A DNA stretch of 64,000 nucleotides from Streptomyces sp. SUK 48. GTDB lineage: Bacteria; Actinomycetota; Actinomycetes; Streptomycetales; Streptomycetaceae. Where the stretch lies: positions 434,001 to 498,000 of the forward strand of contig NZ_CP045740.1 in assembly GCF_009650765.1 (NCBI RefSeq), in the 5' to 3' direction. Position numbers and translations under genes: made by a program. Of this stretch, positions 1 through 64,000 are shown piece after piece. Every line of letters begins with the position of its first letter. Position 1 is the stretch's first letter. Below the pieces are notes generated by a model that was not told the DNA's origin, ran no database searches, and saw only the letters and a list, made by a program, of their open reading frames with translations.

Positions 1-639
1 CATGGCAGCGGCCAGGTCCGTGTCTACGTCCTCGACCCGGTCACCGGTCACGCCACCGGCCGGCTGGTCACGGTGCACCCCGGCGGCGCCGACATCGACG
101 TGCCGATCGAGGTCAAGGGCAACACCCGCTACGGCACGGACGTGACGCACGAGGTGCTGGTCAAGGCGGTGCACGGCGCCGTCGTCGGGTCCTACGCGGG
201 CGGTGTCACCGTGCACGACGACGATCCCGCGCCCACCATGACCGTCACCCCGATCGCGAACCGGGTCACCGAGGGCCAGTCCCTCAAGTGGCGCGTCACG
301 CTGTCGGGGCCGGTCGACGTGGACATGAGCGCGATGTTCGGCGTCACCCCGCCGGCCGGCGGCAAGGAGCTGTCCACCAAGGACGTCACCGCCGCGTGGC
401 TGCGTGACGTCTCCGATGAATCCCCGGACCCGGAGCGCCCGTTGTCCAAGGTGAACGGTCTCACCGTCTGGGTCGACATCCCCGCGCACCGGACCAGCGC
501 GGACATCACGCTGCCCACGGTCAAGGACAAGGTGGCCGAGCCGGAGGAGTCGGTCCGGTTCCAGCAGCTCGACGACAGGACGGGCCGACCCCGTAAGGAC
601 GGGATGCTGTTGGAGGGATCGGTGCTGAACGCGTCCTGA
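1..639 (+). CDS. Calx-beta domain protein, C-terminal part (5' end outside window)
   Basis: The reading frame is open from base 1 and stops at 637-639, so only the last 212 residues are visible. The segment is rich in Val, Thr and Asp. It contains two beta-rich stretches with the DDD-P/PxxT junction and the 'RVTEGQSLKWRVTLSGP' type pattern seen at the start of Calx-beta repeats. Such repeats bind calcium or act as spacers in secreted adhesins and proteases. No catalytic residues are in the visible part, so the parent enzyme, if any, cannot be named. The gene is convergent with the next gene on the minus strand, 35 bases away. Confidence 0.6.
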   Translation, partial: HGSGQVRVYVLDPVTGHATGRLVTVHPGGADIDVPIEVKGNTRYGTDVTHEVLVKAVHGAVVGSYAGGVTVHDDDPAPTMTVTPIANRVTEGQSLKWRVTLSGPVDVDMSAMFGVTPPAGGKELSTKDVTAAWLRDVSDESPDPERPLSKVNGLTVWVDIPAHRTSADITLPTVKDKVAEPEESVRFQQLDDRTGRPRKDGMLLEGSVLNAS

Positions 640-674
640 TCCAGCGGTGGTTCGTTCCGGGTGGCTCTCGGCCG

Positions 675-1064
675 TCAGTCGCCGAGGGTCACCCGGATGC
701 CGACCGTGCCGTCCGTGCCGCGCCGCAGCCGGCTGCCCAGCAGAGTGAGGCGGCCGAGGATGCCGTACTTACGGGCGATCAAGGCGCGGTAGCGGGCGGT
801 GGTGGCCGCGTCGGTGATCTCGGCGGTGGCGGGCAGCTGGTCGCCGGTGGGGTTGCCGCGCACGTCGCAGGGGCCGGCCAGGATGTCGGCGCGCTGGCGG
901 ACGCGTTTGACCTTGAAGCTGTCGGCGGCCGTCCAGACACCGAGGCTCGCGCCGTCCCGGACCACCCACACCGGGGTGGCCACCGGCGTGCCGTTCCTGC
1001 GGAAACTGGTGACCAGCAGGTACTTCCCGGCGGCGAGCCGGGCCAGGCGCGAATCGTGGTCCAT
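675..1064 (-). CDS. PPOX-class F420/FMN-dependent oxidoreductase
   Basis: This 129-residue protein has the split-barrel flavin-binding fold of the pyridoxamine-phosphate-oxidase superfamily. The N-terminal 'YLLVTSFRRNGTPVATPVWVV' pattern and the following 'KVKRVRQ' are typical of short actinobacterial PPOX proteins, many of which use F420 or FMN to reduce small molecules. The ATG at 1064 has no Shine-Dalgarno sequence. A TAGACT hexamer at 1077-1072 on the same strand would put transcription start almost on the ATG, so a leaderless transcript is possible. The gene lies 22 bases downstream of the PLP lyase gene and may also be read through from it. The substrate is unknown. Confidence 0.85.
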   Translation of the reverse strand: MDHDSRLARLAAGKYLLVTSFRRNGTPVATPVWVVRDGASLGVWTAADSFKVKRVRQRADILAGPCDVRGNPTGDQLPATAEITDAATTARYRALIARKYGILGRLTLLGSRLRRGTDGTVGIRVTLGD

Positions 1065-1086
1065 GACGGGAAGTCTAGGCGCTCGC

Positions 1087-2265
1087 TCAGCCCAGAGCGG
1101 CGGCCATGCGGTGGACGGCCTCGGTGAGGATCTCCGGTGAGGTCGCGAGGTTAAGGCGGGCGTGGCCCGCGCCGCCGGTGCCGAACGGGAGACCGGCGGA
1201 CAGGGCGACGCGGCCGCGGTCCAGGAAGACCTGGGCGGGGTCGTCGCCGAGGCCGAGGGCGCGGCAGTCGAGCCAGGCGAGGTAGGTGGCCTCCCCGGGG
1301 TGGACGCGGACCGCGGGCAGGTGCTCGGCGAGCAGGTCGGCCAGCAGGAGCCGGTTGTCCCGGATGCCGGTGCGCAGGGCGTCGAGCCAGCCGGTGGCCT
1401 CCCGCAGCGCGGCCGTGTGGGCGAGGATCGCGACGTGGCTGGCGCCGTGCCCGACCTCCTCGGGCATCCGGGCGAGATCGGCGGCGGCCTCGGGGCCGGC
1501 CAGGGCGAGGGCCGCTTTGAGGCCCGCGAGGTTCCAGCCCTTGGACGCCGACATGAGCGAGAGACCGCGGGCGGCGGCGGGCAGGCTGAGGTATGGCACG
1601 AAGGGGGTGCCGGGGGCGGTGAGCGGGGCATGGATCTCGTCCGCGACGACCCGCACGCCATGGCGCTCGGCCAGTTCGGCGACGGCCGTCAGCTCGGCGG
1701 CGGTGTGCACCGTACCGGTGGGGTTGTGCGGGCTGCACAGCAGGTAGGCGGCGCGCCCGCCGCCCGCCGTGGCGCGCCGGAAGGCGTCCTCCAGGGCCGC
1801 CGGATCGAGGCGCAGATCCGCGCCGAGGGGGGCTTCCACCACGCGGCGGTCCATGTGGGTGATGAACAGGAAGAACGGCGGGTACACCGGCGGGTTGACG
1901 ATCACCGGATCGCCCGCCCCGGTCACCAGCCTGATCATTTCGACCGCTCCGAGCATGACGTCCGGAACGATCGCCGTGCGCTCCGCCGCGATCCCGTCCC
2001 AGTGCCAGCGGGCGGCCGCGAAGGCGGCCAGGGCCTCGGCGTAGGCGGTGCCGGCCGGGTATCCGGTGTCGCCCAGGGCGAGGGCGTCGGTGACGGCGCG
2101 GACGACGGGCGGGGCGAGGGGCACGTCCATCTCGGCCACCCACAGCGGGAGGACGTCCTCGGGGTAGGTGCGCCACTTCATGCTCGTACGACGGCGCAGC
2201 CGCTCCAGGCCGAGGGCGCGCAGCGGATCCGGTTCGCCGGCGGTGTCGTGCGGGAAGCTGGTCAT
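1087..2265 (-). CDS. PLP-dependent aminotransferase / C-S lyase, MalY-PatB type
   Basis: This 392-residue fold-type I PLP enzyme resembles cystathionine beta-lyases of the MalY/PatB group. Visible marks are the N-terminal '[11 protein letters not shown]' motif, '[10 protein letters not shown]' before the cofactor site, 'VADEIHAPL', and '[14 protein letters not shown]' containing the Schiff-base lysine. These enzymes remove H2S from cysteine or cystathionine or act as aminotransferases, and sequence alone does not decide which. The ATG at 2265 was chosen because a longer same-frame extension upstream is an antisense shadow of the DUF574 gene. The gene diverges from that methyltransferase and precedes the PPOX gene in a likely two-gene operon. 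Confidence 0.88.
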
Positions 2266-2508
2266 GAGGCACAAGATAGGCGGCCGCGCGGCGGGCTGTA
2301 ACGGGGCGGACGAGGCGGGCGTGGCGCTGCCGGAGGACGCGGCGGCGGAGTGCGTGCCCTGCGCCCGTGCCTCGGCGACCGGGCGCCGACGGGACCGGTA
2401 CCGGAATCGGAGGGACCGGCGGCGCGGGGCAACTCGGGGGATTAGATTGCGCCTTGAAGGTTGAATGACTCTTGAACCACTCCTCCAGGCCCCCAGGAGC
2501 TGACGCAC

Positions 2509-3339
2509 GTGACCGACAACCCCGCAGCCACCAACGACGTGGCGGTGTCGCTGCGCGCCCGTATCAACACCAGCCAGCCGCACACGGCGCGGATCTGGAA
2601 CTACTGGCTCGGCGGCAAGGACAACTACGAGGTCGACCGGGCGGCCGGCGACCAGATCCGCCGGCTGCACCCGGGCATCGGGGAGTACGCGCGCGCGGAC
2701 CGGCTGTTCCTGGGCCGGGCCGTGCGGCATCTGGTCGAGGAGGCGGGCATCCGCCAGTTCCTGGACGTCGGCACCGGGCTGCCCACCGCCGACAACACGC
2801 ACGAGGTCGCCCAGCGCATCGCGCCGGAGTCGCGGATCGTGTACGTGGACAACGACCCGCTGGTGCTGGCGCACGCGCGGGCCCTGCTGACGAGCACGCC
2901 GGAGGGTCGTACCGACTATCTGGACGAGGATCTGCGCAATGTGGACGCGATCCTCGAACACGCTTCGAAGACGCTGGACTTCAGCGAGCCGGTCGCGCTG
3001 ATCCTGCTCGGCGTGGTCATCTTCATCGGCGCGGACGACGAGGCGTACGGGCTGGTGCGGGCGCTGATGGACCGGCTGCCCGCGGGCAGCCATCTGGTGC
3101 TGTCGCACACGGTCACGCACCCCTCGATGCCGGACGTGGACGAGGCGGTGAAGTTCTGGAACGAGCACGGCACGCCGAAGCTGACCCAGCGCACGCCCGA
3201 CGACGTGGCGCGGTTCTTCGAGGGTCTTCAGCTGCTGGAGCCGGGAGTGGTCTCCTGCTCGCGCTGGCGCCCGGAGCACGACAACGGGGCCGAGCCGGAG
3301 GAGGTCGCCATGTTCGGCGGGGTGGCCCGCAAGGGCTGA
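2509..3339 (+). CDS. SAM-dependent methyltransferase, DUF574 family
   Basis: The 276-residue protein is a full-length member of the S-adenosyl methyltransferase family PF04672 (DUF574), common in Streptomyces. It shows the family signature '[17 protein letters not shown]' near residue 30 and a SAM-binding 'LDVGTGLPT' loop near residue 85. The GTG start at 2509 is preceded by CAGGAGC at a good distance. Members are usually orphan genes of unknown substrate. The nearby terminator suggests that it is transcribed alone. Confidence 0.92.
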
Positions 3340-3351
3340 GGGGGATATGAG

Positions 3352-3384
3352 GAACCCGCGACTCCCGGTCGGGGTCGCGGGTTC
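3352..3384 (+). terminator. intrinsic-type terminator of the DUF574 gene
   Basis: A 14-bp inverted repeat with one G-U pair (3352-3365 with 3371-3384) and a 5-base loop lies 12 bases after the methyltransferase stop codon. There is no long T tract, which is usual in Streptomyces. Confidence 0.8.
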
Positions 3385-3445
3385 GTGTCGTGAGGTCGGA
3401 GAACCGGTAGGCCGTGAGGTCGCAGGACCCGCTACGGCCGTGAGG

Positions 3446-3619
3446 TCACAGGGCCCGGTACGCCCCTGGTGCCGCGGCGGCCCACTCCATCACGAGGCGC
3501 TGGTACTGCTTGCGCTGCTCGGTGGTCAGCGTCCCGCCCGATCGGCGCCACAGGGCCCGGATCTCCTCGTTGACCTCCGCGGCCGATCGCTCGGAGGCGG
3601 CTTCAAGAGTGGTGGACAT
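3446..3619 (-). CDS. small conserved-type hypothetical protein (57 aa)
   Basis: This is a short helical, hydrophilic protein beginning [12 protein letters not shown] and ending in 'AAPGAYRAL'. Third-position GC is high, which supports coding. An in-frame start at 3703 would add 28 residues of poorer composition, and a second ATG lies at 3631, so I prefer 3619, although no strong Shine-Dalgarno is seen for any of them. I do not recognise a domain. It stands alone between two terminators, and no function is proposed. Confidence 0.55.
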
Positions 3620-3743
3620 GCTGTGAAGCATATGCCGACCGGGGTGAAGGCGCTGTGAGTAAGTACCCTCGATACGGACATTTCGGACCGTGTTGCTCAT
3701 CACGTCGATGTGTCAAGCGTCGTACGGGAGTTCACACCCGACC

Positions 3744-3784
3744 CTCACCCGGCGGCCGCACCGGGACCGCCGGACGAGGGTGAG
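3744..3784 (-). terminator. hairpin downstream of the L,D-transpeptidase gene
   Basis: A 7-bp outer stem (CTCACCC 3744-3750 with GGGTGAG 3778-3784) encloses an inner GGCGG/CCGCC stem. It begins 23 bases beyond the stop codon of the minus-strand transpeptidase gene. Confidence 0.55.
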
Positions 3785-3806
3785 CTAAGGCACAGCGTCC
3801 GGTCGC

Positions 3807-4505
3807 TCAGGTGCCGGGCTTGTGGCCGTACACGAAGACGTCGTCGCCCGTCCGCAGCAGCGACCAGTACTTCTTGGCGTCCTTCGGGGTCATGTTGACG
3901 CAGCCGTGCGAGCCGGGCGGGTTCCACATGCTCAGGCCGACCGAGTGGAACGCCTCGCCGCCGTTGAAGAACTGGCTGTACGGCATCGACACGTCGTACA
4001 GCGTCGAGACGTGGTGCAGGTCACGCCAGTAGACCTTCGTCAGGCCGGTGCGGGTGACGAAGCCCTTGCGGCCGGTGCGCACGGGCACCGGGCCGTAGAC
4101 GAGCTTCTTGCCGTCCTGGATCCAGCTGAGCTGGCGCGTGAGGTCCACACAGGCGATCCGGCCCTTGTTCACCGGGCACTTGCCACTCTTGTTCGGGTTC
4201 TTCCCCACGGCCTTCTGCTGGTTGATGAGGTCCATCACACCCCAGGTGACGGGCCCCGCGTAGCCGATGGCGGGGGTGATGGCGTTCTTCGCCTGGAAGG
4301 AGCGGATCGCCTTGCAGTCGGCGGCGGACTGGCGGCCGTCGACCGGCCGGCCGAGGAACTTCTCCGCCTGCTTCTGGTACGGGCCCGTCGAGGTGGTGCA
4401 GTCGCTCGCGGCCTGGGCCGGTGCCGCGGTGAGGGCGAGTGTGAGCGGCGCCACCAGGCCCGTGAGGCCGAGTGCCACCACACCTCGTCTACGTATGTCC
4501 CCCAT
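3807..4505 (-). CDS. secreted L,D-transpeptidase with peptidoglycan-binding domain
   Basis: This 232-residue exported enzyme has an N-terminal signal peptide (arginines, hydrophobic core, AQA cleavage site near residue 32). It is followed by a peptidoglycan-binding-like helical region ('CKAIRSFQAKNAIT') and a YkuD-type L,D-transpeptidase domain. The catalytic motif H-x14-SHGCVNM is intact with its cysteine near the C terminus. Such enzymes make 3-3 cross-links in peptidoglycan or attach proteins to it outside the membrane. The ATG at 4505 has an AGAAGGAG ribosome site. A longer same-frame start at 4631 is rejected because it would place about 40 charged residues before the signal peptide. Confidence 0.92.
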   Translation of the reverse strand: MGDIRRRGVVALGLTGLVAPLTLALTAAPAQAASDCTTSTGPYQKQAEKFLGRPVDGRQSAADCKAIRSFQAKNAITPAIGYAGPVTWGVMDLINQQKAVGKNPNKSGKCPVNKGRIACVDLTRQLSWIQDGKKLVYGPVPVRTGRKGFVTRTGLTKVYWRDLHHVSTLYDVSMPYSQFFNGGEAFHSVGLSMWNPPGSHGCVNMTPKDAKKYWSLLRTGDDVFVYGHKPGT

Positions 4506-4795
4506 GAGGGCTTTTCTCCTTCTTGTCACCGTTGTTTCCCAGGGCCTCCCCCGGGGTGTCTTCGTGCGCGTTTCCCACGATCTCGGACAAGTAGACCTGA
4601 TCGGGCAAGTCAGGGTTGCCTTTCTGGTCACGTCATGACGAAACGGTGAGCTTCCTCACCCCGCAGCAGGCCGCCGGTACGCGTCCGGCCAGAGGCGACG
4701 AGCAGCAGGTCCCCGGACGCCGCCACGCGGGGGCGCGGGCGACAACTCCTGGAGAACATTGGCTGAATCGCGGCACCGGTGGGGTGGTACGAGGA

Positions 4796-5590
4796 TCAGT
4801 CGTGCCGGTCGTGCAGGGCGGCGTGGAAGCCGGTGTGGACCGAGGTGAGGCCGCCGTCGACGACGAGGGTGGTGCCGGTGATCCAGGCGGCGTCGCGGGA
4901 GGCGAGGAAGGCGACGGCGGCGGCGATGTCCTCGGGTTCGCCGATCCTGCCCAGCGGGTACAGGGCGCGGACGGCGTCGAGTTCGTCGTCGCGGCCCTCC
5001 CACGCCGAGGTGCGCACCGTGCCCGGCGCCACGAGGTTGACCCGGACGCCCCGGGCGGCGGCGTGCCCGGCGAGGGTGCGGGTCAGGGAGCCGAGGCCGG
5101 CCTTGGCGGCGCTGTAGGCGTGGTTGCCGAAGTCCTGGAGGCCGTTGACCGAGCCGATGCTCACGATCGCCCCGCGACCGGAGGCGGCCAGGTGGGGCAG
5201 GGCGGCGCGGCAGCAGCGGTGGACGCCGGTCAGGGTGATGTCGAGGTCGCGGGCCCATGTCCCGTCCGTGCCGTCCTCGAAACGGGGGGTGTCCGGGGTG
5301 CAGTGGGCGGCGCAGTTGACCAGGACGTCCAGGGAGCCGAAGGCGTCGACGGCGCGGGCCACGGCCGCTTCCACGGCGGTGCGCTCGGCCACGTCGCAGG
5401 CGAACGCCTCGGCGCTCAGGCCCCCTCGGCGCAGCTCGGCGGCGGTCCGCTCGGCCTCGGCCGGGTCCCGGTCGGTCACCAGGACCCGGCCGCCCTCCTC
5501 GGCGAGCCGCCGGGCGACGGCGGCGCCGATGCCGCGGGCCGCTCCGGTGACGAGGACTCCGTGTCCCGCGAAACGGGTGTGATCGCTCAT
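4796..5590 (-). CDS. SDR family NAD(P)-dependent oxidoreductase
   Basis: This is a classical short-chain dehydrogenase of 264 residues. It has the cofactor loop TGAARGIG near residue 16, the NCA/'NxxG'-region motif, the catalytic 'YSAAKAG' and the C-terminal 'ITGTTLVVDGG' motif common to FabG-like enzymes. It will reduce or oxidise an alcohol/carbonyl with NAD(P)(H), and the substrate is not predictable. The ATG at 5590 was preferred over an upstream same-frame start because homologues begin just before the Rossmann strand. It is the last of several minus-strand genes but is separated from the DUF4180 gene by 68 bases. Confidence 0.9.
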   Translation of the reverse strand: MSDHTRFAGHGVLVTGAARGIGAAVARRLAEEGGRVLVTDRDPAEAERTAAELRRGGLSAEAFACDVAERTAVEAAVARAVDAFGSLDVLVNCAAHCTPDTPRFEDGTDGTWARDLDITLTGVHRCCRAALPHLAASGRGAIVSIGSVNGLQDFGNHAYSAAKAGLGSLTRTLAGHAAARGVRVNLVAPGTVRTSAWEGRDDELDAVRALYPLGRIGEPEDIAAAVAFLASRDAAWITGTTLVVDGGLTSVHTGFHAALHDRHD

Positions 5591-5658
5591 GGGGCGACGG
5601 TACGGCCGTACCCCCGGTCCTTCACCGTCTTGTACCGGGGTTCCCGCCCGGCTCCGTG

Positions 5659-6027
5659 CTACCGCGCGAGCCGCTCGGCGACGGCGTCGGTGTCCGGCAC
5701 GAACCACAGCTGGTCGCCCTCGTTGGACTCGTACACGAAGTCGCGCAGGGCGTCGCTCGCCCCGACCTGGGCCGAGATGTCGCCGACGACGGCGAGCCGC
5801 ACCCGGTAGTTCACGAACTTCTGGACGACGGCGCCCGCGACGCCGGACCGCAGCTGGAAGAACTCCGGTGCGATCCGGGCCACGGGCACCTCGACCAGCT
5901 GGGCGTCCTGCCCGAAGGCGTCGCCTATGAGGTCCAGTGCCGCGCGCTCGCCGTCCAGGGGCGGGCCGTCGGGGGCGCAGCGCAGGACGCGGCTGTCGTG
6001 CAGGGTCACGAGCGTGTTCGTGGTCAT
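5659..6027 (-). CDS. DUF4180 domain protein
   Basis: This 122-residue cytoplasmic protein matches the DUF4180 pattern, with 'EFFQLRSGVAGAVVQKFVNYRVRLAVVGD' in the middle and a conserved 'FVYESNEGDQLWFV' end. The family is widespread in bacteria and its function is unknown. It has an ATG start and is separated from the downstream SDR gene. There is no operon partner that would hint at a role. Confidence 0.85.
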   Translation of the reverse strand: MTTNTLVTLHDSRVLRCAPDGPPLDGERAALDLIGDAFGQDAQLVEVPVARIAPEFFQLRSGVAGAVVQKFVNYRVRLAVVGDISAQVGASDALRDFVYESNEGDQLWFVPDTDAVAERLAR

Positions 6028-6055
6028 GATCGTGACCCTATGCGCACGGTGCGGT

Positions 6056-6685
6056 TCAGTGCCCGCGTTTAATCCATTCCTCCAGGTGGGGGGCCTCGGC
6101 GCCGATGGTGGTGGAGTCGCCGTGCCCGGTGAGGACCCTGGTCTCGGGCGGGAGGGTGAGCAGCTTGTCGCGGATGGAGTCGACGATCGTCGGGAAGTGG
6201 GAGAAGGAGCGGCCGGTGGCGCCGGGGCCGCCCTGGAAGAGGGTGTCGCCGGTGAAGACGACGCCCAGCCCGGGATCGTGCAGGCAGACCGCGCCGGGCG
6301 CGTGCCCGGGGGTGTGCAGCACGGTGAGGTCGGCGCCGGCCGCCTCGATGACCTGGTCGTCCACGAGGAGCCGGTCGGGGTCGCGGTCGGGGTGGGTCAT
6401 CCGCCACAGCGGCAGGTCGTCGGGGTGCAGCCAGATGACCGCGCCGGTGCGGTCGGCCAGCGCGGGCGCCGCGTCGATGTGATCGTTGTGGGCGTGGGTG
6501 CACACGATGGCGGTGAGCCTGCGGTCGCCGACGGCGCGGGCGATGGCGTCGGCGTCATGGGCGGCGTCGATGACGATCGCCTCGTGGTCGTCGCCCACGA
6601 TCCAGACGTTGTTGTCGACGTCCCAGGTGCCGCCGTCGAGGCTGAACTGCCCCGAGGTGACGAGCCGTTCGATGCGCGCGGCCAT
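6056..6685 (-). CDS. MBL-fold metallo-hydrolase paired with mycothiol dehydrogenase
   Basis: This 209-residue metallo-beta-lactamase-fold hydrolase carries the zinc-binding motif THAHNDHIDA, a downstream 'TPGHAPGAV' histidine and 'FTGDTLF', as in glyoxalase II-type enzymes. Its start overlaps the stop of the S-(hydroxymethyl)mycothiol dehydrogenase by one base (TGATG), so the two are translationally coupled. In actinobacteria this pair is conserved. By inference the hydrolase releases formate from the S-formyl-mycothiol product, completing formaldehyde detoxification in the cytoplasm. Confidence 0.92.
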   Translation of the reverse strand: MAARIERLVTSGQFSLDGGTWDVDNNVWIVGDDHEAIVIDAAHDADAIARAVGDRRLTAIVCTHAHNDHIDAAPALADRTGAVIWLHPDDLPLWRMTHPDRDPDRLLVDDQVIEAAGADLTVLHTPGHAPGAVCLHDPGLGVVFTGDTLFQGGPGATGRSFSHFPTIVDSIRDKLLTLPPETRVLTGHGDSTTIGAEAPHLEEWIKRGH

Positions 6686-7773
6686 CAGAGCACCACCACC
6701 GAGCGCAGCACGTCGCCCTGGTGCATCCGGTCGAACGCCTTCTCCACCTCGTCCAGTTGGATGGTCTCGGTGACGAACGCGTCGAGCGGGAGCCTGCCTT
6801 GCAGGTGCAGGTCGATGAGCATCGGGAAGTCGCGGGAGGGCAGGCAGTCGCCGTACCAGCTGGACTTGAGGGCGCCGCCGCGGCCGAAGACGTCCAGCAG
6901 GGGCAGTTCGAGCTTCATCTCCGGGGTGGGGACGCCGACGAGGACGACGGTGCCGGCGAGGTCGCGGGCGTAGAACGCCTGCTGGTACGTCTCCGGGCGG
7001 CCGACCGCCTCGATGACGACGTCGGCGCCGAAGCCGCCGGTCAGCTCGCGGACGGCCTCGACCGGGTCGTTCTGCCGGGAGTTGACGGTGTGCGTGGCGC
7101 CGAGGGCGCGGGCCTTCTCCAGCTTGCGGTCGTCGATGTCCACGGCGATGATCTTCGCCGCGCCGGCGAGGCTCGCACCGGCGACGGCCGCGTCGCCGAC
7201 GCCGCCGCAGCCGATGACGGCGACCGAGTCGCCCCGGCCGACGTTGCCCGTGTTGATGGCGGCGCCGATGCCGGCCATCACACCGCAGCCGAGGAGGCCC
7301 GCGACGGCCGGGGAGACGGCCGGGTCGACCTTGGTGCACTGGCCTGCGGCGACGAGGGTCTTCTCGGCGAACGCGCCGATGCCGAGAGCCGGGGAGAGTT
7401 CCTGGCCGGTGGCGGCGAGGGTCATCTTCTGCTTCGCGTTGTGGGTGTTGAAGCAGTACCAGGGGCGGCCGCGCAGACAGGCCCGGCAATGGCCGCACAC
7501 CGCGCGCCAGTTGAGGATGACGAAGTCACCGGGGGCCACCTCGGTGACACCGTCGCCGACCGACTCCACCACACCGGCGGCCTCATGGCCGAGGAGGAAG
7601 GGGAAGTCGTCGGAGATGCCGCCCTGCTTGTAGTGCAGATCGGTGTGGCAGACACCGCAGGCTTGGACGCGTACGACGGCCTCGCCGGGCCCGGGATCGG
7701 GCACCACGATCGTCTCGACTCGTACGGGCTCGTTCTTGCCCGGTGCGATCACGCCGCGTACTTCCTGCGCCAT
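6685..7773 (-). CDS. S-(hydroxymethyl)mycothiol dehydrogenase
   Basis: This 362-residue zinc-dependent class III-like alcohol dehydrogenase oxidises the adduct of formaldehyde and mycothiol with NAD+. It has the catalytic zinc ligands in '[10 protein letters not shown]' and 'GHEAAGVVE', a four-cysteine structural zinc lobe around residues 90-110, and the Rossmann motif '[13 protein letters not shown]'. The '[10 protein letters not shown]' and '[13 protein letters not shown]' regions are typical of the mycothiol enzyme (MscR/AdhE2). It has an ATG start, is the first gene of a two-gene operon with the MBL hydrolase, and diverges from the acyltransferase-like gene. Confidence 0.93.
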
Positions 7774-7912
7774 GGTCTGGTTCCTTCCATCGAGTGCTTA
7801 CGGTGCAGACCCTACGCGCGTGCGATGGGCACCGGGACGGGCCACGGCGGTGACCGTGGATCTTTCCCCCGGGGGGTGGCTTGGCCGGGCCGACCGGAGC
7901 GGGGAAGCGCTG

Positions 7913-8818
7913 ATGAACCGCGCTTATGAATCGCGCAAGAACCGGAGGGAAGGACGACGTCCGCTGATGGCGATTCCTTTGCGAGGTGCGGGAACTCGGC
8001 TGGTCCGGGCGCTTACCCGGACATGTCTTCCTGGCGGCATGCTCGCTGATGGCCGTAAGGGACGTACCGCCTTCCTGTTCTCGGCCGGTGCCTCGCCGCG
8101 CCCCGGGACGGAACGTGAACTCGCGGCGGCTTTCCCGCTGTTCGCGAAGACGCTGGACGAGCTGTGCGCGCGTCTGGACCCCTATCTCGAACTGCCTTTG
8201 AAAAGCGTGATGTTCGCGGAGCCCGGCAGCCGGACGGCGGCGCTGCTGGGCCGGGCGTCGTACGCGGGGCCGGCGCTCTTCGCGCTCCAGGTGGCGCAGT
8301 ACCGGCTGCTGCGGAGCTGGGGCGCCCGCCCTGATGTGCTGTTCGGACATGGAGCCGGGCGGATGGCCGCCGCGTGCGCCGCCGGGGTCTTCTCCCCGTC
8401 GGCCGGCTGCCACGCGGTCGGCACGCTGGCCCGGCTGCTGGACGCCGCCCCGGGCGAGGCGGCCCCGAAGGCGCTGCTCACCGCCTACGGCCGTACGCTG
8501 GCCACCCTCCATCCCCGCCCGCCCCGGCTCCCCCTCGTCTCCGACGTCACCGACCGCCCGGTCGGCGCCGAGACCGCCGATCCGGGGTTCTGGCTGCCGG
8601 GTCCGGGGACCCGGCGGTTCGCCGACGTGGCCGGCCTGCTGCACCGGGACGGGGTGCGGACCTGGCTGGAGCTGGGACCGGCGGACACCCTGACCCGGGC
8701 GCTGACCGAGGACCTGCCGCCGGGCACCGCGCCGGCCCCCGGCGCGGCGTACGCCGTGGCCCGGGACTGGGCGGTGCTGAACGGCGGCGGTACGAGGCCG
8801 CGCGGCGCCCCGGCATGA
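7913..8818 (+). CDS. degenerate acyltransferase (malonyltransferase-like) protein
   Basis: Residues 45-300 of this 301-residue protein follow the fold of FabD/polyketide acyltransferase domains, including 'GPALFALQVAQYRLLRSWG', 'FSPSAGCHAVGTL' and 'WLELGPADTLTRAL'. The GQGSQ loop is replaced by 'AGASPRP'. The catalytic GHSxG is GHGAG at residues 145-149, so the nucleophilic serine is glycine. The middle of the domain is also shorter than in true transferases. It is therefore probably not a catalyst and could be a binding or regulatory relic. The ATG at 7913 has GGGGA 7 bases upstream, and a second start at 7967 is possible. No acyl carrier protein or ketosynthase is nearby. Confidence 0.75.
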   Translation: MNRAYESRKNRREGRRPLMAIPLRGAGTRLVRALTRTCLPGGMLADGRKGRTAFLFSAGASPRPGTERELAAAFPLFAKTLDELCARLDPYLELPLKSVMFAEPGSRTAALLGRASYAGPALFALQVAQYRLLRSWGARPDVLFGHGAGRMAAACAAGVFSPSAGCHAVGTLARLLDAAPGEAAPKALLTAYGRTLATLHPRPPRLPLVSDVTDRPVGAETADPGFWLPGPGTRRFADVAGLLHRDGVRTWLELGPADTLTRALTEDLPPGTAPAPGAAYAVARDWAVLNGGGTRPRGAPA

Positions 8819-8853
8819 GACGGCGCGTCAGGCACCCGTCGCGGCTCGGACCC

Positions 8854-9150
8854 CTACAACGGCAGCAGGCCGGTCACCGGCGCCACGATGTCGGTGACCT
8901 GGTGGAGTTCGCTGAGCTGGTCCAGCCGGCTGACCTGGTTCAGGGACTTGAGCTGCTGGGAGGCCGTGGGCATCTGGGCCCGCTGCTCCGCGGGGATGTT
9001 GCCGGTGGTGAGCGAGTCGAGCACGGTCATCGGGTTGATCTGCCCGGTGTGCGAGGCGCTCGCGTCGGCCGCGGTTGCGAGGGGCGCGGCCAGGCCCGTG
9101 ACCCCGGCGGCGAGACCGAGGACGGCGACGATACGGCGTGTTGAGATCAT
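8854..9150 (-). CDS. small secreted protein (98 aa)
   Basis: The protein has a clear signal peptide (MISTRRIVAVLGLAAGV... with ATAA/ADA cleavage near residue 28). A 70-residue, Gln/Ser/Leu-rich mature part without cysteine follows. It ends in 'DIVAPVTGLLPL', a short hydrophobic tail that also occurs in slightly different form at the end of the exported peptide at 24578-24793. Small secreted proteins of this type are common in Streptomyces and mostly uncharacterised. It converges with the acyltransferase-like gene. Confidence 0.75.
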   Translation of the reverse strand: MISTRRIVAVLGLAAGVTGLAAPLATAADASASHTGQINPMTVLDSLTTGNIPAEQRAQMPTASQQLKSLNQVSRLDQLSELHQVTDIVAPVTGLLPL

Positions 9151-9318
9151 GCCCTCAGCAACGGCCGGGACCCCCGGCCGGACACGGGCGGCGGCCCGCG
9201 CTCACTCGTGAGGCGGAGCACGCCCCGTGCGCTTGCCGAGGCCGCCGGGCCGGGGGACGCTCGAAGACGGGGCCCGTACGGTCCGCCGCCGGGCCGCGAG
9301 CGCCTGAAGGAGGTCACC

Positions 9319-9684
9319 ATGGGCACCGCGACAGGCTCCGCCTTCGACACCGAGACACTGCGCCGGGGCATCGAGGGGAACACCGGGAACACCCTGCTGT
9401 CCCTGTACGCGGACGACGCGGAGATCCGTATCGTCGACCGCGACACCCAGCCCAGCCACCCCAGGATCCTGCACGGCCGCGGCGAGATCGCCGAGATGCT
9501 CGACGACGTCTACCGCCGCGACATGATCCACAAGCTGGACCGGTGCGTGGTGCAGGGCGACCACGTCGCGTTCACCGAGTCCTGCCAGTACGGGGACGGC
9601 ACCCGTGTCCTCGCCGAGTCGATGATCACCCTGCGGGACGGGAAGATCGCCGAGCAGATTCTGATCCAGGCATGGGACGAGTAG
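9319..9684 (+). CDS. SnoaL/NTF2-like nuclear-transport-factor fold protein
   Basis: This 121-residue protein has the cone-shaped NTF2/SnoaL pattern, with an N-terminal helix, 'LLSLYADDAEIRIVD', 'ILHGRGEIAEML' and a C-terminal 'MITLRDGKIAEQIL' strand pair. Members are polyketide cyclases, isomerases or small-ligand binding proteins, and no specific active site can be assigned. The ATG at 9319 is preceded by an excellent ribosome site (GAAGGAGGT). A strong terminator follows directly, so it is a single-gene transcript. Confidence 0.87.
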   Translation: MGTATGSAFDTETLRRGIEGNTGNTLLSLYADDAEIRIVDRDTQPSHPRILHGRGEIAEMLDDVYRRDMIHKLDRCVVQGDHVAFTESCQYGDGTRVLAESMITLRDGKIAEQILIQAWDE

Positions 9685-9701
9685 GCGGGAGGTTCGCGCG
9701 G

Positions 9702-9735
9702 GTCCAGGTCAGCTCCCGGCTGACCTGGACTTTCT
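9702..9735 (+). terminator. strong intrinsic terminator after the SnoaL-like gene
   Basis: A perfect 12-bp stem (GTCCAGGTCAGC 9702-9713 with GCTGACCTGGAC 9719-9730) with a 5-base loop is followed by TTTCTC. Confidence 0.9.
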
Positions 9736-9974
9736 CGGCCCGCGCGGTGGCGGGCCGGGCGCGGCCCCGGCGGCAGGCACCGGTCTGCGCGGCGGGTGTG
9801 CCGGTGACGAGGGCGGTGCTGCGGTCGGTCCTGAGAGCGGTGCGCGGACGCCCGCCGGCCGTGGTGCCGCGTACGGCACGGGTGGCGCGGCTCCGGCGCG
9901 GCCGGACGCGGTGAGCCTCCCAGGCGTCGTCACGCCCGCTCCTCGGCCTCGTACCCGCCTCGGCTACGCTGTAC

Positions 9975-10046
9975 CCGGGCCGTGACTGGCGCTTGGGTGG
10001 AGTACCACCGGGGAGCGGTCCGTAGGGTTGCCGCGCGCCTGGGCGA
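9975..10046 (+). ncRNA. ZTP (pfl) riboswitch upstream of folD
   Basis: The leader contains the three conserved blocks of the pfl RNA in order: GGGCCGTGACTGGCG at 9977-9991, ACCACCGGGGAGCG at 10004-10017, and GCCGCGCGCCTGGGC at 10030-10044. This aptamer binds ZTP/ZMP, which accumulates when 10-formyl-tetrahydrofolate is short, and normally switches on one-carbon genes. Here it ends 31 bases before the folD start. The AGGAG ribosome site lies between the two, so control of translation initiation is plausible. No T-rich terminator is seen between the aptamer and the gene. Confidence 0.9.
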
Positions 10047-10077
10047 ATGACATCGATCCAGCTCAGGAGTGTGCCGC

Positions 10078-10938
10078 ATGACCCAGGCCCGTCTCATGGA
10101 CGGAACCGCCCTCGCCCGTCGCATCGTCGAGGACACCGCGCGCAGGGCGGCGGAACTCACCGCGCGCACCGGCGTGGTGCCCTGTCTCGCGACCGTGCTG
10201 GTGGGCGAGGACCCGGCGTCCGTGACGTACGTCCGGATGAAGCAGAACCGCTGCCGCAAGGCCGGCATCACCTCCCGGCACGTGGCGCTGCCCGCGAGCA
10301 CGTCCACCGCCGAACTGGTGGGCACGCTGCGGGAGTTGTCCGCCGATCCGGCCGTGCACGGAATTCTGCTCCAGCACCCGGTGGGCGACCACGTGGACGA
10401 GCGGGCCGCGTTCGAGGCGATCGCGCCCGGCAAGGACGTCGACGGGGTCACCTTCGCCTCGTTCGCCGCGATGAGCTTCGGTCTGCCGGGCTTCGTGTCC
10501 TGCACGCCGGGCGGCATCCTGCGGCTGCTGGACGAGTACGGCGTCGACCCGGCCGGGAAGCGGGCCGTGGTGGTGGGCCGCAGCGCGATCCTCGGCAAGC
10601 CGGTGGGCATGCTGCTGCTGGCCAGGGACGCGACGGTGACGTACTGCCATTCGCGCACCCGGGATCTGTCGGCGGCGGTCCGCGAGGCGGACATCGTCGT
10701 CGCCGCGGTCGGCCGGCCGCGGCTGCTGCGGGGCCAGGACATCAAGCCCGGCGCGGTCGTGATCGACGCCGGTTACAACGCCGGGAACGTGGGCGACGTC
10801 GACTTCGACTCGGCCGTCGAACGGGCCTCCCTGATCACCCCGGTGCCGGGCGGTGTCGGCCCGATGACGATCGCCACGCTGCTGGAGCAGACGGTGACGG
10901 CGGCGGAGGCCGCGGCCGGAGGGGCCGGGGCGGCCTGA
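10078..10938 (+). CDS. folD: bifunctional methylene-THF dehydrogenase / methenyl-THF cyclohydrolase FolD
   Basis: This 286-residue enzyme interconverts 5,10-methylene-, methenyl- and 10-formyl-tetrahydrofolate with NADP(H) in the cytoplasm. It has the substrate motif 'SVTYVRMKQNRCRKAGI' with the catalytic lysine, the 'ILLQHPV' loop, the NADP site 'VVGRSAILGKPVGMLL' and the family signature 'PVPGGVGPMTIATLL'. Length is normal. The ATG at 10078 has AGGAG at the right distance. The ZTP riboswitch directly upstream matches the pathway, since 10-formyl-THF feeds purine synthesis. Confidence 0.96.
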   Translation: MTQARLMDGTALARRIVEDTARRAAELTARTGVVPCLATVLVGEDPASVTYVRMKQNRCRKAGITSRHVALPASTSTAELVGTLRELSADPAVHGILLQHPVGDHVDERAAFEAIAPGKDVDGVTFASFAAMSFGLPGFVSCTPGGILRLLDEYGVDPAGKRAVVVGRSAILGKPVGMLLLARDATVTYCHSRTRDLSAAVREADIVVAAVGRPRLLRGQDIKPGAVVIDAGYNAGNVGDVDFDSAVERASLITPVPGGVGPMTIATLLEQTVTAAEAAAGGAGAA

Positions 10939-10977
10939 CGGCGGAAGGGGGCGAGGGGCCGGTGTTACCGCCCCGGC

Positions 10978-12002
10978 TCACCCGTCCGTCAGTACCATCC
11001 TGAACCTCGCGCCGCCCGACATCATCTTCCGGTACGCCGCGTCCGCCTCCGTCAGCGGGACCTTCTCCGTCATCGGGCGGATGCCGTTCAGGACGCTGAA
11101 GGCCATGGTGTCCTCGATGTCCCGCGAGGTCCCGGAGGGGTGGCCCCGGACCACGCGGGCGGCCATGAGGAGCTGGTTGGGGTTGATGCCGAGGGGGCGG
11201 TGTCCGCGCCGATGACGACCAGTTCGCCGCGGTGGGTCAGGCCGTCCACCGTGGCGGAGATGGCGTCGGAGTTGCCGGCGGTGGCGAGGACGACCTTGGC
11301 GCCGCCGAGGGACTGGAGCGCCTCGGCGACCGGGGTGGCGGCGGTGCTGTCGACGTAGTGGTGGGCGCCGAGCTGCTTGGCGAATTCCGCCTTCTGGGGG
11401 CCGCGGGCGATCGCCACCGTCTCGAAGCCCATCGCGACCGCGTACTGCACGCCGAGGTGCCCGAGGCCGCCGAGGCCCAGCACCGCGACCAGGTCGCCGG
11501 GACGTCCCGCGCTGCGCCGCAGCCCGTTGAACGTGGTCACCCCGGCGCAGGCCAGCGGCCCCGCGTCGCTCGCGGCGAGCGCGTCCGGGATCCGGGCCAG
11601 GGCGTCGACGGGCGCGATCACCTGCTCGCCGAAGCCGCCGTCGTAGGCCCAGCCCGGCACCTTGAGGGTCTCGCACACGATGAAGTCGCCCTCGCGGCAG
11701 GCCCGGCAGTGGCCGCAGCTGCCGCCGAACCAGCCCACGGCCACCCGGTCGCCGACCTGCCACCCGCGCTCGCCCGCCCCCTCGCCCAGTTCCGCGATCC
11801 GCCCGGCGATCTCGTGCCCGGGCACCTCGGGGAAGGTGATGCCGGGCACCGCCGCGCTCACGAACAGCGCGTCGCTGTGGCAGACGCCGCACGCCTCGAC
11901 GGCGATCCGCACCTGGCCGGGCCCCGGCCGCGGCACCTCGCGCTCGACCACCTCGAACGTGCCGTTCGCGGCGGTCACCTGGGCGACTCGATAACTGCTC
12001 AT
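10978..12002 (-). pseudogene. zinc-dependent alcohol dehydrogenase, broken by a one-base frameshift
   Basis: A normal medium-chain zinc ADH starts at ATG 12002 (ribosome site GGGAGAG). It shows 'CGVCHSDALF', 'GHEIAGRI', a four-cysteine structural-zinc lobe and the Rossmann 'GLGGLGHLGVQYA'. After 'VVIGADTAP' the frame loses homology. The correct C terminus ('LGINPNQLLMAARVV' to 'FRMVLTDG') continues in another frame and stops at 10978. The shift lies at a run of five G/C (11193-11197), and one extra base there restores a 341-codon gene. It is either a sequencing error or a recent mutation. The intact enzyme would be a broad-range NAD(P)-dependent alcohol dehydrogenase of about 340 residues. 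Confidence 0.85.
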
Positions 12003-12359
12003 GGATCTCTCCCGAGAAGGGGGTACGAGCGTGGGCGGGGCGGCCGGTCGATGGGTGACGGCCGCCGCTCGGCCCGGCGGGGCGGTACGACGGCCCGCCC
12101 CTCGACCAGCAGACCAGTTCCGGCGCGATCGCGCGCGCCGAACGGCTCCCGCCGGACATCGAGCCGGCGGCGGACCGGACCCCGGCACCGGCACCGGCAC
12201 CGGCACCGGCAATGGCAATGGCAATGGCAATGGCAATGGATGAACGCTCAACGGATCGGACGGCGCAGCGCTCGCCGGGTCCACGGCCCGGCCATAGAGT
12301 GACCTACATCATGCCGGACCGGCTGATATCGACTCCTGCCCGCACGGTCTGGAGGGCAC
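12003..12359 (+). other. divergent intergenic region between the ADH and cox-like genes
   Basis: No convincing gene is seen in these 357 bases. It should hold the promoters of both divergent genes. Its one striking element is the hexanucleotide repeat described separately. GGAGGGCAC just before 12360 is the ribosome site of the cox-like operon. Confidence 0.6.
12184..12237. repeat. hexanucleotide tandem repeat (GGCACC)4(GGCAAT)5
   Basis: Nine perfect 6-bp units occur in two blocks, four GGCACC then five GGCAAT, with no interruptions. It lies in the intergenic region about 120 bases before the first cox-like gene. The number of units is a natural candidate for slippage variation. Confidence 0.95.
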
Positions 12360-12890
12360 ATGACGCACATCAAGGTGACGGTGGACGGCACGGTCTACGA
12401 GGACGACGTGGAGCCGCGGCTGCTCCTCGCCCACTATCTGCGGGACCGCCTCGGTCTGACCGGCACCCCGATCGGCTGCGACACCTCCAGCTGCGGCGCG
12501 TGCACGGTCGACCTGGACGGCGCGACCGCCAAGAGCTGCTCGGTGCTGGCCGTCCAGGCGGACGGCTGCGCGGTGACGACCGTGCAGGGCCTGGCGGCGG
12601 ACGGCGGGTGGACGCCGCTCCAGCGCGCGTTCCACGAGCAGCACGCGCTCCAGTGCGGCTACTGCACCCCCGGCATGATCATGGCGGCGCGCGATCTGCT
12701 GCGGGAGAACCCGCGCCCCACCGCCGAGGAGGTGCGCGACGCCCTGGAGGGGAACCTCTGCCGCTGCACCGGCTACCAGAACATCGTCCGCGCGGTGCTC
12801 GCCGCCGCCGGTGGGCAGGACGGCCCCGAGCCCGGCTCCCGCGCGGGGGACGCGCCCGGGGCGCAGGCCACCGAGGAGGTGCGGGCATGA
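12360..12890 (+). CDS. cox/xdh-type small subunit, two [2Fe-2S] clusters
   Basis: This 176-residue iron-sulfur subunit of a molybdenum hydroxylase carries electrons between the molybdenum site and FAD. The N-terminal plant-ferredoxin cluster ligands are in 'GCDTSSCGACTVD' plus 'KSCSVLA'. The C-terminal cluster ligands are in 'CGYCTPGM' and 'CRCTGYQN'. It has an ATG start with a GGAGG ribosome site. It is the first gene of a tightly packed operon and overlaps the large subunit by four bases (ATGA). It resembles CoxS of carbon-monoxide dehydrogenase, but the large subunit argues against CO as the substrate. Confidence 0.94.
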   Translation: MTHIKVTVDGTVYEDDVEPRLLLAHYLRDRLGLTGTPIGCDTSSCGACTVDLDGATAKSCSVLAVQADGCAVTTVQGLAADGGWTPLQRAFHEQHALQCGYCTPGMIMAARDLLRENPRPTAEEVRDALEGNLCRCTGYQNIVRAVLAAAGGQDGPEPGSRAGDAPGAQATEEVRA

Positions 12891-15262
12891 CCGGGCAGGC
12901 CGTGGCGGGCGAGGCCGGGCGGGAGGTCGGCCGGTCCCGGCTGCGCAAGGAGGACGCCCGGCTGATCACGGGCCAGACCACCTGGACCGACAACATCCAG
13001 GTCGCCGGGCTGCTGCACCTGGCCATCCTGCGCAGCCCGATGGCGCACGCCCGCGTCACCCGCGTCAATGTCGCCCCCGCGCTCGAACGCCCCGGTGTCC
13101 TCGCCGCGTTCAGCGGCGCGGACCTCGCGGAGGGGCTCGGCTCGCTGCCCTGCGCGTGGCCGGTGACCGAGGACATCGTGCTGCCCGGCCATCCGCCGAT
13201 CGCGGTGGACGAGGTCCGCTACGCGGGCGACCCGGTGGCCGTCGTCGTGGCCCGCGACCGGTACGCGGCGGCCGACGCGCTGGAGGCGGTCGAGGTCGAC
13301 TACGACCCGCTGCCCCCGGTCCTCGACCTGGAGGACGCGCTCGCCGAGGGCGCCCCGCTGGTCCACTCCGACCAGGGCACCAACCGCTGCTACACCTGGC
13401 CGCTGGCCACCGGCGAGAGCTTCGCGGCGGTCCGCGAGCGCGCCGAGGTCACGGTCCGGCGGCGCTTCCACCAGCAGCGGCTCATCCCCAACGCCATGGA
13501 GCCGCGCGCGGTCGTGGTCACCCCGCTCGCCGCCTCCGGCGAGTACACGGTGTACTCGGCCACCCAGATCCCGCACATCCTGCGGATCATGCTCGCCACG
13601 GTCACCGGCGTCCCGGAGCACAAGCTGCGGGTGATCGCCCCGGACGTGGGCGGCGGCTTCGGCTCCAAGCTCCAGGTGTACGGCGAGGAGGTGCTGGCCC
13701 TCGCGGTCGCCCGCCAGCTGGGGCGGCCGGTGAAGTGGACCGAGTCCCGCTCCGAGGGCTATCTCGCCACCCACCACGGGCGCGGCATGATCCAGGACAT
13801 CGAGGTCGCGGCCACCCGGGAGGGCCGGCTGCTCGGCCTGAAGGTGGATCTGCTCGCGGACATGGGCGCCTATCTGATGCTGGTCACACCGGGCATCCCG
13901 ATCCTGGGCGCGTTCATGTACCCGGCGATCTACAAGATGGACTCCTACGAGTTCCGGTGCACCGGCGTCTTCACCACCCGCACTCCCACCGACGCCTACC
14001 GGGGCGCCGGCCGCCCGGAGGCCACGTTCGCCATCGAGCGGATCATGGACGAACTGGCGGCCGAACTGGGCCTGGACCCGGTGGAGTTGCGGCGCCGCAA
14101 CTGGATCCGGCACGAGGAGTTCCCGTACACCACGATCGCCGGGCTGACCTACGACAGCGGCGACTACGAGGCGGCCACCGCGAAGGCCCTCGCCCTGTTC
14201 GGCTACGACGCGCTGCGCGCCGAGCAGCGGGAGCGCGCCGAGCGCGGCGACCCGGTGCGCCTCGGCATCGGCGTGTCCACGTTCACGGAGATGTGCGGCC
14301 TGGCGCCGAGCCGGGTGCTGCGCGACCTCAGGTACGGCGCGGGCGGCTGGGAGGCGGCGAGCGTCCGGATGCTGCCCACCGGCAAGGTCGAGGTGGTCAC
14401 CGGGACCAGCCCGCACGGGCAGGGCCACGTGACCTGCTGGAGCCAGATCGCGGCGGACGTCCTCGGGGTGCCGTTCGAGGACGTCGAGGTGCTGCACGGC
14501 GACACCAGGTCGTCCCCGCAGGGCATGGACACCTACGGTTCGCGCTCGCTGGCCGTCGGCGGCGAGGCCGTGCACCGGGCGGCGGCCACGGTGGTCGACA
14601 AGGCCCGCAAGGTGGCCGCGCATCTGCTGGAGGCGAGCGAGCAGGATCTGGAGTTCCGGGACGGCGTCTTCTCCGTGAAGGGCTCCCCGGAGGCCCGCAA
14701 GTCCATCCAGGAGATCGCCTTCGAGGCGTTCACCAGCCACGATCTGCCCGACGGGGTGGAACCCTCCATCAACGCCGAGCACGTGGTCGACCCGGAGAAC
14801 TTCTCCTTCCCGCACGGCACCCACCTGTGCGCGGTCGAGGTCGACACCGAGACCGGGCGGACCCGGATCAGGTCGTATGTCTGCGTGGACGACGTCGGCC
14901 ATGTGGTGAACCCGATGATCGTCGAGGGGCAGGTGCACGGCGGGCTCGCGCAGGGCATCGCGCAGGCGCTGTACGAGGAGGCCGTGTACGACGACGAGGG
15001 CAACCTGGTCTCCGGCAGCATGGCCGACTACCTCGTGCCCTCCGCCCCCGACCTGCCGGAGTTCGTGACCGACCGGACCGAGACCCCCGCGTCGTCCAAC
15101 GCGCTCGGCGTGAAGGGGGTCGGCGAGGCCGGGACGATCGCCTCGACACCCGCCGTGGTCAACGCCGTCGTGGACGCGCTGCGGCCGCTGGGCGTGACCG
15201 ACGTACGGATGCCCTGCACCCCGGAACGGGTGTGGCGCGCGGTGAGGGAGGCGACGGCATGA
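12887..15262 (+). CDS. molybdopterin-binding large subunit, CoxL form II type
   Basis: This 791-residue catalytic subunit of a xanthine-oxidase-family hydroxylase has the aldehyde-oxidase a/b hammerhead in the first 140 residues and the molybdopterin-binding domain after it. 'DVGGGFGSKLQ' and 'GVKGVGEAGTIAS' (with the catalytic glutamate) are intact. The active-site loop reads AYRGAGR (residues about 370-376), the form II signature. True CO dehydrogenases have AYxCSFR with a copper-binding cysteine. The substrate is therefore probably an aldehyde, purine or other N-heterocycle. It is translationally coupled at both ends and depends on the MoxR/VWA pair downstream for maturation. Confidence 0.93.
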   Translation: MTGQAVAGEAGREVGRSRLRKEDARLITGQTTWTDNIQVAGLLHLAILRSPMAHARVTRVNVAPALERPGVLAAFSGADLAEGLGSLPCAWPVTEDIVLPGHPPIAVDEVRYAGDPVAVVVARDRYAAADALEAVEVDYDPLPPVLDLEDALAEGAPLVHSDQGTNRCYTWPLATGESFAAVRERAEVTVRRRFHQQRLIPNAMEPRAVVVTPLAASGEYTVYSATQIPHILRIMLATVTGVPEHKLRVIAPDVGGGFGSKLQVYGEEVLALAVARQLGRPVKWTESRSEGYLATHHGRGMIQDIEVAATREGRLLGLKVDLLADMGAYLMLVTPGIPILGAFMYPAIYKMDSYEFRCTGVFTTRTPTDAYRGAGRPEATFAIERIMDELAAELGLDPVELRRRNWIRHEEFPYTTIAGLTYDSGDYEAATAKALALFGYDALRAEQRERAERGDPVRLGIGVSTFTEMCGLAPSRVLRDLRYGAGGWEAASVRMLPTGKVEVVTGTSPHGQGHVTCWSQIAADVLGVPFEDVEVLHGDTRSSPQGMDTYGSRSLAVGGEAVHRAAATVVDKARKVAAHLLEASEQDLEFRDGVFSVKGSPEARKSIQEIAFEAFTSHDLPDGVEPSINAEHVVDPENFSFPHGTHLCAVEVDTETGRTRIRSYVCVDDVGHVVNPMIVEGQVHGGLAQGIAQALYEEAVYDDEGNLVSGSMADYLVPSAPDLPEFVTDRTETPASSNALGVKGVGEAGTIASTPAVVNAVVDALRPLGVTDVRMPCTPERVWRAVREATA

Positions 15263-16113
15263 TTCCCCCGGCGTTCGAGTACGCCCGCCCCGGGACCCTC
15301 GAGGAGGCCGTACGGCTGCTCGGCGAGGCGGGTGACGAGGCGAAGGTGCTGGCCGGCGGGCAGAGCCTGCTGCCGCTGCTGCGGTTGCGGCTCGCCTTTC
15401 CCGAACTCGTCGTGGACGTGGGCCGGATCCCCGGTCTGCGCGGGGTGCGCGAGGACGGGGACACGCTGGTCATCGGCGCCCTCACCACCCACCACGACGT
15501 GATCCGCGACCCGCTGGTGCGCCGCCACGCCGGACTGCTGGCGCAGGCGACGGCGACCGTCGCCGATCCCGCGGTACGGCACCGGGGCACGCTCGGCGGC
15601 TCGCTGGCGCACGCCGACCCGGCGGGCGACCTGCCCGCGACCCTCCTGGCGCTGGACGGCGAACTCGTCGCCGTGGGCCCCGGCGGCCGACGCGCCGTCC
15701 CGGCCCGGGAGTTCTTCGTCGACTACCTCCAATCCGCCCTCTGCCCGGACGAGTTGCTGGTGGAGGTGCGGCTGCCGAAGGCGGACGGCTGGGGCTTCCA
15801 CTACGAGAAGTTCCAGCGGGTGGCGCAGTCCTGGGCGATCGTCGGGGTCGCCGCGCTCGTACGACGGGAGAACGGGCACATCGCCGAGGCCCGGGTCGGC
15901 CTGACCAACATGGGCGCGACCCCGCTGCGCGCCGCCGCCGCGGAGACGGCGCTGGCCGGTGCCGACGGGCCGGACGCGGTGGCGCGTGCCGCGCGGTCGG
16001 CGGCCGAGGGGACGCGGCCGGGGCAGGACGCGTCGGCCTCGCCCGACTACCGGGCGCATCTGGCCGAGGTGCTGACCAAGCGGGCGGTGCTGACCGCCGC
16101 CGGGATGGGGTGA
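15259..16113 (+). CDS. FAD-binding medium subunit, CoxM type
   Basis: This 284-residue FAD subunit passes electrons from the iron-sulfur clusters to the final acceptor. It has the FAD-binding motifs 'AGGQSLLPLLRLR' near residue 33 and 'VRHRGTLGGSLAHADPAGDLPA' near residue 110, followed by the C-terminal CO-dehydrogenase flavoprotein domain. The ATG overlaps the large-subunit stop (ATGA). The gene completes the S-L-M set and is followed after 15 bases by the MoxR-type ATPase. Confidence 0.94.
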   Translation: MIPPAFEYARPGTLEEAVRLLGEAGDEAKVLAGGQSLLPLLRLRLAFPELVVDVGRIPGLRGVREDGDTLVIGALTTHHDVIRDPLVRRHAGLLAQATATVADPAVRHRGTLGGSLAHADPAGDLPATLLALDGELVAVGPGGRRAVPAREFFVDYLQSALCPDELLVEVRLPKADGWGFHYEKFQRVAQSWAIVGVAALVRRENGHIAEARVGLTNMGATPLRAAAAETALAGADGPDAVARAARSAAEGTRPGQDASASPDYRAHLAEVLTKRAVLTAAGMG

Positions 16114-16128
16114 GCGCCGATCAGCCGG

Positions 16129-17003
16129 ATGGACGACCCGGAACAGGTGCGGGCCCGCCTGGCGGAGACCGGGTACCTCGTGGACGAGGGACTGGCCGTC
16201 ACCTGCTACCTGGCGCTGCGGCTGCACCGGCCGCTGTTCTGCGAGGGCGACGCGGGCGTCGGCAAGACCGCACTCGCCGCCGCCCTCGCCGAGGCGCTGC
16301 ACGCGCCGCTGATCCGGTTGCAGTGCCATGAGGGCATCGACGCCTCGCAGGCCCTGTACGACTGGGACTTCCCGCGTCAGCTGCTGCGGTTGCGAGCGGC
16401 GGAGGCGGCCGGGGTCAAGGACGCGGACCAGCTGGAGAGCGAGCTGTACGACCGGCGGTTCCTGGTCGCCCGGCCGCTGCTCCAGGCCCTCCGGACACAG
16501 CCGTCGGTGCTGCTGGTGGACGAGATCGACCGGGCCGACGACGAGTTCGAGGCGTTCCTGCTGGAGCTGCTGTCCGAGTACGCGGTGACGATCCCGGAAC
16601 TGGGCACGCTGCGGGCCGAGGTGCCGCCGGTGGTCGTCCTCACCTCCAACCGGACCCGGGAGGTGCACGACGCGCTCAAGCGGCGGTGCCTCTACCACTG
16701 GTTCGACCATCCCGGCTTCGCCCGTGAACTGGCCATCGTGCGCCGCCGGTTGCCCGAGGTGTCGGCGCGGCTGGCCGAGCAGGTCACGGCGCTCGTGCAG
16801 GCGTTGCGCGGGGCGGACCTGGTGAAGCCCCGGGGGTCGCGGAGACCATCGACTGGGCCGAGGCGCTGGACGCGCTGGGCGCCACGGAGGTGGACGCGGA
16901 ACTCGCCGTCGCCACGCTGGGTTCGGTCCTGAAGTACCGGGAGGACACGGACCGGGCCCGGGGGCTCGACCTGGCCGCGGTGCTGGCGGCGCGGGGAGGG
17001 TGA
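16129..17003 (+). pseudogene. MoxR-type AAA ATPase (CoxD-like), frameshifted near the 3' end
   Basis: The protein has a Walker A motif GDAGVGKT near residue 42, Walker B 'VLLVDEIDRAD', and sensor 'LTSNRTREVHDALKRRC', as in CoxD/MoxR chaperones that mature molybdenum hydroxylases. The frame fails after 'GADLVKP'. Adding one base in the C4-G5 run at 16828-16836 restores 'LVKPPGVAETIDWAEAL' and reads on to a TGA at 17001-17003, which overlaps the GTG of the next gene exactly. As written, the ORF stops early with 30-odd wrong residues. It is either a sequencing error in a homopolymer or a real lesion. The restored protein would have about 291 residues. Confidence 0.85.
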
Positions 17004-18240
17004 GCGCCATGGCCGTCGGCGGGCGGAAGGAGTCGCGGTCGGCCGGGGCGCCGGCTCGGGGGCCCGCCGGGGCGGATGCCGTACTGCTGGGATTCGTACG
17101 GGCGTTGCGCGCGGCGGGGGTCGACGCGAGCGCCGAGCGGATGTACGCCTTCCTGCGGGCGGTGTCCGTGCTGCGGCCCGGGATGCGGGCGGATGTGTAC
17201 GCGGCGGGGCGGGCGACGCTGTGCGGCGGACCGGACGATCTGGAGCGCTACGAGCGGGTGTTCGCCGCCTACTTCGGCACCACCGACGGCCCTGCCGCCC
17301 TGCCGACCGTTCGCACCCCTCCCCCGCCCCGGCCCCGGCTGCGCGCGCGGGACGCGGCGGGCGGCAGCCGGGGCCCCGGCGAACGCGATCCGCTGGGGCC
17401 GCCCACGGCGGCGCTCGCCAGCGCCACGGAGGTGCTGCGGCATCGGGACATCGCCGCGCTCGACGCCGCCGAGCGCGCCCGACTCCACCGGTTGCTGGCC
17501 GCGTTCGCGTTGCGCGGCGAGACCCGGCGTGCCGCGCGGCGGCGGCCCGCGCGGCGTGGGGCGGTGGACCCGCGCCGTACCGTGCGCGAACTGCTGCGGC
17601 GCGGCGGCGAACCGGCCCGGCTGCGCCGGCACGCGCGCGTCGAGCGGCCGCGCCGGGTGGTGCTGCTGGTGGACGTGAGCGGCTCGATGGCGCCGTACGC
17701 GGACGCGCTGCTGCGCTTCGCCCACGCGGCCGCGCGGGACGGCCGTACGGAGGTCTTCACGATCGGCACGCGCCTGACCCGGGTGACGCGTGAACTGTCC
17801 CCTCGCGACCCGGACCTGGCGATGGCGGCGGTCGCGGCGGCGGTGCCCGACTGGCGGGGCGGCACCCGGCTGGGCGAGCTGCTGCGCGCGTTCCTGAACC
17901 GCTGGGGGCAGCGGGGCATGGCGCGCGGCGCGGTCGTCGTGCTGCTCTCCGACGGCTGGGAGCGCGACGATCCCGCGCTGCTCGGCGCCCAGATGCGCCG
18001 GCTGCACATGCTGGCGCACCGGGTGGTCTGGGCCAACCCCCGTAAGGCGCGGCCGGGTTACGCGCCCACGGCCGCGGGGATGGCGGCGGCGCTGCCGAGC
18101 GTGGACGCGTTCGTGGAGGGGCACAGCCTGGCGGCGCTGGAACGGCTCGCGGCGGTGGTGCGCGGGGCGGGGACCGGTCGGGGTGCGGAGGGCGGTGCGG
18201 TGCGCGGGCCGGGGGCGGGCGTGGGTTCCCGGTCCCCTGA
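17000..18240 (+). CDS. VWA-domain protein, CoxE-like; true 3' end uncertain
   Basis: Residues 1-385 read as a CoxE-type maturation protein. It has a charged proline-rich N-terminal half and then a von Willebrand A domain with the metal site DVSGS near residue 225 and 'LLSDGWERDDP'. It acts with MoxR ATPases on the hydroxylase. The GTG start overlaps the MoxR stop. As sequenced, the frame has no stop until 18934, running wholly antisense through the GNAT gene, which is not believable. A one-base loss in the G/C runs between about 18160 and 18237 would instead end the gene at TGA 18238-18240. I give that end as the likely one. Confidence 0.7.
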
Positions 18241-18292
18241 TGCCGGGGTGCCGGTGAGGGAGCCGGGCCGGGCGCGGAGCGGTCGTCCGGTC

Positions 18293-18883
18293 CTACTCCG
18301 GGTCGCCCGCCACCCGGGCGTGCAGATGCTGGTCGTGCCAGCCGTCGGCGTGCAGCAGGGCGTCGCGCATCGTGCCCTCGAAGGCGAACCCGGCCTTCTC
18401 GGCGACCCGGCAGGAGGCGGGGTTGGCGGTGGAGTGGCACAGCCGCAGGCGGTGCAGGCCCAGGTCGTCGAGGGACCAGCGGGCGAGGCGCCGGGTCGCG
18501 CCGACGGCGAGGCCGGCGCCGCGGGCCCCGGGCAGCAGCCAGTAGACGAGTTCCGCGGCACCGCCCGCGAGGTCGATGTCGTTGAGCCCGATCAGTCCGA
18601 TCGCGGGGCCGCCCGACCTGGCGATGGCCCAGACGGCGCCGGTCTCGTCCCGCCACCGCTCCCGCATCCGCTCGATCCGGCGCCGGGCGTCGGCGTGGTC
18701 GGCCACGGTGAACAGGTTCCACCGCGAGATCGCCGGATCCCGCGCGGCGGTCAGCAGCGCGTCGGCGTCGTCCGGGCTCCAGGGCCGCAGCTCCACGCCC
18801 TGCGCGAGGCCGAGCACGGGCTGCCCGCCGTCGGCCATGCGGCCCGCGGGTACGACGTCGGGTATGCCTGCGCCGGAGATCAT
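18293..18883 (-). CDS. GNAT family N-acetyltransferase
   Basis: This 196-residue acetyltransferase is of the RimJ/RimL-like type. It begins the domain with 'VELRPWSPDDADALLTAARDP', has 'GLIGLNDID', the acetyl-CoA loop 'LLPGARGAGLAVGATRRLARW' and the C-terminal 'NPASCRVAEKAGFAFEGTMRD'. It transfers acetyl groups to a protein N terminus or small molecule, and the substrate is unknown. The ATG at 18883 is preferred because earlier same-frame starts lie inside the upstream phosphoesterase gene, 22 bases away, with which it is probably co-transcribed. An ATG at 18838 is an alternative. Confidence 0.88.
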   Translation of the reverse strand: MISGAGIPDVVPAGRMADGGQPVLGLAQGVELRPWSPDDADALLTAARDPAISRWNLFTVADHADARRRIERMRERWRDETGAVWAIARSGGPAIGLIGLNDIDLAGGAAELVYWLLPGARGAGLAVGATRRLARWSLDDLGLHRLRLCHSTANPASCRVAEKAGFAFEGTMRDALLHADGWHDQHLHARVAGDPE

Positions 18884-18905
18884 CCGGCGATGATCGCACG
18901 CCGTA

Positions 18906-19406
18906 CTACCGCGGGGGCAGCCTGCACAGGGTGATCTCGGCAAGCGCCCCGTCCTTGATCTCGGCCGTCATATAGGTGCAGTACGGCTGGCGGCGGCGGT
19001 CGGTCGGCGACCCGGGGTTGAGCAGCCGGAGCCCGCCGGGGGCGGTGCTGTCCCAGGGGATGTGGCTGTGCCCGAACACCAGCACGTCGAGGTCGGGGAA
19101 GCGCGCGGCGCAACGGGCCTCGCGGCCGGGCGCGGCCCCGGTCTCGTGCACCGCCCCGAAGCGCAGGCCGCCGAGTTCGGCGTACGCCACCTCGGGCAGC
19201 CGGGCGCGCAGCCCGGGTCCGTCGTTGTTGCCGTAGACCCCGATCAGCCGGCGGCTGCGGCTCTCCAGCAGATCGAGCGTGGCGGTGTCCACCCAGTCCC
19301 CGGCGTGGAACACGACGTCCGCGCGCGGGAGTTCGTCCAGCAGCAGCTCGGGGAGCCGCTTGGCGCGCCGGGGCAGATGCGTGTCGGACATGAGCAGGAG
19401 TCGCAC
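18906..19406 (-). CDS. YfcE/MJ0936-family metallophosphoesterase
   Basis: The 166-residue protein has the complete set of calcineurin-like metal motifs: 'LLMSDTHLP' (D-x-H), 'FHAGDWVD' (GD), 'VYGNNDG' (GN-D) and 'VFGHSH' (GHxH). YfcE-like enzymes hydrolyse phosphodiesters with manganese, and the physiological substrate is unclear. It has an ATG start, is the first gene of a probable pair with the GNAT gene, and diverges from the MarR gene. Confidence 0.92.
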   Translation of the reverse strand: MRLLLMSDTHLPRRAKRLPELLLDELPRADVVFHAGDWVDTATLDLLESRSRRLIGVYGNNDGPGLRARLPEVAYAELGGLRFGAVHETGAAPGREARCAARFPDLDVLVFGHSHIPWDSTAPGGLRLLNPGSPTDRRRQPYCTYMTAEIKDGALAEITLCRLPPR

Positions 19407-19471
19407 GGCTTCAGCTTAGGCGGGCGCCGTCCGGCGCGTGCCCGGGAGTCCTTCGGGCAAAGCCGGCCAAT

Positions 19472-19504
19472 TGTTCAGGTAAAGCTGAACAGTTCCAGCT
19501 GGAC
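19472..19504. promoter_or_regulatory. probable MarR operator (two adjacent palindromes)
   Basis: TGTTCAG (19472-19478) and CTGAACA (19485-19491) form a perfect 7-bp inverted repeat. The self-complementary TCCAGCTGGA follows at 19495-19504. The cluster sits 31 bases before the MarR start, as expected for an autoregulatory site. Assignment to this regulator is inferred from position. Confidence 0.6.
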
Positions 19505-19534
19505 AGTCTTGCCTGACGGACCTAGGGTGACGGC

Positions 19535-19972
19535 ATGGAAGACATCTCCGACGCGGCGGTCCGGGCGGCGCGCGATCTGCGGGTGGCGTTCAGCCGGCTG
19601 CGGCGCCGTATCCGCGAGGTCGCCCAGGACGCGGACCTGACTCCGTCGCAGGAGTCGGCGCTGACCCTGGTCGGCAAGCACGGCGCGGCCACCGCGAGCG
19701 CGCTGGCGGCCGCCGAGGGGGTGCGCCCGCAGTCCATGGCCACCACGCTGGCCGGGCTGGAGCAGCACGCCCTGATCCGCCGCGCCCCCGACCCGGACGA
19801 CGGCCGCCGCCAGCTGGTCACCCTGACCGACGCCGGCCGGGCCCGCGTCGAGGGCAACCGGCAGGTGCGCGAGGAGTGGCTGGCGCGCGCCTTCCAGGAC
19901 CGGTACAGCGACGCGGAGCGGCAGACGATCCTGACGGCGCTGGAGCTGATGCAGCGGCTGTCGCGGCCGTAG
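19535..19972 (+). CDS. MarR family transcriptional regulator
   Basis: This 145-residue winged-helix repressor has its DNA-binding core at residues 45-105. It shows 'LTPSQESALTLVGKHGAATASALAAAEGVRPQ', then the recognition helix and the wing 'ALIRRAPDPDDGRRQLVTLTDAGR'. Such regulators bind palindromes as dimers and respond to phenolic ligands. Palindromes sit just upstream. The downstream neighbour on the same strand is an isochorismatase-type hydrolase, 105 bases away, which may be its target. Confidence 0.93.
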   Translation: MEDISDAAVRAARDLRVAFSRLRRRIREVAQDADLTPSQESALTLVGKHGAATASALAAAEGVRPQSMATTLAGLEQHALIRRAPDPDDGRRQLVTLTDAGRARVEGNRQVREEWLARAFQDRYSDAERQTILTALELMQRLSRP

Positions 19973-20077
19973 CCACCGGAAGGACGCGCAGCCACCGGAC
20001 GCACGCACGCCTGCGCACGCCCCCTGAAAAACCCTGAACGACCCCTGAAACAACCCCCTCGAAAGGCCGACCGACTC

Positions 20078-20662
20078 ATGTCGCTCACCACGCTCGACCC
20101 CCGTACCGCCCTCGTCGTGATCGACCTCCAGCGCGGCATCGTGGGCTCCCCCTGCCAGCCGCACCCGGGCGCCGACGTGCTGTCCCGCTCGGTGGAGCTG
20201 GCCGAGGCGTTCCGCGCCCGGAACCTGCCCGTCGTCCTGGTCCGGGTCTCCTTCGCCGCCGACTTCGCCGACGTGATGCCCGGCCGCACCGAGCAGCAGG
20301 GCGGCGGCGCGGCGTTCTCGGAGGGCTGGGACGTCATCGTCGACGAACTGACCGGCCACCCGGGCGACATCCAGGTCACCAAGCACAACTGGAGCGCCCT
20401 GTTCGGCACCGACCTGGACGTGCAGCTGCGCCGCCGCGGGGTCACCCAGATCGTGCTGACCGGCATCGCCACCAGCATCGGCGTCGAGTCCACCGCGCGG
20501 GACGCCTACGCCATGGGCTACCACGTCACCCTGGCCACCGACGCGATGGCCGACCGGGACGCCGCGACGCACGCGCACAGCGTCGAGAAGATCTTCCCGC
20601 GGCTGGGCGAGACCGGCACCGCGGCGGAAGTCCTGGAGCTGCTGGCCAAGACGCACGGCTGA
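20078..20662 (+). CDS. isochorismatase-family hydrolase without the catalytic cysteine
   Basis: This 194-residue protein has the isochorismatase fold. The acid residue is in 'ALVVIDLQRGIV' and the lysine in 'QVTKHNWSALFGT'. The cis-peptide/nucleophile loop reads 'TGIATSIGVESTARDAY', where glycine stands in place of the cysteine of nicotinamidases and N-carbamoyl hydrolases. Glycine at this place is also found in PhzD/EntB-type isochorismate hydrolases, which do not need a thiol. A vinyl-ether hydrolase or an unknown amide substrate is therefore possible. It has an ATG start and an AAAGG ribosome site, and it lies downstream of MarR. Confidence 0.88.
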   Translation: MSLTTLDPRTALVVIDLQRGIVGSPCQPHPGADVLSRSVELAEAFRARNLPVVLVRVSFAADFADVMPGRTEQQGGGAAFSEGWDVIVDELTGHPGDIQVTKHNWSALFGTDLDVQLRRRGVTQIVLTGIATSIGVESTARDAYAMGYHVTLATDAMADRDAATHAHSVEKIFPRLGETGTAAEVLELLAKTHG

Positions 20663-20705
20663 GCCCCGGAGCAGGCGGCGCCCGGCCGGGTCCGGACAGC
20701 GCGGC

Positions 20706-20739
20706 GGCCCGGTTCCTCGCCTGCGCGAGGGGCCGGGCC
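20706..20739 (+). terminator. terminator after the isochorismatase-type gene
   Basis: A 15-bp stem with two G-U pairs (20706-20720 with 20725-20739) and a 4-base loop CTGC begins 44 bases after the stop. Confidence 0.85.
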
Positions 20740-20795
20740 GGTGCGCTCTCCACAGCCGCGGGGGTGCCGTGTGCTCAGTGCTCGCCGCGAAGGGT

Positions 20796-20981
20796 TCAGT
20801 CCTCGCCGCGCACGATGGTGTCCTCGGGGCCGTTGCCCGGCCGCCAGGTCCCGGTGCGGTCCAGGACGGCGGGCACGCAGGTGCGCACCCGCAGATCCGG
20901 GTGGTCCCGCCGGCTGTGCGCCTGCGCCCACCCCGTCTCGGCCTGCGGTATGTCCGGCTGCTCGATCGGCTGCGCGATCAC
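20796..20981 (-). CDS. small hypothetical protein (61 aa)
   Basis: A GTG-started reading frame of 61 codons has strongly biased third-position GC over its whole length. It gives a sensible hydrophilic protein (start V/M-IAQPIEQPDIPQ, end 'PEDTIVRGED'). AGAGGGTGG lies upstream as a possible ribosome site. An overlapping frame starting at a nearby ATG gives only Arg/Gly/Pro-rich shadow sequence. I recognise no domain. Confidence 0.55.
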   Translation of the reverse strand: MIAQPIEQPDIPQAETGWAQAHSRRDHPDLRVRTCVPAVLDRTGTWRPGNGPEDTIVRGED

Positions 20982-21116
20982 GTCGTGTCATCCACCCTCT
21001 GCGTACGGCGGCCGGCGGGACCGGCGTGGTGTCGACCCCGCAGACCTGGTCTGGACTGTCCGGTGCGGGTAACCACTCCGCGCGGCCCGCAAACACCGGC
21101 CGCGCGCCGGAGCCGC

Positions 21117-21485
21117 TCAGGTGCGGCCGCCACCACCGCCGCCGAAGGACCCGCCGGACCCGGGCGACCAGCGCGGACGCCGCTGGTCGTCGGCGCGCTG
21201 GGAGCGGATGTTGTCGACCTGGTGCGGGGTGAGACGCTCGCTCCCGTCGGCGGCCTTCGGCACCTCGCGGGGCTCGCGCATCTCGATGGTCTCGCCGACC
21301 GGGCCCGTCGGCGGCAGCTTGGGCTGCTCCTCCGGGAGCGGCGGTGCGGGCTCGCGCTCGCGCACCTTGAAGCCCAGCCGGAACGCCCAGATCAGTCCGC
21401 CGACCAGGACGACCCCGGCGACCAGGATGAGGACGTAGCCGAAGACCTGCCTGCCGGCGGCCGCTTCGTACATGGCAGTGTTCAT
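21117..21485 (-). CDS. DUF6479-type membrane protein
   Basis: This 122-residue protein has one transmembrane helix at residues 15-37. A cytoplasmic 'FRLGFKVRERE' segment follows, then a proline-rich stretch with 'MREPREVP', a short helix 'SERLTPHQVDNIRSQ', and a glycine-rich C terminus. This arrangement matches the DUF6479 family, found almost only in streptomycetes and of unknown function. It has an ATG start and lies 67 bases downstream of another small gene on the same strand. Confidence 0.85.
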   Translation of the reverse strand: MNTAMYEAAAGRQVFGYVLILVAGVVLVGGLIWAFRLGFKVREREPAPPLPEEQPKLPPTGPVGETIEMREPREVPKAADGSERLTPHQVDNIRSQRADDQRRPRWSPGSGGSFGGGGGGRT

Positions 21486-21552
21486 GGACGGCGGGTACCC
21501 GGGGTGGAGAGACGAATACTGGTTCTTACGGGGGTCTTTCCCCGGCCGCCCG

Positions 21553-21840
21553 TCAGAGCGCCGGCGGCCGCTGCCCCTGCGCCGCGGCGGCGCGTTCCAC
21601 CTCGGCCTCGATGTCGGCGCGCGGGCGGCCCGTCTCCTTCGCGTACTCGCTCAGCGCGGTCTGCACATCGCGGGCGAGGTCGCGCCAGGCCCGCAGGGCG
21701 GTCTCGTAGGTGCCCGACTGGGCGCCGGTCATGCCCTGTTCGGCCGGCGGGCCGTACGCCTCCCGCAGCTCCTCGACCGTGGTGTGGGCCGTCTCGGCCG
21801 CCCGCTGCTTCTGCACCAGTTCCTCGAAGGTGTGTGCCAC
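21553..21840 (-). CDS. conserved helical hypothetical protein (95 aa)
   Basis: The protein starts at GTG 21840 and reads as one long amphipathic helical protein (AHTFEELVQKQRAAETAH..., 'LARDVQTALSEYAKETG', 'ADIEAEVERAAAAQGQ'). It is probably coiled-coil and cytoplasmic. The same frame stays open for a long way upstream, but that part is antisense to the phosphatase gene and has shadow composition. I know no domain name. It diverges from the SpoIIE-type phosphatase gene and precedes the DUF6479 gene. Confidence 0.75.
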   Translation of the reverse strand: MAHTFEELVQKQRAAETAHTTVEELREAYGPPAEQGMTGAQSGTYETALRAWRDLARDVQTALSEYAKETGRPRADIEAEVERAAAAQGQRPPAL

Positions 21841-21984
21841 CCCATCGAATCTAGGCGTGGTCCCGCCGGCGCGCCTGTCCAACCCGCAACCAAGCCCTCC
21901 GGCCCGCTCGCCGTGCGCCGGACGCCGCCACGGGGGAGTCTTGAGCCGGGATGCGACACGCGGCCGTACGAGGAGGTGGTCGGC

Positions 21985-24120
21985 GTGTCCGACGGGCCAG
22001 GGCCCTCTCGGGCGGCTGCCGCCGGGACACCGGCCGGCGAGCCGGTGCTGTCGTTCGCCCTGGCCTCGATGATGGAGGAGGTGCACGCCCACTCCGGGGC
22101 GGTGTACCTGCTCAGGCCCGACGAACCGGTCCTGGAGATGGCGGTCCACGCGGGCCTGCCCCGGGCCTTCGCGGCGCCCTGGGAGCGGCTGGGGCTCGGC
22201 GCGTCGGTGCCGGTCGCGGACGCGGTGCGCAAGCGGCACCTGGTCTGGGTGGGCGGCGAGGAGGAGATGGCGGGGCGCTATCCGCGCATCGCGGTCGTGC
22301 TGCCGTACCCGTTCGCGCTGGCCGCGCTGCCGCTGGCGACGGCGCACGAGGTGTACGGCGCGGTGTTCGTGACCTGGCCCGGGAGCCATCCCCCCGCGCT
22401 GTCCACCGAGGAGCGGGTCCGGCTGACCGCGGCCTGCAAGCGGCTGGCGCTGCGGCTCGCCCGCGCCGCGAGGGAACGGAGGCCCCTGGGCCGTGAGCAC
22501 GATCTGCTGGCGGCGCCCGGACCCGAGGTGGCGGGCACACTGGGCTCCGTCGAGGCCACGCGGATGGTGGCCCGGCTGCCGTACGGACTGCTGTCGCTGG
22601 ATCTGCACGGGCGGATCGGCTACGTCAGCCCGGCCGCCGCCGGTCTGCTCGGCAGGTCCCCGGACGACCTGCTCGGCACCCTGCCGTGGCTCTCGGTGCC
22701 CTGGCTGGACGATCCGACCTATGAGGACCGCTACCGGGCCGCGCTGCTGAGCCAGCAGCCGACCTCGTTCGTGGCGCTGCGGCCGCCCGGCGACTGGCTG
22801 TCGTTCCGGCTGTACCCGAGCCTGACCGGGCTCAGCGTGCGCATCGTCCGGGCACGCCCGATGGCCGACGTGGTGCGGGCCGCCGCGCCGGTGGAGGCGG
22901 GGCCGTCCCGGCTGGTGACGATCTCCCAGGTGCTGAACCTGGCGGGCGCGCTGACCGAGGCGGTGGGGGTGCGGGACGTGGTGCGGCTGGTCTGGGAGGA
23001 GCTGGCGCCCGCGGTGGGCTGCCGGGCGCTGGCGATCGCCTCGCCGCAGGCCGGGCGGCTGCATCTGCTGGGGCACCGGGGGTACGACGATCCGCGGGTG
23101 GTGGAGCGGTTCGAGGGGCTGCCGCTGTCCGAGCGGACCCCGGGCATGCGGGCGCTGAGCAGCGGGGTGCCCGCGTTCTTCGAGTCCCGGGAGCAGATGG
23201 GGCGCCTCTACCCGGAGCGGGAGGAGAGCCCGGACGGCTTCTCGGCCTGGGCGTACCTGCCGTTGATCGCCTCCGGGCGGCCGGTCGGCACCTGTGTGCT
23301 GGCGTACGCCGAGCCGCGGCTCTTCCCCGCCGACGAGCGGGCCGTACTGACCGCCCTCGGCGGGCTGATCGCGCAGGCCCTGGAGCGCGCGATGCTCTAC
23401 GACGCCGAGCACCAGCTGGCGCACGGGCTGCAACAGGCGCTGCTGCCGCACTCGCTGGCGTCGCTGCCGGGCGTGGAGGCGGCGGCCCGGTATCTGCCGG
23501 CCACTCATGGCATGGAGATCGGCGGCGACTTCTACGACCTGGTCGCGGCCCGGCCCCTGACGGCGGCGGTGATCGGGGACGTGCAGGGGCACAACGTGAC
23601 GGCGGCGGGCCTGATGGGGCAACTGCGCACCGGAGTGCGGGCGTACACCGCGGTGGGGCAGGGCCCGCACGAGGTGATGGCCAGCACCAACCGGCTGCTG
23701 ATCGACCTGGGCGCGGAGCTGTTCGCCAGCTGTCTGTATCTGCGCCTCGACCCGGCGGCCGGGCTCGCCGTGATGGCGCGCGCGGGGCATCCGCCGCCGC
23801 TGCTGCGGCGGCCCGACGGGCAGGTGCGGGTGCTGGACCTGGCCGGCGGCCCGCTGCTCGGCATCGACCCGTCGGCGGCGTACCCGACGACCGAGGTCGC
23901 CCTCACCCCCGGCTCGGTCCTCGTCCTCTATACCGACGGCCTGGTGGAATCCCCCGGCGTGGACATCGAGGACGCCCTGGCGGAACTGGGCGCACGGCTC
24001 GCTCAGCTGGGCGGGCTGCCGCTGGAGATGCTCGCGGACGAACTGGTCCGGCAGAGCGTGCCGGCGGGGGCGCGCAGGGACGATGTGGCGCTGCTGCTCC
24101 TGCGGGCGCGCGACGACTGA
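21985..24120 (+). CDS. GAF-PAS-GAF-SpoIIE protein phosphatase
   Basis: This 711-residue multidomain phosphatase has a GAF-like sensor (about residues 15-150), a PAS domain (about 195-300, 'LPYGLLSLDLHGRIGYVSPAAAGLLGRS'), a second GAF (about 320-460) and a PP2C/SpoIIE catalytic domain (about 485-711). The catalytic domain has the metal-binding motifs 'EIGGDFYDLV', 'VIGDVQGHN', 'YTDGLVE' and 'RRDDVALLLLR'. These enzymes dephosphorylate anti-anti-sigma factors in partner-switching circuits. The GTG at 21985 was chosen for its GAGGAGG ribosome site. No anti-sigma gene lies next to it. Confidence 0.92.
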   Translation: MSDGPGPSRAAAAGTPAGEPVLSFALASMMEEVHAHSGAVYLLRPDEPVLEMAVHAGLPRAFAAPWERLGLGASVPVADAVRKRHLVWVGGEEEMAGRYPRIAVVLPYPFALAALPLATAHEVYGAVFVTWPGSHPPALSTEERVRLTAACKRLALRLARAARERRPLGREHDLLAAPGPEVAGTLGSVEATRMVARLPYGLLSLDLHGRIGYVSPAAAGLLGRSPDDLLGTLPWLSVPWLDDPTYEDRYRAALLSQQPTSFVALRPPGDWLSFRLYPSLTGLSVRIVRARPMADVVRAAAPVEAGPSRLVTISQVLNLAGALTEAVGVRDVVRLVWEELAPAVGCRALAIASPQAGRLHLLGHRGYDDPRVVERFEGLPLSERTPGMRALSSGVPAFFESREQMGRLYPEREESPDGFSAWAYLPLIASGRPVGTCVLAYAEPRLFPADERAVLTALGGLIAQALERAMLYDAEHQLAHGLQQALLPHSLASLPGVEAAARYLPATHGMEIGGDFYDLVAARPLTAAVIGDVQGHNVTAAGLMGQLRTGVRAYTAVGQGPHEVMASTNRLLIDLGAELFASCLYLRLDPAAGLAVMARAGHPPPLLRRPDGQVRVLDLAGGPLLGIDPSAAYPTTEVALTPGSVLVLYTDGLVESPGVDIEDALAELGARLAQLGGLPLEMLADELVRQSVPAGARRDDVALLLLRARDD

Positions 24121-24577
24121 GAGCCCTCCACGCCCGAATGAGAGCCCTCGCACCCGAAGCGCCACGTTCAGCGATCGGTCCATGACGTTCAGTTCACGAT
24201 GCGTACCGGAATCCCCGCTTCAGCGAATCTGCACATTGAATGCTCAACCAAGCCACCGCGGTCAGTGCTTCTGCACATCCGGGCGCCCCCGGCCCGCTCC
24301 GGGCGGCCGTCGTGCCGGACCCGCCGCCCGGGGCAACCCCGTGGCCGCGACGATGCCGTGCCGCATGTGAAAAAGTCGCCGACAAGCCGTGCCCGCGCCT
24401 GCACGGTTGCACCCCCTCGTGGATCAAGTTCGCTGGTGAGGGGCCTGATTGAGTGGAAGCGCGGACGGCCCGCGTGCTTTGATCCTTCGCACCGCGGCCC
24501 TTCCTCCTGTCGATCGCCTGTCGACCGGAGAGGTCCGTTCCCCCCTTGCGAATATCCATATGAAGGGAAGTTCCATC
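24121..24577 (+). other. 457-base intergenic region upstream of the peptide precursor gene
   Basis: No supported gene is visible. It is less GC-rich than its surroundings in places (24185-24250 and 24360-24450). A 71-codon minus-strand frame here has poor composition and is not accepted. The precursor promoter must lie in it, but I cannot name a convincing -35/-10 pair. Confidence 0.5.
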
Positions 24578-24793
24578 ATGAACTCCACCCCCCAGGTCCA
24601 GACCGCTGAGATCGCCGACGCCGAGCTGGACGCCGTCTCCGGTGGTCTCCAGGTGAACGCCCTCAACACCGTGACCGGCGCCGTCAACGGCATCGCCCCG
24701 GTCTCCGACCTGGCCAACACGGCCATCGGCACGGTCGAGGGTGTCACCGGCCTGAACGTGGCCCCGGTCACCGGCCTGGTCGCCGGTCTCTGA
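24578..24793 (+). CDS. double-glycine leader peptide precursor (71 aa)
   Basis: The leader (residues 1-23) ends in 'AELDAVSGG', the double-glycine site that C39-peptidase ABC exporters cut. The 48-residue core is hydrophobic and rich in Val, Gly, Thr and Asn, with no Cys, Lys, Arg or aromatic residue. It contains two imperfect repeats of about 15 residues (31-45 and 52-67) with shared 'TVxG' and '(I/V)APV(S/T)' parts. The ATG at 24578 has GAAGGGAAG at a good distance, and an in-frame ATG at 24560 is weaker. A hairpin separates it from the exporter genes. It is probably an exported bacteriocin-like or signalling peptide. Confidence 0.85.
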   Translation: MNSTPQVQTAEIADAELDAVSGGLQVNALNTVTGAVNGIAPVSDLANTAIGTVEGVTGLNVAPVTGLVAGL

Positions 24794-24818
24794 CCGAGCC
24801 TCTTGCCTCCCCGTCGGT

Positions 24819-24843
24819 CCCGGAGCCGTCCCCCGGCTCCGGG
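24819..24843 (+). terminator. attenuator-like hairpin after the precursor gene
   Basis: A perfect 10-bp stem (24819-24828 with 24834-24843) and a 5-base loop lie between the precursor and the exporter operon. Partial termination here would give more precursor than exporter mRNA, as in many peptide loci. Confidence 0.7.
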
Positions 24844-24896
24844 GCTCTCGGGCGTCCCGAAACACCCGCGACTCCCCCACAGGTGAGGGAAGTTCC

Positions 24897-25703
24897 GTGC
24901 AGTTCCGCCAACAGGCCCTCGCCAAGCTCCAGTCGCCCCAGGAGCTGGACCTCCCGGTGCGGCTCGCCCGCCCGCAGGGCCGGCTCGCGCTCGGGGTCAC
25001 CGTCGCCGTCATGGCCGCGGCCTCCGTCTGGGCGGTGACCGGTTCGGTCGCCTCCACGGTGAGCGCGAGCGCCATCCTCACCCACGGGCAGGGCAGTTAC
25101 GTCCTCCAGAGCCCCGTGGCGGGTCAGGTGACGGCCGTCCTCGCCCGGCAGGGCCGGCAGCTGCCCGCGAACGCCCCCGTGGTCAAGGTCCGTACCCCGC
25201 AAGGGGATTCGGTGGTGCGCACGGTCGCCGCGGGCCGGATCACCACGCTCGCCGCCACCATCGGGCAGATCGTGCAGACCGGCACCGACGTGGCCGCCGT
25301 CGAGAAGACCGCCCACCCGGACGACCCGCTGTACGCGACCGTGTACGTCCCCGCCGAGAGCGCCGCCGCCATCCCCGCGCACGCCTCCGTGGACCTCACC
25401 GTCTCCTCCGTACCGGCGCAGCGCTACGGCGTGCTGCGCGGTCAGGTGCGCTCGGTGGACCGGGCCGCGCAGTCCGCGCAGTCGATCGCCGCGTTCCTCG
25501 GCGACAGCCAGCTCGGCCGCCAGTTCACCGAGGACGGCCGCCCGGTCGCCGTGACCGTGCGCCTTGACGGCTCGTCCGCCACCAGGAGCGGCTACCGGTG
25601 GTCGACCGCCGACGGGCCGCCGTTCCGGCCGGCCTCCATGACCCTCGCCTCCGCCTCCATCCGGCTGGCCGACCAGCACCCCGTCGATTGGCTGCTCCCG
25701 TGA
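24897..25703 (+). CDS. HlyD-type adaptor of an NHLM peptide export system
   Basis: This 268-residue periplasmic-adaptor-like protein has a short cytoplasmic N terminus, one membrane helix near residues 31-50, a lipoyl-like half ('YVLQSPVAGQVTAVLARQGRQL') and a C-terminal beta-barrel region. It is the membrane-fusion partner of the two ABC proteins downstream, as in systems annotated 'NHLP bacteriocin system secretion protein'. The GTG start has GAGGGAAG upstream. The stop overlaps the GTG of the peptidase-exporter by four bases. Confidence 0.88.
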   Translation: MQFRQQALAKLQSPQELDLPVRLARPQGRLALGVTVAVMAAASVWAVTGSVASTVSASAILTHGQGSYVLQSPVAGQVTAVLARQGRQLPANAPVVKVRTPQGDSVVRTVAAGRITTLAATIGQIVQTGTDVAAVEKTAHPDDPLYATVYVPAESAAAIPAHASVDLTVSSVPAQRYGVLRGQVRSVDRAAQSAQSIAAFLGDSQLGRQFTEDGRPVAVTVRLDGSSATRSGYRWSTADGPPFRPASMTLASASIRLADQHPVDWLLP

Positions 25704-27925
25704 CGCCCGCCCCCCAGGAGACCCGCGGCCGCAGACGCGCCGCCCCCGCCCGGCGTCCGGCCCCCGCCTCCCGTGCCGGCACCGTCCGCACGCCCACCGT
25801 GCTCCAGATGGAGGCCGTCGAGTGCGGCGCCGCCGCCCTCGCGATGGTCCTCGGCCACTACGGCCGCCATGTCCCGCTGGAGGAACTGCGCATCGCCTGC
25901 GGGGTCTCCCGGGACGGCTCGCGCGCCAGCAACCTGCTGAAGGCGGCGCGCGGTTACGGCCTGACCGCCCGGGGCATGCAGATGGACCTGGCCGCCCTCG
26001 CCGAGGTGCGCGCCCCGGCCATCCTGTTCTGGGAGTTCAACCACTACGTCGTCTACGACGGGACGGGCCGCCGTCTCGGTCGGCGCGGCATCCACATCAA
26101 CGACCCCGCCAAGGGCCGCCGTTTCGTGCCCCTGGAGGAGTTCGACGGCAGCTTCACCGGGGTCGTCCTGGTGCTGGAGCCCGGCGAGGACTTCACCCGG
26201 GGCGGGCGCAGGCCGGGCGTGCTCGGCGCGCTGCCGGCCCGGCTGCGCGGCACCGCGGGCACCCTGCCCGCCGCGGTGCTGGCCAGTCTGCTGCTGGTCG
26301 CGGTCGGCGCGGCCGTACCGGCGCTGAGCCGCACCTATATCGACATGTTCCTGATCGGCGGGCAGACCTCGCTGCTGGGCGTGCTGTTCACCTCGATGGC
26401 CGCCTGCGTGCTGCTCACCCTGGTGCTGACCTGGCTCCAGCAGGCCAATCTGCTGCACGGCCGGATCATCTCCTCCACCCTGAGCAGCGCCCGCTTCCTG
26501 CGCCATCTGCTGCGGCTGCCGGTGACGTTCTTCGCCCAGCGCTCCCCCGCCGACCTGGTGCAGCGCCTCCAGTCCAACGACCAGGTGGCGGAGACGCTGG
26601 CCCGCGACCTGGCGGCGGCCGGCGTGGACGCGATCGTGGTCGTGCTGTACGCGGTGCTGCTCTACACCTACGACCCCCAGCTGACGTTCCTCGGCATCGG
26701 CGTGGCCCTGCTGAACATCGCCGCCATGCGGCTGGTCGTACGGCTGCGCGCGACCCGCACGGCCAAGCTGCGCGCGGACACCGCCCGGCTGACCAACACG
26801 GCATACACCGGGCTCCAGTTGATCGAGACGATGAAGGCGACCGGCGGTGAGGACGGCTACTTCCGCAAGTGGGCCGGGCAGCACGCGGCCACGCTGGAGG
26901 AGCAGCAGCGGCTCGGGGTGCCGAGCGCCTGGCTCGGGGTGGTCGCCCCGACGCTGGCCACGTTCAACAGCGCGCTGATCCTGTGGATCGGCGGTCTGCG
27001 CGCCGTCGAGGGGCATATCTCGGTGGGGCTGCTGGTGGCCTTCCAGGCGCTGGTCACCCGCTTCACCGCGCCGCTGACCCGGCTCAACGGGGTGGCGGGC
27101 CGCATCCAGGACTTCGCCGCCGACGTGGCCCGGCTGAAGGACGTGGAGAACTTCCAGGCCGATCCGCTCTACGCGCGGGGCGGCCCCGGCGACGAGACGC
27201 GCCGGCTGCACGGCCATGTCGAGCTGGAGAACGTGACGTTCGGCTACAGCCCGCTGGACAAGCCGCTGCTGGCCGGCTTCGACCTGACCGTGGGACCGGG
27301 GCGGCAGGTGGCCCTGGTGGGCGGCTCGGGCAGCGGCAAGTCCACCGTGTCCAGGCTCATTTCGGGGCTGTACGCCCCCTGGGACGGGGTGATCCGGATC
27401 GACGGCCGGCGCCTGGAGGACATCCCGCGCGGCGCGCTCGCCGCCTCCGTCTCCTTCGTGGACCAGGAGGTGTTCCTCTTCGAGGGCTCGGTCCGCGACA
27501 ACGTCGCCCTGTGGGACCCGTCCGTCCCGGACGAGGCGGTGGTCGAGGCGCTGAAGGACGCGGCCCTGTACGAGGTGGTGGCGCGCCGGCCCGGCGGCAT
27601 CCACGGCAAGGTCGACCAGGACGGCCGCAACTTCTCCGGCGGGCAGCGCCAACGCCTGGAGATCGCGCGGGCGTTGGTGCGCAGGCCCAGCATCCTGGTC
27701 CTGGACGAGGTGACCAGCGCGCTGGACGCGCAGACCGAGCTGGTGGTGATGGACAACCTGCGCCGGCGCGGCTGCGCCTGTGTGGTGATCGCGCACCGGC
27801 TGAGCACGGTCCGCGACAGCGACGAGATCGTCGTCCTCCAGCACGGCACGGTGGTCGAACGCGGGCGGCACGAGGAGCTGGTGGCGCGCGGCGGCGCGTA
27901 CGCGGCGCTGGTCAGGGAGCGTTGA
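25700..27925 (+). CDS. peptidase-containing ABC exporter (C39 peptidase, NHLM family)
   Basis: This 741-residue membrane protein cuts the double-glycine leader and exports the peptide. The N-terminal C39 peptidase has Gln36, catalytic Cys42 in 'EAVECGAAALAMVLGHYG', His115 in 'FNHYVVYDG' and Asp135 in 'INDPAKG', so the triad is complete. Six membrane helices follow (about residues 180-440). The ATPase domain then has GSGSGKST near residue 545, 'FSGGQRQR' and 'ILVLDEVTSALDA'. It overlaps the adaptor upstream and, by one base, the second ABC gene downstream. Confidence 0.94.
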   Translation: MTPAPQETRGRRRAAPARRPAPASRAGTVRTPTVLQMEAVECGAAALAMVLGHYGRHVPLEELRIACGVSRDGSRASNLLKAARGYGLTARGMQMDLAALAEVRAPAILFWEFNHYVVYDGTGRRLGRRGIHINDPAKGRRFVPLEEFDGSFTGVVLVLEPGEDFTRGGRRPGVLGALPARLRGTAGTLPAAVLASLLLVAVGAAVPALSRTYIDMFLIGGQTSLLGVLFTSMAACVLLTLVLTWLQQANLLHGRIISSTLSSARFLRHLLRLPVTFFAQRSPADLVQRLQSNDQVAETLARDLAAAGVDAIVVVLYAVLLYTYDPQLTFLGIGVALLNIAAMRLVVRLRATRTAKLRADTARLTNTAYTGLQLIETMKATGGEDGYFRKWAGQHAATLEEQQRLGVPSAWLGVVAPTLATFNSALILWIGGLRAVEGHISVGLLVAFQALVTRFTAPLTRLNGVAGRIQDFAADVARLKDVENFQADPLYARGGPGDETRRLHGHVELENVTFGYSPLDKPLLAGFDLTVGPGRQVALVGGSGSGKSTVSRLISGLYAPWDGVIRIDGRRLEDIPRGALAASVSFVDQEVFLFEGSVRDNVALWDPSVPDEAVVEALKDAALYEVVARRPGGIHGKVDQDGRNFSGGQRQRLEIARALVRRPSILVLDEVTSALDAQTELVVMDNLRRRGCACVVIAHRLSTVRDSDEIVVLQHGTVVERGRHEELVARGGAYAALVRER

Positions 27926-30756
27926 TGCGCGTTCAGGAGGGCTACGAGGGCGACCTGGTGCTCGGGGCGCTGGGCGCGCTCGGCACCCGGGTCGACTGCG
28001 CCGGGTTCACCCGCCTCGACCTGGAGGGCCCCGAGGTGCTGTGGCTGGTGGCGGCCGGCGCGCTGGACCTGTTCGCGGTGGACGCCGGACAGCAGGGCCA
28101 CTGGCACCACCTGGGCCGCCTGGAGGCGGGCGCGCTGCTGCTGGGACCGGTCACCGGCCCCCAGCACACCCTGGTGGCCCGCCCGGTGCGGGACTGCGTG
28201 GTGCACCGGGTGAACCTGCGCGAGCTGTACCAGCAGGCGGGCACCCAGACCTGGTCCTACGACGCGCACGGGCGGCCGCAGTACGTGCCGCCCGCGTCCA
28301 GCCCGCTGGAGTACGCCCTCGCGCTGGGCGTCGGCCGCGGCCTGTCCGTCCTCTTCCAGGCCCCGCTGGCCGAGGAGCGGCCCGAAGTCCTCACGGACGA
28401 CGACGTGTTCTGGATGCAGGTGCCGCCGGGCAGCGTCCAGTACGGCTCGCTGTACGGCGCACAGGCCGCCGCCGATCTGCTGATGGACCCGGCGCTGTGG
28501 CAGTCGCTGGTCGACCAGCAGTACCGGCTGCTGACCGCGCTGGACCGCTGGATCGAGCAGCTGGAGCGCAGCCATGAGACCCGCACGGCCGCCGGGATCA
28601 AGGCGGGTGAGGCGGCGGGCGCCCAGGCGGACCGCACCCTGCTGGCCTCGATCGGCCGCCGCTCGGGGCGTCGTACGACGGCCGCCGACGCCGATGCCAC
28701 GTACGCGGCCTGCGTGCTGGTCGCCGAGGCCGCCGGGATCACGCTCGCCGAGCCGGCCCGGGGCGGCGCCGAGAGCGAGCGCCTCGATCCGGTCGAGCGG
28801 GTGGCGCTGGCCTCCCGGGTGCGCACCCGGGCCGTACGGCTCCAAGGGCGCTGGTGGCGGGAGAACGTGGGGCCGCTGGTGGGACAGCGGGCGCTGTCCG
28901 GGGCGCCGGTCGCCCTGCTGTGGCGGCGCGGCGGCTATGCGGCCGTCCACCCGGGCAGCGGCCGGGAGACGCCCGTCGACAAGGCGAACGCGGAGGAGTT
29001 CGAGCCGCGCGCGGTGATGTTCTACCGGCCGCTGCCCGACAAGGCGCTCTCGCCCCTCGGGCTGCTCCGGTTCACGCTGGGCGGTGCCCGCGGCGATCTG
29101 CTCGGGCTGCTGGTGGCGGGACTGGTGACGGTGGCGATCGGCGCGCTGGTGCCCATCGCGACCGGCAAGGTGCTCGGCGAGTACGTGCCGAGGGCCGAAG
29201 AGGGCCTGATCGTCCAGGTGTGCCTGGCGGTGATGGTGAGCGGGGTGGTGTCGGCGGCGTTCACGCTGCTGGAGAACCTGTCGATCCTGCGCCTCGAGGG
29301 GCGCGTCGAGGCGGCGCTGCAACCGGCCGTCTGGGACCGGCTCCTGCGGCTGCCCACCCGGTTCTTCACCGAGCGCTCCACCGGCGAACTGGCCAGTGCC
29401 GCCATGGGGATCAGCGCGATGCGCCGGATGCTGGCGGGCGTCGGCCCGGTGGTCGCCCAGTCGGTGACGGTCGGCGCGATGAACCTCGGTCTGCTGTTCT
29501 GGTACAGCGTGCCGATGGCGCTCGCGGCGATCGGGATGCTGGTCGTGATCGCGGCCGTGTTCCTGGGGCTCGGGCTGTGGCAGGTGCGCTGGCAGCGGCG
29601 CCTGGTGGTGCTCGGCAACCAGCTCAACAACCAGGCGTTCCAGACCCTGCGCGGGCTGCCCAAGCTGCGGGTCGCGGCCGCCGAGAACTACGCCTACGCC
29701 GCGTGGGCAAGGGAGTTCGCGCGCAGCCGGGAGCTCCAGCAGAAGGCGGGGCGGATCAAGAACCTCACCGCGGTGCTCGGCGCGGTCTATCTGCCGGTGT
29801 GCTCGCTGCTGATGTTCATGCTGCTGGCGGGCCCGGCGAGGGGCACGCTGTCGGCGGCGGACTTCCTCACCTTCAACACCTCGGTGACGATGGTGCTGAC
29901 CTCCGTCACCCAGCTGACCGGCTCGCTGGTGTCGGCGGTGGCCGCGCTGCCGCTGTTCGAGGAGATCCGGCCGGTCCTCCGGGCCGCCCCCGAGGTCCGC
30001 GCCGCGAGCACCCGGCCCGGTCCGCTCACCGGGGCGCTGGAGACCCGCAAGCTGTCCTTCCGGTACTCCGACGACGGCCCGCTCGTCCTGGACGACGTCA
30101 GCTTCGCCGTCCGCGCGGGCGAGTTCGTCGCGGTCGTCGGCCCCAGCGGCTGCGGCAAGTCCACGCTGCTGCGGCTGCTGATCGGCTTCGACCGGCCCCT
30201 GTCGGGCAGCGTCCTGTACGACGGCCAGGACCTCGCCGCCCTCGACCAGTCGGCGGTGCGCCGGCAGTGCGGGGTGGTGCTCCAGCACGCCCAGCCCTTC
30301 ACCGGCTCCCTCCTGGACGTCATCTGCGGCACCGAGCCGTACACCCCCGAGGAGGCGATGGCGGCGGCCGAGATGGCGGGGCTCGCGGAGGACATCAAGC
30401 GCATGCCGATGGGCCTGCACACCCTCGTCTCGGGCAGCGGCTCGGTCTCCGGCGGGCAGCGCCAGCGGCTGATGATCGCCCAGGCGCTGATCCGCCGCCC
30501 CCGCGTCCTCTTCTTCGACGAGGCGACCAGCGCGCTGGACAACGACACCCAGCGCGTCGTCATCGAGAGCACCCGCAAGCTGAACGCCACCCGGGTCGTG
30601 ATCGCCCACCGCCTGTCCACGGTCATGGACGCGGACCGGGTGATCGTCATGGAGGACGGCCGCGTGGTCCAGCAGGGCAGCCCGGCCGACCTGCTCGCGG
30701 ACACGACGGGACGGCTGCACGAACTGGTGCGGCGGCAAATGGCCGAAACGCATTGA
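27925..30756 (+). CDS. second NHLM-type ABC transporter permease/ATPase (943 aa)
   Basis: The N-terminal 370 residues have no peptidase. They look like the cyclic-nucleotide-binding-like and linker region typical of 'NHLP bacteriocin export ABC transporter' subunits. Six membrane helices follow (about 385-660), then an ATPase domain with GPSGCGKST, 'SVSGGQRQRLMIAQAL' and 'LFFDEATSALDND'. It pairs with the C39 exporter as in other NHLM loci. Start ATG 27925 overlaps the previous stop by one base (TGATG). The length fits the family. Confidence 0.92.
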   Translation: MRVQEGYEGDLVLGALGALGTRVDCAGFTRLDLEGPEVLWLVAAGALDLFAVDAGQQGHWHHLGRLEAGALLLGPVTGPQHTLVARPVRDCVVHRVNLRELYQQAGTQTWSYDAHGRPQYVPPASSPLEYALALGVGRGLSVLFQAPLAEERPEVLTDDDVFWMQVPPGSVQYGSLYGAQAAADLLMDPALWQSLVDQQYRLLTALDRWIEQLERSHETRTAAGIKAGEAAGAQADRTLLASIGRRSGRRTTAADADATYAACVLVAEAAGITLAEPARGGAESERLDPVERVALASRVRTRAVRLQGRWWRENVGPLVGQRALSGAPVALLWRRGGYAAVHPGSGRETPVDKANAEEFEPRAVMFYRPLPDKALSPLGLLRFTLGGARGDLLGLLVAGLVTVAIGALVPIATGKVLGEYVPRAEEGLIVQVCLAVMVSGVVSAAFTLLENLSILRLEGRVEAALQPAVWDRLLRLPTRFFTERSTGELASAAMGISAMRRMLAGVGPVVAQSVTVGAMNLGLLFWYSVPMALAAIGMLVVIAAVFLGLGLWQVRWQRRLVVLGNQLNNQAFQTLRGLPKLRVAAAENYAYAAWAREFARSRELQQKAGRIKNLTAVLGAVYLPVCSLLMFMLLAGPARGTLSAADFLTFNTSVTMVLTSVTQLTGSLVSAVAALPLFEEIRPVLRAAPEVRAASTRPGPLTGALETRKLSFRYSDDGPLVLDDVSFAVRAGEFVAVVGPSGCGKSTLLRLLIGFDRPLSGSVLYDGQDLAALDQSAVRRQCGVVLQHAQPFTGSLLDVICGTEPYTPEEAMAAAEMAGLAEDIKRMPMGLHTLVSGSGSVSGGQRQRLMIAQALIRRPRVLFFDEATSALDNDTQRVVIESTRKLNATRVVIAHRLSTVMDADRVIVMEDGRVVQQGSPADLLADTTGRLHELVRRQMAETH

Positions 30757-30838
30757 TCCATAGGACACCTTCTTGCCGGAACCTGATTCGGCCGGTATTC
30801 AGGTTGGCGACCTGCCGGCACTGACGAAGGAGAATGCG

Positions 30839-30940
30839 ATGGCCGAGGAAATCTCGATCGAGGAACTCCAGGAGATCGCGGACGTCGAGGCGCGCGCCGC
30901 CGAGGCGTCGCAGGAACTGCGGGCCGCGGTCGTCGAGTAA
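30839..30940 (+). CDS. very short acidic peptide (33 aa), possible second precursor
   Basis: A 33-codon gene has a near-perfect ribosome site (GAAGGAG, 8 bases before the ATG) and is followed by a long hairpin. The peptide begins MAEEISIEELQEIADVE and ends 'AAVVE'. It contains nine Glu, one Asp and two Arg, and no Cys, Gly, Lys or aromatic residue. The N-terminal half looks like the helical recognition part of RiPP leaders, but there is no double-glycine site. It could be a substrate of the two enzymes encoded just after it, a carrier-like peptide, or a small regulator. It is too short for routine gene finding. Confidence 0.65.
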   Translation: MAEEISIEELQEIADVEARAAEASQELRAAVVE

Positions 30941-30951
30941 ACGTTCCCGCG

Positions 30952-30989
30952 CGTGCCGGTGCCGTCCCCACGGGGGCGGTACCGGCACG
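30952..30989 (+). terminator. long hairpin after the 33-aa peptide gene
   Basis: A 17-bp stem with two G-U pairs (30952-30968 with 30973-30989) and a 4-base loop begins 12 bases after the stop. It lies 44 bases before the next gene, so it may be an attenuator rather than a full stop. Confidence 0.8.
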
Positions 30990-31032
30990 TCAGGACGGCG
31001 CGGACACCTGACATCCGGCGTGGGAGAGAGAA

Positions 31033-32895
31033 TTGACGAAGCTCCGTAGGACGGTTCCCTACCTTTCCCGTTCCCATAGCGAAGAAAAAACGGAACCGGT
31101 AATTCTCGTGGATTCCGTGGAGCTTCCGCTCGCCGCGGCCGGCCACGCGGCGCTGCTGACCACCCTGCTGCGCCCGCTCGGGCTCGGTCCCGCCGACCGG
31201 TGCCTCCCGGCCGCCGAGGCCGAACAGCTGGTCGAGGCCCAGTACCGGGCGAGCCTGGAGTTCGTCTACGGCCACCCCGTGTGGCGACGCATCCGCGCGG
31301 CCCGCGGCACCGACGGCGCCGCGCCCGTCCTCGCCTACCTCCTGGAGTCGCGCCACTATCTGGCCGCGGCGCCGTTCCGGATGGCCAGCGGCATCACCGA
31401 CGCGCTGCGGCCCGGCCCCCTGATCCGCCTCCAGGCACACCATGTGGTCGAAGAGGCCGACCACGACACGTACTTCGAGAACGGGCTCGCCGCGCTGGGG
31501 CTGCCCCGCGACCTGGTCCGCGAGGCCCGCCCCGGGCCGGTGACCGTCGAGTGGATCCACCTCATGCGCACGGTCGCCGCCTACGGTCCGCTGGCCGCCG
31601 CGATCTGCTCCGGGCTGCTGGAATACACCGCGGGGGACCGCGAGTCGGTCGCCGGGTGGCACACCATGCTGGTCGACCAGGGAGTCCTCTCCCGCGAGGC
31701 GGTCGACGCGATCTTCGAGCATGTGCAGACCGACCTCGGCCTCGGCCACGGCTCCAACTGGCGGCACGCCCTGGAAGCCGCCCGCGTCGTGCCCGCAGCC
31801 GAACTCGCCGACTGGCTCAACGCGGTGAGCCTGGTCGCCGAGATGATCGTGCGCTGGCTGGAGACGTTCACCGAGGGCCTGTCGGCGACCGTGGTCGAGG
31901 CGGCCCCGGCCCTCGCCCTGGACGGTCCCGTCCGCACCCTCGGCGGCGAGGCCGACGGACTGCCGGTGTGGCCCGCCGAGATCTACGACTCCGTGACACA
32001 CGGCCCGCGCAGCCCGCGCCCCGGCGTCCGCCGGACCCTCGCGCTCGCCTACACCTTCGCCGGGCGCGCCACCGACCGGGAACCGGGCGCGCCGGGTACG
32101 GGACCCACCCCCGCCACCGCCGCACGCGACCTGACCGCCCGCACCGCGCGCGACTGGGACGGCGGCACCGGGGCGGCCGACCTGGAGAAGCTGGTCGAGG
32201 GCTGGATGACGGCCATCGACGGACACCGGCTGTGGCGCCGCCTCACCGAGGAGCCCACCCTCCCGCTGGTGCACGGCTGGATGGTCGAGAACTACCACTA
32301 CGTCGCCGGGATCTGGCAGCACTGCGGCGCCGCGGTCGCCGCCTGCCCCGACCCCGTGATCCGGGCCGAACTGGTCAAGCACCTGACCGAGGAGTTCAAC
32401 CACGGCAAGATGTTCCTGCGCGGCATCGAACGAGCGCGCGGGGACCGCTACGCCGGGCTGCCCACCGACCGGATGCGGCCGCTGCCGACCACGGTCGCGT
32501 TCGTCGGCACCCTGCGCGAACTGGGCCAGCGCGACTGGAAGGCATACGTCATCGCCCTGACCTACCTCCAGCTGTCGCTCAGCGCCGTGGACGGCGGGGT
32601 GCACGCCCGCCACGACGGCTTCTATCGCACGGTGTTCGACCGGTGTCCCGGTGCGGAGGCGATGGTGGCGGCGATGCGGCGCCACGACGACGAGGACACC
32701 CGGCTCGGTCACGGCGACGACACCCGGGTGCTGCTCGACCTGCTCACCGATCGGCACCGCGTCGACCGCGAGTCCGTCGCCGCGGCCGCCCTCGTCCCCC
32801 AGCTCACCTGGAGCTTCCTGGACGGGATCCTCCAGCACTACCGGCACGGCGAGGCGGCGATCGTCCAGCGCGCCGGCTGGCACGTCGATGCCTGA
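31033..32895 (+). CDS. tandem heme-oxygenase-like iron enzyme (620 aa)
   Basis: The protein holds two helical HO-like (iron-containing redox enzyme) domains. Each repeats the same ligand pattern: E105-x2-H108 ... H137-x2-E140-E141-x2-H144 in the first, and E419-x2-H422 ... H450-x2-E453-E454-x2-H457 in the second. Single-domain relatives bind two irons and use O2 for desaturation, C-C cleavage or N-oxygenation. Both sites look complete here. The TTG start has GGGAGAG upstream. It overlaps the following gene by 8 bases and sits downstream of the 33-aa peptide. The substrate is unknown and could be that peptide or a free small molecule. Confidence 0.8.
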   Translation: MTKLRRTVPYLSRSHSEEKTEPVILVDSVELPLAAAGHAALLTTLLRPLGLGPADRCLPAAEAEQLVEAQYRASLEFVYGHPVWRRIRAARGTDGAAPVLAYLLESRHYLAAAPFRMASGITDALRPGPLIRLQAHHVVEEADHDTYFENGLAALGLPRDLVREARPGPVTVEWIHLMRTVAAYGPLAAAICSGLLEYTAGDRESVAGWHTMLVDQGVLSREAVDAIFEHVQTDLGLGHGSNWRHALEAARVVPAAELADWLNAVSLVAEMIVRWLETFTEGLSATVVEAAPALALDGPVRTLGGEADGLPVWPAEIYDSVTHGPRSPRPGVRRTLALAYTFAGRATDREPGAPGTGPTPATAARDLTARTARDWDGGTGAADLEKLVEGWMTAIDGHRLWRRLTEEPTLPLVHGWMVENYHYVAGIWQHCGAAVAACPDPVIRAELVKHLTEEFNHGKMFLRGIERARGDRYAGLPTDRMRPLPTTVAFVGTLRELGQRDWKAYVIALTYLQLSLSAVDGGVHARHDGFYRTVFDRCPGAEAMVAAMRRHDDEDTRLGHGDDTRVLLDLLTDRHRVDRESVAAAALVPQLTWSFLDGILQHYRHGEAAIVQRAGWHVDA

Positions 32896-33841
32896 GACGG
32901 CCCGACGAGCGGCCGGGGACGGCCTGTTCGGCGTGGGCGCCGTGCTGCCGCTGGAGCGGCGGCCCCTGCGGGAACCCTTCGCCGCGCTGCGCGACCTGTT
33001 GGCCGAGGGCGTGCCCGGCGACGACACCGCGGCCCTGCGCGACCCCCGGCTCCCGCACGCGGTGTGGCCGGGGGCGCTCGCCCGGGAGGTGGCCGCCACC
33101 GCGCGCTGGGCGGCCCGGCGGACGCTCGCCCTCGCGGGCCGGGAACCCGCCGCCCGGGCCGGCTGGCACGGGCGCGGGCGGGTGCTCGCCCTGCTGCCCG
33201 CCCACGGGCACACGGTCCATCTGCTGCGGCGGGCCGCGCCGTTCGCGGTGTGCGGCTTCCCGGTACTGGTCGCGGGCCACGACCGGCAGCGCGCCGCGAT
33301 CGCCTCGGCGGTGTCCCGGACGGCACGGCTGCTGCGCCTGCCCGAGGACTCGCTGCGCCCGGCAGCCGTGCCCGCCGCCGAGGCGGTCACGGCGCTGACC
33401 GCCGACGACCTGGTGGTGGTCACCGGACACCCCGCCACCGCCGAGAAGGTGCGGGCGGCCACCCGCGCGAGTGTGCTGGGCGCCACCGGCGGCTGCGTGG
33501 TGCTCGCCGGCCCCGGCGGCGAGCGGCTCGACGCGGCGGCGGCCGCGCTCGGCGCCCATCAGCACCCCGGCAGCTGCACCCGCCTCGGCGGGGTGTGGCG
33601 CACCGGAGCGGCGGGCGCCCCGCCCTGGCGGCGGCGCGACGACACCGCGGCCACGCCCGCGGAGGCCGTCGCCGCGGCCCACCCCTCGACCGTCCTCAGG
33701 CTCGTCGACTCCCTCGACGAACCACCCGCGGAGGTCGCCGGATACACCGCCCTGCCGTGCGACGCGGCCGGCGCGCTCGGCACCCTGGTGGGCTTCGGAC
33801 GCGACCCGTGGCAGGGGTGGCCCGGCGACTTCCTCGTATGA
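32888..33841 (+). CDS. short aldehyde-dehydrogenase/LuxC-like protein (317 aa)
   Basis: I recognise only parts. 'RGRVLALLPAHGHTVHLL' with 'FPVLVAGHDRQR' recalls the Rossmann core of ALDH/LuxC proteins. 'DLVVVTGHPATAEKVRAATRASVLG' corresponds to the TGS segment. Cys230 in 'HQHPGSCTRLGGV' sits where the catalytic cysteine is expected. The protein is much shorter than an ALDH (about 480 residues), so it may be a reductase of a novel subfamily or a non-catalytic partner. It overlaps the tandem HO-like gene by 8 bases, suggesting a complex or sequential reactions. The fold call is moderate and the reaction is not known. Confidence 0.5.
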   Translation: MPETARRAAGDGLFGVGAVLPLERRPLREPFAALRDLLAEGVPGDDTAALRDPRLPHAVWPGALAREVAATARWAARRTLALAGREPAARAGWHGRGRVLALLPAHGHTVHLLRRAAPFAVCGFPVLVAGHDRQRAAIASAVSRTARLLRLPEDSLRPAAVPAAEAVTALTADDLVVVTGHPATAEKVRAATRASVLGATGGCVVLAGPGGERLDAAAAALGAHQHPGSCTRLGGVWRTGAAGAPPWRRRDDTAATPAEAVAAAHPSTVLRLVDSLDEPPAEVAGYTALPCDAAGALGTLVGFGRDPWQGWPGDFLV

Positions 33842-33938
33842 CACGCGGGACGCGGATGCCCCGCGAGACCCGGAGAACGCGCGGCACCGGCGACGGCCGA
33901 CGAGCCGCCGACGAGCGAGCAGGCAAAGGACGACAGAC

Positions 33939-35234
33939 GTGGCGTTGAGCACGGGTACGGTCCGCAGCGGCACCTTCAGGCTGCTGTGGGGCGGTCAGAC
34001 GATCTCCGTCATCGGGGACGGCGCGGCGGCCCTCGCCGTCCCCCTGCTGGTGATCCACGCCACCGGCAGCCCGGTCCTGGGCGCCCTCGCGGCGACCCCC
34101 CGCACCGTCGCGTACCTGCTCGTGGGCTTCCTCGCCGGGCCCATCGTGGACCGTATGCGCAACCCCCGACGGGTGATGCTGGTCTGCGACCTGCTGCGCT
34201 TCGCGGTGTTCGGCGCGCTGCCCGCCGCCGTGCACGCCCCCTTCGGCCCGGGGCTCGTCCTGCTGCTGGCCTTCGCCGCGTCCTCGGCCGGGGTGTTCTT
34301 CGAGACCGCCCTGGCCGTCGCCGTCCAGACCAGTCTGCGCCCGCGGGACCTGGTGACCGGCAACGCCCGCTTGGAGATGAGCAATCAGCTCGGTCTGCTG
34401 CTGGGGCCCGCCGTCATCGGGACCGGGGTGGCCGCGTTCGGCGTGCCCTCCGCGATGTGGTTCAACGCCGTCACCTTCCTGCTCTCCGCCCTCACCCTCG
34501 TCCCGATGCGCTTCGACGCGGGTGCCCCGGCCGAGCCCGGGGCGCGTGCCTCGGTCCGCCGGGACATGGCCGAGGGGCTGCGCTACATCCGCGGCCACGC
34601 GCTCGTCATGCGGCTGGTCTCGCTCCAGGTGGTCATCAACCTGGTGATCGCCGCCGAGACGCTGGTCGTCTTCTACGCCACCCACGATCTGCACGCCTCA
34701 CCCACCTGGATCGGTGTCATCCTCGCGGCGGCCGGGCTCGGCGGCATCGGCGCCACCTCCGTCGCCAACGCGGCGGCCCGGCGCTTCGACGCCGGTCCGC
34801 TGATCGCCGTGTCCGTCATCGGCCTCGGCGGGACCCTGCTGGCCATGGGGGCGGCCCGCGATCCGCTGTTCCTGGCCGCCGCGAACTTCCTGCACGGGGG
34901 CCTGTCGGTGTTCGCGTCCGTGCACATCCGCGCCGTGCGCCAGCGCGTCGTGCCGCCGCAGTTGCTCGGCCGGGTGACCGCGAACGCCCGTACGTTCGCG
35001 TTCGCCGCCAACCCCCTGGGCGCCGTGCTGTTCGGCGCGATCGCCTCCGGCGCGGGCGGCGACGCCCGCTGGAGCTTCCTGACCGCCGCCGCCCTCAGCG
35101 TGGCCAGCGCGGCGACCGCCTGGCGCGGGCTCGCCGCACACCGCGCCCGGCCGGCCGCGGACGACGGTGAGGACGACGAACCGAAGGCCCCGGGACCGGA
35201 GGTCGCGCCCGAATCGGGCGCGGCCTCCGCGTAG
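33939..35234 (+). CDS. MFS exporter
   Basis: This 431-residue major-facilitator protein has about 12 membrane helices. The signature loop 'GPIVDRMRNPRRVML' lies after helix 2, and a hydrophilic acidic C-terminal tail is present. It resembles the MFS_3/enterobactin-exporter-like group used for efflux and self-resistance. The GTG at 33939 has AAGGA 9 bases upstream. It lies 97 bases after the ALDH-like gene on the same strand and is plausibly the efflux step for the product of this locus. Confidence 0.88.
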   Translation: MALSTGTVRSGTFRLLWGGQTISVIGDGAAALAVPLLVIHATGSPVLGALAATPRTVAYLLVGFLAGPIVDRMRNPRRVMLVCDLLRFAVFGALPAAVHAPFGPGLVLLLAFAASSAGVFFETALAVAVQTSLRPRDLVTGNARLEMSNQLGLLLGPAVIGTGVAAFGVPSAMWFNAVTFLLSALTLVPMRFDAGAPAEPGARASVRRDMAEGLRYIRGHALVMRLVSLQVVINLVIAAETLVVFYATHDLHASPTWIGVILAAAGLGGIGATSVANAAARRFDAGPLIAVSVIGLGGTLLAMGAARDPLFLAAANFLHGGLSVFASVHIRAVRQRVVPPQLLGRVTANARTFAFAANPLGAVLFGAIASGAGGDARWSFLTAAALSVASAATAWRGLAAHRARPAADDGEDDEPKAPGPEVAPESGAASA

Positions 35235-35268
35235 GCTCACGACCCTGGAACCGTCACAGGAGGGGACG

Positions 35269-35904
35269 TTGTTCGTTCAGCCATGGGACGCCGGGACGGC
35301 CGAGGAGGGCCTCGAACTGGCCCGGGCGCACCGGTTCGGGCAGTTGGTCGCGGCCGGGCGGGGGCGCGACGTGCCGGTGGTCGTGCCGACGCAGTTCGTC
35401 GTGGAACGCGGCGCGGACGGGGCGGAGGTCCTGCTGCATCTCGCCCGTGCCAACCCCGTGTGGGCCGCGATCGAGGAGAACCCGGTCGTCATGATGTCCG
35501 TCGCCGGTGACTGGGCCTACATCCCGGGCGCGTGGAAGACCATCGGCGACGAGGACCCGGCGCGGGGCGTCCCGACCACCTACTACGCCGCCGCCCAGCT
35601 GGTCGGCACCGCGCGGATCGTCACCGACGCCGAGGGCAAGGCGGAGATCCTGCGCCGCCAGCTCGCCCGCGAGGAGAGCGACGGCGGCGCCTCCCTCGTC
35701 GACCCCGCCGAACACGGGCGGCGCCTCTCGGGTATCCAGGGGCTGCGGGTCCGGGTGGAGAAGGTGACCGCCAAGTTCAAGTACGGCGGCAACGCGGACG
35801 CCCCGCACCGCGCCCACGTCGCCGGCCTACTGGCCCGCCGGGCCGGTCCCGGGGACGCGATCGCCCGGCGGCGGCTCGTGGACCGCGCGGACGACGGAGG
35901 CTAG
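35269..35904 (+). CDS. PaiB-like FMN-binding negative regulator family protein
   Basis: This 211-residue protein has the FMN_bind_2/PaiB split-barrel pattern, with 'HLARANPVWAAI', 'VAGDWAYIPGAWK' and 'TTYYAAAQLVGTARIV'. The C-terminal 'SGIQGLRVRVEKVTAKFKYGGN' is also typical. Bacillus PaiB affects sporulation and protease genes, but most homologues probably act as flavin or heme-linked enzymes. The TTG start at 35269 is supported by the strong CAGGAGGGGA ribosome site. It is 34 bases downstream of the MFS gene and could be co-transcribed with it. Confidence 0.85.
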   Translation: MFVQPWDAGTAEEGLELARAHRFGQLVAAGRGRDVPVVVPTQFVVERGADGAEVLLHLARANPVWAAIEENPVVMMSVAGDWAYIPGAWKTIGDEDPARGVPTTYYAAAQLVGTARIVTDAEGKAEILRRQLAREESDGGASLVDPAEHGRRLSGIQGLRVRVEKVTAKFKYGGNADAPHRAHVAGLLARRAGPGDAIARRRLVDRADDGG

Positions 35905-35923
35905 GGGAAGCCCGGACGGTTCG

Positions 35924-36796
35924 CTAGGAGCCCTTCTCGTCCCGCTCCGGCTCCCCGCCGTCCCCAACGTCTCCGTCCCCGTCATCGTGTGCCTCCTCGT
36001 GCCGGCGCAGATGGACCGGCATCACCCAGTGGTGCTCGCAGAACCAGCGGCCGAACAGGGCGCCGCCGTAGAGGACGAAGCCGACGCCGATCAGCCAGGA
36101 CTCCAGGACGAGGACGGTGCCGACCGCGCCGTAGCTCAGGGCGTTGGTGACGATCAGGGGGGTGAAGACGAGGTAGGAGAAGGCACGCAGCCCGGCGAGG
36201 CCGACCATGGTGGCCAGCGCGCCGGGCAGCAGTTCCCGCCAGCGGACCTGGTCGCCGAGCAGGAAGTGCTGTCCCCACCAGAAGAACAGCACCCCGCTGA
36301 GCCCGGACAGCAGGATGCGCTGGGAGCCGTGCAGCGCGGCCTTGGTCGCCACCTCCTGGTAGAGGTAGGCCGTCAGCACGATCAGCCAGGTGGCCTGCCG
36401 CCAGACCCGGTGCCAGGGCCCGGCGGCCAGACCCCAGATGCGTTCGTAGGCGTTCTGCACGCTGCCGCCGAAGGACACCCCGAACACGGCGAGCAGCACG
36501 GCGCTCCAGGCGCTGGTGGTGCCGATGACGTTGTGCGGGGGGCTGATGACGTCCGTGACCACGCGCGCGGAGGGCCCGGACAGCCCCATCCCGTCGGTCA
36601 GCCAGGAGGCGAACCCGCCTTGGACCAGCGGATCGGCGGCGGCCACCACGATCAGCAGCGGGGCCAACGTCACCAGCGCCAGGGTGGCGAAACCCATGGC
36701 CCGGTGCATCAGCTCCAGCTCCCGGCCGTGCGTGAACAGGGCCTGGACGCGGATCCACCGCCAAGCGCGGTGCAGGCCGCGCCGCAACCGACTCAC
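35924..36796 (-). CDS. YihY/virulence-factor BrkB-family membrane protein
   Basis: This 290-residue inner-membrane protein has about six helices. It has the family features 'FATLALVTLAPLLIVVAA', 'VFGVSFGGSVQNAYERIWGL' and 'YGAVGTVLVLESWLIGVGFVLYGGA', and a highly charged cytoplasmic tail. Its function is unclear, and the family was once called RNase BN in error. The GTG at 36796 has GGGAGG just upstream. The frame extends further but with shadow composition. It diverges from the glycosyltransferase gene. Confidence 0.9.
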   Translation of the reverse strand: MSRLRRGLHRAWRWIRVQALFTHGRELELMHRAMGFATLALVTLAPLLIVVAAADPLVQGGFASWLTDGMGLSGPSARVVTDVISPPHNVIGTTSAWSAVLLAVFGVSFGGSVQNAYERIWGLAAGPWHRVWRQATWLIVLTAYLYQEVATKAALHGSQRILLSGLSGVLFFWWGQHFLLGDQVRWRELLPGALATMVGLAGLRAFSYLVFTPLIVTNALSYGAVGTVLVLESWLIGVGFVLYGGALFGRWFCEHHWVMPVHLRRHEEAHDDGDGDVGDGGEPERDEKGS

Positions 36797-36988
36797 GGCA
36801 CCTCCCGTGCTCACCGCCGCGCGCGTGCGGGTCCGGCGTGGACGCGCGCCTGGCTTCACTGTGGCACGGACCGGGCGTCCCGCCACGGAGGAGTCGGCCA
36901 GTCGGGTCCACCGGGGCGCCGCGACACGCGGTGCGACACGGGCCCGGGTTGTCCGGTTCGACCGCCCCGGCCCCGGAGAATCGGGCCC

Positions 36989-38113
36989 GTGTGCGCATCC
37001 GCCGAGGTGCCCCGGCGGCGCCGGACGCTGATCCTGAGCGCGAGCATGGGGGCCGGTCATGACACGGTCGCCGCCGAACTCGCTCGGCGGGCCGGGGGGT
37101 ACGGCCATGAGCCGTACGTCGTCGACGTGCTGACGCTGCTGCCCCGCGGGCTCGGGGCGGGGCTGTGCGGCTGGTACCGGGCGGTGGTCCGGCACGCGCC
37201 CTGGGTGTACGCGGGGGTCTACGACGCGTTCCTGCGCGGCGACCGCGGCGGCGCCCGGCCGAGCGGGGTGCCGCTCGCGCGGCTCGCCGGGGAGCGGCTG
37301 CTCGCGCTCGTGGACCGGCTGGACGCCGATGTGGTGGTGTCCGTCTTCCATCTGGCCGCCCAGCTGACCGGGGATCTGCGGGCGCGGGGGCGGCTGCGGG
37401 TGCCGAGCGCGGTCTACCTGGTCGACTTCGCCGTGCACCGGCAGTGGCTGCACCCGGGCAACGACCGCTATCTGTGCCTGACCGAGGCGGCGGCCCGGGA
37501 GGTGCGCCGGAGTCTCGGCACGGCGGCCGTGCCGACCGGTCCCGCCGTGGCGCCGATGTTCTCGGCACCGGCCCCGGGAGCGGCGCGCTGGCGGGAGCGG
37601 TTCGCCCGGCACGCGCCCGGCCGGCCGCCGGTGCTGCTGTCCGCGGGTGCCTGGGGAGCGGCGTCCCGGCCGGACGCCACCGCCGCGCTGCTCGCCGGTG
37701 CCGGATATCTGCCGGTGGTGCTGTGCGGCCGTAACCGGCGGCTGTACGAGCGGGTCGGCCGGGTTCCCGGGGTGCTCGCCCTCGACTGGGTCGCGGACAT
37801 GCCGGGGCTGTTCGGCGCCGCGCACGCCCTGCTGGACAACGCGGCCGGCCAGACCGCCGTCCAGGCCCTCGCGGCCGGGCTGCCGGTCATCGGCTACCGC
37901 CCGCTGCCGGGCCATGGTCTGGAGGGCGTCCGCCGGATGGCCGACCTGGGGCTGTCGGCCCTCGCCCCTCACGCGCCCGGTCTGCTGAAGGCCCTGGCCG
38001 GCCTCCCGTCCTCCGCCCAGGCGAGGGCGGCACAGACCCGCGCCCTGTTCCGGGCGGACCCGATGGCGGCGGTGGCGGACCTCGCCGAACGCCCCGGCCC
38101 CGGGTCTTCCTGA
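36989..38113 (+). CDS. MGDG-synthase-like glycosyltransferase
   Basis: This 374-residue GT28-type enzyme resembles monogalactosyldiacylglycerol synthases and MurG. The N-terminal lipid-acceptor domain starts with 'RTLILSASMGAGHDTVAAEL'. A 'YLVDFAVHRQWLHPGNDRYLC' region and a C-terminal nucleotide-sugar domain follow, with 'LLDNAAGQTAVQALAAGLPVIGY'. It probably transfers a hexose from a nucleotide sugar to a lipid at the membrane face. The GTG at 36989 has CGGAGAA upstream. Its stop abuts the stop of the deacetylase gene on the other strand, with no intergenic base. Confidence 0.85.
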   Translation: MCASAEVPRRRRTLILSASMGAGHDTVAAELARRAGGYGHEPYVVDVLTLLPRGLGAGLCGWYRAVVRHAPWVYAGVYDAFLRGDRGGARPSGVPLARLAGERLLALVDRLDADVVVSVFHLAAQLTGDLRARGRLRVPSAVYLVDFAVHRQWLHPGNDRYLCLTEAAAREVRRSLGTAAVPTGPAVAPMFSAPAPGAARWRERFARHAPGRPPVLLSAGAWGAASRPDATAALLAGAGYLPVVLCGRNRRLYERVGRVPGVLALDWVADMPGLFGAAHALLDNAAGQTAVQALAAGLPVIGYRPLPGHGLEGVRRMADLGLSALAPHAPGLLKALAGLPSSAQARAAQTRALFRADPMAAVADLAERPGPGSS

Positions 38114-38875
38114 TCAGCCGATGCCGTGCTCCCCCAGCGGACCCACCGTCAGTCCCGCCGCCCGGCAGTCCCCGACGATGCCCGGCAGCGCGTCGAGGGC
38201 GAAGCGCCAGCAGCCGGGCGCGGACTGCCGGTCCGAGTCGTGCAGCAGGATCGTGCCGCCGCCCCGCAGCTGCGTGGTCACCAGGGCGCGTACCGACTCC
38301 GCGGTGGCGTCCGCCCGCCAGTCCTCGCCCCAGGCGGACCACAGGACCGGTCGCAGCCCGGCGCGCCGGGCGGCCAGCCAGCGGGCTGAGGTGAGGATGC
38401 CGTACGGCGGCCGGTACCAGCGGGGGCGGTGGCCGGTCAGGTCGTGGACGGCGCGGGCGGTTCGGGCGACGCCCTGCCGTTCGCGGGTGAGGGCGGGGTG
38501 CCAGGGCCGGTCGTGGCGCCAGCCGTGCACCGCGATCTCGTGCCCGCGCCGGGCGGTCTCGGCGACCAGCGCGGGATGGCGCACCGCGTGCTCGCCGAGC
38601 ACGAAGAAGGTGGCGCGCACGCCGAGCCCGTCCAGGGCGTCCAGGAAGCGGGGTGTGGCGAGGGGATCGGGGCCGTCGTCGAAGGTCAGGGCGGCATGGT
38701 GGGGCGCTCCGGTGCCCGCGAGCCCGGGGAACAGCGGCAGTCGTACGGCGGGGAGCCAGGTGGCGGCCGGGCCGATATGGGCACCCGCGAGCCCGAGCGG
38801 CAGCAGGGCGGCGGCCGTGCGCAGGGCGCGCGCGGAGGGTGAGGCCGCCCGCCACGGAGCCGGGTGCTCACTCAT
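38114..38875 (-). CDS. polysaccharide deacetylase family protein
   Basis: This 253-residue NodB-fold hydrolase has an N-terminal hydrophobic signal/anchor (about residues 15-35) and the metal and catalytic motifs 'ALTFDDGPDP', 'HGWRHDRPWH', 'RPPYGILT' and 'ILLHDSD'. Such enzymes remove acetyl groups from peptidoglycan or chitin-like sugars outside the cell. The start overlaps the stop of the DMT transporter gene by 8 bases, so the two are coupled. It meets the glycosyltransferase gene tail to tail. Confidence 0.9.
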   Translation of the reverse strand: MSEHPAPWRAASPSARALRTAAALLPLGLAGAHIGPAATWLPAVRLPLFPGLAGTGAPHHAALTFDDGPDPLATPRFLDALDGLGVRATFFVLGEHAVRHPALVAETARRGHEIAVHGWRHDRPWHPALTRERQGVARTARAVHDLTGHRPRWYRPPYGILTSARWLAARRAGLRPVLWSAWGEDWRADATAESVRALVTTQLRGGGTILLHDSDRQSAPGCWRFALDALPGIVGDCRAAGLTVGPLGEHGIG

Positions 38876-39779
38876 GGCGCGTGCGGACCTGACCGCCGTC
38901 CGCCTCGGCGGGCGTGTCCCAGCCCCGGCCCACGGAGGGCGCGTTGGCCAGTCCGATGCTGCCCGCGCCGATCAGCGCGATGCCGATGATCTCCGGGATG
39001 ATCCGCAGCCCCAGCTGCACGGACTCCTCGAACAGGGCCCAGCCGAGCGCCACGCTGGTGAGGGCGTCGCCGAGGGTGAGCGCGGGCTGGGAGGCGGCCA
39101 GCGACCCGGCGCCGAGCGCGCTCTGCAGCAGCAGGAAGGCGACCAGTCCGACGGCGGCGGTGGCGTACGGGGACCAGTGGGAGAACATCACGGCGGGCCC
39201 CAGCTCCAGCCGTCCCACGGTCTCCTTGAGCAGCGCGGCGGTGGTCGCGAAGGAGACGGCGGAGCCGAGGCCCAGCAGCGCGGCGCGGGCGGGCCCGCGT
39301 ACCGTGCGCGCGGCCAGCACCAGCAGCAGGACGACGACGCAGGCCACCCCGCCCGCCATGAGCCAGGCCCGGGACGTGGCGTCGTCGCGGCCCGGGCGCG
39401 GCGCGGCCGACAGCAGGAAGACCGCCAGTCCCAGGGCGAGCGCGACGAAGGCCAGCCAGGTGCGGCGGTCCGGGCGGCGCCGGAAGACGAGGCCGCCCAC
39501 GATCAGCGTGAACAGCAGCTCGGTGGCGAGCAGCGGCTGCACCAGCGACAGACTGCCCACGGCCAGCGCCCATGCCTGCATGACGGCGGACAGCATCAGC
39601 AGGGCGACACCGGCCAGCCAGTCCGGGCGCCGCAGCAGCCGCCGCAGCCCCCGCAGCAGCGCGCCGGCCCCGCCGGGTTCCGCCGGGGTGTCGACCGCGG
39701 CGGCCCGGCGTTGCAGCACCGAGGAGGCGGCGTTCGCCAGGGCCGAGCACAGGGCCAGGCCGACCGTGAGGGCGAGCAC
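38868..39779 (-). CDS. DMT-superfamily (EamA-like) membrane transporter
   Basis: This 303-residue protein has about ten hydrophobic helices in two EamA-like halves. It begins 'LALTVGLALCSALANAASSVLQRRAA' and contains 'LVQPLLATELLFTLIVGGLVFRRR', as in the Streptomyces DMT group related to magnesium or metabolite transporters. It has a GTG start only 6 bases after the SDR stop. The three genes SDR, DMT and deacetylase form one operon. The substrate is unknown. Confidence 0.85.
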   Translation of the reverse strand: MLALTVGLALCSALANAASSVLQRRAAAVDTPAEPGGAGALLRGLRRLLRRPDWLAGVALLMLSAVMQAWALAVGSLSLVQPLLATELLFTLIVGGLVFRRRPDRRTWLAFVALALGLAVFLLSAAPRPGRDDATSRAWLMAGGVACVVVLLLVLAARTVRGPARAALLGLGSAVSFATTAALLKETVGRLELGPAVMFSHWSPYATAAVGLVAFLLLQSALGAGSLAASQPALTLGDALTSVALGWALFEESVQLGLRIIPEIIGIALIGAGSIGLANAPSVGRGWDTPAEADGGQVRTRHE

Positions 39780-39785
39780 GGGCGC

Positions 39786-40637
39786 TCACCCGAAGTGGGC
39801 GGCGAGCCGCCGGTAGAGCCCCGGCGCGGCACCGCGCACCCGGGCGGGCAGCCGCAGCCAGCCGGGCACGTACACCTCGTCGGTGCCGCGCCGCACGGCG
39901 CTGAGCACGGCGTCCGCGACCCGCTCGGGCGGCACCGGGCGGGGCCAGGAGCGCCGGTAGGGGGCGCCGCGCCGGTCGAAGAAGGGGGTGTCGACCACAC
40001 CGGGGACCACATGGGTGACGCCGACGCCGGTGCCGCGCAGTTCGTAGCGCAGCGCGTCGGCGAACGCGGCGACGGCGGCCTTGACCGCGGAGTACACGGC
40101 CTCGCCGCGCACGCCCACGCTGCCCGCGACCGAGCCGAGCAGCACGATCCGCCCGGAGCCGGCCGCGACCATGTGGGGCAGCAGTCCGCGCACGAGGTGC
40201 AGGGTGGCCAGCAGATCGGTGCCGACCAGTTCGTCGATGCGGGCGCGGGGCATGCCGGTGAAATCACCGGCCCAGCCGACGCCGGCGCCCGCCACGACCA
40301 GGTCCACCCGGCCCAGGTGGTTAAGGGCCGCCTCGGTCACCCGGCGGCCGGCGCCGGGCCAGCTGAGGTCGGCGGCGACGGTCGTCGCCGACATCTCTGC
40401 GGCCACCTGCTCCAGACGGGTGAGGTCGCGGCCGTTGAGCACCAGCCGCCAGCCTCCGTCGGCGGCCAGCCGGCGGGCCACGGCCGCGCCGATGCCGGAG
40501 GAGGCGCCGGTCACCAGGGCCGTGGAGTGCGGGGTTCGCTGATCGGCGGGCCGGGCGTCAACTCCCGCCGCCGGGCCGGACTTCGTCACCGGCCGTGCGC
40601 GGTTCGACGGTCCTGCGGGGGACGGGGCGTGGGACAT
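39786..40637 (-). CDS. SDR family oxidoreductase
   Basis: This 283-residue classical short-chain dehydrogenase has a basic 40-residue N-terminal extension. It shows the cofactor loop 'VTGASSGIGAAVARRL', 'VAGAGVGWAGDFT', serine in 'IVLLGSVAGSVG', catalytic 'YSAVKAA' and 'VPGVVDTPFF'. It is the first gene of a three-gene operon with a transporter and a deacetylase. ATG 40637 has GAGG upstream. The substrate cannot be predicted. Confidence 0.88.
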   Translation of the reverse strand: MSHAPSPAGPSNRARPVTKSGPAAGVDARPADQRTPHSTALVTGASSGIGAAVARRLAADGGWRLVLNGRDLTRLEQVAAEMSATTVAADLSWPGAGRRVTEAALNHLGRVDLVVAGAGVGWAGDFTGMPRARIDELVGTDLLATLHLVRGLLPHMVAAGSGRIVLLGSVAGSVGVRGEAVYSAVKAAVAAFADALRYELRGTGVGVTHVVPGVVDTPFFDRRGAPYRRSWPRPVPPERVADAVLSAVRRGTDEVYVPGWLRLPARVRGAAPGLYRRLAAHFG

Positions 40638-40767
40638 GGTGGCGACCTCATTGCGACGGCGTGCGGGATGCGCGAGCTCCTGGGCCGGACCCGCGCGGTG
40701 TATCCAGGGCGCCACACCCGGATACTCCGCGCACGTGGAAGCGGCGCGGACGGGGGTCCCGCCGGGG

Positions 40768-41295
40768 TCAGTCCGGGTCCGGGACCGGGGCGCCGCAGGG
40801 CAGGCCCGCGCCGACGTAGCCGTCGTAGTACCGCCGCCACAGCGGGGTGGGCCGGGTGGGCGGGCCCGTCGGGTGCTCGCCGCGGGCCAGGGCGTCGAGG
40901 CAGGTCAGGCACACCTCCCAGCCGGCGGCGGTGCGGGCGGCGGTGTCGGGGACGCCGAGGATGTCGGTGAAGGTGAACCGGGTGCCGGCCTCGGCCAGGG
41001 GCTCCAGGTCGAAGCGGAGTTCGTCTGGGCCCCAGGTGAAGGACACGTGCCGGGGCGGGTCGGCGGCGTTGACCTCCCCGGTGGCGCCGGGCCGGGCCGG
41101 GTCGGCGCCGAAGCGGACGGTGCCGCCGGGGCGCAGCTCCATCTCGGCGGGGCAGGGGAACCACCGCCAGAGCTCGCCGGGGTCGGTCACGAAGCGCCAG
41201 ACGTGCTCGACGGGACGGTCGTAGACGCGGCCGAAGCGCAGGGCGCAGCGGCCGTCGTCGAGGGCACGGTAGGTGCCGGTGAGGTCGGTGGGCAT
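40768..41295 (-). CDS. SRPBCC (AHSA1-like) family protein
   Basis: This 175-residue START-like hydrophobic-cavity protein has the features 'VYDRPVEHVWRFVTDPGELWRWFPCPAEMELRPGG', 'FTWGPDELRFDLEPLAEAGTRFTFT' and 'AAGWEVCLTCLDALARGE'. AHSA1-like members bind ligands or partner proteins. The ATG at 41295 is preferred over a longer frame whose N terminus has shadow composition. It diverges from the EmrB-type MFS gene, and the GAAACG palindromes lie between them. Confidence 0.87.
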   Translation of the reverse strand: MPTDLTGTYRALDDGRCALRFGRVYDRPVEHVWRFVTDPGELWRWFPCPAEMELRPGGTVRFGADPARPGATGEVNAADPPRHVSFTWGPDELRFDLEPLAEAGTRFTFTDILGVPDTAARTAAGWEVCLTCLDALARGEHPTGPPTRPTPLWRRYYDGYVGAGLPCGAPVPDPD

Positions 41296-41423
41296 GGTGC
41301 CTCGGTCCTTGCGCGTGGGGGCGGGGGGGTCGGTCGGCGCGGCGCGCCCGTGATGGAGCCGCGGCGTCGGTGTCGGCGCGTGGCGCGTCGATGTCGCCGC
41401 CCGGTGCGTTTCCCGGGCGCAAC

Positions 41424-41484
41424 AGCGAAACGTTGCCGTTTCGCTCAAGCTGGTCTAGCCTCGACGCGTACGAAACCGTTTCGT
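41424..41484. promoter_or_regulatory. promoter of the EmrB-type MFS gene with two GAAACG-type operators
   Basis: AGCGAAACG (41424-41432) and CGTTTCGCT (41437-41445) form a perfect 9-bp inverted repeat. ACGAAAC-C-GTTTCGT (41470-41484) is a second palindrome. Centres are about 42 bp apart, or four helical turns. A -35 TTGCCG (41433-41438) and -10 TAGCCT (41456-41461) with a 17-bp spacer overlap and lie between them. This suggests a TetR-like repressor binding both. No regulator gene is adjacent. Confidence 0.75.
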
Positions 41485-41538
41485 TTATGTACGCCGTATG
41501 ACTCGCGCGTGAACGACTTTCCCTGGAGTGGTTCCCCC

Positions 41539-43041
41539 ATGTCCCAGAAAACCCTGACCGACGACCCCCGAACGGGGGCCGGGCCCGCGCCGCACGACGC
41601 CTCGCCCCGGCGGTGGTGGATCCTCGCGGTGATCGCCGTCGCCCAGCTGATGGTGGTCCTCGACGCCACGATCGTGAACATCGCCCTGCCCTCCGCCCAG
41701 CGCGACCTCGGCTTCTCCGACGGCAACCGGCAGTGGGTCGTCACCGCCTACGCGCTGGCCTTCGCCTCACTGCTGCTGCTCGGCGGCCGCATCGCGGACC
41801 TGTTCGGCCGCAAGCCCGCCTTCCTCGTCGGTGTCGTCGGCTTCGCCGGGGCCTCCGCGCTCGGCGGCGCGGCGAACGGCTTCGCCATGCTGGTCACCGC
41901 CCGCGCCCTCCAGGGCGCCTTCGGCGCACTGCTCGCACCGGCCGCGCTGTCCCTGCTGAACACCACGTTCACCGACGCCCGCGAGCGGGCCCGCGCGTTC
42001 AGCGTCTACGGCGCGATCGCCGGTGCCGGCGGCGCGGTCGGCCTGCTGCTCGGCGGCCTGCTCACCGACGCCCTGGACTGGCGCTGGACGCTGTACGTGA
42101 ACGTGGCCATCGCGGTCGTCGCCTTCGCGGGCGGCTGGATCCTGCTGGGCAACCACCGCGACGCGAGCCACGCCAAGCTGGACGTGCCGGGCACGGTCCT
42201 GGTCGCCGGCGGCCTCTTCTCCGTGGTCTACGGCTTCTCCAACGCCGAGAGCCACCACTGGCACTCCCCGCTGACCTGGGGCTTCCTGCTCGCGGGCGCC
42301 ATACTGCTCGCCGCGTTCACCTGGTGGCAGACCCGCGCCGCGCACCCGCTGCTGCCCCTGCGCATCCTGCTGGACCGCAACCGTTCGGCCTCCTTCCTCG
42401 CTGTGCTGATCACCGGCGCGGGCATGTTCGGCGTGTTCCTCTTCCTGACCTACTACCTCCAGCTCAACCTGGGCTTCAGCCCGACCAGGACCGGTGTGGC
42501 GTTCCTGCCGATGGTCGGCGCGCTGATGGTGGCGGCGCAGCTGGGCACCACGCTGCTGGTGCCGCGCCTCGGTCCGAAGGCGGTCATCCCGCTGGGCTTC
42601 GCCATCGCGATGGCGGGCATGGCCTGGCTGACCGGCATCGGCCTCGGCTCGCACTACAGCGGCGCCGTGCTGCCGCAGCTGATCGTGACCGGCTTCGGCC
42701 TCGGCCTGGTGATGCCGCCCGCGATGCAGCTGGCCACCGGCGGGGTCGCCGCCGAGGACGCGGGCGTGGCCTCCGCGAGCGTCAACGCCATGCAGCAGGT
42801 GGGCGGCTCGGTCGGTACGGCCCTGCTGAACACCCTCGCGACCAGCGCCGCGACCCACTACATGGCTGGCCGTGACGCCACCAGCAAGCTGGTCCAGGCA
42901 CAGGCCACGATCGAGAGCTACACCACCGCCTTCTGGTGGTCGGCGGGCTTCTTCGCCGCCGGCACGGTGATCTGCTTCCTGCTCTACCGGCGCGGAGTGC
43001 CCCGGCAGGACGCGGGCGCGCCGACCGTCGTCCACATGTGA
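41539..43041 (+). CDS. MFS drug transporter, DHA2/EmrB-QacA family
   Basis: This 500-residue proton-driven exporter has about 14 membrane helices. It has motif D1 'LDATIVNIALPSAQRDLG', motif A 'GGRIADLFGRKPAFL' and motif C-like 'GAGGAVGLLLGGLLTDAL'. It expels hydrophobic drugs or natural products. ATG 41539 has TGGAG upstream. Expression is probably controlled by the GAAACG palindromes in its promoter. A strong terminator follows, so it is monocistronic. Confidence 0.94.
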   Translation: MSQKTLTDDPRTGAGPAPHDASPRRWWILAVIAVAQLMVVLDATIVNIALPSAQRDLGFSDGNRQWVVTAYALAFASLLLLGGRIADLFGRKPAFLVGVVGFAGASALGGAANGFAMLVTARALQGAFGALLAPAALSLLNTTFTDARERARAFSVYGAIAGAGGAVGLLLGGLLTDALDWRWTLYVNVAIAVVAFAGGWILLGNHRDASHAKLDVPGTVLVAGGLFSVVYGFSNAESHHWHSPLTWGFLLAGAILLAAFTWWQTRAAHPLLPLRILLDRNRSASFLAVLITGAGMFGVFLFLTYYLQLNLGFSPTRTGVAFLPMVGALMVAAQLGTTLLVPRLGPKAVIPLGFAIAMAGMAWLTGIGLGSHYSGAVLPQLIVTGFGLGLVMPPAMQLATGGVAAEDAGVASASVNAMQQVGGSVGTALLNTLATSAATHYMAGRDATSKLVQAQATIESYTTAFWWSAGFFAAGTVICFLLYRRGVPRQDAGAPTVVHM

Positions 43042-43053
43042 GGCCACGCGATC

Positions 43054-43091
43054 CGAGGGGCCGCCGTCCGCAGGGAGACGGCGGCCCCTCG
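43054..43091 (+). terminator. terminator after the EmrB-type MFS gene
   Basis: A perfect 15-bp stem (CGAGGGGCCGCCGTC 43054-43068 with its complement 43077-43091) with an 8-base loop begins 12 bases after the stop. Confidence 0.92.
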
Positions 43092-43188
43092 CCCGTGCCC
43101 GGCCGTACGTGATCGGGGCCAGGCGTGTTCTCCGCAGGTCCGGGTACCGGGAGCCGGTCAGGACGATCATTCGCGAGAAGGAGACACC

Positions 43189-43377
43189 ATGTCCGGTGGG
43201 GACCACGGCAAGCGGCCCGAGACGGCGCTGGAGGAAGTGCTGCACGAGGTCGAGCGGGCCGAGCTGCGCGACGGCAAGCGCCAGGCCGACGGCGAGGCGG
43301 GAGACGCCCTCAGCCCGAGCACGGAGGCCCAGGAACAGTCCGGCGGCGACCGGACGGCCGCCGGACGGCGCCACTGA
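43189..43377 (+). CDS. small hydrophilic hypothetical protein (62 aa)
   Basis: This is a charged, probably disordered protein (MSGGDHGKRPETALEEVLHEVERAEL...) with a helical first half and a polar tail. ATG 43189 has the very strong ribosome site GAAGGAG, which argues for real translation. It precedes the HO-like enzyme gene by 28 bases and may be part of that operon. No domain is recognised. Confidence 0.75.
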   Translation: MSGGDHGKRPETALEEVLHEVERAELRDGKRQADGEAGDALSPSTEAQEQSGGDRTAAGRRH

Positions 43378-43405
43378 CCTGCCCGGATCCGGGTACCCGG
43401 CCGCC

Positions 43406-44425
43406 ATGGACCCACGAGGACCCGAGCTGCCGCCCGCGCGCGGCCCGCTGTCCGCCGCGCTCGTCGCCTACCTGCGCGGCGCCGGACCGCTGCCCGACCC
43501 GGCCGGCGCCGGGGACCCGGACCCCTACGGGGACGACCCGCAACTCGCCCTGTACCTCTGCTACGAGCTGCACTACCGCGGCTTCGCGGGCGTGCCCGCC
43601 GAGGCCGAGTGGGACCCGGACCTGCTGCGGCTGCGGGCCGCGCTGGAGCACCGCTTCCTGGCCGCGCTGCGCGCCGACACCCCGGGGCACGAAAGCCTGG
43701 ACGACGCGCTCGGCGCGCTCCTGGTGGAACCGGCCGAGGGCACGGGCGTCACTCATTTCCTGTGCGCCGAGGGCGAGTTGTGGCACCTGCGCGAGTACGC
43801 GGCGCAGCGCTCCCTGTACCACCTGAAGGAGGCCGACCCGCACGCCTGGGTGCTGCCCCGGCTGTGGGGGCGGGCGAAGGCCGCGATGGCGGCGGTGGAG
43901 TACGACGAGTTCGGCGGCGGCCGGGCCGAGCGGGTGCACGCGCGCCTGTTCGTCGACCTGATGCGGGACCTGGGCCTGGACACCGTATACGGCCGCTATC
44001 TGGACGCGGCGCCCGCCGAGATGCTGGCCGTCGTCAACCTGATGTCCCTGTTCGGCCTGCACCGCGCGCTGCGCGGCGCGCTGGTCGGGCACTTCGCGGA
44101 GGTGGAGATCACCTCCTCCCCCGGCTCCCGGCGCCTCTCCGAAGCGCTGGGACGCACCGGCGCGGGCGCGGCCGCGCGGTTCTTCTACGACGAGCACGTG
44201 GAGGCCGACGCGGTGCACGAGCAGGTAATCCGGCACGAGGTGATCGGCGGACTGCTCGCGGAGGAACCGGAGTTGGCCGCGGACATCGCCTTCGGCATCG
44301 ACGCGACCGAGTACCTGGAGGAGCGGCTCGCCGGGCGGCTGCTCGCCGACTGGCACGCGGGCCGGTCCTCGCTGCGCGTCCCCCTCGGACAGCCGGACGC
44401 GCTCGCGCGGCCGAGCGGGACATGA
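43406..44425 (+). CDS. iron-containing redox enzyme family protein (HO-like)
   Basis: This 339-residue single-domain helical protein belongs to the heme-oxygenase-like diiron family. Metal-ligand-type segments are visible at 'CYELHYRGF', 'EGELWHLREYAAQRSLYHLKEADPHAW', 'VEYDEFGGGRAERVHARLF' and 'FYDEHVEADAVHEQVIRHEV'. It is much closer to the common actinobacterial form than the tandem protein at 31033. It is coupled by ATGA overlap to a methyltransferase, which in turn overlaps a CDGSH gene, so the three probably act together on an unknown small molecule or on iron-sulfur or redox homeostasis. The start has no clear ribosome site. Confidence 0.87.
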   Translation: MDPRGPELPPARGPLSAALVAYLRGAGPLPDPAGAGDPDPYGDDPQLALYLCYELHYRGFAGVPAEAEWDPDLLRLRAALEHRFLAALRADTPGHESLDDALGALLVEPAEGTGVTHFLCAEGELWHLREYAAQRSLYHLKEADPHAWVLPRLWGRAKAAMAAVEYDEFGGGRAERVHARLFVDLMRDLGLDTVYGRYLDAAPAEMLAVVNLMSLFGLHRALRGALVGHFAEVEITSSPGSRRLSEALGRTGAGAAARFFYDEHVEADAVHEQVIRHEVIGGLLAEEPELAADIAFGIDATEYLEERLAGRLLADWHAGRSSLRVPLGQPDALARPSGT

Positions 44426-45114
44426 CCCATATTTCCGCCATGTCCGGGTACTCGCGTCCTGTGATCGCTTTGCTGCTTCCGGGTGTCTACGCACCCCAGG
44501 ACGACACGGCACTGCTGGCCGAGGCCCTGCGCGAGGAGGCGGTGCCGGCCGGGGCGCGGGTGCTCGACGTGGGCACCGGCAGCGGTGCACTGGCACTCGC
44601 GGCGGCCCGGCGGGGCGCCGAGGTGACCGCGGTGGACATGTCCCGGCGGGCGGTGTGGACGGCCCGGCTGAACGCCCTGCTGTTCCGGCTGCCGGTACGG
44701 GCCAGGCGCGGCGACCTCTTCACGCCGGCGCGCGGACGGCCGTACGACCTGATCCTCGCCAATCCGCCCTACGTCCCCGCCCCGCACGGCGGGCGCGGGC
44801 CGCGCGGCCGGTCCCGGGCCTGGGACGCGGGCCACGACGGACGGCTGCTGCTGGACCGGATCTGCCGGGATGCCCCGGCGCTGCTGACGTCCCGGGGCGT
44901 GGTGCTGATCGTGCAGTCGGCGCTGAGCGATCCCGGGCGCAGTCTGGAACTGCTGCGCGGCGCGGGCCTGAAGGCCACGGTGGTGCGGCGGCGCTGGATC
45001 GCGCTGGGCCCGGTGCTGCGCTCCCGGGAGCAGTGGCTGCGCCGGCGCGGGCTGCTCGCGCCGCACGAGAGAACGGAGGAGCTGGTGGTGATCCGTGCCG
45101 AACGAACCCGCTGA
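44422..45114 (+). CDS. PrmC/HemK-like SAM-dependent methyltransferase
   Basis: This 230-residue class I methyltransferase has the SAM loop 'VLDVGTGSGALALAAARRG' near residue 45, an acidic 'VTAVDMSRRA' and the NPPY motif in 'LILANPPYVPAP'. NPPY enzymes modify amide or amino nitrogen, as in release-factor glutamine methylation, but this is a short variant without the PrmC N-terminal domain. ATG 44422 overlaps the preceding stop. The C-terminal coding region overlaps the CDGSH gene by 20 bases. Confidence 0.87.
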   Translation: MTHISAMSGYSRPVIALLLPGVYAPQDDTALLAEALREEAVPAGARVLDVGTGSGALALAAARRGAEVTAVDMSRRAVWTARLNALLFRLPVRARRGDLFTPARGRPYDLILANPPYVPAPHGGRGPRGRSRAWDAGHDGRLLLDRICRDAPALLTSRGVVLIVQSALSDPGRSLELLRGAGLKATVVRRRWIALGPVLRSREQWLRRRGLLAPHERTEELVVIRAERTR

Positions 45115-45292
45115 CCGCGCCCGCCGGATCACGGTGCAACGGCGGGGGCCGCTGCTCGTGGAGGGTCCGGTCGAGGTGGAACTGGAAGACGGTACGACGG
45201 TGTCCTCGGACCGCTTCCGTGTCGCTCTGTGCACCTGTCGGCGCAGCCGCCGCTACCCGTGGTGCGACACGAGCCATCGGCGCAAGTCCTGA
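45095..45292 (+). CDS. CDGSH iron-sulfur domain protein (65 aa)
   Basis: This short protein carries the CDGSH-type [2Fe-2S] signature 'CTCRRSRRYPWCDTSH', three cysteines and one histidine, and little else. Bacterial members carry electrons or clusters to redox enzymes. The GTG at 45095 overlaps the methyltransferase gene by 20 bases and is the last of the operon with the HO-like enzyme, for which it could be the electron donor. A strong hairpin follows. Confidence 0.9.
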   Translation: MPNEPADRARRITVQRRGPLLVEGPVEVELEDGTTVSSDRFRVALCTCRRSRRYPWCDTSHRRKS

Positions 45293-45308
45293 ACACCGTT
45301 CGTTTTTC

Positions 45309-45352
45309 GCCGCTCCCCGGTAGGCCCCCCACGGGCCTGTCCGGGGAGCGGC
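45309..45352 (+). terminator. terminator of the HO-like/CDGSH operon
   Basis: A long stem with a small bulge (about 45309-45327 with 45334-45352, core CGCTCCCCGG/CCGGGGAGCG) starts 17 bases after the stop. TTTTT precedes it at 45303-45307. Confidence 0.88.
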
Positions 45353-45507
45353 TCTGTGTGCCGGCAAACCGGCGGGCGACCCCACTTCGCTCGGCGGTCC
45401 GGCGCGAGATCGCGGGTTCCCCGTTCCGAGAGGTCCGCACTCCCCAGTAACGGTCCTGATCCGGTGTGTACGGAAGACCCTGCGATCCCGGTCCTTGGGC
45501 GGCCCCG

Positions 45508-45942
45508 CTAGAACGCGAAGAGGCTGCCGCCGACGGCGTCCCGCTCACAGGAGTTGCCGAAGGTGCGCTCGTAGCTGACCCGCTGGCCCTGCCACACCCC
45601 CTGGGCGGTGACGACCACGGGGTCGTAGAGCTTGTTGCACCAGACATCGTCGCGCGCCTTGAGGGCGGCGAAGTCACCGCCGACACCGCGCAGTTCCGCG
45701 CAGGCCGCGGAGGCGGCCGGGTGGGTGCCGGAGGAGGTCGGGGCGCAGGTGAGGGTGACGGCGCGTTCGGGTGTCGCGGTGGCCGCTGCGCCGCCGTGGC
45801 CGATGGTCAGCACCAGCGCCGAAGGGGCGTAGAGCGAGGCCGGGGCGGCGTCCGGGGCGGCGACGGCGGCCCCGGTCAGGGGTCCGCAGACGGCGACGGC
45901 CGTGAGGCCGAGGGCCGCTGCCCAGCGCGCGGTGTTCCGCAT
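45508..45942 (-). CDS. Streptomyces subtilisin inhibitor (SSI) family protease inhibitor
   Basis: This secreted 144-residue preprotein has a signal peptide (cleavage AVA-AP near residue 29) and the complete SSI pattern: '[10 protein letters not shown]', '[12 protein letters not shown]', '[19 protein letters not shown]', '[23 protein letters not shown]' and a Phe C terminus. Four cysteines form the two usual disulfides. The reactive site reads C-N-K104-L-Y-D-P, so P1 is lysine, whereas classical SSI has methionine. That predicts a preference for trypsin-like proteases. ATG 45942 has AAGGA 8 bases upstream, and an ATG nine bases earlier is less well placed. Confidence 0.94.
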
Positions 45943-46360
45943 GGTGTGCATCCTTCCGCTCGAACTAGACGGGTGCCGGCTCCGTTTCCGGTAGGACGTC
46001 GGACCGGCGAGCGCCACTCTGCCGAGTCCCCGCCGGAAACACACATCGACCCCACAGGTTTCGGTAACCTTTCGTGTTGAAGCAGTGGCGTGAAGTCACG
46101 GAATTCGAACGTCGGGACCCGGGAACTGGGCGGCGGCGGCCCCTGGGAAGTCGTCAATTGGCCGAAAATCAGCGGTTATTTAATCGTCCGGAAACATTCC
46201 GACACCGCCGTCCGGAACCCCCTTCATGACTCCTCGTGTTCACCCGGTGATCACCGCCCACGGGTCCGGGATTCCGGGGCGGGCGCAGGCTGGACGTCAC
46301 GGAGACGGGCGGCGCCGCCGTAGGCCGGCGGGGTCATCCGCCGAGGCGGGCGCCCGGCGT
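45943..46360. other. intergenic region upstream of the SSI gene
   Basis: I see no gene in these 418 bases. The part from 46060 to 46200 is relatively AT-rich and should carry the SSI promoter. A 10-bp palindrome GGTGATCACC lies at 46246-46255 and GGCGGCGCCGCC at 46308-46319. The latter may be the terminator of the Fic-like gene. Confidence 0.5.
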
Positions 46361-46738
46361 TCAGATCTGCCAGGAGCGGAGCCGGTCGGCGGCTCCGTAC
46401 ACGTCCGTCTTGCCCACGATCAGATCGCGGGCGAGGTCCACCAGGGCGCCGTACGGCGGGTCGATGCCGGCGCCGCTGACGAACATGTAGGCGACGGCGG
46501 TGGCGCAGGCGAACCGCGCGTTGGCCGCGGGCAGCGGCTTGAGCAGGGCGAGGGTGTGCAGCAGGGCAGCGGCCCGCCAGGCGGGGTCGGAGTCCACGCC
46601 GAGCCGGGGCGGGTCGACCCGGTGCCGGGCGACGGCGGCGACCAGCGCGGAGAAGTCGTCGACCGCGGGCTGTTCGGGCAGGACCTCTTCGTGCCGCTGG
46701 AGCAGCCACGGGACATCGATATGGATGACGGGCTGCAT
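46361..46738 (-). CDS. Fic/Doc-like toxin component with degenerate active site
   Basis: This 125-residue protein has the helical Doc-type Fic core ('RAAALLHTLALL...', 'FACATAVAYMFV'). The catalytic motif HPFxDGNKR is replaced by 'KPLPAANAR'. The histidine is lysine and the acidic residue is lost, while Asn and Arg remain. AMPylation or phosphorylation activity is therefore doubtful. It follows a ribbon-helix-helix antitoxin gene with no gap, the usual order for such modules. The ATG at 46738 is used, with a GTG one codon earlier. Confidence 0.72.
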   Translation of the reverse strand: MQPVIHIDVPWLLQRHEEVLPEQPAVDDFSALVAAVARHRVDPPRLGVDSDPAWRAAALLHTLALLKPLPAANARFACATAVAYMFVSGAGIDPPYGALVDLARDLIVGKTDVYGAADRLRSWQI

Positions 46739-46741
46739 CAC

Positions 46742-46981
46742 TCAGGCGGCCTCGCCCCGTGCGGGAGGCTCGTCCTCGGGGAAGGCGGCGGCGAACTCCT
46801 CGGCGTGCGCGGTGAAGAAGCTGCGGAACGCCGCGGCGCCCTCCTTCAGCGCCCGGTGCCGGGCGATGTCGGCGGCGGCGGCCTCGCGGACGAGGGCCTT
46901 CATCGACGTACCGCGCTCCTTGGCGATCTGCCGCAGGTCCTCTAGTTCCCGGTCACTGAACTCCACGTTGAGAGCTGGCAT
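46742..46981 (-). CDS. ribbon-helix-helix antitoxin-like protein
   Basis: This 79-residue protein begins with an Arc/MetJ-type ribbon-helix-helix segment (PALNVEFSDRELEDLRQIAKERGTSMKALVREA). A C-terminal arm follows that would wrap the toxin. It should bind DNA as a dimer and repress its own operon. The stop is directly followed by the Fic-like gene. It diverges from the second SpoIIE-type phosphatase gene. Confidence 0.83.
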   Translation of the reverse strand: MPALNVEFSDRELEDLRQIAKERGTSMKALVREAAAADIARHRALKEGAAAFRSFFTAHAEEFAAAFPEDEPPARGEAA

Positions 46982-47171
46982 GGGCCAAACGGTACCGCTC
47001 GGGTACTCGCCCGTAAATTTCCGCAGGTCGCCTCATATCCGCTGCGGTACCCCGGACAGCGGCCGCGCCGGGTCCCGGGGCCCGGCGTCCGCCGGTGTGC
47101 GGGAAGCACTAGGCTGGGGCCGCGAGGGGTGCCACCTGTTCACTGTGAGTGTGCGCTTGGGAGCGGCGACG

Positions 47172-49559
47172 ATGAGCCGGGTCTATCCGTTCGACGAGGC
47201 GGCGACGGCCCGGGCTGTCATCGCCGACGACGGCACGCTGGTGGAGTGGAACGAGGGCGCGCGGCGCCTGCTCGGCCACCCCGCCGACACCGTCGTGGGC
47301 CGCCCCGCCACGCAACTGCTCACCGGGCCCGCCCCCGCCCTGCCCCGGGACTCCCGCTGGCACGGCACGCTCGCCGTGCGCCACCTCGACGGGCACAGCG
47401 TCGACGTATGGCTGCTCGCCCGGTACCGCCCGGCGCCGGACGGCGGCGCGGGCAACCGGTGGATCCTGGTCGCCCCGGTGCCCCGCACGGAGCCGCCCGC
47501 CGCGGACGATCCGCTGGGCGAGGCGGGCCTGATCCAGTCGCCGTGCGCGATCGCGGTCTACGACGAGGAGCTGCGGCTGCGCCGGATGAACGACGCCATG
47601 TCCGTGGTGTCCGGGCTGCCGCAGGACCACGCGCTGGGTCTGCCCTTCACGGAGCTGGTCGACGATCCGCAGAGCGAGGAACTGGCGCGGGGCATGCGCG
47701 AGGTGCTGGCCACCGGGCGCCCGCTGGACGTGCGGACCTTCATGCGGGCCGGCGGCGAGAGCCGGGCGCACGCCTGGCTCGCCCGGCTCGCGCCGGTGCA
47801 CGACCGCGCGGGCCGGGTGCGGGGCGTGTGCCTGGCCGCGCACGACGTCAGCGACAGCCACCGGGCCCGGCAGCGCCTCCAACTGGTCAACGAGGCGAGC
47901 ATGCGCATCGGCACAACCCTCGACGTCACCCGGACGGCGCAGGAGCTGGCCGACATGTGCGTGCCGGCGCTGGCCGACTTCGTCACCATCGATCTGCTGG
48001 ACCCCGAGGAGTACGGCGGGGAGCCCCCGGCCCGTGTGGCCACCCCGGTGACCCTGCGCCGGGCCGCCCACCATTCGGTCCTGGACGGGGTGCCGGAGGC
48101 GGTGATGGAGCCGGGGCAGACCGAGCGCTATCCGGGCGGCTCGCCGCAGGCGGACTCGCTGACCGCGGGCCGCACTCTCGTCTTCTCCAGGACCGCGGGC
48201 GGCACGAGCCCCTGGATGAACTGGAACAGCGCCCGCACCCGGCAGGTGCGGCGCTTCGGCATCCACTCCACGATGTCGGTCCCGGTGCGGGCCCGCGGAC
48301 TCACCCTGGGCGTCGCGGTCTTCGTACGGCACCGGCGCCCGGACAGCTTCGACGCCGACGACCGGATGCTGGCCGAGGAGATCACCGCCCGGGCCGCCGT
48401 CTGCATCGACAACGCCCGGCGCTACTCGCGCGAGCGGGAGACCGCCCTCGCCCTGCAACGCAGCCTGCTGCCCCGCACGCTGCCGCGCACGGCGGCCCTG
48501 GAGGCGTCCTCCCGGTATCTGCCGGCGGCACGCGCGGGGGTGGGCGGCGACTGGTTCGACGTGATCCCGCTGTCGGGGCTGCGGGTCGCGATGGTCGTCG
48601 GGGACGTGGTGGGGCACGGCGTCCAGGCGTCGGCCGCCATGGGCCGGATGCGCACCGCCGTACGCACCCTCGCGGACATCGACCTCGCCCCGGACGAACT
48701 GCTCACGCATCTGGACGACCTGGTGATGCGGCTCGCGGAGGAGACCGGCCGGGACGGCAGCACCGGCGAGGTCGGCGCGACCTGTCTGTACGCGGTCTAC
48801 GACCCGGTGTCGCGGCGCTGCACGCTGGCCCGCGCCGGGCATCCGCCGCCCATCGCGCTGCCGCCGGGCGGCCGACCGCACCAGCTGGAGCTGCCCGCGG
48901 GACCGCCGCTGGGCCTGGGCGGGCTGCCGTTCGAGTCCGCCGAGGTGGAGCTGGCGGAGGGCACGGTGCTCGCGCTGTACACGGACGGCCTGGTCACGTC
49001 CGGGGACCGGGACCTGGACGGGGACGCCGGGCGCGCGAAGCTCTTCGAGGCGCTCGGCGCGGGCGTCGGCTCACTGGACCTGTCCTGCGACCGGATCCTG
49101 CACACCCTGCTGCCGTCCGGCGGCGCCGCCGACGACGTGGCGCTGCTGCTCGCCCGCACCCAGGGCCTGCCCGCCTCCCAGGTGGCGACCTGGGACATCC
49201 CGGCGGACCCGGCGCTGGTCGCGCCGATCCGCAAGGCGGTGGTGGAGCAACTGGACGTGTGGGGGCTGAGCGAGGCGTCGTTCACGGCGGAGCTGGTGGT
49301 CAGCGAGCTGGTCACCAACGCCATCCGCTACGGCGCCCATCCGATCCGGCTCCGGCTGATCCATGACGCGGCCACGCTGATCTGCGAGGTCTCCGACACC
49401 AGCCACACCGCCCCGCATCTGCGCCGGGCCAAGACCTTCGACGAGGGCGGCCGGGGGCTGCTGCTGGTCGCCCAGCTCACCCAGCGCTGGGGCAGCCGGC
49501 ACACCGGGGACGGCAAGACGATCTGGGCGGAGCTGCCGCTGTTCGAGGAGGAGGGCTAG
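47172..49559 (+). CDS. PAS-PAS-GAF-SpoIIE phosphatase with C-terminal HATPase domain
   Basis: This 795-residue signalling protein has two PAS domains (about residues 10-110 and 120-230), a GAF domain (about 245-410), a SpoIIE/PP2C phosphatase (about 430-655) and an RsbW-like kinase/ATPase domain (about 665-790). The phosphatase has 'GVGGDWFDVI', 'VVGDVVGHG', 'LYTDGLV' and 'AADDVALLLA'. The ATPase domain has 'VVSELVTNAIRYG' and 'EGGRGLLLVAQL'. It contains both an anti-sigma-type kinase and the opposing phosphatase, so it can work as a self-contained switch. ATG 47172 has GGGAG upstream. An ECF sigma gene is convergent downstream. Confidence 0.93.
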   Translation: MSRVYPFDEAATARAVIADDGTLVEWNEGARRLLGHPADTVVGRPATQLLTGPAPALPRDSRWHGTLAVRHLDGHSVDVWLLARYRPAPDGGAGNRWILVAPVPRTEPPAADDPLGEAGLIQSPCAIAVYDEELRLRRMNDAMSVVSGLPQDHALGLPFTELVDDPQSEELARGMREVLATGRPLDVRTFMRAGGESRAHAWLARLAPVHDRAGRVRGVCLAAHDVSDSHRARQRLQLVNEASMRIGTTLDVTRTAQELADMCVPALADFVTIDLLDPEEYGGEPPARVATPVTLRRAAHHSVLDGVPEAVMEPGQTERYPGGSPQADSLTAGRTLVFSRTAGGTSPWMNWNSARTRQVRRFGIHSTMSVPVRARGLTLGVAVFVRHRRPDSFDADDRMLAEEITARAAVCIDNARRYSRERETALALQRSLLPRTLPRTAALEASSRYLPAARAGVGGDWFDVIPLSGLRVAMVVGDVVGHGVQASAAMGRMRTAVRTLADIDLAPDELLTHLDDLVMRLAEETGRDGSTGEVGATCLYAVYDPVSRRCTLARAGHPPPIALPPGGRPHQLELPAGPPLGLGGLPFESAEVELAEGTVLALYTDGLVTSGDRDLDGDAGRAKLFEALGAGVGSLDLSCDRILHTLLPSGGAADDVALLLARTQGLPASQVATWDIPADPALVAPIRKAVVEQLDVWGLSEASFTAELVVSELVTNAIRYGAHPIRLRLIHDAATLICEVSDTSHTAPHLRRAKTFDEGGRGLLLVAQLTQRWGSRHTGDGKTIWAELPLFEEEG

Positions 49560-49600
49560 AGGAGAGGAGGGTTAGAGGCGAGGACGAGGGCTGGTCGCCC

Positions 49601-50149
49601 TCACAGGCTCGTCAGCCAGGGCCGTACCTGTCTGCGGGCCTCGTGCAGCCGGGACTTGAAGGTGCCGAGGGGGATGCCGGCGCGTTCGGCGGCCTCGGCG
49701 TAGTCGAGCTGGCAGATGTCCCGGTAGACCAGCGGCGCGACCAGCTGCGGATGCTCGCGCTCCAGCCGCTCCAGCGCCTCCAGCAGGTCCACCCGGGAGC
49801 CGGCGATGACGCTGGTGGTGCGCGGGTCGACGGCGTGCGCCGGCTCGATGGCGACGGGCTGTTCGGCGGCCCGCCGCTTCAGCTCGCGGTACTTCTGCCG
49901 GCAGCAGTTGGCGACCACGGTGTACAGCCAGGTGCCGAAACGGCTGCGGCCCTCGAAGGTGCCGATGTGCCGGGCCACTTGGAGCAGCACGTCCTGGGCG
50001 GCCTCCTCGGCGTCCTCCCGGCAGGGCAGGAAGCGCCCGCAGCGGCGGACGACGTCCGGCCGCAGCTCGGCCAGCAGCCGCTCCAGGGCCGCGGGGTCAC
50101 CGGCGGCGGCATGCCGGGCGAGTTCCTCCACCGGCGCCTCGTCCTGCAC
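49601..50149 (-). CDS. ECF-type RNA polymerase sigma factor
   Basis: This 182-residue sigma-70-family protein contains region 2 ('CREDAEEAAQDVLLQVARHIGTFEGRSRFGTWLYTVVANCCRQKYRE') and region 4 ('LDYAEAAERAGIPLGTFKSRLHEARRQVRPWL'), with no region 3. Of the two in-frame GTGs, the one at 50149 lies 9 bases from the AAGGA ribosome site, while the one at 50158 is too close. No anti-sigma gene is adjacent. It is divergent from the Ser/Thr kinase gene 46 bases away, which suggests a shared regulatory region and possibly phosphorylation control. Confidence 0.9.
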   Translation of the reverse strand: MQDEAPVEELARHAAAGDPAALERLLAELRPDVVRRCGRFLPCREDAEEAAQDVLLQVARHIGTFEGRSRFGTWLYTVVANCCRQKYRELKRRAAEQPVAIEPAHAVDPRTTSVIAGSRVDLLEALERLEREHPQLVAPLVYRDICQLDYAEAAERAGIPLGTFKSRLHEARRQVRPWLTSL

Positions 50150-50195
50150 GTCACGCACTCCTTCGGGTCGATCTCAAGGCAGGCATGATAGTCGT

Positions 50196-51593
50196 ATGCA
50201 CTCCCTGGAGCGGATCGGCCGCTACCGCCTCGAACGGCCGCTGGGCACCGGAGCCTTCGCCACCGTGTGGCTCGCCCACGACCCGGAGCTTCAGGCCCCG
50301 GTGGCGGTGAAGGTGCTCGCCGAGAACTGGTCGCACCGGCTGGACGTCCGGGACCGGTTCCTGTCGGAGGCGCGGCTGCTGCGCCGGGCCGGTTCCAGCC
50401 GGGTGGTGCAGGTCTACGACATCGGTGAACTCCCCGACGGACGGCCGTACTTCGTGATGGAGTACGCCGACGGCGGCACCCTCGCCGAGCTGCTGCGGGA
50501 CGGCCCCTTGCCGGTGCCGGACGCGCTGGCGCTGACGGCACAGGCGGCGCGGGCCGCCGCCGCGCTGCACGAGGCGGGGATCGTGCACCGCGACATCAAG
50601 CCGACCAATGTGCTGCTGCACACCGCCCCGGACGGCACCCGGCGGGTGCTGCTCGCCGATCTGGGGCTCGCCAAGAGCCTGGCGCAGGGCTCCGCGCTGA
50701 CCCTGGCGGCGGGCTCGGCGGGCTATCGGCCGCCGGAGCAGGCGGAGCCCGGCGCGGGCATCGACGAGCGGGCCGACGTCTACAGCCTGGGCGCGGTCGG
50801 CTACGAGCTGGTCACCGGGAGCGTGCCGGGGCCGCCCGGCAAGGTGGTGCCGCCCGCGCGGCTGCGGCCGGGACTCGGGGACGGCGTGGCGCGGGCGCTG
50901 CTGCGGGCGCTGGAGCCGGACCGGGCGCGGCGCTGGCCCGGCGCCGGCGCGTTCGCGGCCGAGCTGGACCGGCTGGCGGGCCTCCCGGCGGCCGCGGGGA
51001 GGCCCGGGCGCCCGCGCCTCGACCGGGTCCGGGGCCGGCTGAACGCGGTGACCCTGTCGGTGGCCGCGCTGGCCGCCGCCGCGGTGGCGGCGGTCACGGT
51101 GACCGTGGTGCTCCATCGCGGCGGGGCCCCGGAGCAGCCGCGGGTGGCGGACGCGGGCGGCCGGGTGAGCGTGCGGGTGCCCGCGAGCTGGGACCGCGAG
51201 CTGCGCGACTCCGGCTGGGACCCGCATGCGCTGGGCCTGGGCTCCGGGCACGAACCGGGCCTGGTGGTGGCGGACGACCTGGCCCACTGGCCCGATCTGG
51301 CCACCCCGGTCGACGGGGTGTTCGTCGGGGTCAGCGCGCACGGCGATGTCACCGCACGGGTGAAGGCGCTCGCGCACTTTGGCTGTCACCACTCCGGCAG
51401 CCGCGCCTTCCGCAGCGCGGACTGGCACGGACTGGTGCGGACCTGGAGCGGCTGTCCGGACGGCGGTTCGATCACCGAGTCCGCGCTCGTCCCGGCGGGC
51501 GGCGCCACCGAGCCGCAGGTGTATGTGCAGCTACGCCAGCGGGGTGACGGCGACGCCACCGATGGCGTACTGCGCTCCCTGCGGGTGCGCTGA
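50196..51593 (+). CDS. membrane Ser/Thr protein kinase (PknB-like) with extracellular domain
   Basis: This 465-residue protein has a Hanks-type kinase domain at residues 8-265. It contains 'GTGAFATVWLAHD', the lysine in 'VAVKVL', 'HRDIKPTNVLL' and 'LADLGLAKS', so DLG replaces DFG as in many actinobacterial kinases. A basic linker follows, then one membrane helix near residues 290-310 and an outer domain of about 150 residues with two cysteines and no PASTA repeats. The outer domain may sense a ligand. It faces the ECF sigma gene across 46 bases. Confidence 0.92.
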   Translation: MHSLERIGRYRLERPLGTGAFATVWLAHDPELQAPVAVKVLAENWSHRLDVRDRFLSEARLLRRAGSSRVVQVYDIGELPDGRPYFVMEYADGGTLAELLRDGPLPVPDALALTAQAARAAAALHEAGIVHRDIKPTNVLLHTAPDGTRRVLLADLGLAKSLAQGSALTLAAGSAGYRPPEQAEPGAGIDERADVYSLGAVGYELVTGSVPGPPGKVVPPARLRPGLGDGVARALLRALEPDRARRWPGAGAFAAELDRLAGLPAAAGRPGRPRLDRVRGRLNAVTLSVAALAAAAVAAVTVTVVLHRGGAPEQPRVADAGGRVSVRVPASWDRELRDSGWDPHALGLGSGHEPGLVVADDLAHWPDLATPVDGVFVGVSAHGDVTARVKALAHFGCHHSGSRAFRSADWHGLVRTWSGCPDGGSITESALVPAGGATEPQVYVQLRQRGDGDATDGVLRSLRVR

Positions 51594-51752
51594 GGGGTGA
51601 CGCGAGGGTCGGTCCGGGGCCGAAGCGGGAAAAAGAATCCTCGTGTTCCGAACTTTTCCCACGGTCCGTGCATCGGAGTGGGGTGACGGCGCACTCGGCA
51701 CCGTAGGCACGCGTCCGGCGCGTGCCCCGACCAACCAGGAGTGTTGAGCGAC

Positions 51753-52454
51753 ATGGTGTACACCCCACGGTCCGCGCGGCGCGGAGCCCTGTTCGCGGGC
51801 TCGGTCGCCGTGCTGGGCCTGCTGACCGCCTGCGGCAACGGCCAGACCGTGCACAGCGATCCCCCCATGACGTCCTCGGGTACGGCGGCGCCCGCGAGCG
51901 GCGACTCCTCCGCACCGGCGTCCTCCGGCGCCTCGACCACGTCCTCCCCCGCCTCCTCCACGCACACCGGCGCCCCCGCGACCGCGTCGACCCGGACGAC
52001 CGCCACCTCGGGCGGGGGCACCACCGCCGCGGCGAGCACCCGCTGCCACACCTCCGAACTGCGCGCCTCCGTGGGCCGCAACGACCCGGGCGCCGGGCAG
52101 GAGAACTTCCCCGTGGTGCTCACCAACACCTCCGGGCGTACCTGCACCGTGCGCGGCTTCCCGGGCGCGGCCTTCGTGAACGCCTCCGGCGGGCAGCTCG
52201 GCCCCAACCCGGGGCGCGAGTCGGGCTCGTCGACGACGGTCACGCTCAAGCCCGGCCAGAGCGCCTGGGCCGGGCTGACCTTCTCCAACCCGGGGGTCAG
52301 CGGCGCGAGGACGGCCAAGCCGGCGGCCCTGCTGATCACCCCGCCGAATGAACGCGATCATCTCAAGGTGACGTGGACGGGCGGCGAGGTCCCGGTCTCC
52401 GGGAACTCCTCGGCCGTCTTCCTGACCGTGTTCAGCCCCGGCACCGCTCCCTGA
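51753..52454 (+). CDS. DUF4232 domain lipoprotein
   Basis: This 233-residue exported lipoprotein has the lipobox 'LLTACG' at residues 23-28. A 65-residue Ser/Thr/Ala-rich linker follows, and then a DUF4232 beta-sandwich with 'RCHTSELRASV', 'VVLTNTSGRTCTVRGFPGAAFV' and 'TLKPGQSAWAGLTF'. DUF4232 lipoproteins are abundant in Streptomyces and of unknown role on the outer membrane face. The start at ATG 51753 places AGGAG 11 bases upstream. A GTG at 51741 overlaps that site and is less likely. A terminator follows. Confidence 0.9.
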   Translation: MVYTPRSARRGALFAGSVAVLGLLTACGNGQTVHSDPPMTSSGTAAPASGDSSAPASSGASTTSSPASSTHTGAPATASTRTTATSGGGTTAAASTRCHTSELRASVGRNDPGAGQENFPVVLTNTSGRTCTVRGFPGAAFVNASGGQLGPNPGRESGSSTTVTLKPGQSAWAGLTFSNPGVSGARTAKPAALLITPPNERDHLKVTWTGGEVPVSGNSSAVFLTVFSPGTAP

Positions 52455-52463
52455 TCCTTCCGC

Positions 52464-52500
52464 CCCCGGCCGCCGCGGGGCGGCCGGGGACATCTGTTTT
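52464..52500 (+). terminator. intrinsic terminator after the DUF4232 lipoprotein gene
   Basis: A perfect 11-bp stem (52464-52474 with 52479-52489), a GCGG loop and the tail CATCTGTTTT. Confidence 0.9.
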
Positions 52501-52540
52501 CATGGGCGGGAAAGCGTGATCGAATCCGGAAGGACCCGCC

Positions 52541-53794
52541 CTGAACAGCCCGCTCGCCGAAGCACTCTCCGTGGTACTGCTCCTCGCGGTGCTCGCCTTC
52601 GCCGTCGTACGGCCCTTCGGGTGGCCGGAGGCGGTCATGGCCGTCCCGGCCGCCGGGATCGTGATCGCCACCGGCGCCATCTCCCTCGACCATGCCCGCG
52701 CCGAGGCCGAGCGGCTGGGCCCGGTGGTCGGTTTTCTCGCGGCGGTCCTGGTGCTCGCCCACTTCTGTGCCGTGGAGGGCCTGTTCCGGGCCTGCGGGGC
52801 GTGGATGGCCCGCTGGGCGGCGGGACGGCCGGTGCGGCTGCTGACGGCGGTCTTCGCGCTCGCCTCCGCCATCACCGCCGTACTCAGCCTGGACGCCACG
52901 ATCGTGCTGCTCACCCCGGTGGTGTTCGCCACCGCCGCCCGCACCGGCGTACGTCCCAAGCCGCACGTCTACGCCTGTACGCATCTGTCGAACACGGCGT
53001 CGCTGCTGCTGCCGGTGTCCAATCTGACGAACCTGCTGGCGTTCGCGGCGAGCGGGCTGAGCTTCACCCGGTTCGCCGGGCTGATGGCGCTGCCGTGGCT
53101 GGCGGCGATCGCCGTGGAGTACGCGGTGTTCCGGCGGTTCTTCGCCGGTGACCTCGCGGCGGCGGCCCCGGCGGCCCCGGACACCGGCGAGCCGCCCATC
53201 TTCCCCCGGTTCGCGGTGGTGACCGTCGTCTGCACGCTGGCCGGGTTCGTGGTGGCGTCGGCGTTCGGTGTCGAGCCCGCCTGGGTGGCGGCGGCCGGTG
53301 CGCTGGTGCTGGCCGGGCGGTCGCTGCTGCGCCGCGAGGCGACCCCGGTGACCGTGGTGAAGGCGGCGGCCCCGGCGTTCCTCGCGTTCGTGCTCGCGCT
53401 GGGCATCGTGGTGCGGGCGGTGGTGGACAACGGGCTCGCCGACGCGCTCGGGCACATCGTGCCGGGCGGCACCGGGCTGCCCGCGCTGCTGGGGATCGCC
53501 GCGCTGGCCGCCCTCCTCGCGAACATCGTCAACAACCTGCCCGCCGTGCTGGTCCTGCTGCCGCTCGCGGCCCCGGCCGGTCCCGGCGCGGTGCTCGCGG
53601 TGCTGCTCGGGGTGAACATCGGCCCGAACCTGACCTACGCCGGGTCGCTGGCCACACTGCTGTGGCGGCGGATCGTGCACCAGCACGAGCACGGCGTGAA
53701 CCTCGGCGAGTTCACCCGGCTGGGTCTGCTCGCCGTGCCGTCCTCCCTCGCGGTCGCGGTGGTGGCACTGTGGGGGTCGCTGCACGTTCTGTGA
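52541..53794 (+). CDS. ArsB/NhaD-like SLC13 membrane permease
   Basis: This 417-residue ion-transporter-superfamily protein has about ten helices and the motifs 'VLSLDATIVLLTPVVFATA', 'THLSNTASLLLPVSNLTNLLA' and 'NIVNNLPAVLVLLPLA'. They are typical of arsenite/anion or sodium-proton permeases. No arsenic-resistance genes are near. The first standard start is GTG 52571, which lacks a ribosome site. A CTG at 52541 lies 7 bases after GGAAGGA and gives the N terminus LNSPLAEALS, so I take CTG as the likely start. The USP gene follows after 15 bases. Confidence 0.85.
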   Translation: MNSPLAEALSVVLLLAVLAFAVVRPFGWPEAVMAVPAAGIVIATGAISLDHARAEAERLGPVVGFLAAVLVLAHFCAVEGLFRACGAWMARWAAGRPVRLLTAVFALASAITAVLSLDATIVLLTPVVFATAARTGVRPKPHVYACTHLSNTASLLLPVSNLTNLLAFAASGLSFTRFAGLMALPWLAAIAVEYAVFRRFFAGDLAAAAPAAPDTGEPPIFPRFAVVTVVCTLAGFVVASAFGVEPAWVAAAGALVLAGRSLLRREATPVTVVKAAAPAFLAFVLALGIVVRAVVDNGLADALGHIVPGGTGLPALLGIAALAALLANIVNNLPAVLVLLPLAAPAGPGAVLAVLLGVNIGPNLTYAGSLATLLWRRIVHQHEHGVNLGEFTRLGLLAVPSSLAVAVVALWGSLHVL

Positions 53795-53809
53795 CGGGAG
53801 GCCGACCCG

Positions 53810-54313
53810 ATGCGGGTGATCGTCTGGCTGGTCGAGGGCACCTGGCCCGCCTGTGTGGACGCCGTGCGCGCGCATGCGCCCGACTCCGCCGAGGTGGTGC
53901 TGCTGCATGTCAGCGGGCCCGATGTGCCCGGGGTCGCGCACGGCGCGTTCGCGGGGCTGCTGGGCCGCGGGCACCCGGAGCGCGATCCCGGTGCCCTGCT
54001 GGAGGAGCTGGGCGGGACATCGGCGGCCGCACTCCTGGCCGCGGCGGCCGAGCGGCTGGGCCGGCCCGCCGCGTGCGAGGAGCGGGCCGGCCGGGTGGAG
54101 CGGGAGGTGGTGGCCGCCGCCGAGGGGGCCGATCTGCTGGTGCTGGCCCGGGACGGCGACCGGTCCCGGCTCGGCCCGCGCAGCCTCGGCCCGGCGGTCC
54201 GCTTCGCCGTCGACCACGCCCCCTGCCCGGTCCTGCTGGTCTGGCCCGAACCGGCCCCCGGCCTCGCGACCATCCCCCCGCCACCACCGCATCACCCGCC
54301 GCATCACCCCTGA
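53810..54313 (+). CDS. universal stress protein (UspA-like)
   Basis: This 167-residue single-domain Usp-fold protein has 'MRVIVWLVEGTWPACVDAV', 'AEVVLLHV', 'VAAAEGADLLVLARDGD' and the C-terminal 'VDHAPCPVLLVWPEP'. The usual ATP-binding G-2x-G-9x-G(S/T) region is partly kept ('RDGDRSRLGPRSLGPAV'). A Pro/His-rich tail is unusual and might bind metal. ATG 53810 has GGGAGG upstream. It is co-transcribed with the permease gene and may tune it. Confidence 0.82.
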   Translation: MRVIVWLVEGTWPACVDAVRAHAPDSAEVVLLHVSGPDVPGVAHGAFAGLLGRGHPERDPGALLEELGGTSAAALLAAAAERLGRPAACEERAGRVEREVVAAAEGADLLVLARDGDRSRLGPRSLGPAVRFAVDHAPCPVLLVWPEPAPGLATIPPPPPHHPPHHP

Positions 54314-54317
54314 GAAC

Positions 54318-54331
54318 GGCCGGTACCGGCC
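54318..54331. terminator. possible bidirectional terminator between convergent genes
   Basis: The 14-bp self-complementary GGCCGGTACCGGCC is flanked by TGAG/CTCA and fills the 18-base gap between the USP stop and the aldo/keto reductase stop. Confidence 0.5.
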
Positions 54332-55300
54332 TCAGTGACCGCTGATCGCACGCGGTGTGTACGGCCGCTCCAGCTCCTCGATCTCCTCGTCCCCGAGGGT
54401 GAGTTCGACGGCGGCGACCGCGTCCTCGATGTGCCGGGACTTGCCTGCGCCGACGATCGGCGCGGTCACGGTGCTCTGGTGCAGCAGCCAGGCGAGAGCC
54501 ACCTGGGCGCGCGGCACGCCCCGCTCCCCGGCGATCCGGGTGACCGCCTCCACGATCGCGCGGTCGCCCTCCTGGTACAGCTTGCCGCCGAAGACGTCGT
54601 GCTCGCTGCGCTCGGTGACCGTGCCCCAGTCACGGGTGAGCCGGCCCCGGGCGAGCGGGCTCCACGGCAGCACGCCGACGCCCTGGTCGGCGCAGAGCGG
54701 CAGCATCTCCCGCTCCTCCTCCCGGTAGAGCAGGTTGTAGTGGTCCTGCATGGAGACGAACCTCGTCCAGCCGTGCCGCTCCGCCGTGTACTGCGCCTTG
54801 GAGAACTCCCACGCGTACATCGAACTCGCCCCGATGTAGCGGGCCTTGCCCGCCTTGACCACGTCGTGCAGCGCCTCCATCGTCTCCTCGATCGGCGTGC
54901 CGTGGTCGTAGCGGTGGATCTGGTAGAGGTCGACGTAGTCGGTGCCGAGGCGGCGCAGACTGTGGTCGATCTCGGTCATGATCGCCTTGCGGGACAGCCC
55001 GGCCCCGTTGGCCCCCGGGCGCATCCGCCCGTGCACCTTGGTGGCCAGCACGATCTCGTCCCGGTGCGCGAAGTCCTTGAGCGCCTTGCCGACGATCTCC
55101 TCGCTGGTGCCGTCGGAGTACACGTTGGCGGTGTCGAAGAAGGTGATGCCCGCCTCCAGCGCCTGCCGGATCAGCGGGCGGGCGGCCTCCTCGTCCAGGG
55201 TCCACTCGTGATTGCCGCGCTCCGGCACCCCGTAGGTCATGCAGCCCAGACAGACCCGCGACACGTCCAGGCCCGTCGAACCGAGCTTCACATACTGCAT
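54332..55300 (-). CDS. aldo/keto reductase
   Basis: This 322-residue NADPH-dependent TIM-barrel oxidoreductase has the catalytic tetrad context 'FFDTANVYSDG' (Asp, Tyr), 'LATKVHG' (Lys) and 'LYQIHRYD' (His). The C-terminal 'PIVGAGKSRHIEDAVAA' cofactor motif is also present. It resembles YajO/Tas-like members that reduce aldehydes. ATG 55300. It diverges from a GH114-type lipoprotein gene, with a palindrome between them. Confidence 0.93.
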   Translation of the reverse strand: MQYVKLGSTGLDVSRVCLGCMTYGVPERGNHEWTLDEEAARPLIRQALEAGITFFDTANVYSDGTSEEIVGKALKDFAHRDEIVLATKVHGRMRPGANGAGLSRKAIMTEIDHSLRRLGTDYVDLYQIHRYDHGTPIEETMEALHDVVKAGKARYIGASSMYAWEFSKAQYTAERHGWTRFVSMQDHYNLLYREEEREMLPLCADQGVGVLPWSPLARGRLTRDWGTVTERSEHDVFGGKLYQEGDRAIVEAVTRIAGERGVPRAQVALAWLLHQSTVTAPIVGAGKSRHIEDAVAAVELTLGDEEIEELERPYTPRAISGH

Positions 55301-55365
55301 CGTTGCTGCTCCTGCCTTCGGGACGGGTGGTCACGGCCGAGCCTACGACGTGGCCGGGGAGCGGC

Positions 55366-55395
55366 TTGACGGCCGAAGCGTTTGAACGCTTTGAT
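55366..55395 (+). promoter_or_regulatory. promoter with embedded palindrome, likely giving leaderless mRNA
   Basis: A -35 TTGACG (55366-55371) and -10 TTTGAT (55390-55395) are spaced by 18 bp. Transcription would then start about at the ATG at 55402, which has no ribosome site. AAGCGTT-TG-AACGCTT (55376-55391) is a 7-bp inverted repeat inside the promoter and a good repressor site (LacI/GntR-like shape). Confidence 0.65.
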
Positions 55396-55401
55396 CCTGA
55401 C

Positions 55402-56208
55402 ATGTTCCGCGCCGCGTCACTCGTCGTACTGGCCGTCGCCGTCTCCGTCCTGACGGGCTGTGCCGCCACCGGAAAGGACGACGGCGCGAAAGGGCGCGCG
55501 GTGCGGCTGCCGCCCCGGCACGCCGGGTTCGACTACCAGATCGGCGGCGCCTATCCCCCGCCGGCCGGTGTCCGCGTCGTCAGCCGGGACCGGTCCGACT
55601 CCCCCGCGCCCGGCCTGTACAACATCTGCTACGTCAACGCCTTCCAGGCCCAGCCCGCCGAACGCGCCTCCTGGCCGCGCGACCTGCTGCTGCGCGACGC
55701 GCACGGCAAGGTCGTCATGGACAGGGACTGGAACGAGGCGCTGCTCGACATCGGCACCCCGGCCAAGCGCGAGCGGGTCGCGCGCCGGGTGGACGGGTGG
55801 ATCGACGACTGCGCGCGCAAGGGCTTCGACGCGGTGGAGCCGGACAACTACGACAGCTACACCCGCTCCGACGGGCTGCTCTCCGCCGCCGACGCGACCT
55901 CGTTCATCGCCCTGCTCTCCCGGCACGCGCACGAGCGGCACCTGGCCATCGCGCAGAAGAACACCGCCGAGCTGGCCGGTGAGCGGCGCCGGGCGGGGCT
56001 GGACTTCGCGGTGGCGGAGGAGTGCGGGCAGTACGACGAATGCGGGGTGTACGCGAAGGCGTTCGGGGACCGGGTGGTGGACATCGAGTACACGTCCGCC
56101 GGACTGCGCAAGGCCCTGGCCGGCTGGGGCAAGCGGCTGAGCATCGTCCGCCGGGACCGGGACGTCTCCGCTCCGGGCGCCGCCGGGTACGTACGCGCGG
56201 TGCGGTAG
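55402..56208 (+). CDS. GH114-like endo-alpha-1,4-polygalactosaminidase lipoprotein
   Basis: This 268-residue exported lipoprotein has the lipobox 'VLTGC' near residue 19 and a TIM-barrel glycosidase domain of family GH114. It contains 'GFDYQIGGAYPPP', 'YNICYVNAFQ', 'KGFDAVEPDNYDSY', 'LAIAQKNTAEL' and 'FAVAEECGQYDEC', with the conserved acidic residues in the EPDN and EEC segments. It would cut galactosaminogalactan-like polymers outside the cell. There is no Shine-Dalgarno, and the promoter position suggests leaderless translation. Confidence 0.87.
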   Translation: MFRAASLVVLAVAVSVLTGCAATGKDDGAKGRAVRLPPRHAGFDYQIGGAYPPPAGVRVVSRDRSDSPAPGLYNICYVNAFQAQPAERASWPRDLLLRDAHGKVVMDRDWNEALLDIGTPAKRERVARRVDGWIDDCARKGFDAVEPDNYDSYTRSDGLLSAADATSFIALLSRHAHERHLAIAQKNTAELAGERRRAGLDFAVAEECGQYDECGVYAKAFGDRVVDIEYTSAGLRKALAGWGKRLSIVRRDRDVSAPGAAGYVRAVR

Positions 56209-56343
56209 GGCCGCCGGGGCGGAGGTGTTGCTGCCCCCAGGTGACCGTTCGGCGTGGGAGGCGACGGGCGGTCGTACCGTCGGACGATCCTCATGGGTAG
56301 GCGACCGGCGACCGGCCGGTCCCGGCCGCCCGGGAGGAACGCG

Positions 56344-57201
56344 GTGCCGACTCGTCCGATCACCCTGAGAGCACTGACCGGGGCGGCGCTGCTGCCCCTG
56401 GCCCTCGTCACCCCGGCCTGGGGCAGCCCGGCCGCCGCCGGGGCCCCGAAGGCCGAGGAGCCGGCCACGCTGTGCGCGGTCGCCGGCACGCTGCGCGGCG
56501 ATCACGGCCAGTACGCGCTGGTCAGCCTGTGCGCGGGCAGCGGCACCCCGCAGTTCGCGGTCTCCGCCCCGGCCGCCTGCGGTAGCGCCGGCACCCGGGT
56601 CCGCTACAGCTGCCGCACCAACGGCACCTGGACCGCCGAGCGCTCCGGGAAGGCCCTGGCCGGCGGGCCGCTGCCCGGTTCGGGCGACTACCCGGGGCCC
56701 GGCACGTACGACATCACGGCCACCGTGCGGGTACGGTCCGCGCCCGCCGGGGTGGACCTCACCGGCCAGGTCCGGGCCACCCTGACACTGACCGCGCCCA
56801 AGGCGCCGCCCACGCACGCCATCACCGCCGACCGGACGACGCTGCGCCGCAACGCCACGACCACGCTCGTCTACACGGTGCGCCGGGACAGCGCGGAGGG
56901 CGACGGCAGCGCCCGGTTCGGGCTGATCGGCGAGGCGGCCAGCGGTGTCCGGATCGCCACCACCGACGCCCGCTGCGTCAACCCGCTGGTGGGCGAGTAC
57001 CCGGCGAGGACCCGGCTGCCGTACTCGCTTGACTGCGCGCTGACCGAGCTCCAGCCGGGCCACCCGGAGCAGGTCCGGGTCCGCGTCACCGTCGGCGCCA
57101 CCTGCTCGACCGTGGTCTCCAAGCTGGGCTACTGGATGCCCGACGGCCAGGCCCTGTACACCGGCGGCATGCTGGAGGGGCCCGAACTGACCTGCGCCTA
57201 G
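56344..57201 (+). CDS. secreted hypothetical protein (285 aa)
   Basis: The start GTG 56344 has an ideal ribosome site (GGGAGGAA). A signal peptide (about residues 1-30, AWG-SPA) is followed by a beta-rich mature protein with six or more cysteines and 'TYDITATVRV' and 'TTTLVYTVRRDS' strands. It looks like two immunoglobulin-like or adhesion-type beta domains. I do not recognise a family. It ends convergently with the flavoprotein gene, the two stop codons sharing a CTAG. Confidence 0.75.
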   Translation: MPTRPITLRALTGAALLPLALVTPAWGSPAAAGAPKAEEPATLCAVAGTLRGDHGQYALVSLCAGSGTPQFAVSAPAACGSAGTRVRYSCRTNGTWTAERSGKALAGGPLPGSGDYPGPGTYDITATVRVRSAPAGVDLTGQVRATLTLTAPKAPPTHAITADRTTLRRNATTTLVYTVRRDSAEGDGSARFGLIGEAASGVRIATTDARCVNPLVGEYPARTRLPYSLDCALTELQPGHPEQVRVRVTVGATCSTVVSKLGYWMPDGQALYTGGMLEGPELTCA

Positions 57202-57740
57202 GCGCGTTCCAGCAGGTCCAGGGCGGTCGTCCAGGGGAACTTCGGGCGAGCGCCGTCGGGGCCCGGCTCACCGGGGTACGGCTCCCCGAAGCGCACGCCC
57301 ATCCCGCGCAGCCGTACCAGGCTGTCCTGGTAGGCGGGATGGGCGGCCAGCGCGCCGGTCACAGAGGGCAGCACCGCGATCGGCACCCCGAGACCGGCGG
57401 CCTCGCACAGGGTGCCGACGGCCAGGGTGTCGCCGATGCCCGCCGCCCACTTGTTGACGGTGTTGAAGGTGGCGGGCGCGACCGCCACGGCGTCCGGCGC
57501 CGGGAACGGCCGCGGATCGCCCGGGGACCGCCAGGCCGACCGTACGACCCTGCCGGTACGGGCCTGAACCGCCGCGACGTCGAAGAAGCCGCCCATCGCC
57601 ACCGGTGTGGCGATGACCCCGACCTCCCAGCCCCGCTCCTGCCCGGCCGCGATCAACTCCTCGACCCCGGCGGCGATACCGGCCGCGCAGACGACGACGT
57701 ACAGGAACGGCTTCTCGGATGCTCCGGCGTGTTCGCTCAC
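57198..57740 (-). CDS. flavoprotein, HFCD/PPC-decarboxylase-like
   Basis: This 180-residue FMN-binding protein resembles the Dfp/UbiX/EpiD group. It starts the Rossmann-like fold with 'LYVVVCAAGIAAGVEELIAA', has 'VIATPVAM', 'VAPATFNTVNKWAAGIGDTLAV' (PASANT-like motif) and 'LPSVTGALAAHPAY'. It may be a decarboxylase for small peptides or pantothenate-like substrates or a flavin prenyltransferase-like protein. The actinobacterial 'flavoprotein' group is uncharacterised. ATG 57740 follows a region with a gene remnant. Confidence 0.87.
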   Translation of the reverse strand: MSEHAGASEKPFLYVVVCAAGIAAGVEELIAAGQERGWEVGVIATPVAMGGFFDVAAVQARTGRVVRSAWRSPGDPRPFPAPDAVAVAPATFNTVNKWAAGIGDTLAVGTLCEAAGLGVPIAVLPSVTGALAAHPAYQDSLVRLRGMGVRFGEPYPGEPGPDGARPKFPWTTALDLLERA

Positions 57741-57819
57741 CCGGGAAGCGTATCGACCGGCGACCGCGCGGTGCGGCCCGGTTCAGGGGGGGCCGGAGTG
57801 CGAACCGGCCGGTGCTCCG

Positions 57820-58092
57820 GCCTCTCCCGGCGCCCACGGCCACCGGGTCGCCGGTCTCGTCCCGGGACGCCCGCTCGCACAGGGCATCCGGGAGGCCGCC
57901 CGCGTACGCGGGCACCGCGCGTTCCAGGGTGCCGTGTTCCGGCGGCCGGTCCGGGACGCGGACCTGGCGGCCGGGCAGGCCGGAGAGCCGCGCGTCCGGT
58001 TCCGCGCTCCCGGCGGGCAGGACGGTGCCGTCCGGCAGTTCGACCCGGACCGTACCGGGGCCGGACGCAGGCCGCGTCCATCGGCCGATGAG
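57820..58092 (-). pseudogene. remnant of a MOSC-domain protein (N-terminal part)
   Basis: There is no intact gene between 57741 and 58128. One minus-strand frame still reads 'LIGRWTRPASGPG', 'VRVELPDGTVLPAGSAEPDARLSGL', 'VRVPDRPPEHGTLERAVPAYAGGLPDAL' and 'DETGDPVAVGAG'. These look like the MOSC N-terminal beta-barrel of molybdenum-cofactor-related proteins. It has no credible start, lacks the MOSC domain itself, and the frame then loses sense. This reading rests on pattern recognition only. Confidence 0.4.
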
Positions 58093-58128
58093 GCGCTCTT
58101 CCCGCCTCGCCGTGCCGGAGCGTGCTCG

Positions 58129-58905
58129 TCAGATCCGGGCGGACAGGCGGCGCAGATGGCGGTCCAGGCTGTGCTGGAGGGCCGCGGTGTGCTCGAAGAG
58201 GTAGAAGTGGCCGCCGGGGAACTGGGTCGCACCGAGGAAGTCGGCGCTGTGGCCGGCCCAGGCGGCCATGTCGCCGGGTGCCACGATCGGGTCGGTGGTG
58301 CCGCAGTAGGCCGCGACCGGGCAGGGCGCCGGTTCGCCGTCCTCGCGCAGGCTGCCCGCGGCGAGGAAGTCGGCGCGCAGCGCGGGCATGATCGAGGCCA
58401 GGGTGGCCGGGTCGAGCGTCGTACCCTCCGGCATCAGGCCCAACTGGCCGACCCGGTCGAGGAGTTCCTCGTCCGTCATGGTGGCGACCCGGTCCAGTTC
58501 GGCGGCCGGTTCCAGGGCCGGCGCCCAGGCCGAGACGCCGAGGAGCGCGGGGGCCGGCAGGCCGTTCCACGCGGCGGCCACCGACAGCCGGTAGGCGAGC
58601 AGCGCGCCGAAGCTGTGGCCGAAAAGCAGATAGGGCCGGCCGTCGAGTTCGGCCTCGAAGACCTCCAGGAGCGCGTCCAGCAGCACCTCCACGTCGGTGA
58701 ACGGCTCCTCGCCCAGCCTCTCCTGACGGCCCGGCAGTTGCAGGGTGCGCACGTCCATGGTGGAGGGCAGGGTGGCGGCCCACGCCTGGTAGGCCGGGGC
58801 GGTGCCGCCCGCGTGCGGGAAGAGGAACACCTGGTGGTCGGCGTGCGGCTCGGCCCCCGCGGTGGTGAACCAGCGGGCACGTCGGGTGCTGCCGGCGGTG
58901 CTCAT
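58129..58905 (-). CDS. type II thioesterase
   Basis: This 258-residue alpha/beta hydrolase of the external thioesterase type edits polyketide and nonribosomal peptide assembly lines. It has 'FLFPHAGGTAPAY', the nucleophile in 'LLFGHSFGALLAYRL', the aspartate near 'CGTTDPIV' and the histidine in 'FPGGHFYLFEH'. ATG 58905 has CAGGAGAA upstream and overlaps the stop of the luciferase-like monooxygenase gene (ATGA), so they form one operon. Its presence implies an assembly line nearby, probably to the right of the window. Confidence 0.92.
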   Translation of the reverse strand: MSTAGSTRRARWFTTAGAEPHADHQVFLFPHAGGTAPAYQAWAATLPSTMDVRTLQLPGRQERLGEEPFTDVEVLLDALLEVFEAELDGRPYLLFGHSFGALLAYRLSVAAAWNGLPAPALLGVSAWAPALEPAAELDRVATMTDEELLDRVGQLGLMPEGTTLDPATLASIMPALRADFLAAGSLREDGEPAPCPVAAYCGTTDPIVAPGDMAAWAGHSADFLGATQFPGGHFYLFEHTAALQHSLDRHLRRLSARI

Positions 58906-59900
58906 GTGTTCTCCTGATCTGTCTGGCGGGCCTTGGAGACGAGTACGTCCGCTATCTCCCGCAGGTGTGTCTCCGGTCGCAGCGATCCGATGCGGAGCAG
59001 GATGTGCCGGGCGCCCGCCCGCACATAGTCGGCGACGCGCTGCGCGCAGTGCTCGCTGGGCCCCCAGGCGTAGGCGCGCATGGCCGACATCTGCTCCAGG
59101 GCGCGCCCGTAGCAGTGTTCGAGGTAGTCGTCCAGCTCGACCCTGGCCCCCCGCTCGTCCGGGCCGACCGTGACCGTGAGGTACAGGGCCGGGGTCACCG
59201 CGCCGGCCCGGCGCCCGGCGCGCCGGCAGAGGTCCTCCAGACGGCGCCGGGCACCGGCGTAGGACTCGGCCGAGGTACGGGACGACAGCCAGCCGTCGTA
59301 GAGGCGGGCGGCCCGTTCGAGCGCGCGGGCGCTGTCGGCGCCGGCGGCGAGCCACAGCGGCGGTCCGTCCAGCGCGGCCGGGCAGATCATCCGATCCAGG
59401 CCCTCCGCCTGCCAGTGCCGGCCCGTGAAGTGGTTGGGCGCGCCGGGCCGGGTGCTGCTCCAGGCCGTCCGCCACAGCGCGGTGACCTCGTCGAGGGTGC
59501 CGGCCCGGGCAGCGGCCGAGGCACCCACGGCGGCCAGTTCCTCGTCGGTCTCCGGGACCGGGAAGCCGGATCCCACGCCGAGGACGAGCCGGCCGGAGCT
59601 GACCTGGTCCAGGCTGCTGACCATGCTCGCGGCCACGAGCGGGTGGCGCAGCGCAGGCGTCATCGCCGCGGTGCCCAGCAGCACCCGGCGGGTCACCGCG
59701 CCCACGGCGGACAGCACCACCAGGGGGTCGAGCCGCGGGCGCGCGGTGAGCGAGTCGCCCGTCCACAGGGAGTCGAAGCCGAGTTGTTCGGCGCGGCGCG
59801 CGAAGTCCAGCAGGGAGGAGGCGTCGTGCTCGCCGAGGATCGCCTGCTCCCGGGTCGGCAACAGGACCCCCACCCGGAGCGGCTGACGGACGGCCCCCAT
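58902..59900 (-). CDS. LLM-class flavin-dependent monooxygenase
   Basis: This 332-residue luciferase-like TIM-barrel oxidoreductase begins 'LRVGVLLPTREQ' and has 'FARRAEQLGFDSLWTGDSL', 'LLGTAAMTPALRHPLVAASMVSSLDQVSSGRLVLGVGSG', and the 'PLWLAAGADSARALERAARLYDGW' motif. Such enzymes use FMNH2 or F420 and O2, and some sit in assembly-line clusters. ATG 59900 has AGAGG 6-7 bases upstream. Its promoter region carries three SARP-type heptamers, so it is probably switched on by the divergent SARP gene. Confidence 0.9.
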   Translation of the reverse strand: MGAVRQPLRVGVLLPTREQAILGEHDASSLLDFARRAEQLGFDSLWTGDSLTARPRLDPLVVLSAVGAVTRRVLLGTAAMTPALRHPLVAASMVSSLDQVSSGRLVLGVGSGFPVPETDEELAAVGASAAARAGTLDEVTALWRTAWSSTRPGAPNHFTGRHWQAEGLDRMICPAALDGPPLWLAAGADSARALERAARLYDGWLSSRTSAESYAGARRRLEDLCRRAGRRAGAVTPALYLTVTVGPDERGARVELDDYLEHCYGRALEQMSAMRAYAWGPSEHCAQRVADYVRAGARHILLRIGSLRPETHLREIADVLVSKARQTDQENT

Positions 59901-60248
59901 CACACACCTCTTTCACTGGTCGCGGTCGGCGGTACCCGCGATCCAAGCAACCGCACCTGACAGGTTCCTGATCGACCGATGAAAGCGGGCCCGAGAATTG
60001 GAAAACCGTTAATACGGTGCCTTAACCAGCCGTGGCTGAGCTCGATATTCGGCACCGTACGATGGCGAACCGGCGACGATGATGTCCGACATGCGGTGGT
60101 CCGTCCCGACATCACCGATAGAAATCAGCATTGTTTCAATGGACACGCACTGGCCTGGAAGCGACGGCCGACTCTCCTCGATACTTGCGGTTGCGAAGGT
60201 TACTGGAGTCAATTAAAGGAACCGCGTACGGCACGGCAGGAGGAAAAA
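59901..60248. other. divergent AT-richer control region between the LLM and SARP genes
   Basis: These 348 bases contain no supported gene and are clearly less GC-rich than their surroundings, as is common in regulatory regions. It holds the minus-strand SARP-type repeats (59954-59982) and a 9-bp inverted repeat TACGGTGCC/GGCACCGTA (60013-60021 and 60051-60059). The strong AGGAGG ribosome site of the SARP gene lies at its right end. Confidence 0.7.
59941..59982 (-). promoter_or_regulatory. SARP-type heptamer repeats and -10 box of the LLM/thioesterase operon
   Basis: Reading the minus strand, TCATCGG (59982-59976), TCAGGAA (59971-59965) and TCAGGTG (59960-59954) are spaced exactly 11 bp. Seven bases further is TTGGAT (59946-59941), a fair match to the -10 consensus TAGRRT. 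This geometry is that of known SARP-dependent promoters. Confidence 0.7.
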
Positions 60249-61118
60249 GTGATCACCTATTCTCAGTTCGAGGACACCTATCCGAACAACGGCCGCAGAC
60301 TGCCTTCCGAGCCAGCGGTCCGCGAGGTTTCCCCCGCGCGTCCGGTCTGCGCGTTCCTCGGCCCCCTTGAGGTGCGCACCGGCGGCCGTACGCACACCGT
60401 CGGCGGCAACCGGCAGCGCACCCTGCTGGCGGCGCTGCTGGTGAGCCCCGGCCGGCCGCTGGCCGCCGAGCAGCTGTACACCGAGCTGTGGGGGGAGAAC
60501 CCCCCGCCCACCTTCGAGAACTCGCTCCAGGCCCACGTGTACCGGTTACGCCGGACCCTCCAGCAACTGGCCGGACCGGACGGCCGGGCGCCCGAGCTGC
60601 TCACCCGCTCGTCGGGGTACGTACTGGAGCTGGGCGACGAGGAGACCGACGCGGCGGCCTTCCGGCGGCTGGCCGGCCAGGCCCGCTCCTGCGCCCGGCA
60701 CGCCCCCGACCAGGCACTTCGCCTGCTCGACGAGGCGCTGGGCCTGTGGCGCGGGGCGCCCTTCCAGGACGTCGCCCAGGGGCCCATGTCGCAGAGCGTG
60801 GCGCTGGCCCTGGAGGAGGAGCAGCTGTGCGCGGTCGAGGACAAGCTGTGGCTGGAGATACAGCTGGCGGACCCGGTGCACAGCATCAGTGAGCTGAAGC
60901 GCATGCGCACCATCCACCCCTGGCGGGAGCGGCTGACCGAGATGCTCATGCTGGCCCTGTACCGGACCGGGCGGCAGGCCGAGGCGGTGGAGACGTACAA
61001 CAGCACGCGGCACCGGCTGGCGAGCGAGCTGGGCATGGAGCCCTCGCTCAAGCTGCGCCAGCGGCTCCAGCAGATCCTCAACCAGGCGCCCTCGCTGGAC
61101 GCCGCCGTGCCCGCCTAG
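60249..61118 (+). CDS. SARP family transcriptional activator
   Basis: This 289-residue 'small SARP' has an OmpR-type winged helix (about residues 35-130), 'FLGPLEVRTGGRTHTVGGNRQRTLLAALL' to 'ENSLQAHVYRLRRTL', and a bacterial transcriptional activation domain (about 135-280) with 'LWRGAPFQDVAQGP' and 'ALYRTGRQAEAVETYNSTRHRLASELGMEP'. It has no NB-ARC or TPR part. It activates biosynthetic operons by binding 11-bp-spaced heptamers, two sets of which lie in this region. The GTG at 60249 has a perfect AGGAGG ribosome site. Confidence 0.95.
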   Translation: MITYSQFEDTYPNNGRRLPSEPAVREVSPARPVCAFLGPLEVRTGGRTHTVGGNRQRTLLAALLVSPGRPLAAEQLYTELWGENPPPTFENSLQAHVYRLRRTLQQLAGPDGRAPELLTRSSGYVLELGDEETDAAAFRRLAGQARSCARHAPDQALRLLDEALGLWRGAPFQDVAQGPMSQSVALALEEEQLCAVEDKLWLEIQLADPVHSISELKRMRTIHPWRERLTEMLMLALYRTGRQAEAVETYNSTRHRLASELGMEPSLKLRQRLQQILNQAPSLDAAVPA

Positions 61119-61150
61119 GGGCGCCGCGGCCGGCAGCGGCCGGCCATCGA

Positions 61151-61204
61151 CGAGGCTGCGGCAGTACGCCCGGAAACCCCCGGGGGCGTACCGCCGCAGC
61201 CTCG
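61151..61204 (+). terminator. large hairpin after the SARP gene
   Basis: CGAGGCTGCGGC-A-GTACGCC pairs with GGCGTAC-C-GCCGCAGCCTCG (61151-61170 with 61185-61204), with a single mismatch and a 14-base loop. Confidence 0.85.
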
Positions 61205-61438
61205 TTCCTCGTTCCCCCTCCGGGCCCCTTCGGAAGGGGTCCGCGGCGCGTCAGCTCCGTGTCAGCGCATTGCGCGAGACTATTCCTCGCGCATACCCCG
61301 CACAAAATGTCGACGCGAGCACCAAGAGAGCGCTGTCAAAGCGTTATCGGATGCTTTTCTCTTCCGCGTCGGCGAGGGTTTACTTGCCACATCCTTTTCT
61401 ATTGCAATTCTAGTGAGCAAATCTCGGTCTTTGGCTCA

Positions 61439-61480
61439 TCAGTCGTTCTTCAGTCGTCGATCAGCAGTCCTGTCCAGGGT
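61439..61480 (+). promoter_or_regulatory. SARP-type heptamer repeats and -10 box of the monooxygenase gene
   Basis: TCAGTCG (61439-61445), TCAGTCG (61450-61456) and TCAGCAG (61461-61467) have an exact 11-bp period with 4-bp spacers. CAGGGT (61475-61480), one base from TAGGGT, follows after 7 bp. It lies in the AT-richer 395-base leader (61119-61513) that holds no gene. Confidence 0.75.
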
Positions 61481-61513
61481 GGACCGCGAAGAGGCACTAG
61501 GAAGGGGATGACT

Positions 61514-62968
61514 ATGGACGAGGACTTCGAGATCGTCATCATCGGCGCCGGGATGTCGGGCCTCGGCATGGCCGCCCGTCTCAAGGAGGCCGGCCGGCAC
61601 ACGTTCACGGTGCTGGAGAAGGCCGCCTCCATCGGCGGGACCTGGCGCGACAACACGTACCCCGGCGCGGCCTGCGACGTGCAGTCCCACCTGTACTGGT
61701 ACTCCTTCGGCGAGCAGCCCGACTGGAGCCGTACGTACGCCGGGCAGCCGGAGATCCTGCACAACCTTCAACGGTTCGCCGAGAGCCAGGGTCTGACGGA
61801 GCACATCCGCTGCGGCACCGAGGTCACCCAGGCCACCTGGTCGGACGAGGACGGCCGCTGGCACCTGCGCACCGCGCGCGGCGAGCGGCTGCGGGCCCGG
61901 GCGCTGATCACCGCGTGGGGGCAGCTCAACCTGCCGGCCTGGGCGAACATCGAGGGCGCGGAGCGCTTCACCGGGCTCCAGGCGCACACGGCGCGCTGGC
62001 CCGAGGACCTGGATCTGACGGGCAAGCGGGTCGCCTGCATCGGCAGCGCGGCCAGCGCCGTCCAGCTGGTGCCCGCCATCGCGCGGGACACCGGGCGGCT
62101 GACGGTGTTCCAGCGGTCCCCCAACTACCTGCTGCCGCGCCAGGACCAGGCGCTGAGCGACGACGAGCGCGCCGCGCTGCTCGCCGAGCCGCACCGCTAC
62201 GACGAGCTGCGCGAGGGCCTCTACCGCGAGCGCGACGGCTGGGCCGTCGGCCTGCGCGACGACGGCAACCCGGTGCGGGACGAGTTCCTGCGGGTGGCCA
62301 AGGACCACCTGGCCGCACAGGTGGCCGACGCGGGGCTGCGCGAGCGGCTCACCCCCGACTACGCGTTCGGCTGCAAGCGGGTGCTGATCAGCGACGACTA
62401 CTATCCGGCGGTCTCCCGCGACAATGTCGAGCTGGTCTCCGAGCCCATCACCAGGATCGAGCCGGAGGGCGTCAGGACCGCGGACGGGCGGCTGCACGAG
62501 GTCGACGTGATCGTGCACGCCACCGGCTTCCAGCCGCTCGACCGCACCGGCGGGGCGGAGGTCGTCGGACGGGACCTGCTGACGCTGCGCGAGGCGTGGA
62601 AGGACGGCCCCGAGGCGTATCTCGGCGTGTCCGTCAGCGGCTTCCCCAACATGTTCATGCTCTACGGCCCGAACACCAACCTGGGCCACCACTCGATCCT
62701 GTTCATGGTGGAGTGCCAGATCGACTACGTCCTCAAGGCGCTCGGCTCCCTCGACGGCGACCGGAACCGCACCCTGGACGTCGCCCCCGAGGTGCAGCGC
62801 CGGTACAACGAGGAGCTCCAGCGGGACCTGTCGGGTACGGCCTTCGCCGCCGGCTGCGCGAGCTGGTACAAGACGGGCGACGGACGCGTGGTCAACAACT
62901 GGCCCGCCAGCATCGAGGCGTACAAGGAGCGCACCGCCGTCTTCGAGCCGGGGGACTACATCGGCTAG
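61514..62968 (+). CDS. flavin-containing Baeyer-Villiger-type monooxygenase
   Basis: This 484-residue FAD/NADPH enzyme inserts oxygen next to a ketone or oxidises a heteroatom. It has the FAD site 'IVIIGAGMSGLGMAARL', 'GGTWRDNTYPGAACD', the NADPH site 'CIGSAASAVQL' and the BVMO fingerprint in 'FTGLQAHTARWP' near residue 155. It also has 'VIVHATGFQPLD' and the C-terminal 'MLYGPNTNLGHHSI'. Start ATG 61514 is better spaced from GGAAGGGG than ATG 61508. The upstream SARP-type repeats make it a probable SARP target and tailoring enzyme. Confidence 0.93.
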   Translation: MDEDFEIVIIGAGMSGLGMAARLKEAGRHTFTVLEKAASIGGTWRDNTYPGAACDVQSHLYWYSFGEQPDWSRTYAGQPEILHNLQRFAESQGLTEHIRCGTEVTQATWSDEDGRWHLRTARGERLRARALITAWGQLNLPAWANIEGAERFTGLQAHTARWPEDLDLTGKRVACIGSAASAVQLVPAIARDTGRLTVFQRSPNYLLPRQDQALSDDERAALLAEPHRYDELREGLYRERDGWAVGLRDDGNPVRDEFLRVAKDHLAAQVADAGLRERLTPDYAFGCKRVLISDDYYPAVSRDNVELVSEPITRIEPEGVRTADGRLHEVDVIVHATGFQPLDRTGGAEVVGRDLLTLREAWKDGPEAYLGVSVSGFPNMFMLYGPNTNLGHHSILFMVECQIDYVLKALGSLDGDRNRTLDVAPEVQRRYNEELQRDLSGTAFAAGCASWYKTGDGRVVNNWPASIEAYKERTAVFEPGDYIG

Positions 62969-63166
62969 GCGGTCCTCGCCCCGCTCCCGGCCGGGGCTCC
63001 GGGCGGCATCGCGGCCGCGTCGCGTCCGGTGCTCCCGGACGGCGGCGACGCCCCGGTGCCGTCCGGGTGTGCACGGTCGCCGCGCCCCGGCCGTCATCGC
63101 CCGCGCGGCCGGGTTCTCCGCGTCGGGCGACGCCCCCTTGTTCCGATCCCGGGAAGGAAAGAGACC

Positions 63167-64000
63167 ATGGCCTACGACATCGACCCGGAGCTCGCGGCCG
63201 CGCTGGCCGCGCTGCCCAAGGCCCCGAACGGCGCCCTGCTGGACCTTTCCGACATCCCCGCGTGCCGCGAGCGGGTGGCGGCGGCCGAGGCGTGGCTGCC
63301 CGCGCCCGACCCGGACCCGCGCGTCAAGGCCGAGACCCTGAGCCTCCCGCGCCCGGACGGGACCCGGCTCGACGTGCTGATGTTCCACCCCGGCGACACC
63401 GGCCGCGTGCGCCCGGCCCTGCTCTACTTCCACGCCGGCGGCCAGGTCCTCGGCAGCGCCCACGACCGCACGGCCCGCGCGTACGCCGCGGACCTGGCAC
63501 TGCGGCTCGATGTCGTACTGGCCGCGGTCGACTACCGGTTGGCGCCGGAGACCCCGGCACCGGGCGCGGCCGAGGACGGCCATCTGGCCTACACGTACCT
63601 CACCGCGCACGCCGCCGCGCACGGGATCGACCCGGACCGCGTCGGGCTCGCGGGCGCGAGCGGCGGCGGGGCGGTCGCCACGGTCGCCGCGCTGATGATC
63701 CGCGACCGCGGTGAGCGGCGTCCGCGGCTGCTGTCGCTGCACTACCCGATGCTCGACGACCGCAACGAGACCCGCTCCAGCCGGGAGATCACCGGACTCG
63801 GCGTCTGGGACCGGCGGGAGAACCTGTACGCCTGGGCCGCGGTGCTGGGCGACCGCGTGGGGGCGCCGGACGTGCACCCGTACTGCGCGCCCGGCCGCGC
63901 CACCGACCTCGCCGGTCTGCCGGACACCTTCGTCGCCGTGGGCCAGTTCGACGTCTTCCGCGACGAGGACCTCGACTTCGCGCGGCGGTTGATCGACGCC
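63167..64000 (+). CDS. HSL-type alpha/beta hydrolase (3' end outside window)
   Basis: The first 278 residues are visible and the frame is open to the last base. It is a hormone-sensitive-lipase-type esterase. The oxyanion motif is HAGG in 'ALLYFHAGGQVLGSAHD' where HGGG is usual. 'AAVDYRLAPETPAPGAAEDG' follows, then the nucleophile in 'GLAGASGGGAVATVAALM' (GxSxG) and the aspartate region 'FVAVGQFDVFRDEDLDFA'. The final histidine lies outside. ATG 63167 has GGGAAGGAAA upstream. It stands 198 bases after the monooxygenase gene and could hydrolyse the ester that a Baeyer-Villiger enzyme makes. Confidence 0.9.
   Translation, partial: MAYDIDPELAAALAALPKAPNGALLDLSDIPACRERVAAAEAWLPAPDPDPRVKAETLSLPRPDGTRLDVLMFHPGDTGRVRPALLYFHAGGQVLGSAHDRTARAYAADLALRLDVVLAAVDYRLAPETPAPGAAEDGHLAYTYLTAHAAAHGIDPDRVGLAGASGGGAVATVAALMIRDRGERRPRLLSLHYPMLDDRNETRSSREITGLGVWDRRENLYAWAAVLGDRVGAPDVHPYCAPGRATDLAGLPDTFVAVGQFDVFRDEDLDFARRLIDA

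Follow-up and report, generated by a model that had tools for sequence, protein, structure and literature searches.

The stretch of DNA at positions 24578-35904 places two peptide genes beside an exporter and a set of predicted oxidative enzymes, which raises the question of whether these genes form one system and, if not, which peptide belongs to the enzymes. The window is the whole stretch of 64,000 nucleotides that was analyzed, and all features discussed here lie on its forward strand. An earlier note on this DNA had described the locus gene by gene, and that description was confirmed. The annotated gene content falls into two units, however, and not one.

Unit 1 (24578-30756) encodes a 71-aa double-glycine peptide precursor (24578..24793) and an NHLM-type exporter. 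The exporter consists of an HlyD/NHLM-type adaptor (24897..25703; TIGR03794, 143 bits against a cut-off of 156), a C39 peptidase-permease-ATPase, NHLM ABC1 (25700..27925; TIGR03796, 1013 bits), and a 943-aa permease-ATPase, NHLM ABC2 (27925..30756; TIGR03797, 886 bits). Both ABC proteins exceed their curated cut-offs, which identifies an NHLM/NHLP export system. Of 150 genomes sampled from the genus, 109 carry an NHLM exporter over cut-off, and homologues of the 71-aa precursor (72-89% identical) adjoined the exporter in all 20 loci fetched, again from the same genus. By contrast, a search of the genus found the tandem heme-oxygenase-like (HO-like) gene of unit 2 in 1 of 246 genomes, the window's own. 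A protein search did recover other Streptomyces carrying the HO-like protein, e.g. S. bathyalis and strain NEAU-sy36. Among 12 other loci, exporter genes lay beside the HO-like gene only in S. malaysiense, whose HO-like protein is 94% identical, and the fetched flanks of the remaining 11 held no NHLM exporter genes. In the Streptantibioticus and Microbispora genomes, the NHLM exporter was on a different contig from the HO or ALDH gene, and six of the nine HO-bearing genomes searched had no NHLM exporter over cut-off. Unit 1 is an ordinary neighbor: a separate system common in the genus, with its exporter in most of the sampled genomes and its 71-aa peptide well conserved.

The earlier note had linked the exporter and the 71-aa peptide to the HO-like and ALDH-like proteins and had proposed co-occurrence across genomes as the check. 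The two are rarely together and their distributions differ, so the link is not supported. A single locus, with the HO/ALDH pair modifying the 71-aa peptide and the NHLM system carrying it out of the cell, was rejected on this distribution (109/150 vs 1/246, and adjacent in 1 of 12 loci) and seems to us highly improbable. The two units are adjacent on the same strand and their synteny is preserved in S. malaysiense, but the HO/ALDH pair comes with a peptide of its own. Because the pair and the exporter are mostly found apart, the 33-aa peptide is the more likely partner of the pair, rather than the 48-residue core of the larger precursor. The suspicion that a new peptide family and unfamiliar chemistry are present was sound.

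Unit 2 (30839-35234) begins with this 33-aa peptide, which ends in LRAAVVE (30839..30940) and is the proposed substrate or carrier. In all 13 loci, the window included, a peptide of 31-56 aa is encoded immediately before the tandem HO-like gene, an arrangement that fits a candidate RiPP precursor next to a modifying enzyme. In these 13 loci, the C-terminus reads L-R-A-A-[VI]-V-Glu-stop or a close variant. Among 101 peptide matches, which include several of the queries and the peptide of the window itself, 99 have a C-terminal Glu, 100 have Arg at -6, and 99 have Leu at -7. A C-terminal Glu on a small protein is also a feature of the AmCP (LysW type) carriers. Conservation is strongest at this end of the peptide, and residues upstream are conserved as well, with the N-terminal part carrying the pattern L..EDL..L..LVERTE.AA. 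Over the last seven codons, synonymous steps outnumbered non-synonymous ones in seven of the nine pairs counted (28 vs 10 in total), while non-synonymous steps prevailed in the other two. Five Leu and five Arg codons are used in the peptide end among the 13 loci. The strictly kept C-terminal segment might instead be a binding tail.

In the tandem HO-like (HDO) protein of 620 aa (31033..32895), each half is a homologue of the other (hhalign 99.2%), and both match CADD, TenA, PqqC, HrmI, FlcD, and PolF by structure. The HDO ligand motif is E, ExxH, HxxxD...H. Both domains have the HO-like helical fold and this carboxylate/His dimetal ligand set, at putative site 1 (E105/E141/H144/H230/D234/H239) and putative site 2 (E419/E454/H457/H551/D555/H560). 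Among 65 homologues, two shorter ones were left out; the ligand residues of both sites were kept in all 63 of at least 545 aa, except E105, which was kept in 62. The original HO-like call on this protein was correct, and its two putative metal sites are conserved in homologues.

The next gene encodes a compact protein of 317 aa (32888..33841). About 260-280 of its residues align with ALDH structures at 4-5 Å rmsd, the targets being mostly 450-530 aa long, and this places it in the ALDH fold. C203 and C230 are invariant in 24 aligned rows, some of them near-identical, and C230 was provisionally matched to the catalytic ALDH Cys by eye. None of 10 members matched Pfam Aldedh or LuxC at E values up to 10, and LuxC membership is therefore not claimed; of the ALDH/LuxC-like assignment made earlier, the fold holds by structure and the LuxC family does not hold by sequence. 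A PDB sequence search with the ALDH profile built for this protein returned ALDH rows only at E 0.36, which is too weak to count alone. The compact gene follows the HO-like gene in 9 of 12 outside loci. In five of the eight HO-bearing genomes searched, it was present as one copy each, only beside the HO-like genes, and it looks dedicated to its HO-like partner. It is absent in Microbispora and in a Rhodospirillales MAG and is thus not essential everywhere. The last gene of the unit encodes an MFS exporter (33939..35234; PF07690, E 3.5e-25); an MFS homologue is near the HO-like gene in five of the 12 outside loci, and the other seven have no near MFS gene.

The peptide and tandem HDO genes form the core of unit 2, and we regard them as a real find: an undescribed gene pair in distantly related bacteria, compact and dedicated. 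The 13 loci are labeled Actinobacteria, Pseudomonas, Chloroflexi, Gemmatimonadaceae, and others, although four of the 12 outside loci come from MAGs and their labels are possibly wrong. One locus titled Melainabacteria is closest to Mycolicibacterium (HO 56%) and has 65% GC. Searches for further HO loci found none that was new in 396 genomes of the phylum, 296 relatives, 297 genomes of the order of genome G249, or 149 genomes of Pseudomonas, and the sole match in each was already known. Among viral contigs, 28 stretches fit the search patterns and none encoded a relative; plasmids gave no match. Two short peptide patterns underlie the contig scan, and scoring in the protein search was confined to the best-sharing 7996 candidates, so the counts of loci and homologues are lower bounds. 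No published description of the peptide and tandem HDO pair was found in a literature search that was thin on subscription papers.

Several known systems resemble unit 2 in part. HDOs occur in peptide pathways, as described for VarO (PMC6511847) and MboA (PMC13185094). The mangotoxin acetylenase MboA is reported to desaturate the C-terminal residue of a tripeptide, and so, as is proposed for the enzyme here, oxidizes the end of a peptide (PMC13185094). It differs in that its substrate is made by ATP-grasp ligases and ends in Arg, and it needs a redox partner, MboB. VarO, from the thiovarsolin RiPP cluster, is an HO-like enzyme that takes part in making a ribosomal peptide, and its cluster, like unit 2, includes an MFS gene; that pathway uses a YcaO/TfuA system and a repeating precursor, and the account of the cluster names no ALDH and does not present VarO as tandem (PMC6511847). 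Pearlins (TglA, TmoA) and AmCPs (LysW, Vzb22) share with our peptide a small carrier with chemistry at its C-terminus, which is Glu in AmCPs (PMC9303977, PMC9016710). In contrast to those pathways, the nine window proteins scanned include no PEARL (LanB-like) enzyme, ligase (ATP-grasp included), DUF692 protein, or RRE. The same scan also separates unit 2 from PqqA/PqqC and mycofactocin. Those systems are distinguished by a radical SAM enzyme and PqqD/RRE, neither of which was among the window proteins scanned, and the peptides of unit 2 type end in Glu and conserve no Tyr near that end.

The closest layout is in the 4-formylaminooxyvinylglycine (FVG) cluster of Pseudomonas fluorescens WH6, compared here by its description. 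The cluster listing places a small ORF, gvgB, directly before gvgC, which has a 'Heme-oxygenase 2' domain, and both are reported as required for FVG, an oxidized vinylglycine amino acid (PMC8067088). The gvgB peptide is shorter than 50 aa (PMC8064604) and differs from ours in being about 30% lysine. Table 1 for the cluster lists no ALDH, unlike unit 2 (PMC8067088), and FVG production depends on a lipase/esterase, a carbamoyltransferase, and an aminotransferase, for which the nine window proteins scanned showed no domain. With no lipase/esterase or carbamoyltransferase domain among them, these proteins do not amount to the gvg-type core, in which those two enzymes accompany gvgA, gvgB, gvgC, and gvgF. 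A PF14518 protein occurs in 240 of 249 Pseudomonas genomes. At 30 fetched PF14518 loci, among the best-scoring, no upstream peptide with an LRAA[IV]VE-type C-terminus was found, and gvgC was not recognized there.

These features suggest that unit 2 is a biosynthetic system based on a ribosomal peptide, with the tiny peptide and the fused double HDO as its constant core. We lean towards the peptide being a ribosomal substrate or carrier, with the twin HDO oxidizing its C-terminal Val-Glu, and the pair probably makes a small molecule from the peptide end; both the reaction and the product are inferred. The lack of a recognizable protease, RRE, or known RiPP class enzyme among the unit 2 proteins scanned counts against this reading. 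The cell would make more of the peptide than of the enzymes, in some high-GC loci with the help of a 3' hairpin. Judging from conservation, its N-terminal L..EDL..L..LVERTE.AA would serve as the recognition region and the C-terminal L-R-A-A-[IV]-V-Glu would enter the enzyme. The C-terminal residue or residues could then be oxidized twice in succession, by the two dimetal-oxygen sites. By analogy, the simplest candidate is UndA-type oxidative decarboxylation or desaturation of the terminal Glu, giving for example a C-terminal vinylglycine, which the second site may oxidize further. The ALDH-fold protein would take an aldehyde or acyl-thioester intermediate and finish or release the product, and the MFS protein, where present, would export it. 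More tentatively, unit 2 may represent a new multi-phylum ribosomal-peptide class in which a fused HDO converts the C-terminal Glu, or Val-Glu, of a 31-56-aa peptide to a reactive non-proteinogenic residue, vinylglycine for instance, and the ALDH-fold protein completes or releases it, with gvgB-gvgC following a cousin logic. If so, this would be, to our knowledge, the first case of a double-site HDO with a ribosomal peptide as its substrate. A tiny peptide ending LRAA[IV]VE before a double HDO would then be a marker for RiPP discovery, and a testable idea would follow for gvgB, the small ORF required for the herbicidal amino acid FVG.

Other roles for the peptide have to be weighed against that of an oxidized substrate. 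It could be a regulatory or structural subunit of the HDO, with its tail docking at or near the active site and gating O2 chemistry on a free small molecule. The peptide does stay with the HDO where the ALDH gene is missing (L005, L012) or no MFS gene is near (7 of 12 outside loci), residues upstream of its C-terminus are also conserved, and no protease was seen among the unit 2 proteins scanned. We nevertheless consider a subunit unlikely, because the very C-terminus with its free Glu is the most conserved part, and spacer hairpins in some loci suggest peptide excess. We also know of no HDO that needs such a peptide subunit, and the partner described for MboA is a flavin/Fe2S2 reductase (PMC13185094). 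A LysW/AmCP-like or pearlin-like carrier, in which an amino acid or other group attached to the C-terminal Glu is altered by the HDO and ALDH and then released, so that the peptide can be used again, appears less likely still. AmCPs are described as activating the γ-carboxylate of a C-terminal Glu, and pearlin pathways as building on a carrier peptide C-terminus (PMC9303977), and an ALDH-fold enzyme suits acyl chemistry. In the Mycolicibacterium locus, an ATP-grasp protein whose C-terminal domain is of the L-amino-acid-ligase kind is encoded convergently to the ALDH gene. However, the nine window proteins scanned include no ligase or PEARL, and ten neighbors scanned from six outside loci include a single ATP-grasp protein, on the opposite strand in L011.

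The spacer that separates the peptide stop codon from the start of the HO-like gene bears on both peptide excess and a further reading. It folds into a strong GC hairpin in the window (30953..30988; z -5.5 against mononucleotide shuffles). Folding found spacer hairpins in six of 13 loci (the window, L002, L003-L005, and L013), two of which, the window and L002, are close relatives, and none in L006-L012. The L002 hairpin is similar to that of the window, while those of L003-L005 and L013 are at the same place with other sequences; in L004 and L005, they are not clearly beyond shuffles (z -2.2 and -1.1). The hairpin may act as a transcript 3' stabilizer or partial terminator, and its presence in these loci suggests that the peptide is wanted in excess. 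A small ORF followed by a strong hairpin could also be a regulatory leader peptide, an attenuator for the enzyme genes. This is very improbable, as the amino acids at the C-terminus are conserved across several phyla while their codons change mostly at synonymous positions, inspection by eye showed no regulatory codon repeated in a row, and over half of the loci (L006-L012) do without the hairpin.

Downstream of the MFS gene, an FMN-binding/PNPOx-like protein (35269..35904, in the ORF 35167-35904; PF04299, E 1.2e-24) is a possible accessory to unit 2, and a homologue is also found downstream in L002 and L004.

The window (434001-498000) lies on a single 8.34-Mb contig of a high-GC actinomycete, and in a pattern scan of the genome collection Streptomyces malaysiense was the named species with the most closely related locus. 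All the genes named in the earlier note were recovered in place on the + strand. In unit 1 (24578-30756), the exporter pair matched PF03412, TIGR03796, and TIGR03797 over cut-off (Pfam, NCBIfam), and the adaptor matched TIGR03794 just below cut-off (NCBIfam). In unit 2 (30839-35234), the 620-aa protein contains two PF03070 stretches (Pfam). The start of the ALDH-like frame, an ATG at 32888, overlaps the HO stop. The transporter is an MFS_1 protein, followed by an FMN-binding protein.

The earlier note had treated the exporter and the HO/ALDH pair as one system. In a search of 246 genomes of the genus at E 1e-10, only the window's own genome carried the tandem HO-like protein; a sample of 396 genomes from across the phylum and a set of 296 relatives each contained it once. 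Of 150 genomes of the genus, which, judging by handle numbers, are part of the 246-genome sample, 109 had a TIGR03796 match over cut-off. Twelve outside HO loci came from a single pattern scan of the genome collection. Among these, an NHLM exporter was found only in S. malaysiense within the fetched flanks, which reached about 10 kb in either direction at eight loci and were cut short by contig ends at L003, L010, L012, and L013. TIGR03796 was over cut-off in three of nine HO-bearing genomes, and in two of those three the exporter was on a different contig from the HO or ALDH gene. By the refuting test that the earlier note itself proposed, this distribution counts against a single locus, which is unlikely; units 1 and 2 are two units rather than one.

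The 71-aa double-glycine peptide and NHLM exporter (24578-30756; genus loci L023-L042) were strongly conserved across the genus, unlike a variable bacteriocin. Among the best 20 of the 109 exporter loci, all 20 had a precursor homologue (72-89% identical) and the adaptor. At the Streptantibioticus NHLM exporter locus the match to the precursor was weaker (50% over 52 aa); the Microbispora exporter locus had no match.

All 12 outside HO loci carry a small-peptide frame that closes with L-R-x-x-[VIM]-[VIL]-E-stop 43-152 bp upstream of the HO match (92 bp in the window), and the final 27 residues align without gaps. Ten of these peptides, used as queries against 5.8 billion proteins, returned 101 matches at E ≤10, among them the peptide of the window and several of the queries themselves; 100 were at E ≤2.7e-3. 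Glu was terminal in 99, with Val at -2 in 93, Arg at -6 in 100, and Leu at -7 in 99. The exceptions to terminal Glu were P0127, which ends in Lys, and P0182 (E 3.4), which is probably unrelated. By eye, the longest contig of 13 peptide clusters was exactly as long as that of an HO homologue, suggesting that these are the same contigs. The strict octad pattern occurred once in the whole own genome and not at all in the reverse-read control. Five Leu codons and five Arg codons are used in the peptide across 13 loci. Over its last seven codons, nine pairs gave 28 synonymous vs 10 non-synonymous steps, with synonymous steps prevailing in seven; thus, it is the amino-acid sequence that is conserved.

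The 317-aa ALDH-like protein has no ALDH or LuxC match in Pfam, but its predicted model (pLDDT 91.6) has an ALDH fold by structural comparison. It had 16 database matches, itself counted. Two cysteines were invariant in 24 rows, some near-identical: C203 in GATGxC and C230 in SC[TS]. By eye, C230 is the counterpart of the ALDH nucleophile, and the general-base Glu is absent. The gene adjoins the HO gene in nine of the 12 outside loci (L002-L004, L006-L011); none was near HO in L005 or L012, and the L013 contig stops within the HO gene. Of eight HO-bearing genomes searched, five had the protein, each as a single copy adjoining HO. An MFS homologue lies near HO in five of the 12 (L002-L005, L010), the L004 copy being upstream on the opposite strand.

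Three points need explaining: peptide and double HDO are invariably paired, the C-terminus is strict and bears a free Glu, and the ALDH-like protein is dispensable yet dedicated. HDOs are known to desaturate or cleave amino-acid side chains. The simplest account would be that the C-terminal end of the peptide is the substrate and the remainder serves as its handle, an arrangement shared with RiPP and carrier-peptide pathways. We propose that UndA-type loss of the gamma-carboxylate and a beta-hydrogen could convert the C-terminal Glu to vinylglycine; the substrate role, the order of steps, this product, and its export are likewise putative, while the genes, their pairing, the conservation, the predicted folds, and the distribution were shown directly. 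VarO (PMC6511847) and MboA (PMC13185094) exemplify HDO action in peptide pathways, and in gvgB-gvgC (PMC8067088, PMC8064604) a small ORF precedes an HDO gene, as in unit 2, and is required for an oxidised vinylglycine.

The peptide could also be a regulatory subunit of the HDO, which seems less likely. That it is a carrier with some group attached to Glu is less probable still, with a hint in its favor from Mycolicibacterium komossense, where an ATP-grasp protein whose C-terminal domain is of the L-amino-acid-ligase type (L011:12892-14181, - strand) is convergent to the ALDH-like gene and is a possible ligase partner. Attenuation by the small ORF is unlikely. A GC-rich hairpin directly follows the peptide stop, before the HO start, in the window (30941-31032), L002-L005, and L013. 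Spacer z values against mononucleotide shuffles were -5.5 in the window and -6.1 in its close relative L002, -3.9 in L003, and -3.8 in L013; those of -2.2 in L004 and -1.1 in L005 mean that these hairpins are not strong. L006-L012 have short spacers and no such hairpin. Among the more distant loci, the hairpin sequences are unrelated.

Unit 2 would be a pathway of the ribosomal-peptide or carrier-peptide kind that uses HDO chemistry, and there is a real chance that it is a new class. We are aware of no named class matching it, and searches of a largely open-access literature collection listed no paper on this peptide and tandem HDO pair.

The spread across phyla depends partly on MAG titles (L006, L010, L012, L013). 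L010, a contig titled Candidatus Melainabacteria, has 65% GC, and its HO-like protein most resembles the Mycolicibacterium one (56% identical), so its title may reflect a binning error. This doubt does not apply to the Pseudomonas loci, which come from records titled as strains.

Ten neighbour proteins from L003, L004, L005, L007, L011, and L012 were scanned; the single L012 protein had no match. L004 has an FMN-binding protein and a short-chain dehydrogenase, and L005 a methyltransferase and an acyl-CoA dehydrogenase. In Streptantibioticus (L003), a chorismate-binding/amidotransferase enzyme lies upstream, and the unit is extended (L003:10667-14849) by a TauD-type oxygenase after the ALDH gene, a protein resembling a metal-dependent hydrolase by eye, the MFS gene, and then a redoxin. 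Redoxin/AhpC-TSA relatives (45-47% identical) flank the unit there (L003:14265-14849) and in three Pseudomonas loci, upstream on the opposite strand in L007 (8772-9335), and are perhaps linked to a reactive product. In Microbispora, genes that by eye resemble those for an acyl carrier protein and a ketosynthase lie about 1.3 kb upstream of the unit (L005:5909-8671) and are preceded by the acyl-CoA dehydrogenase (Pfam).
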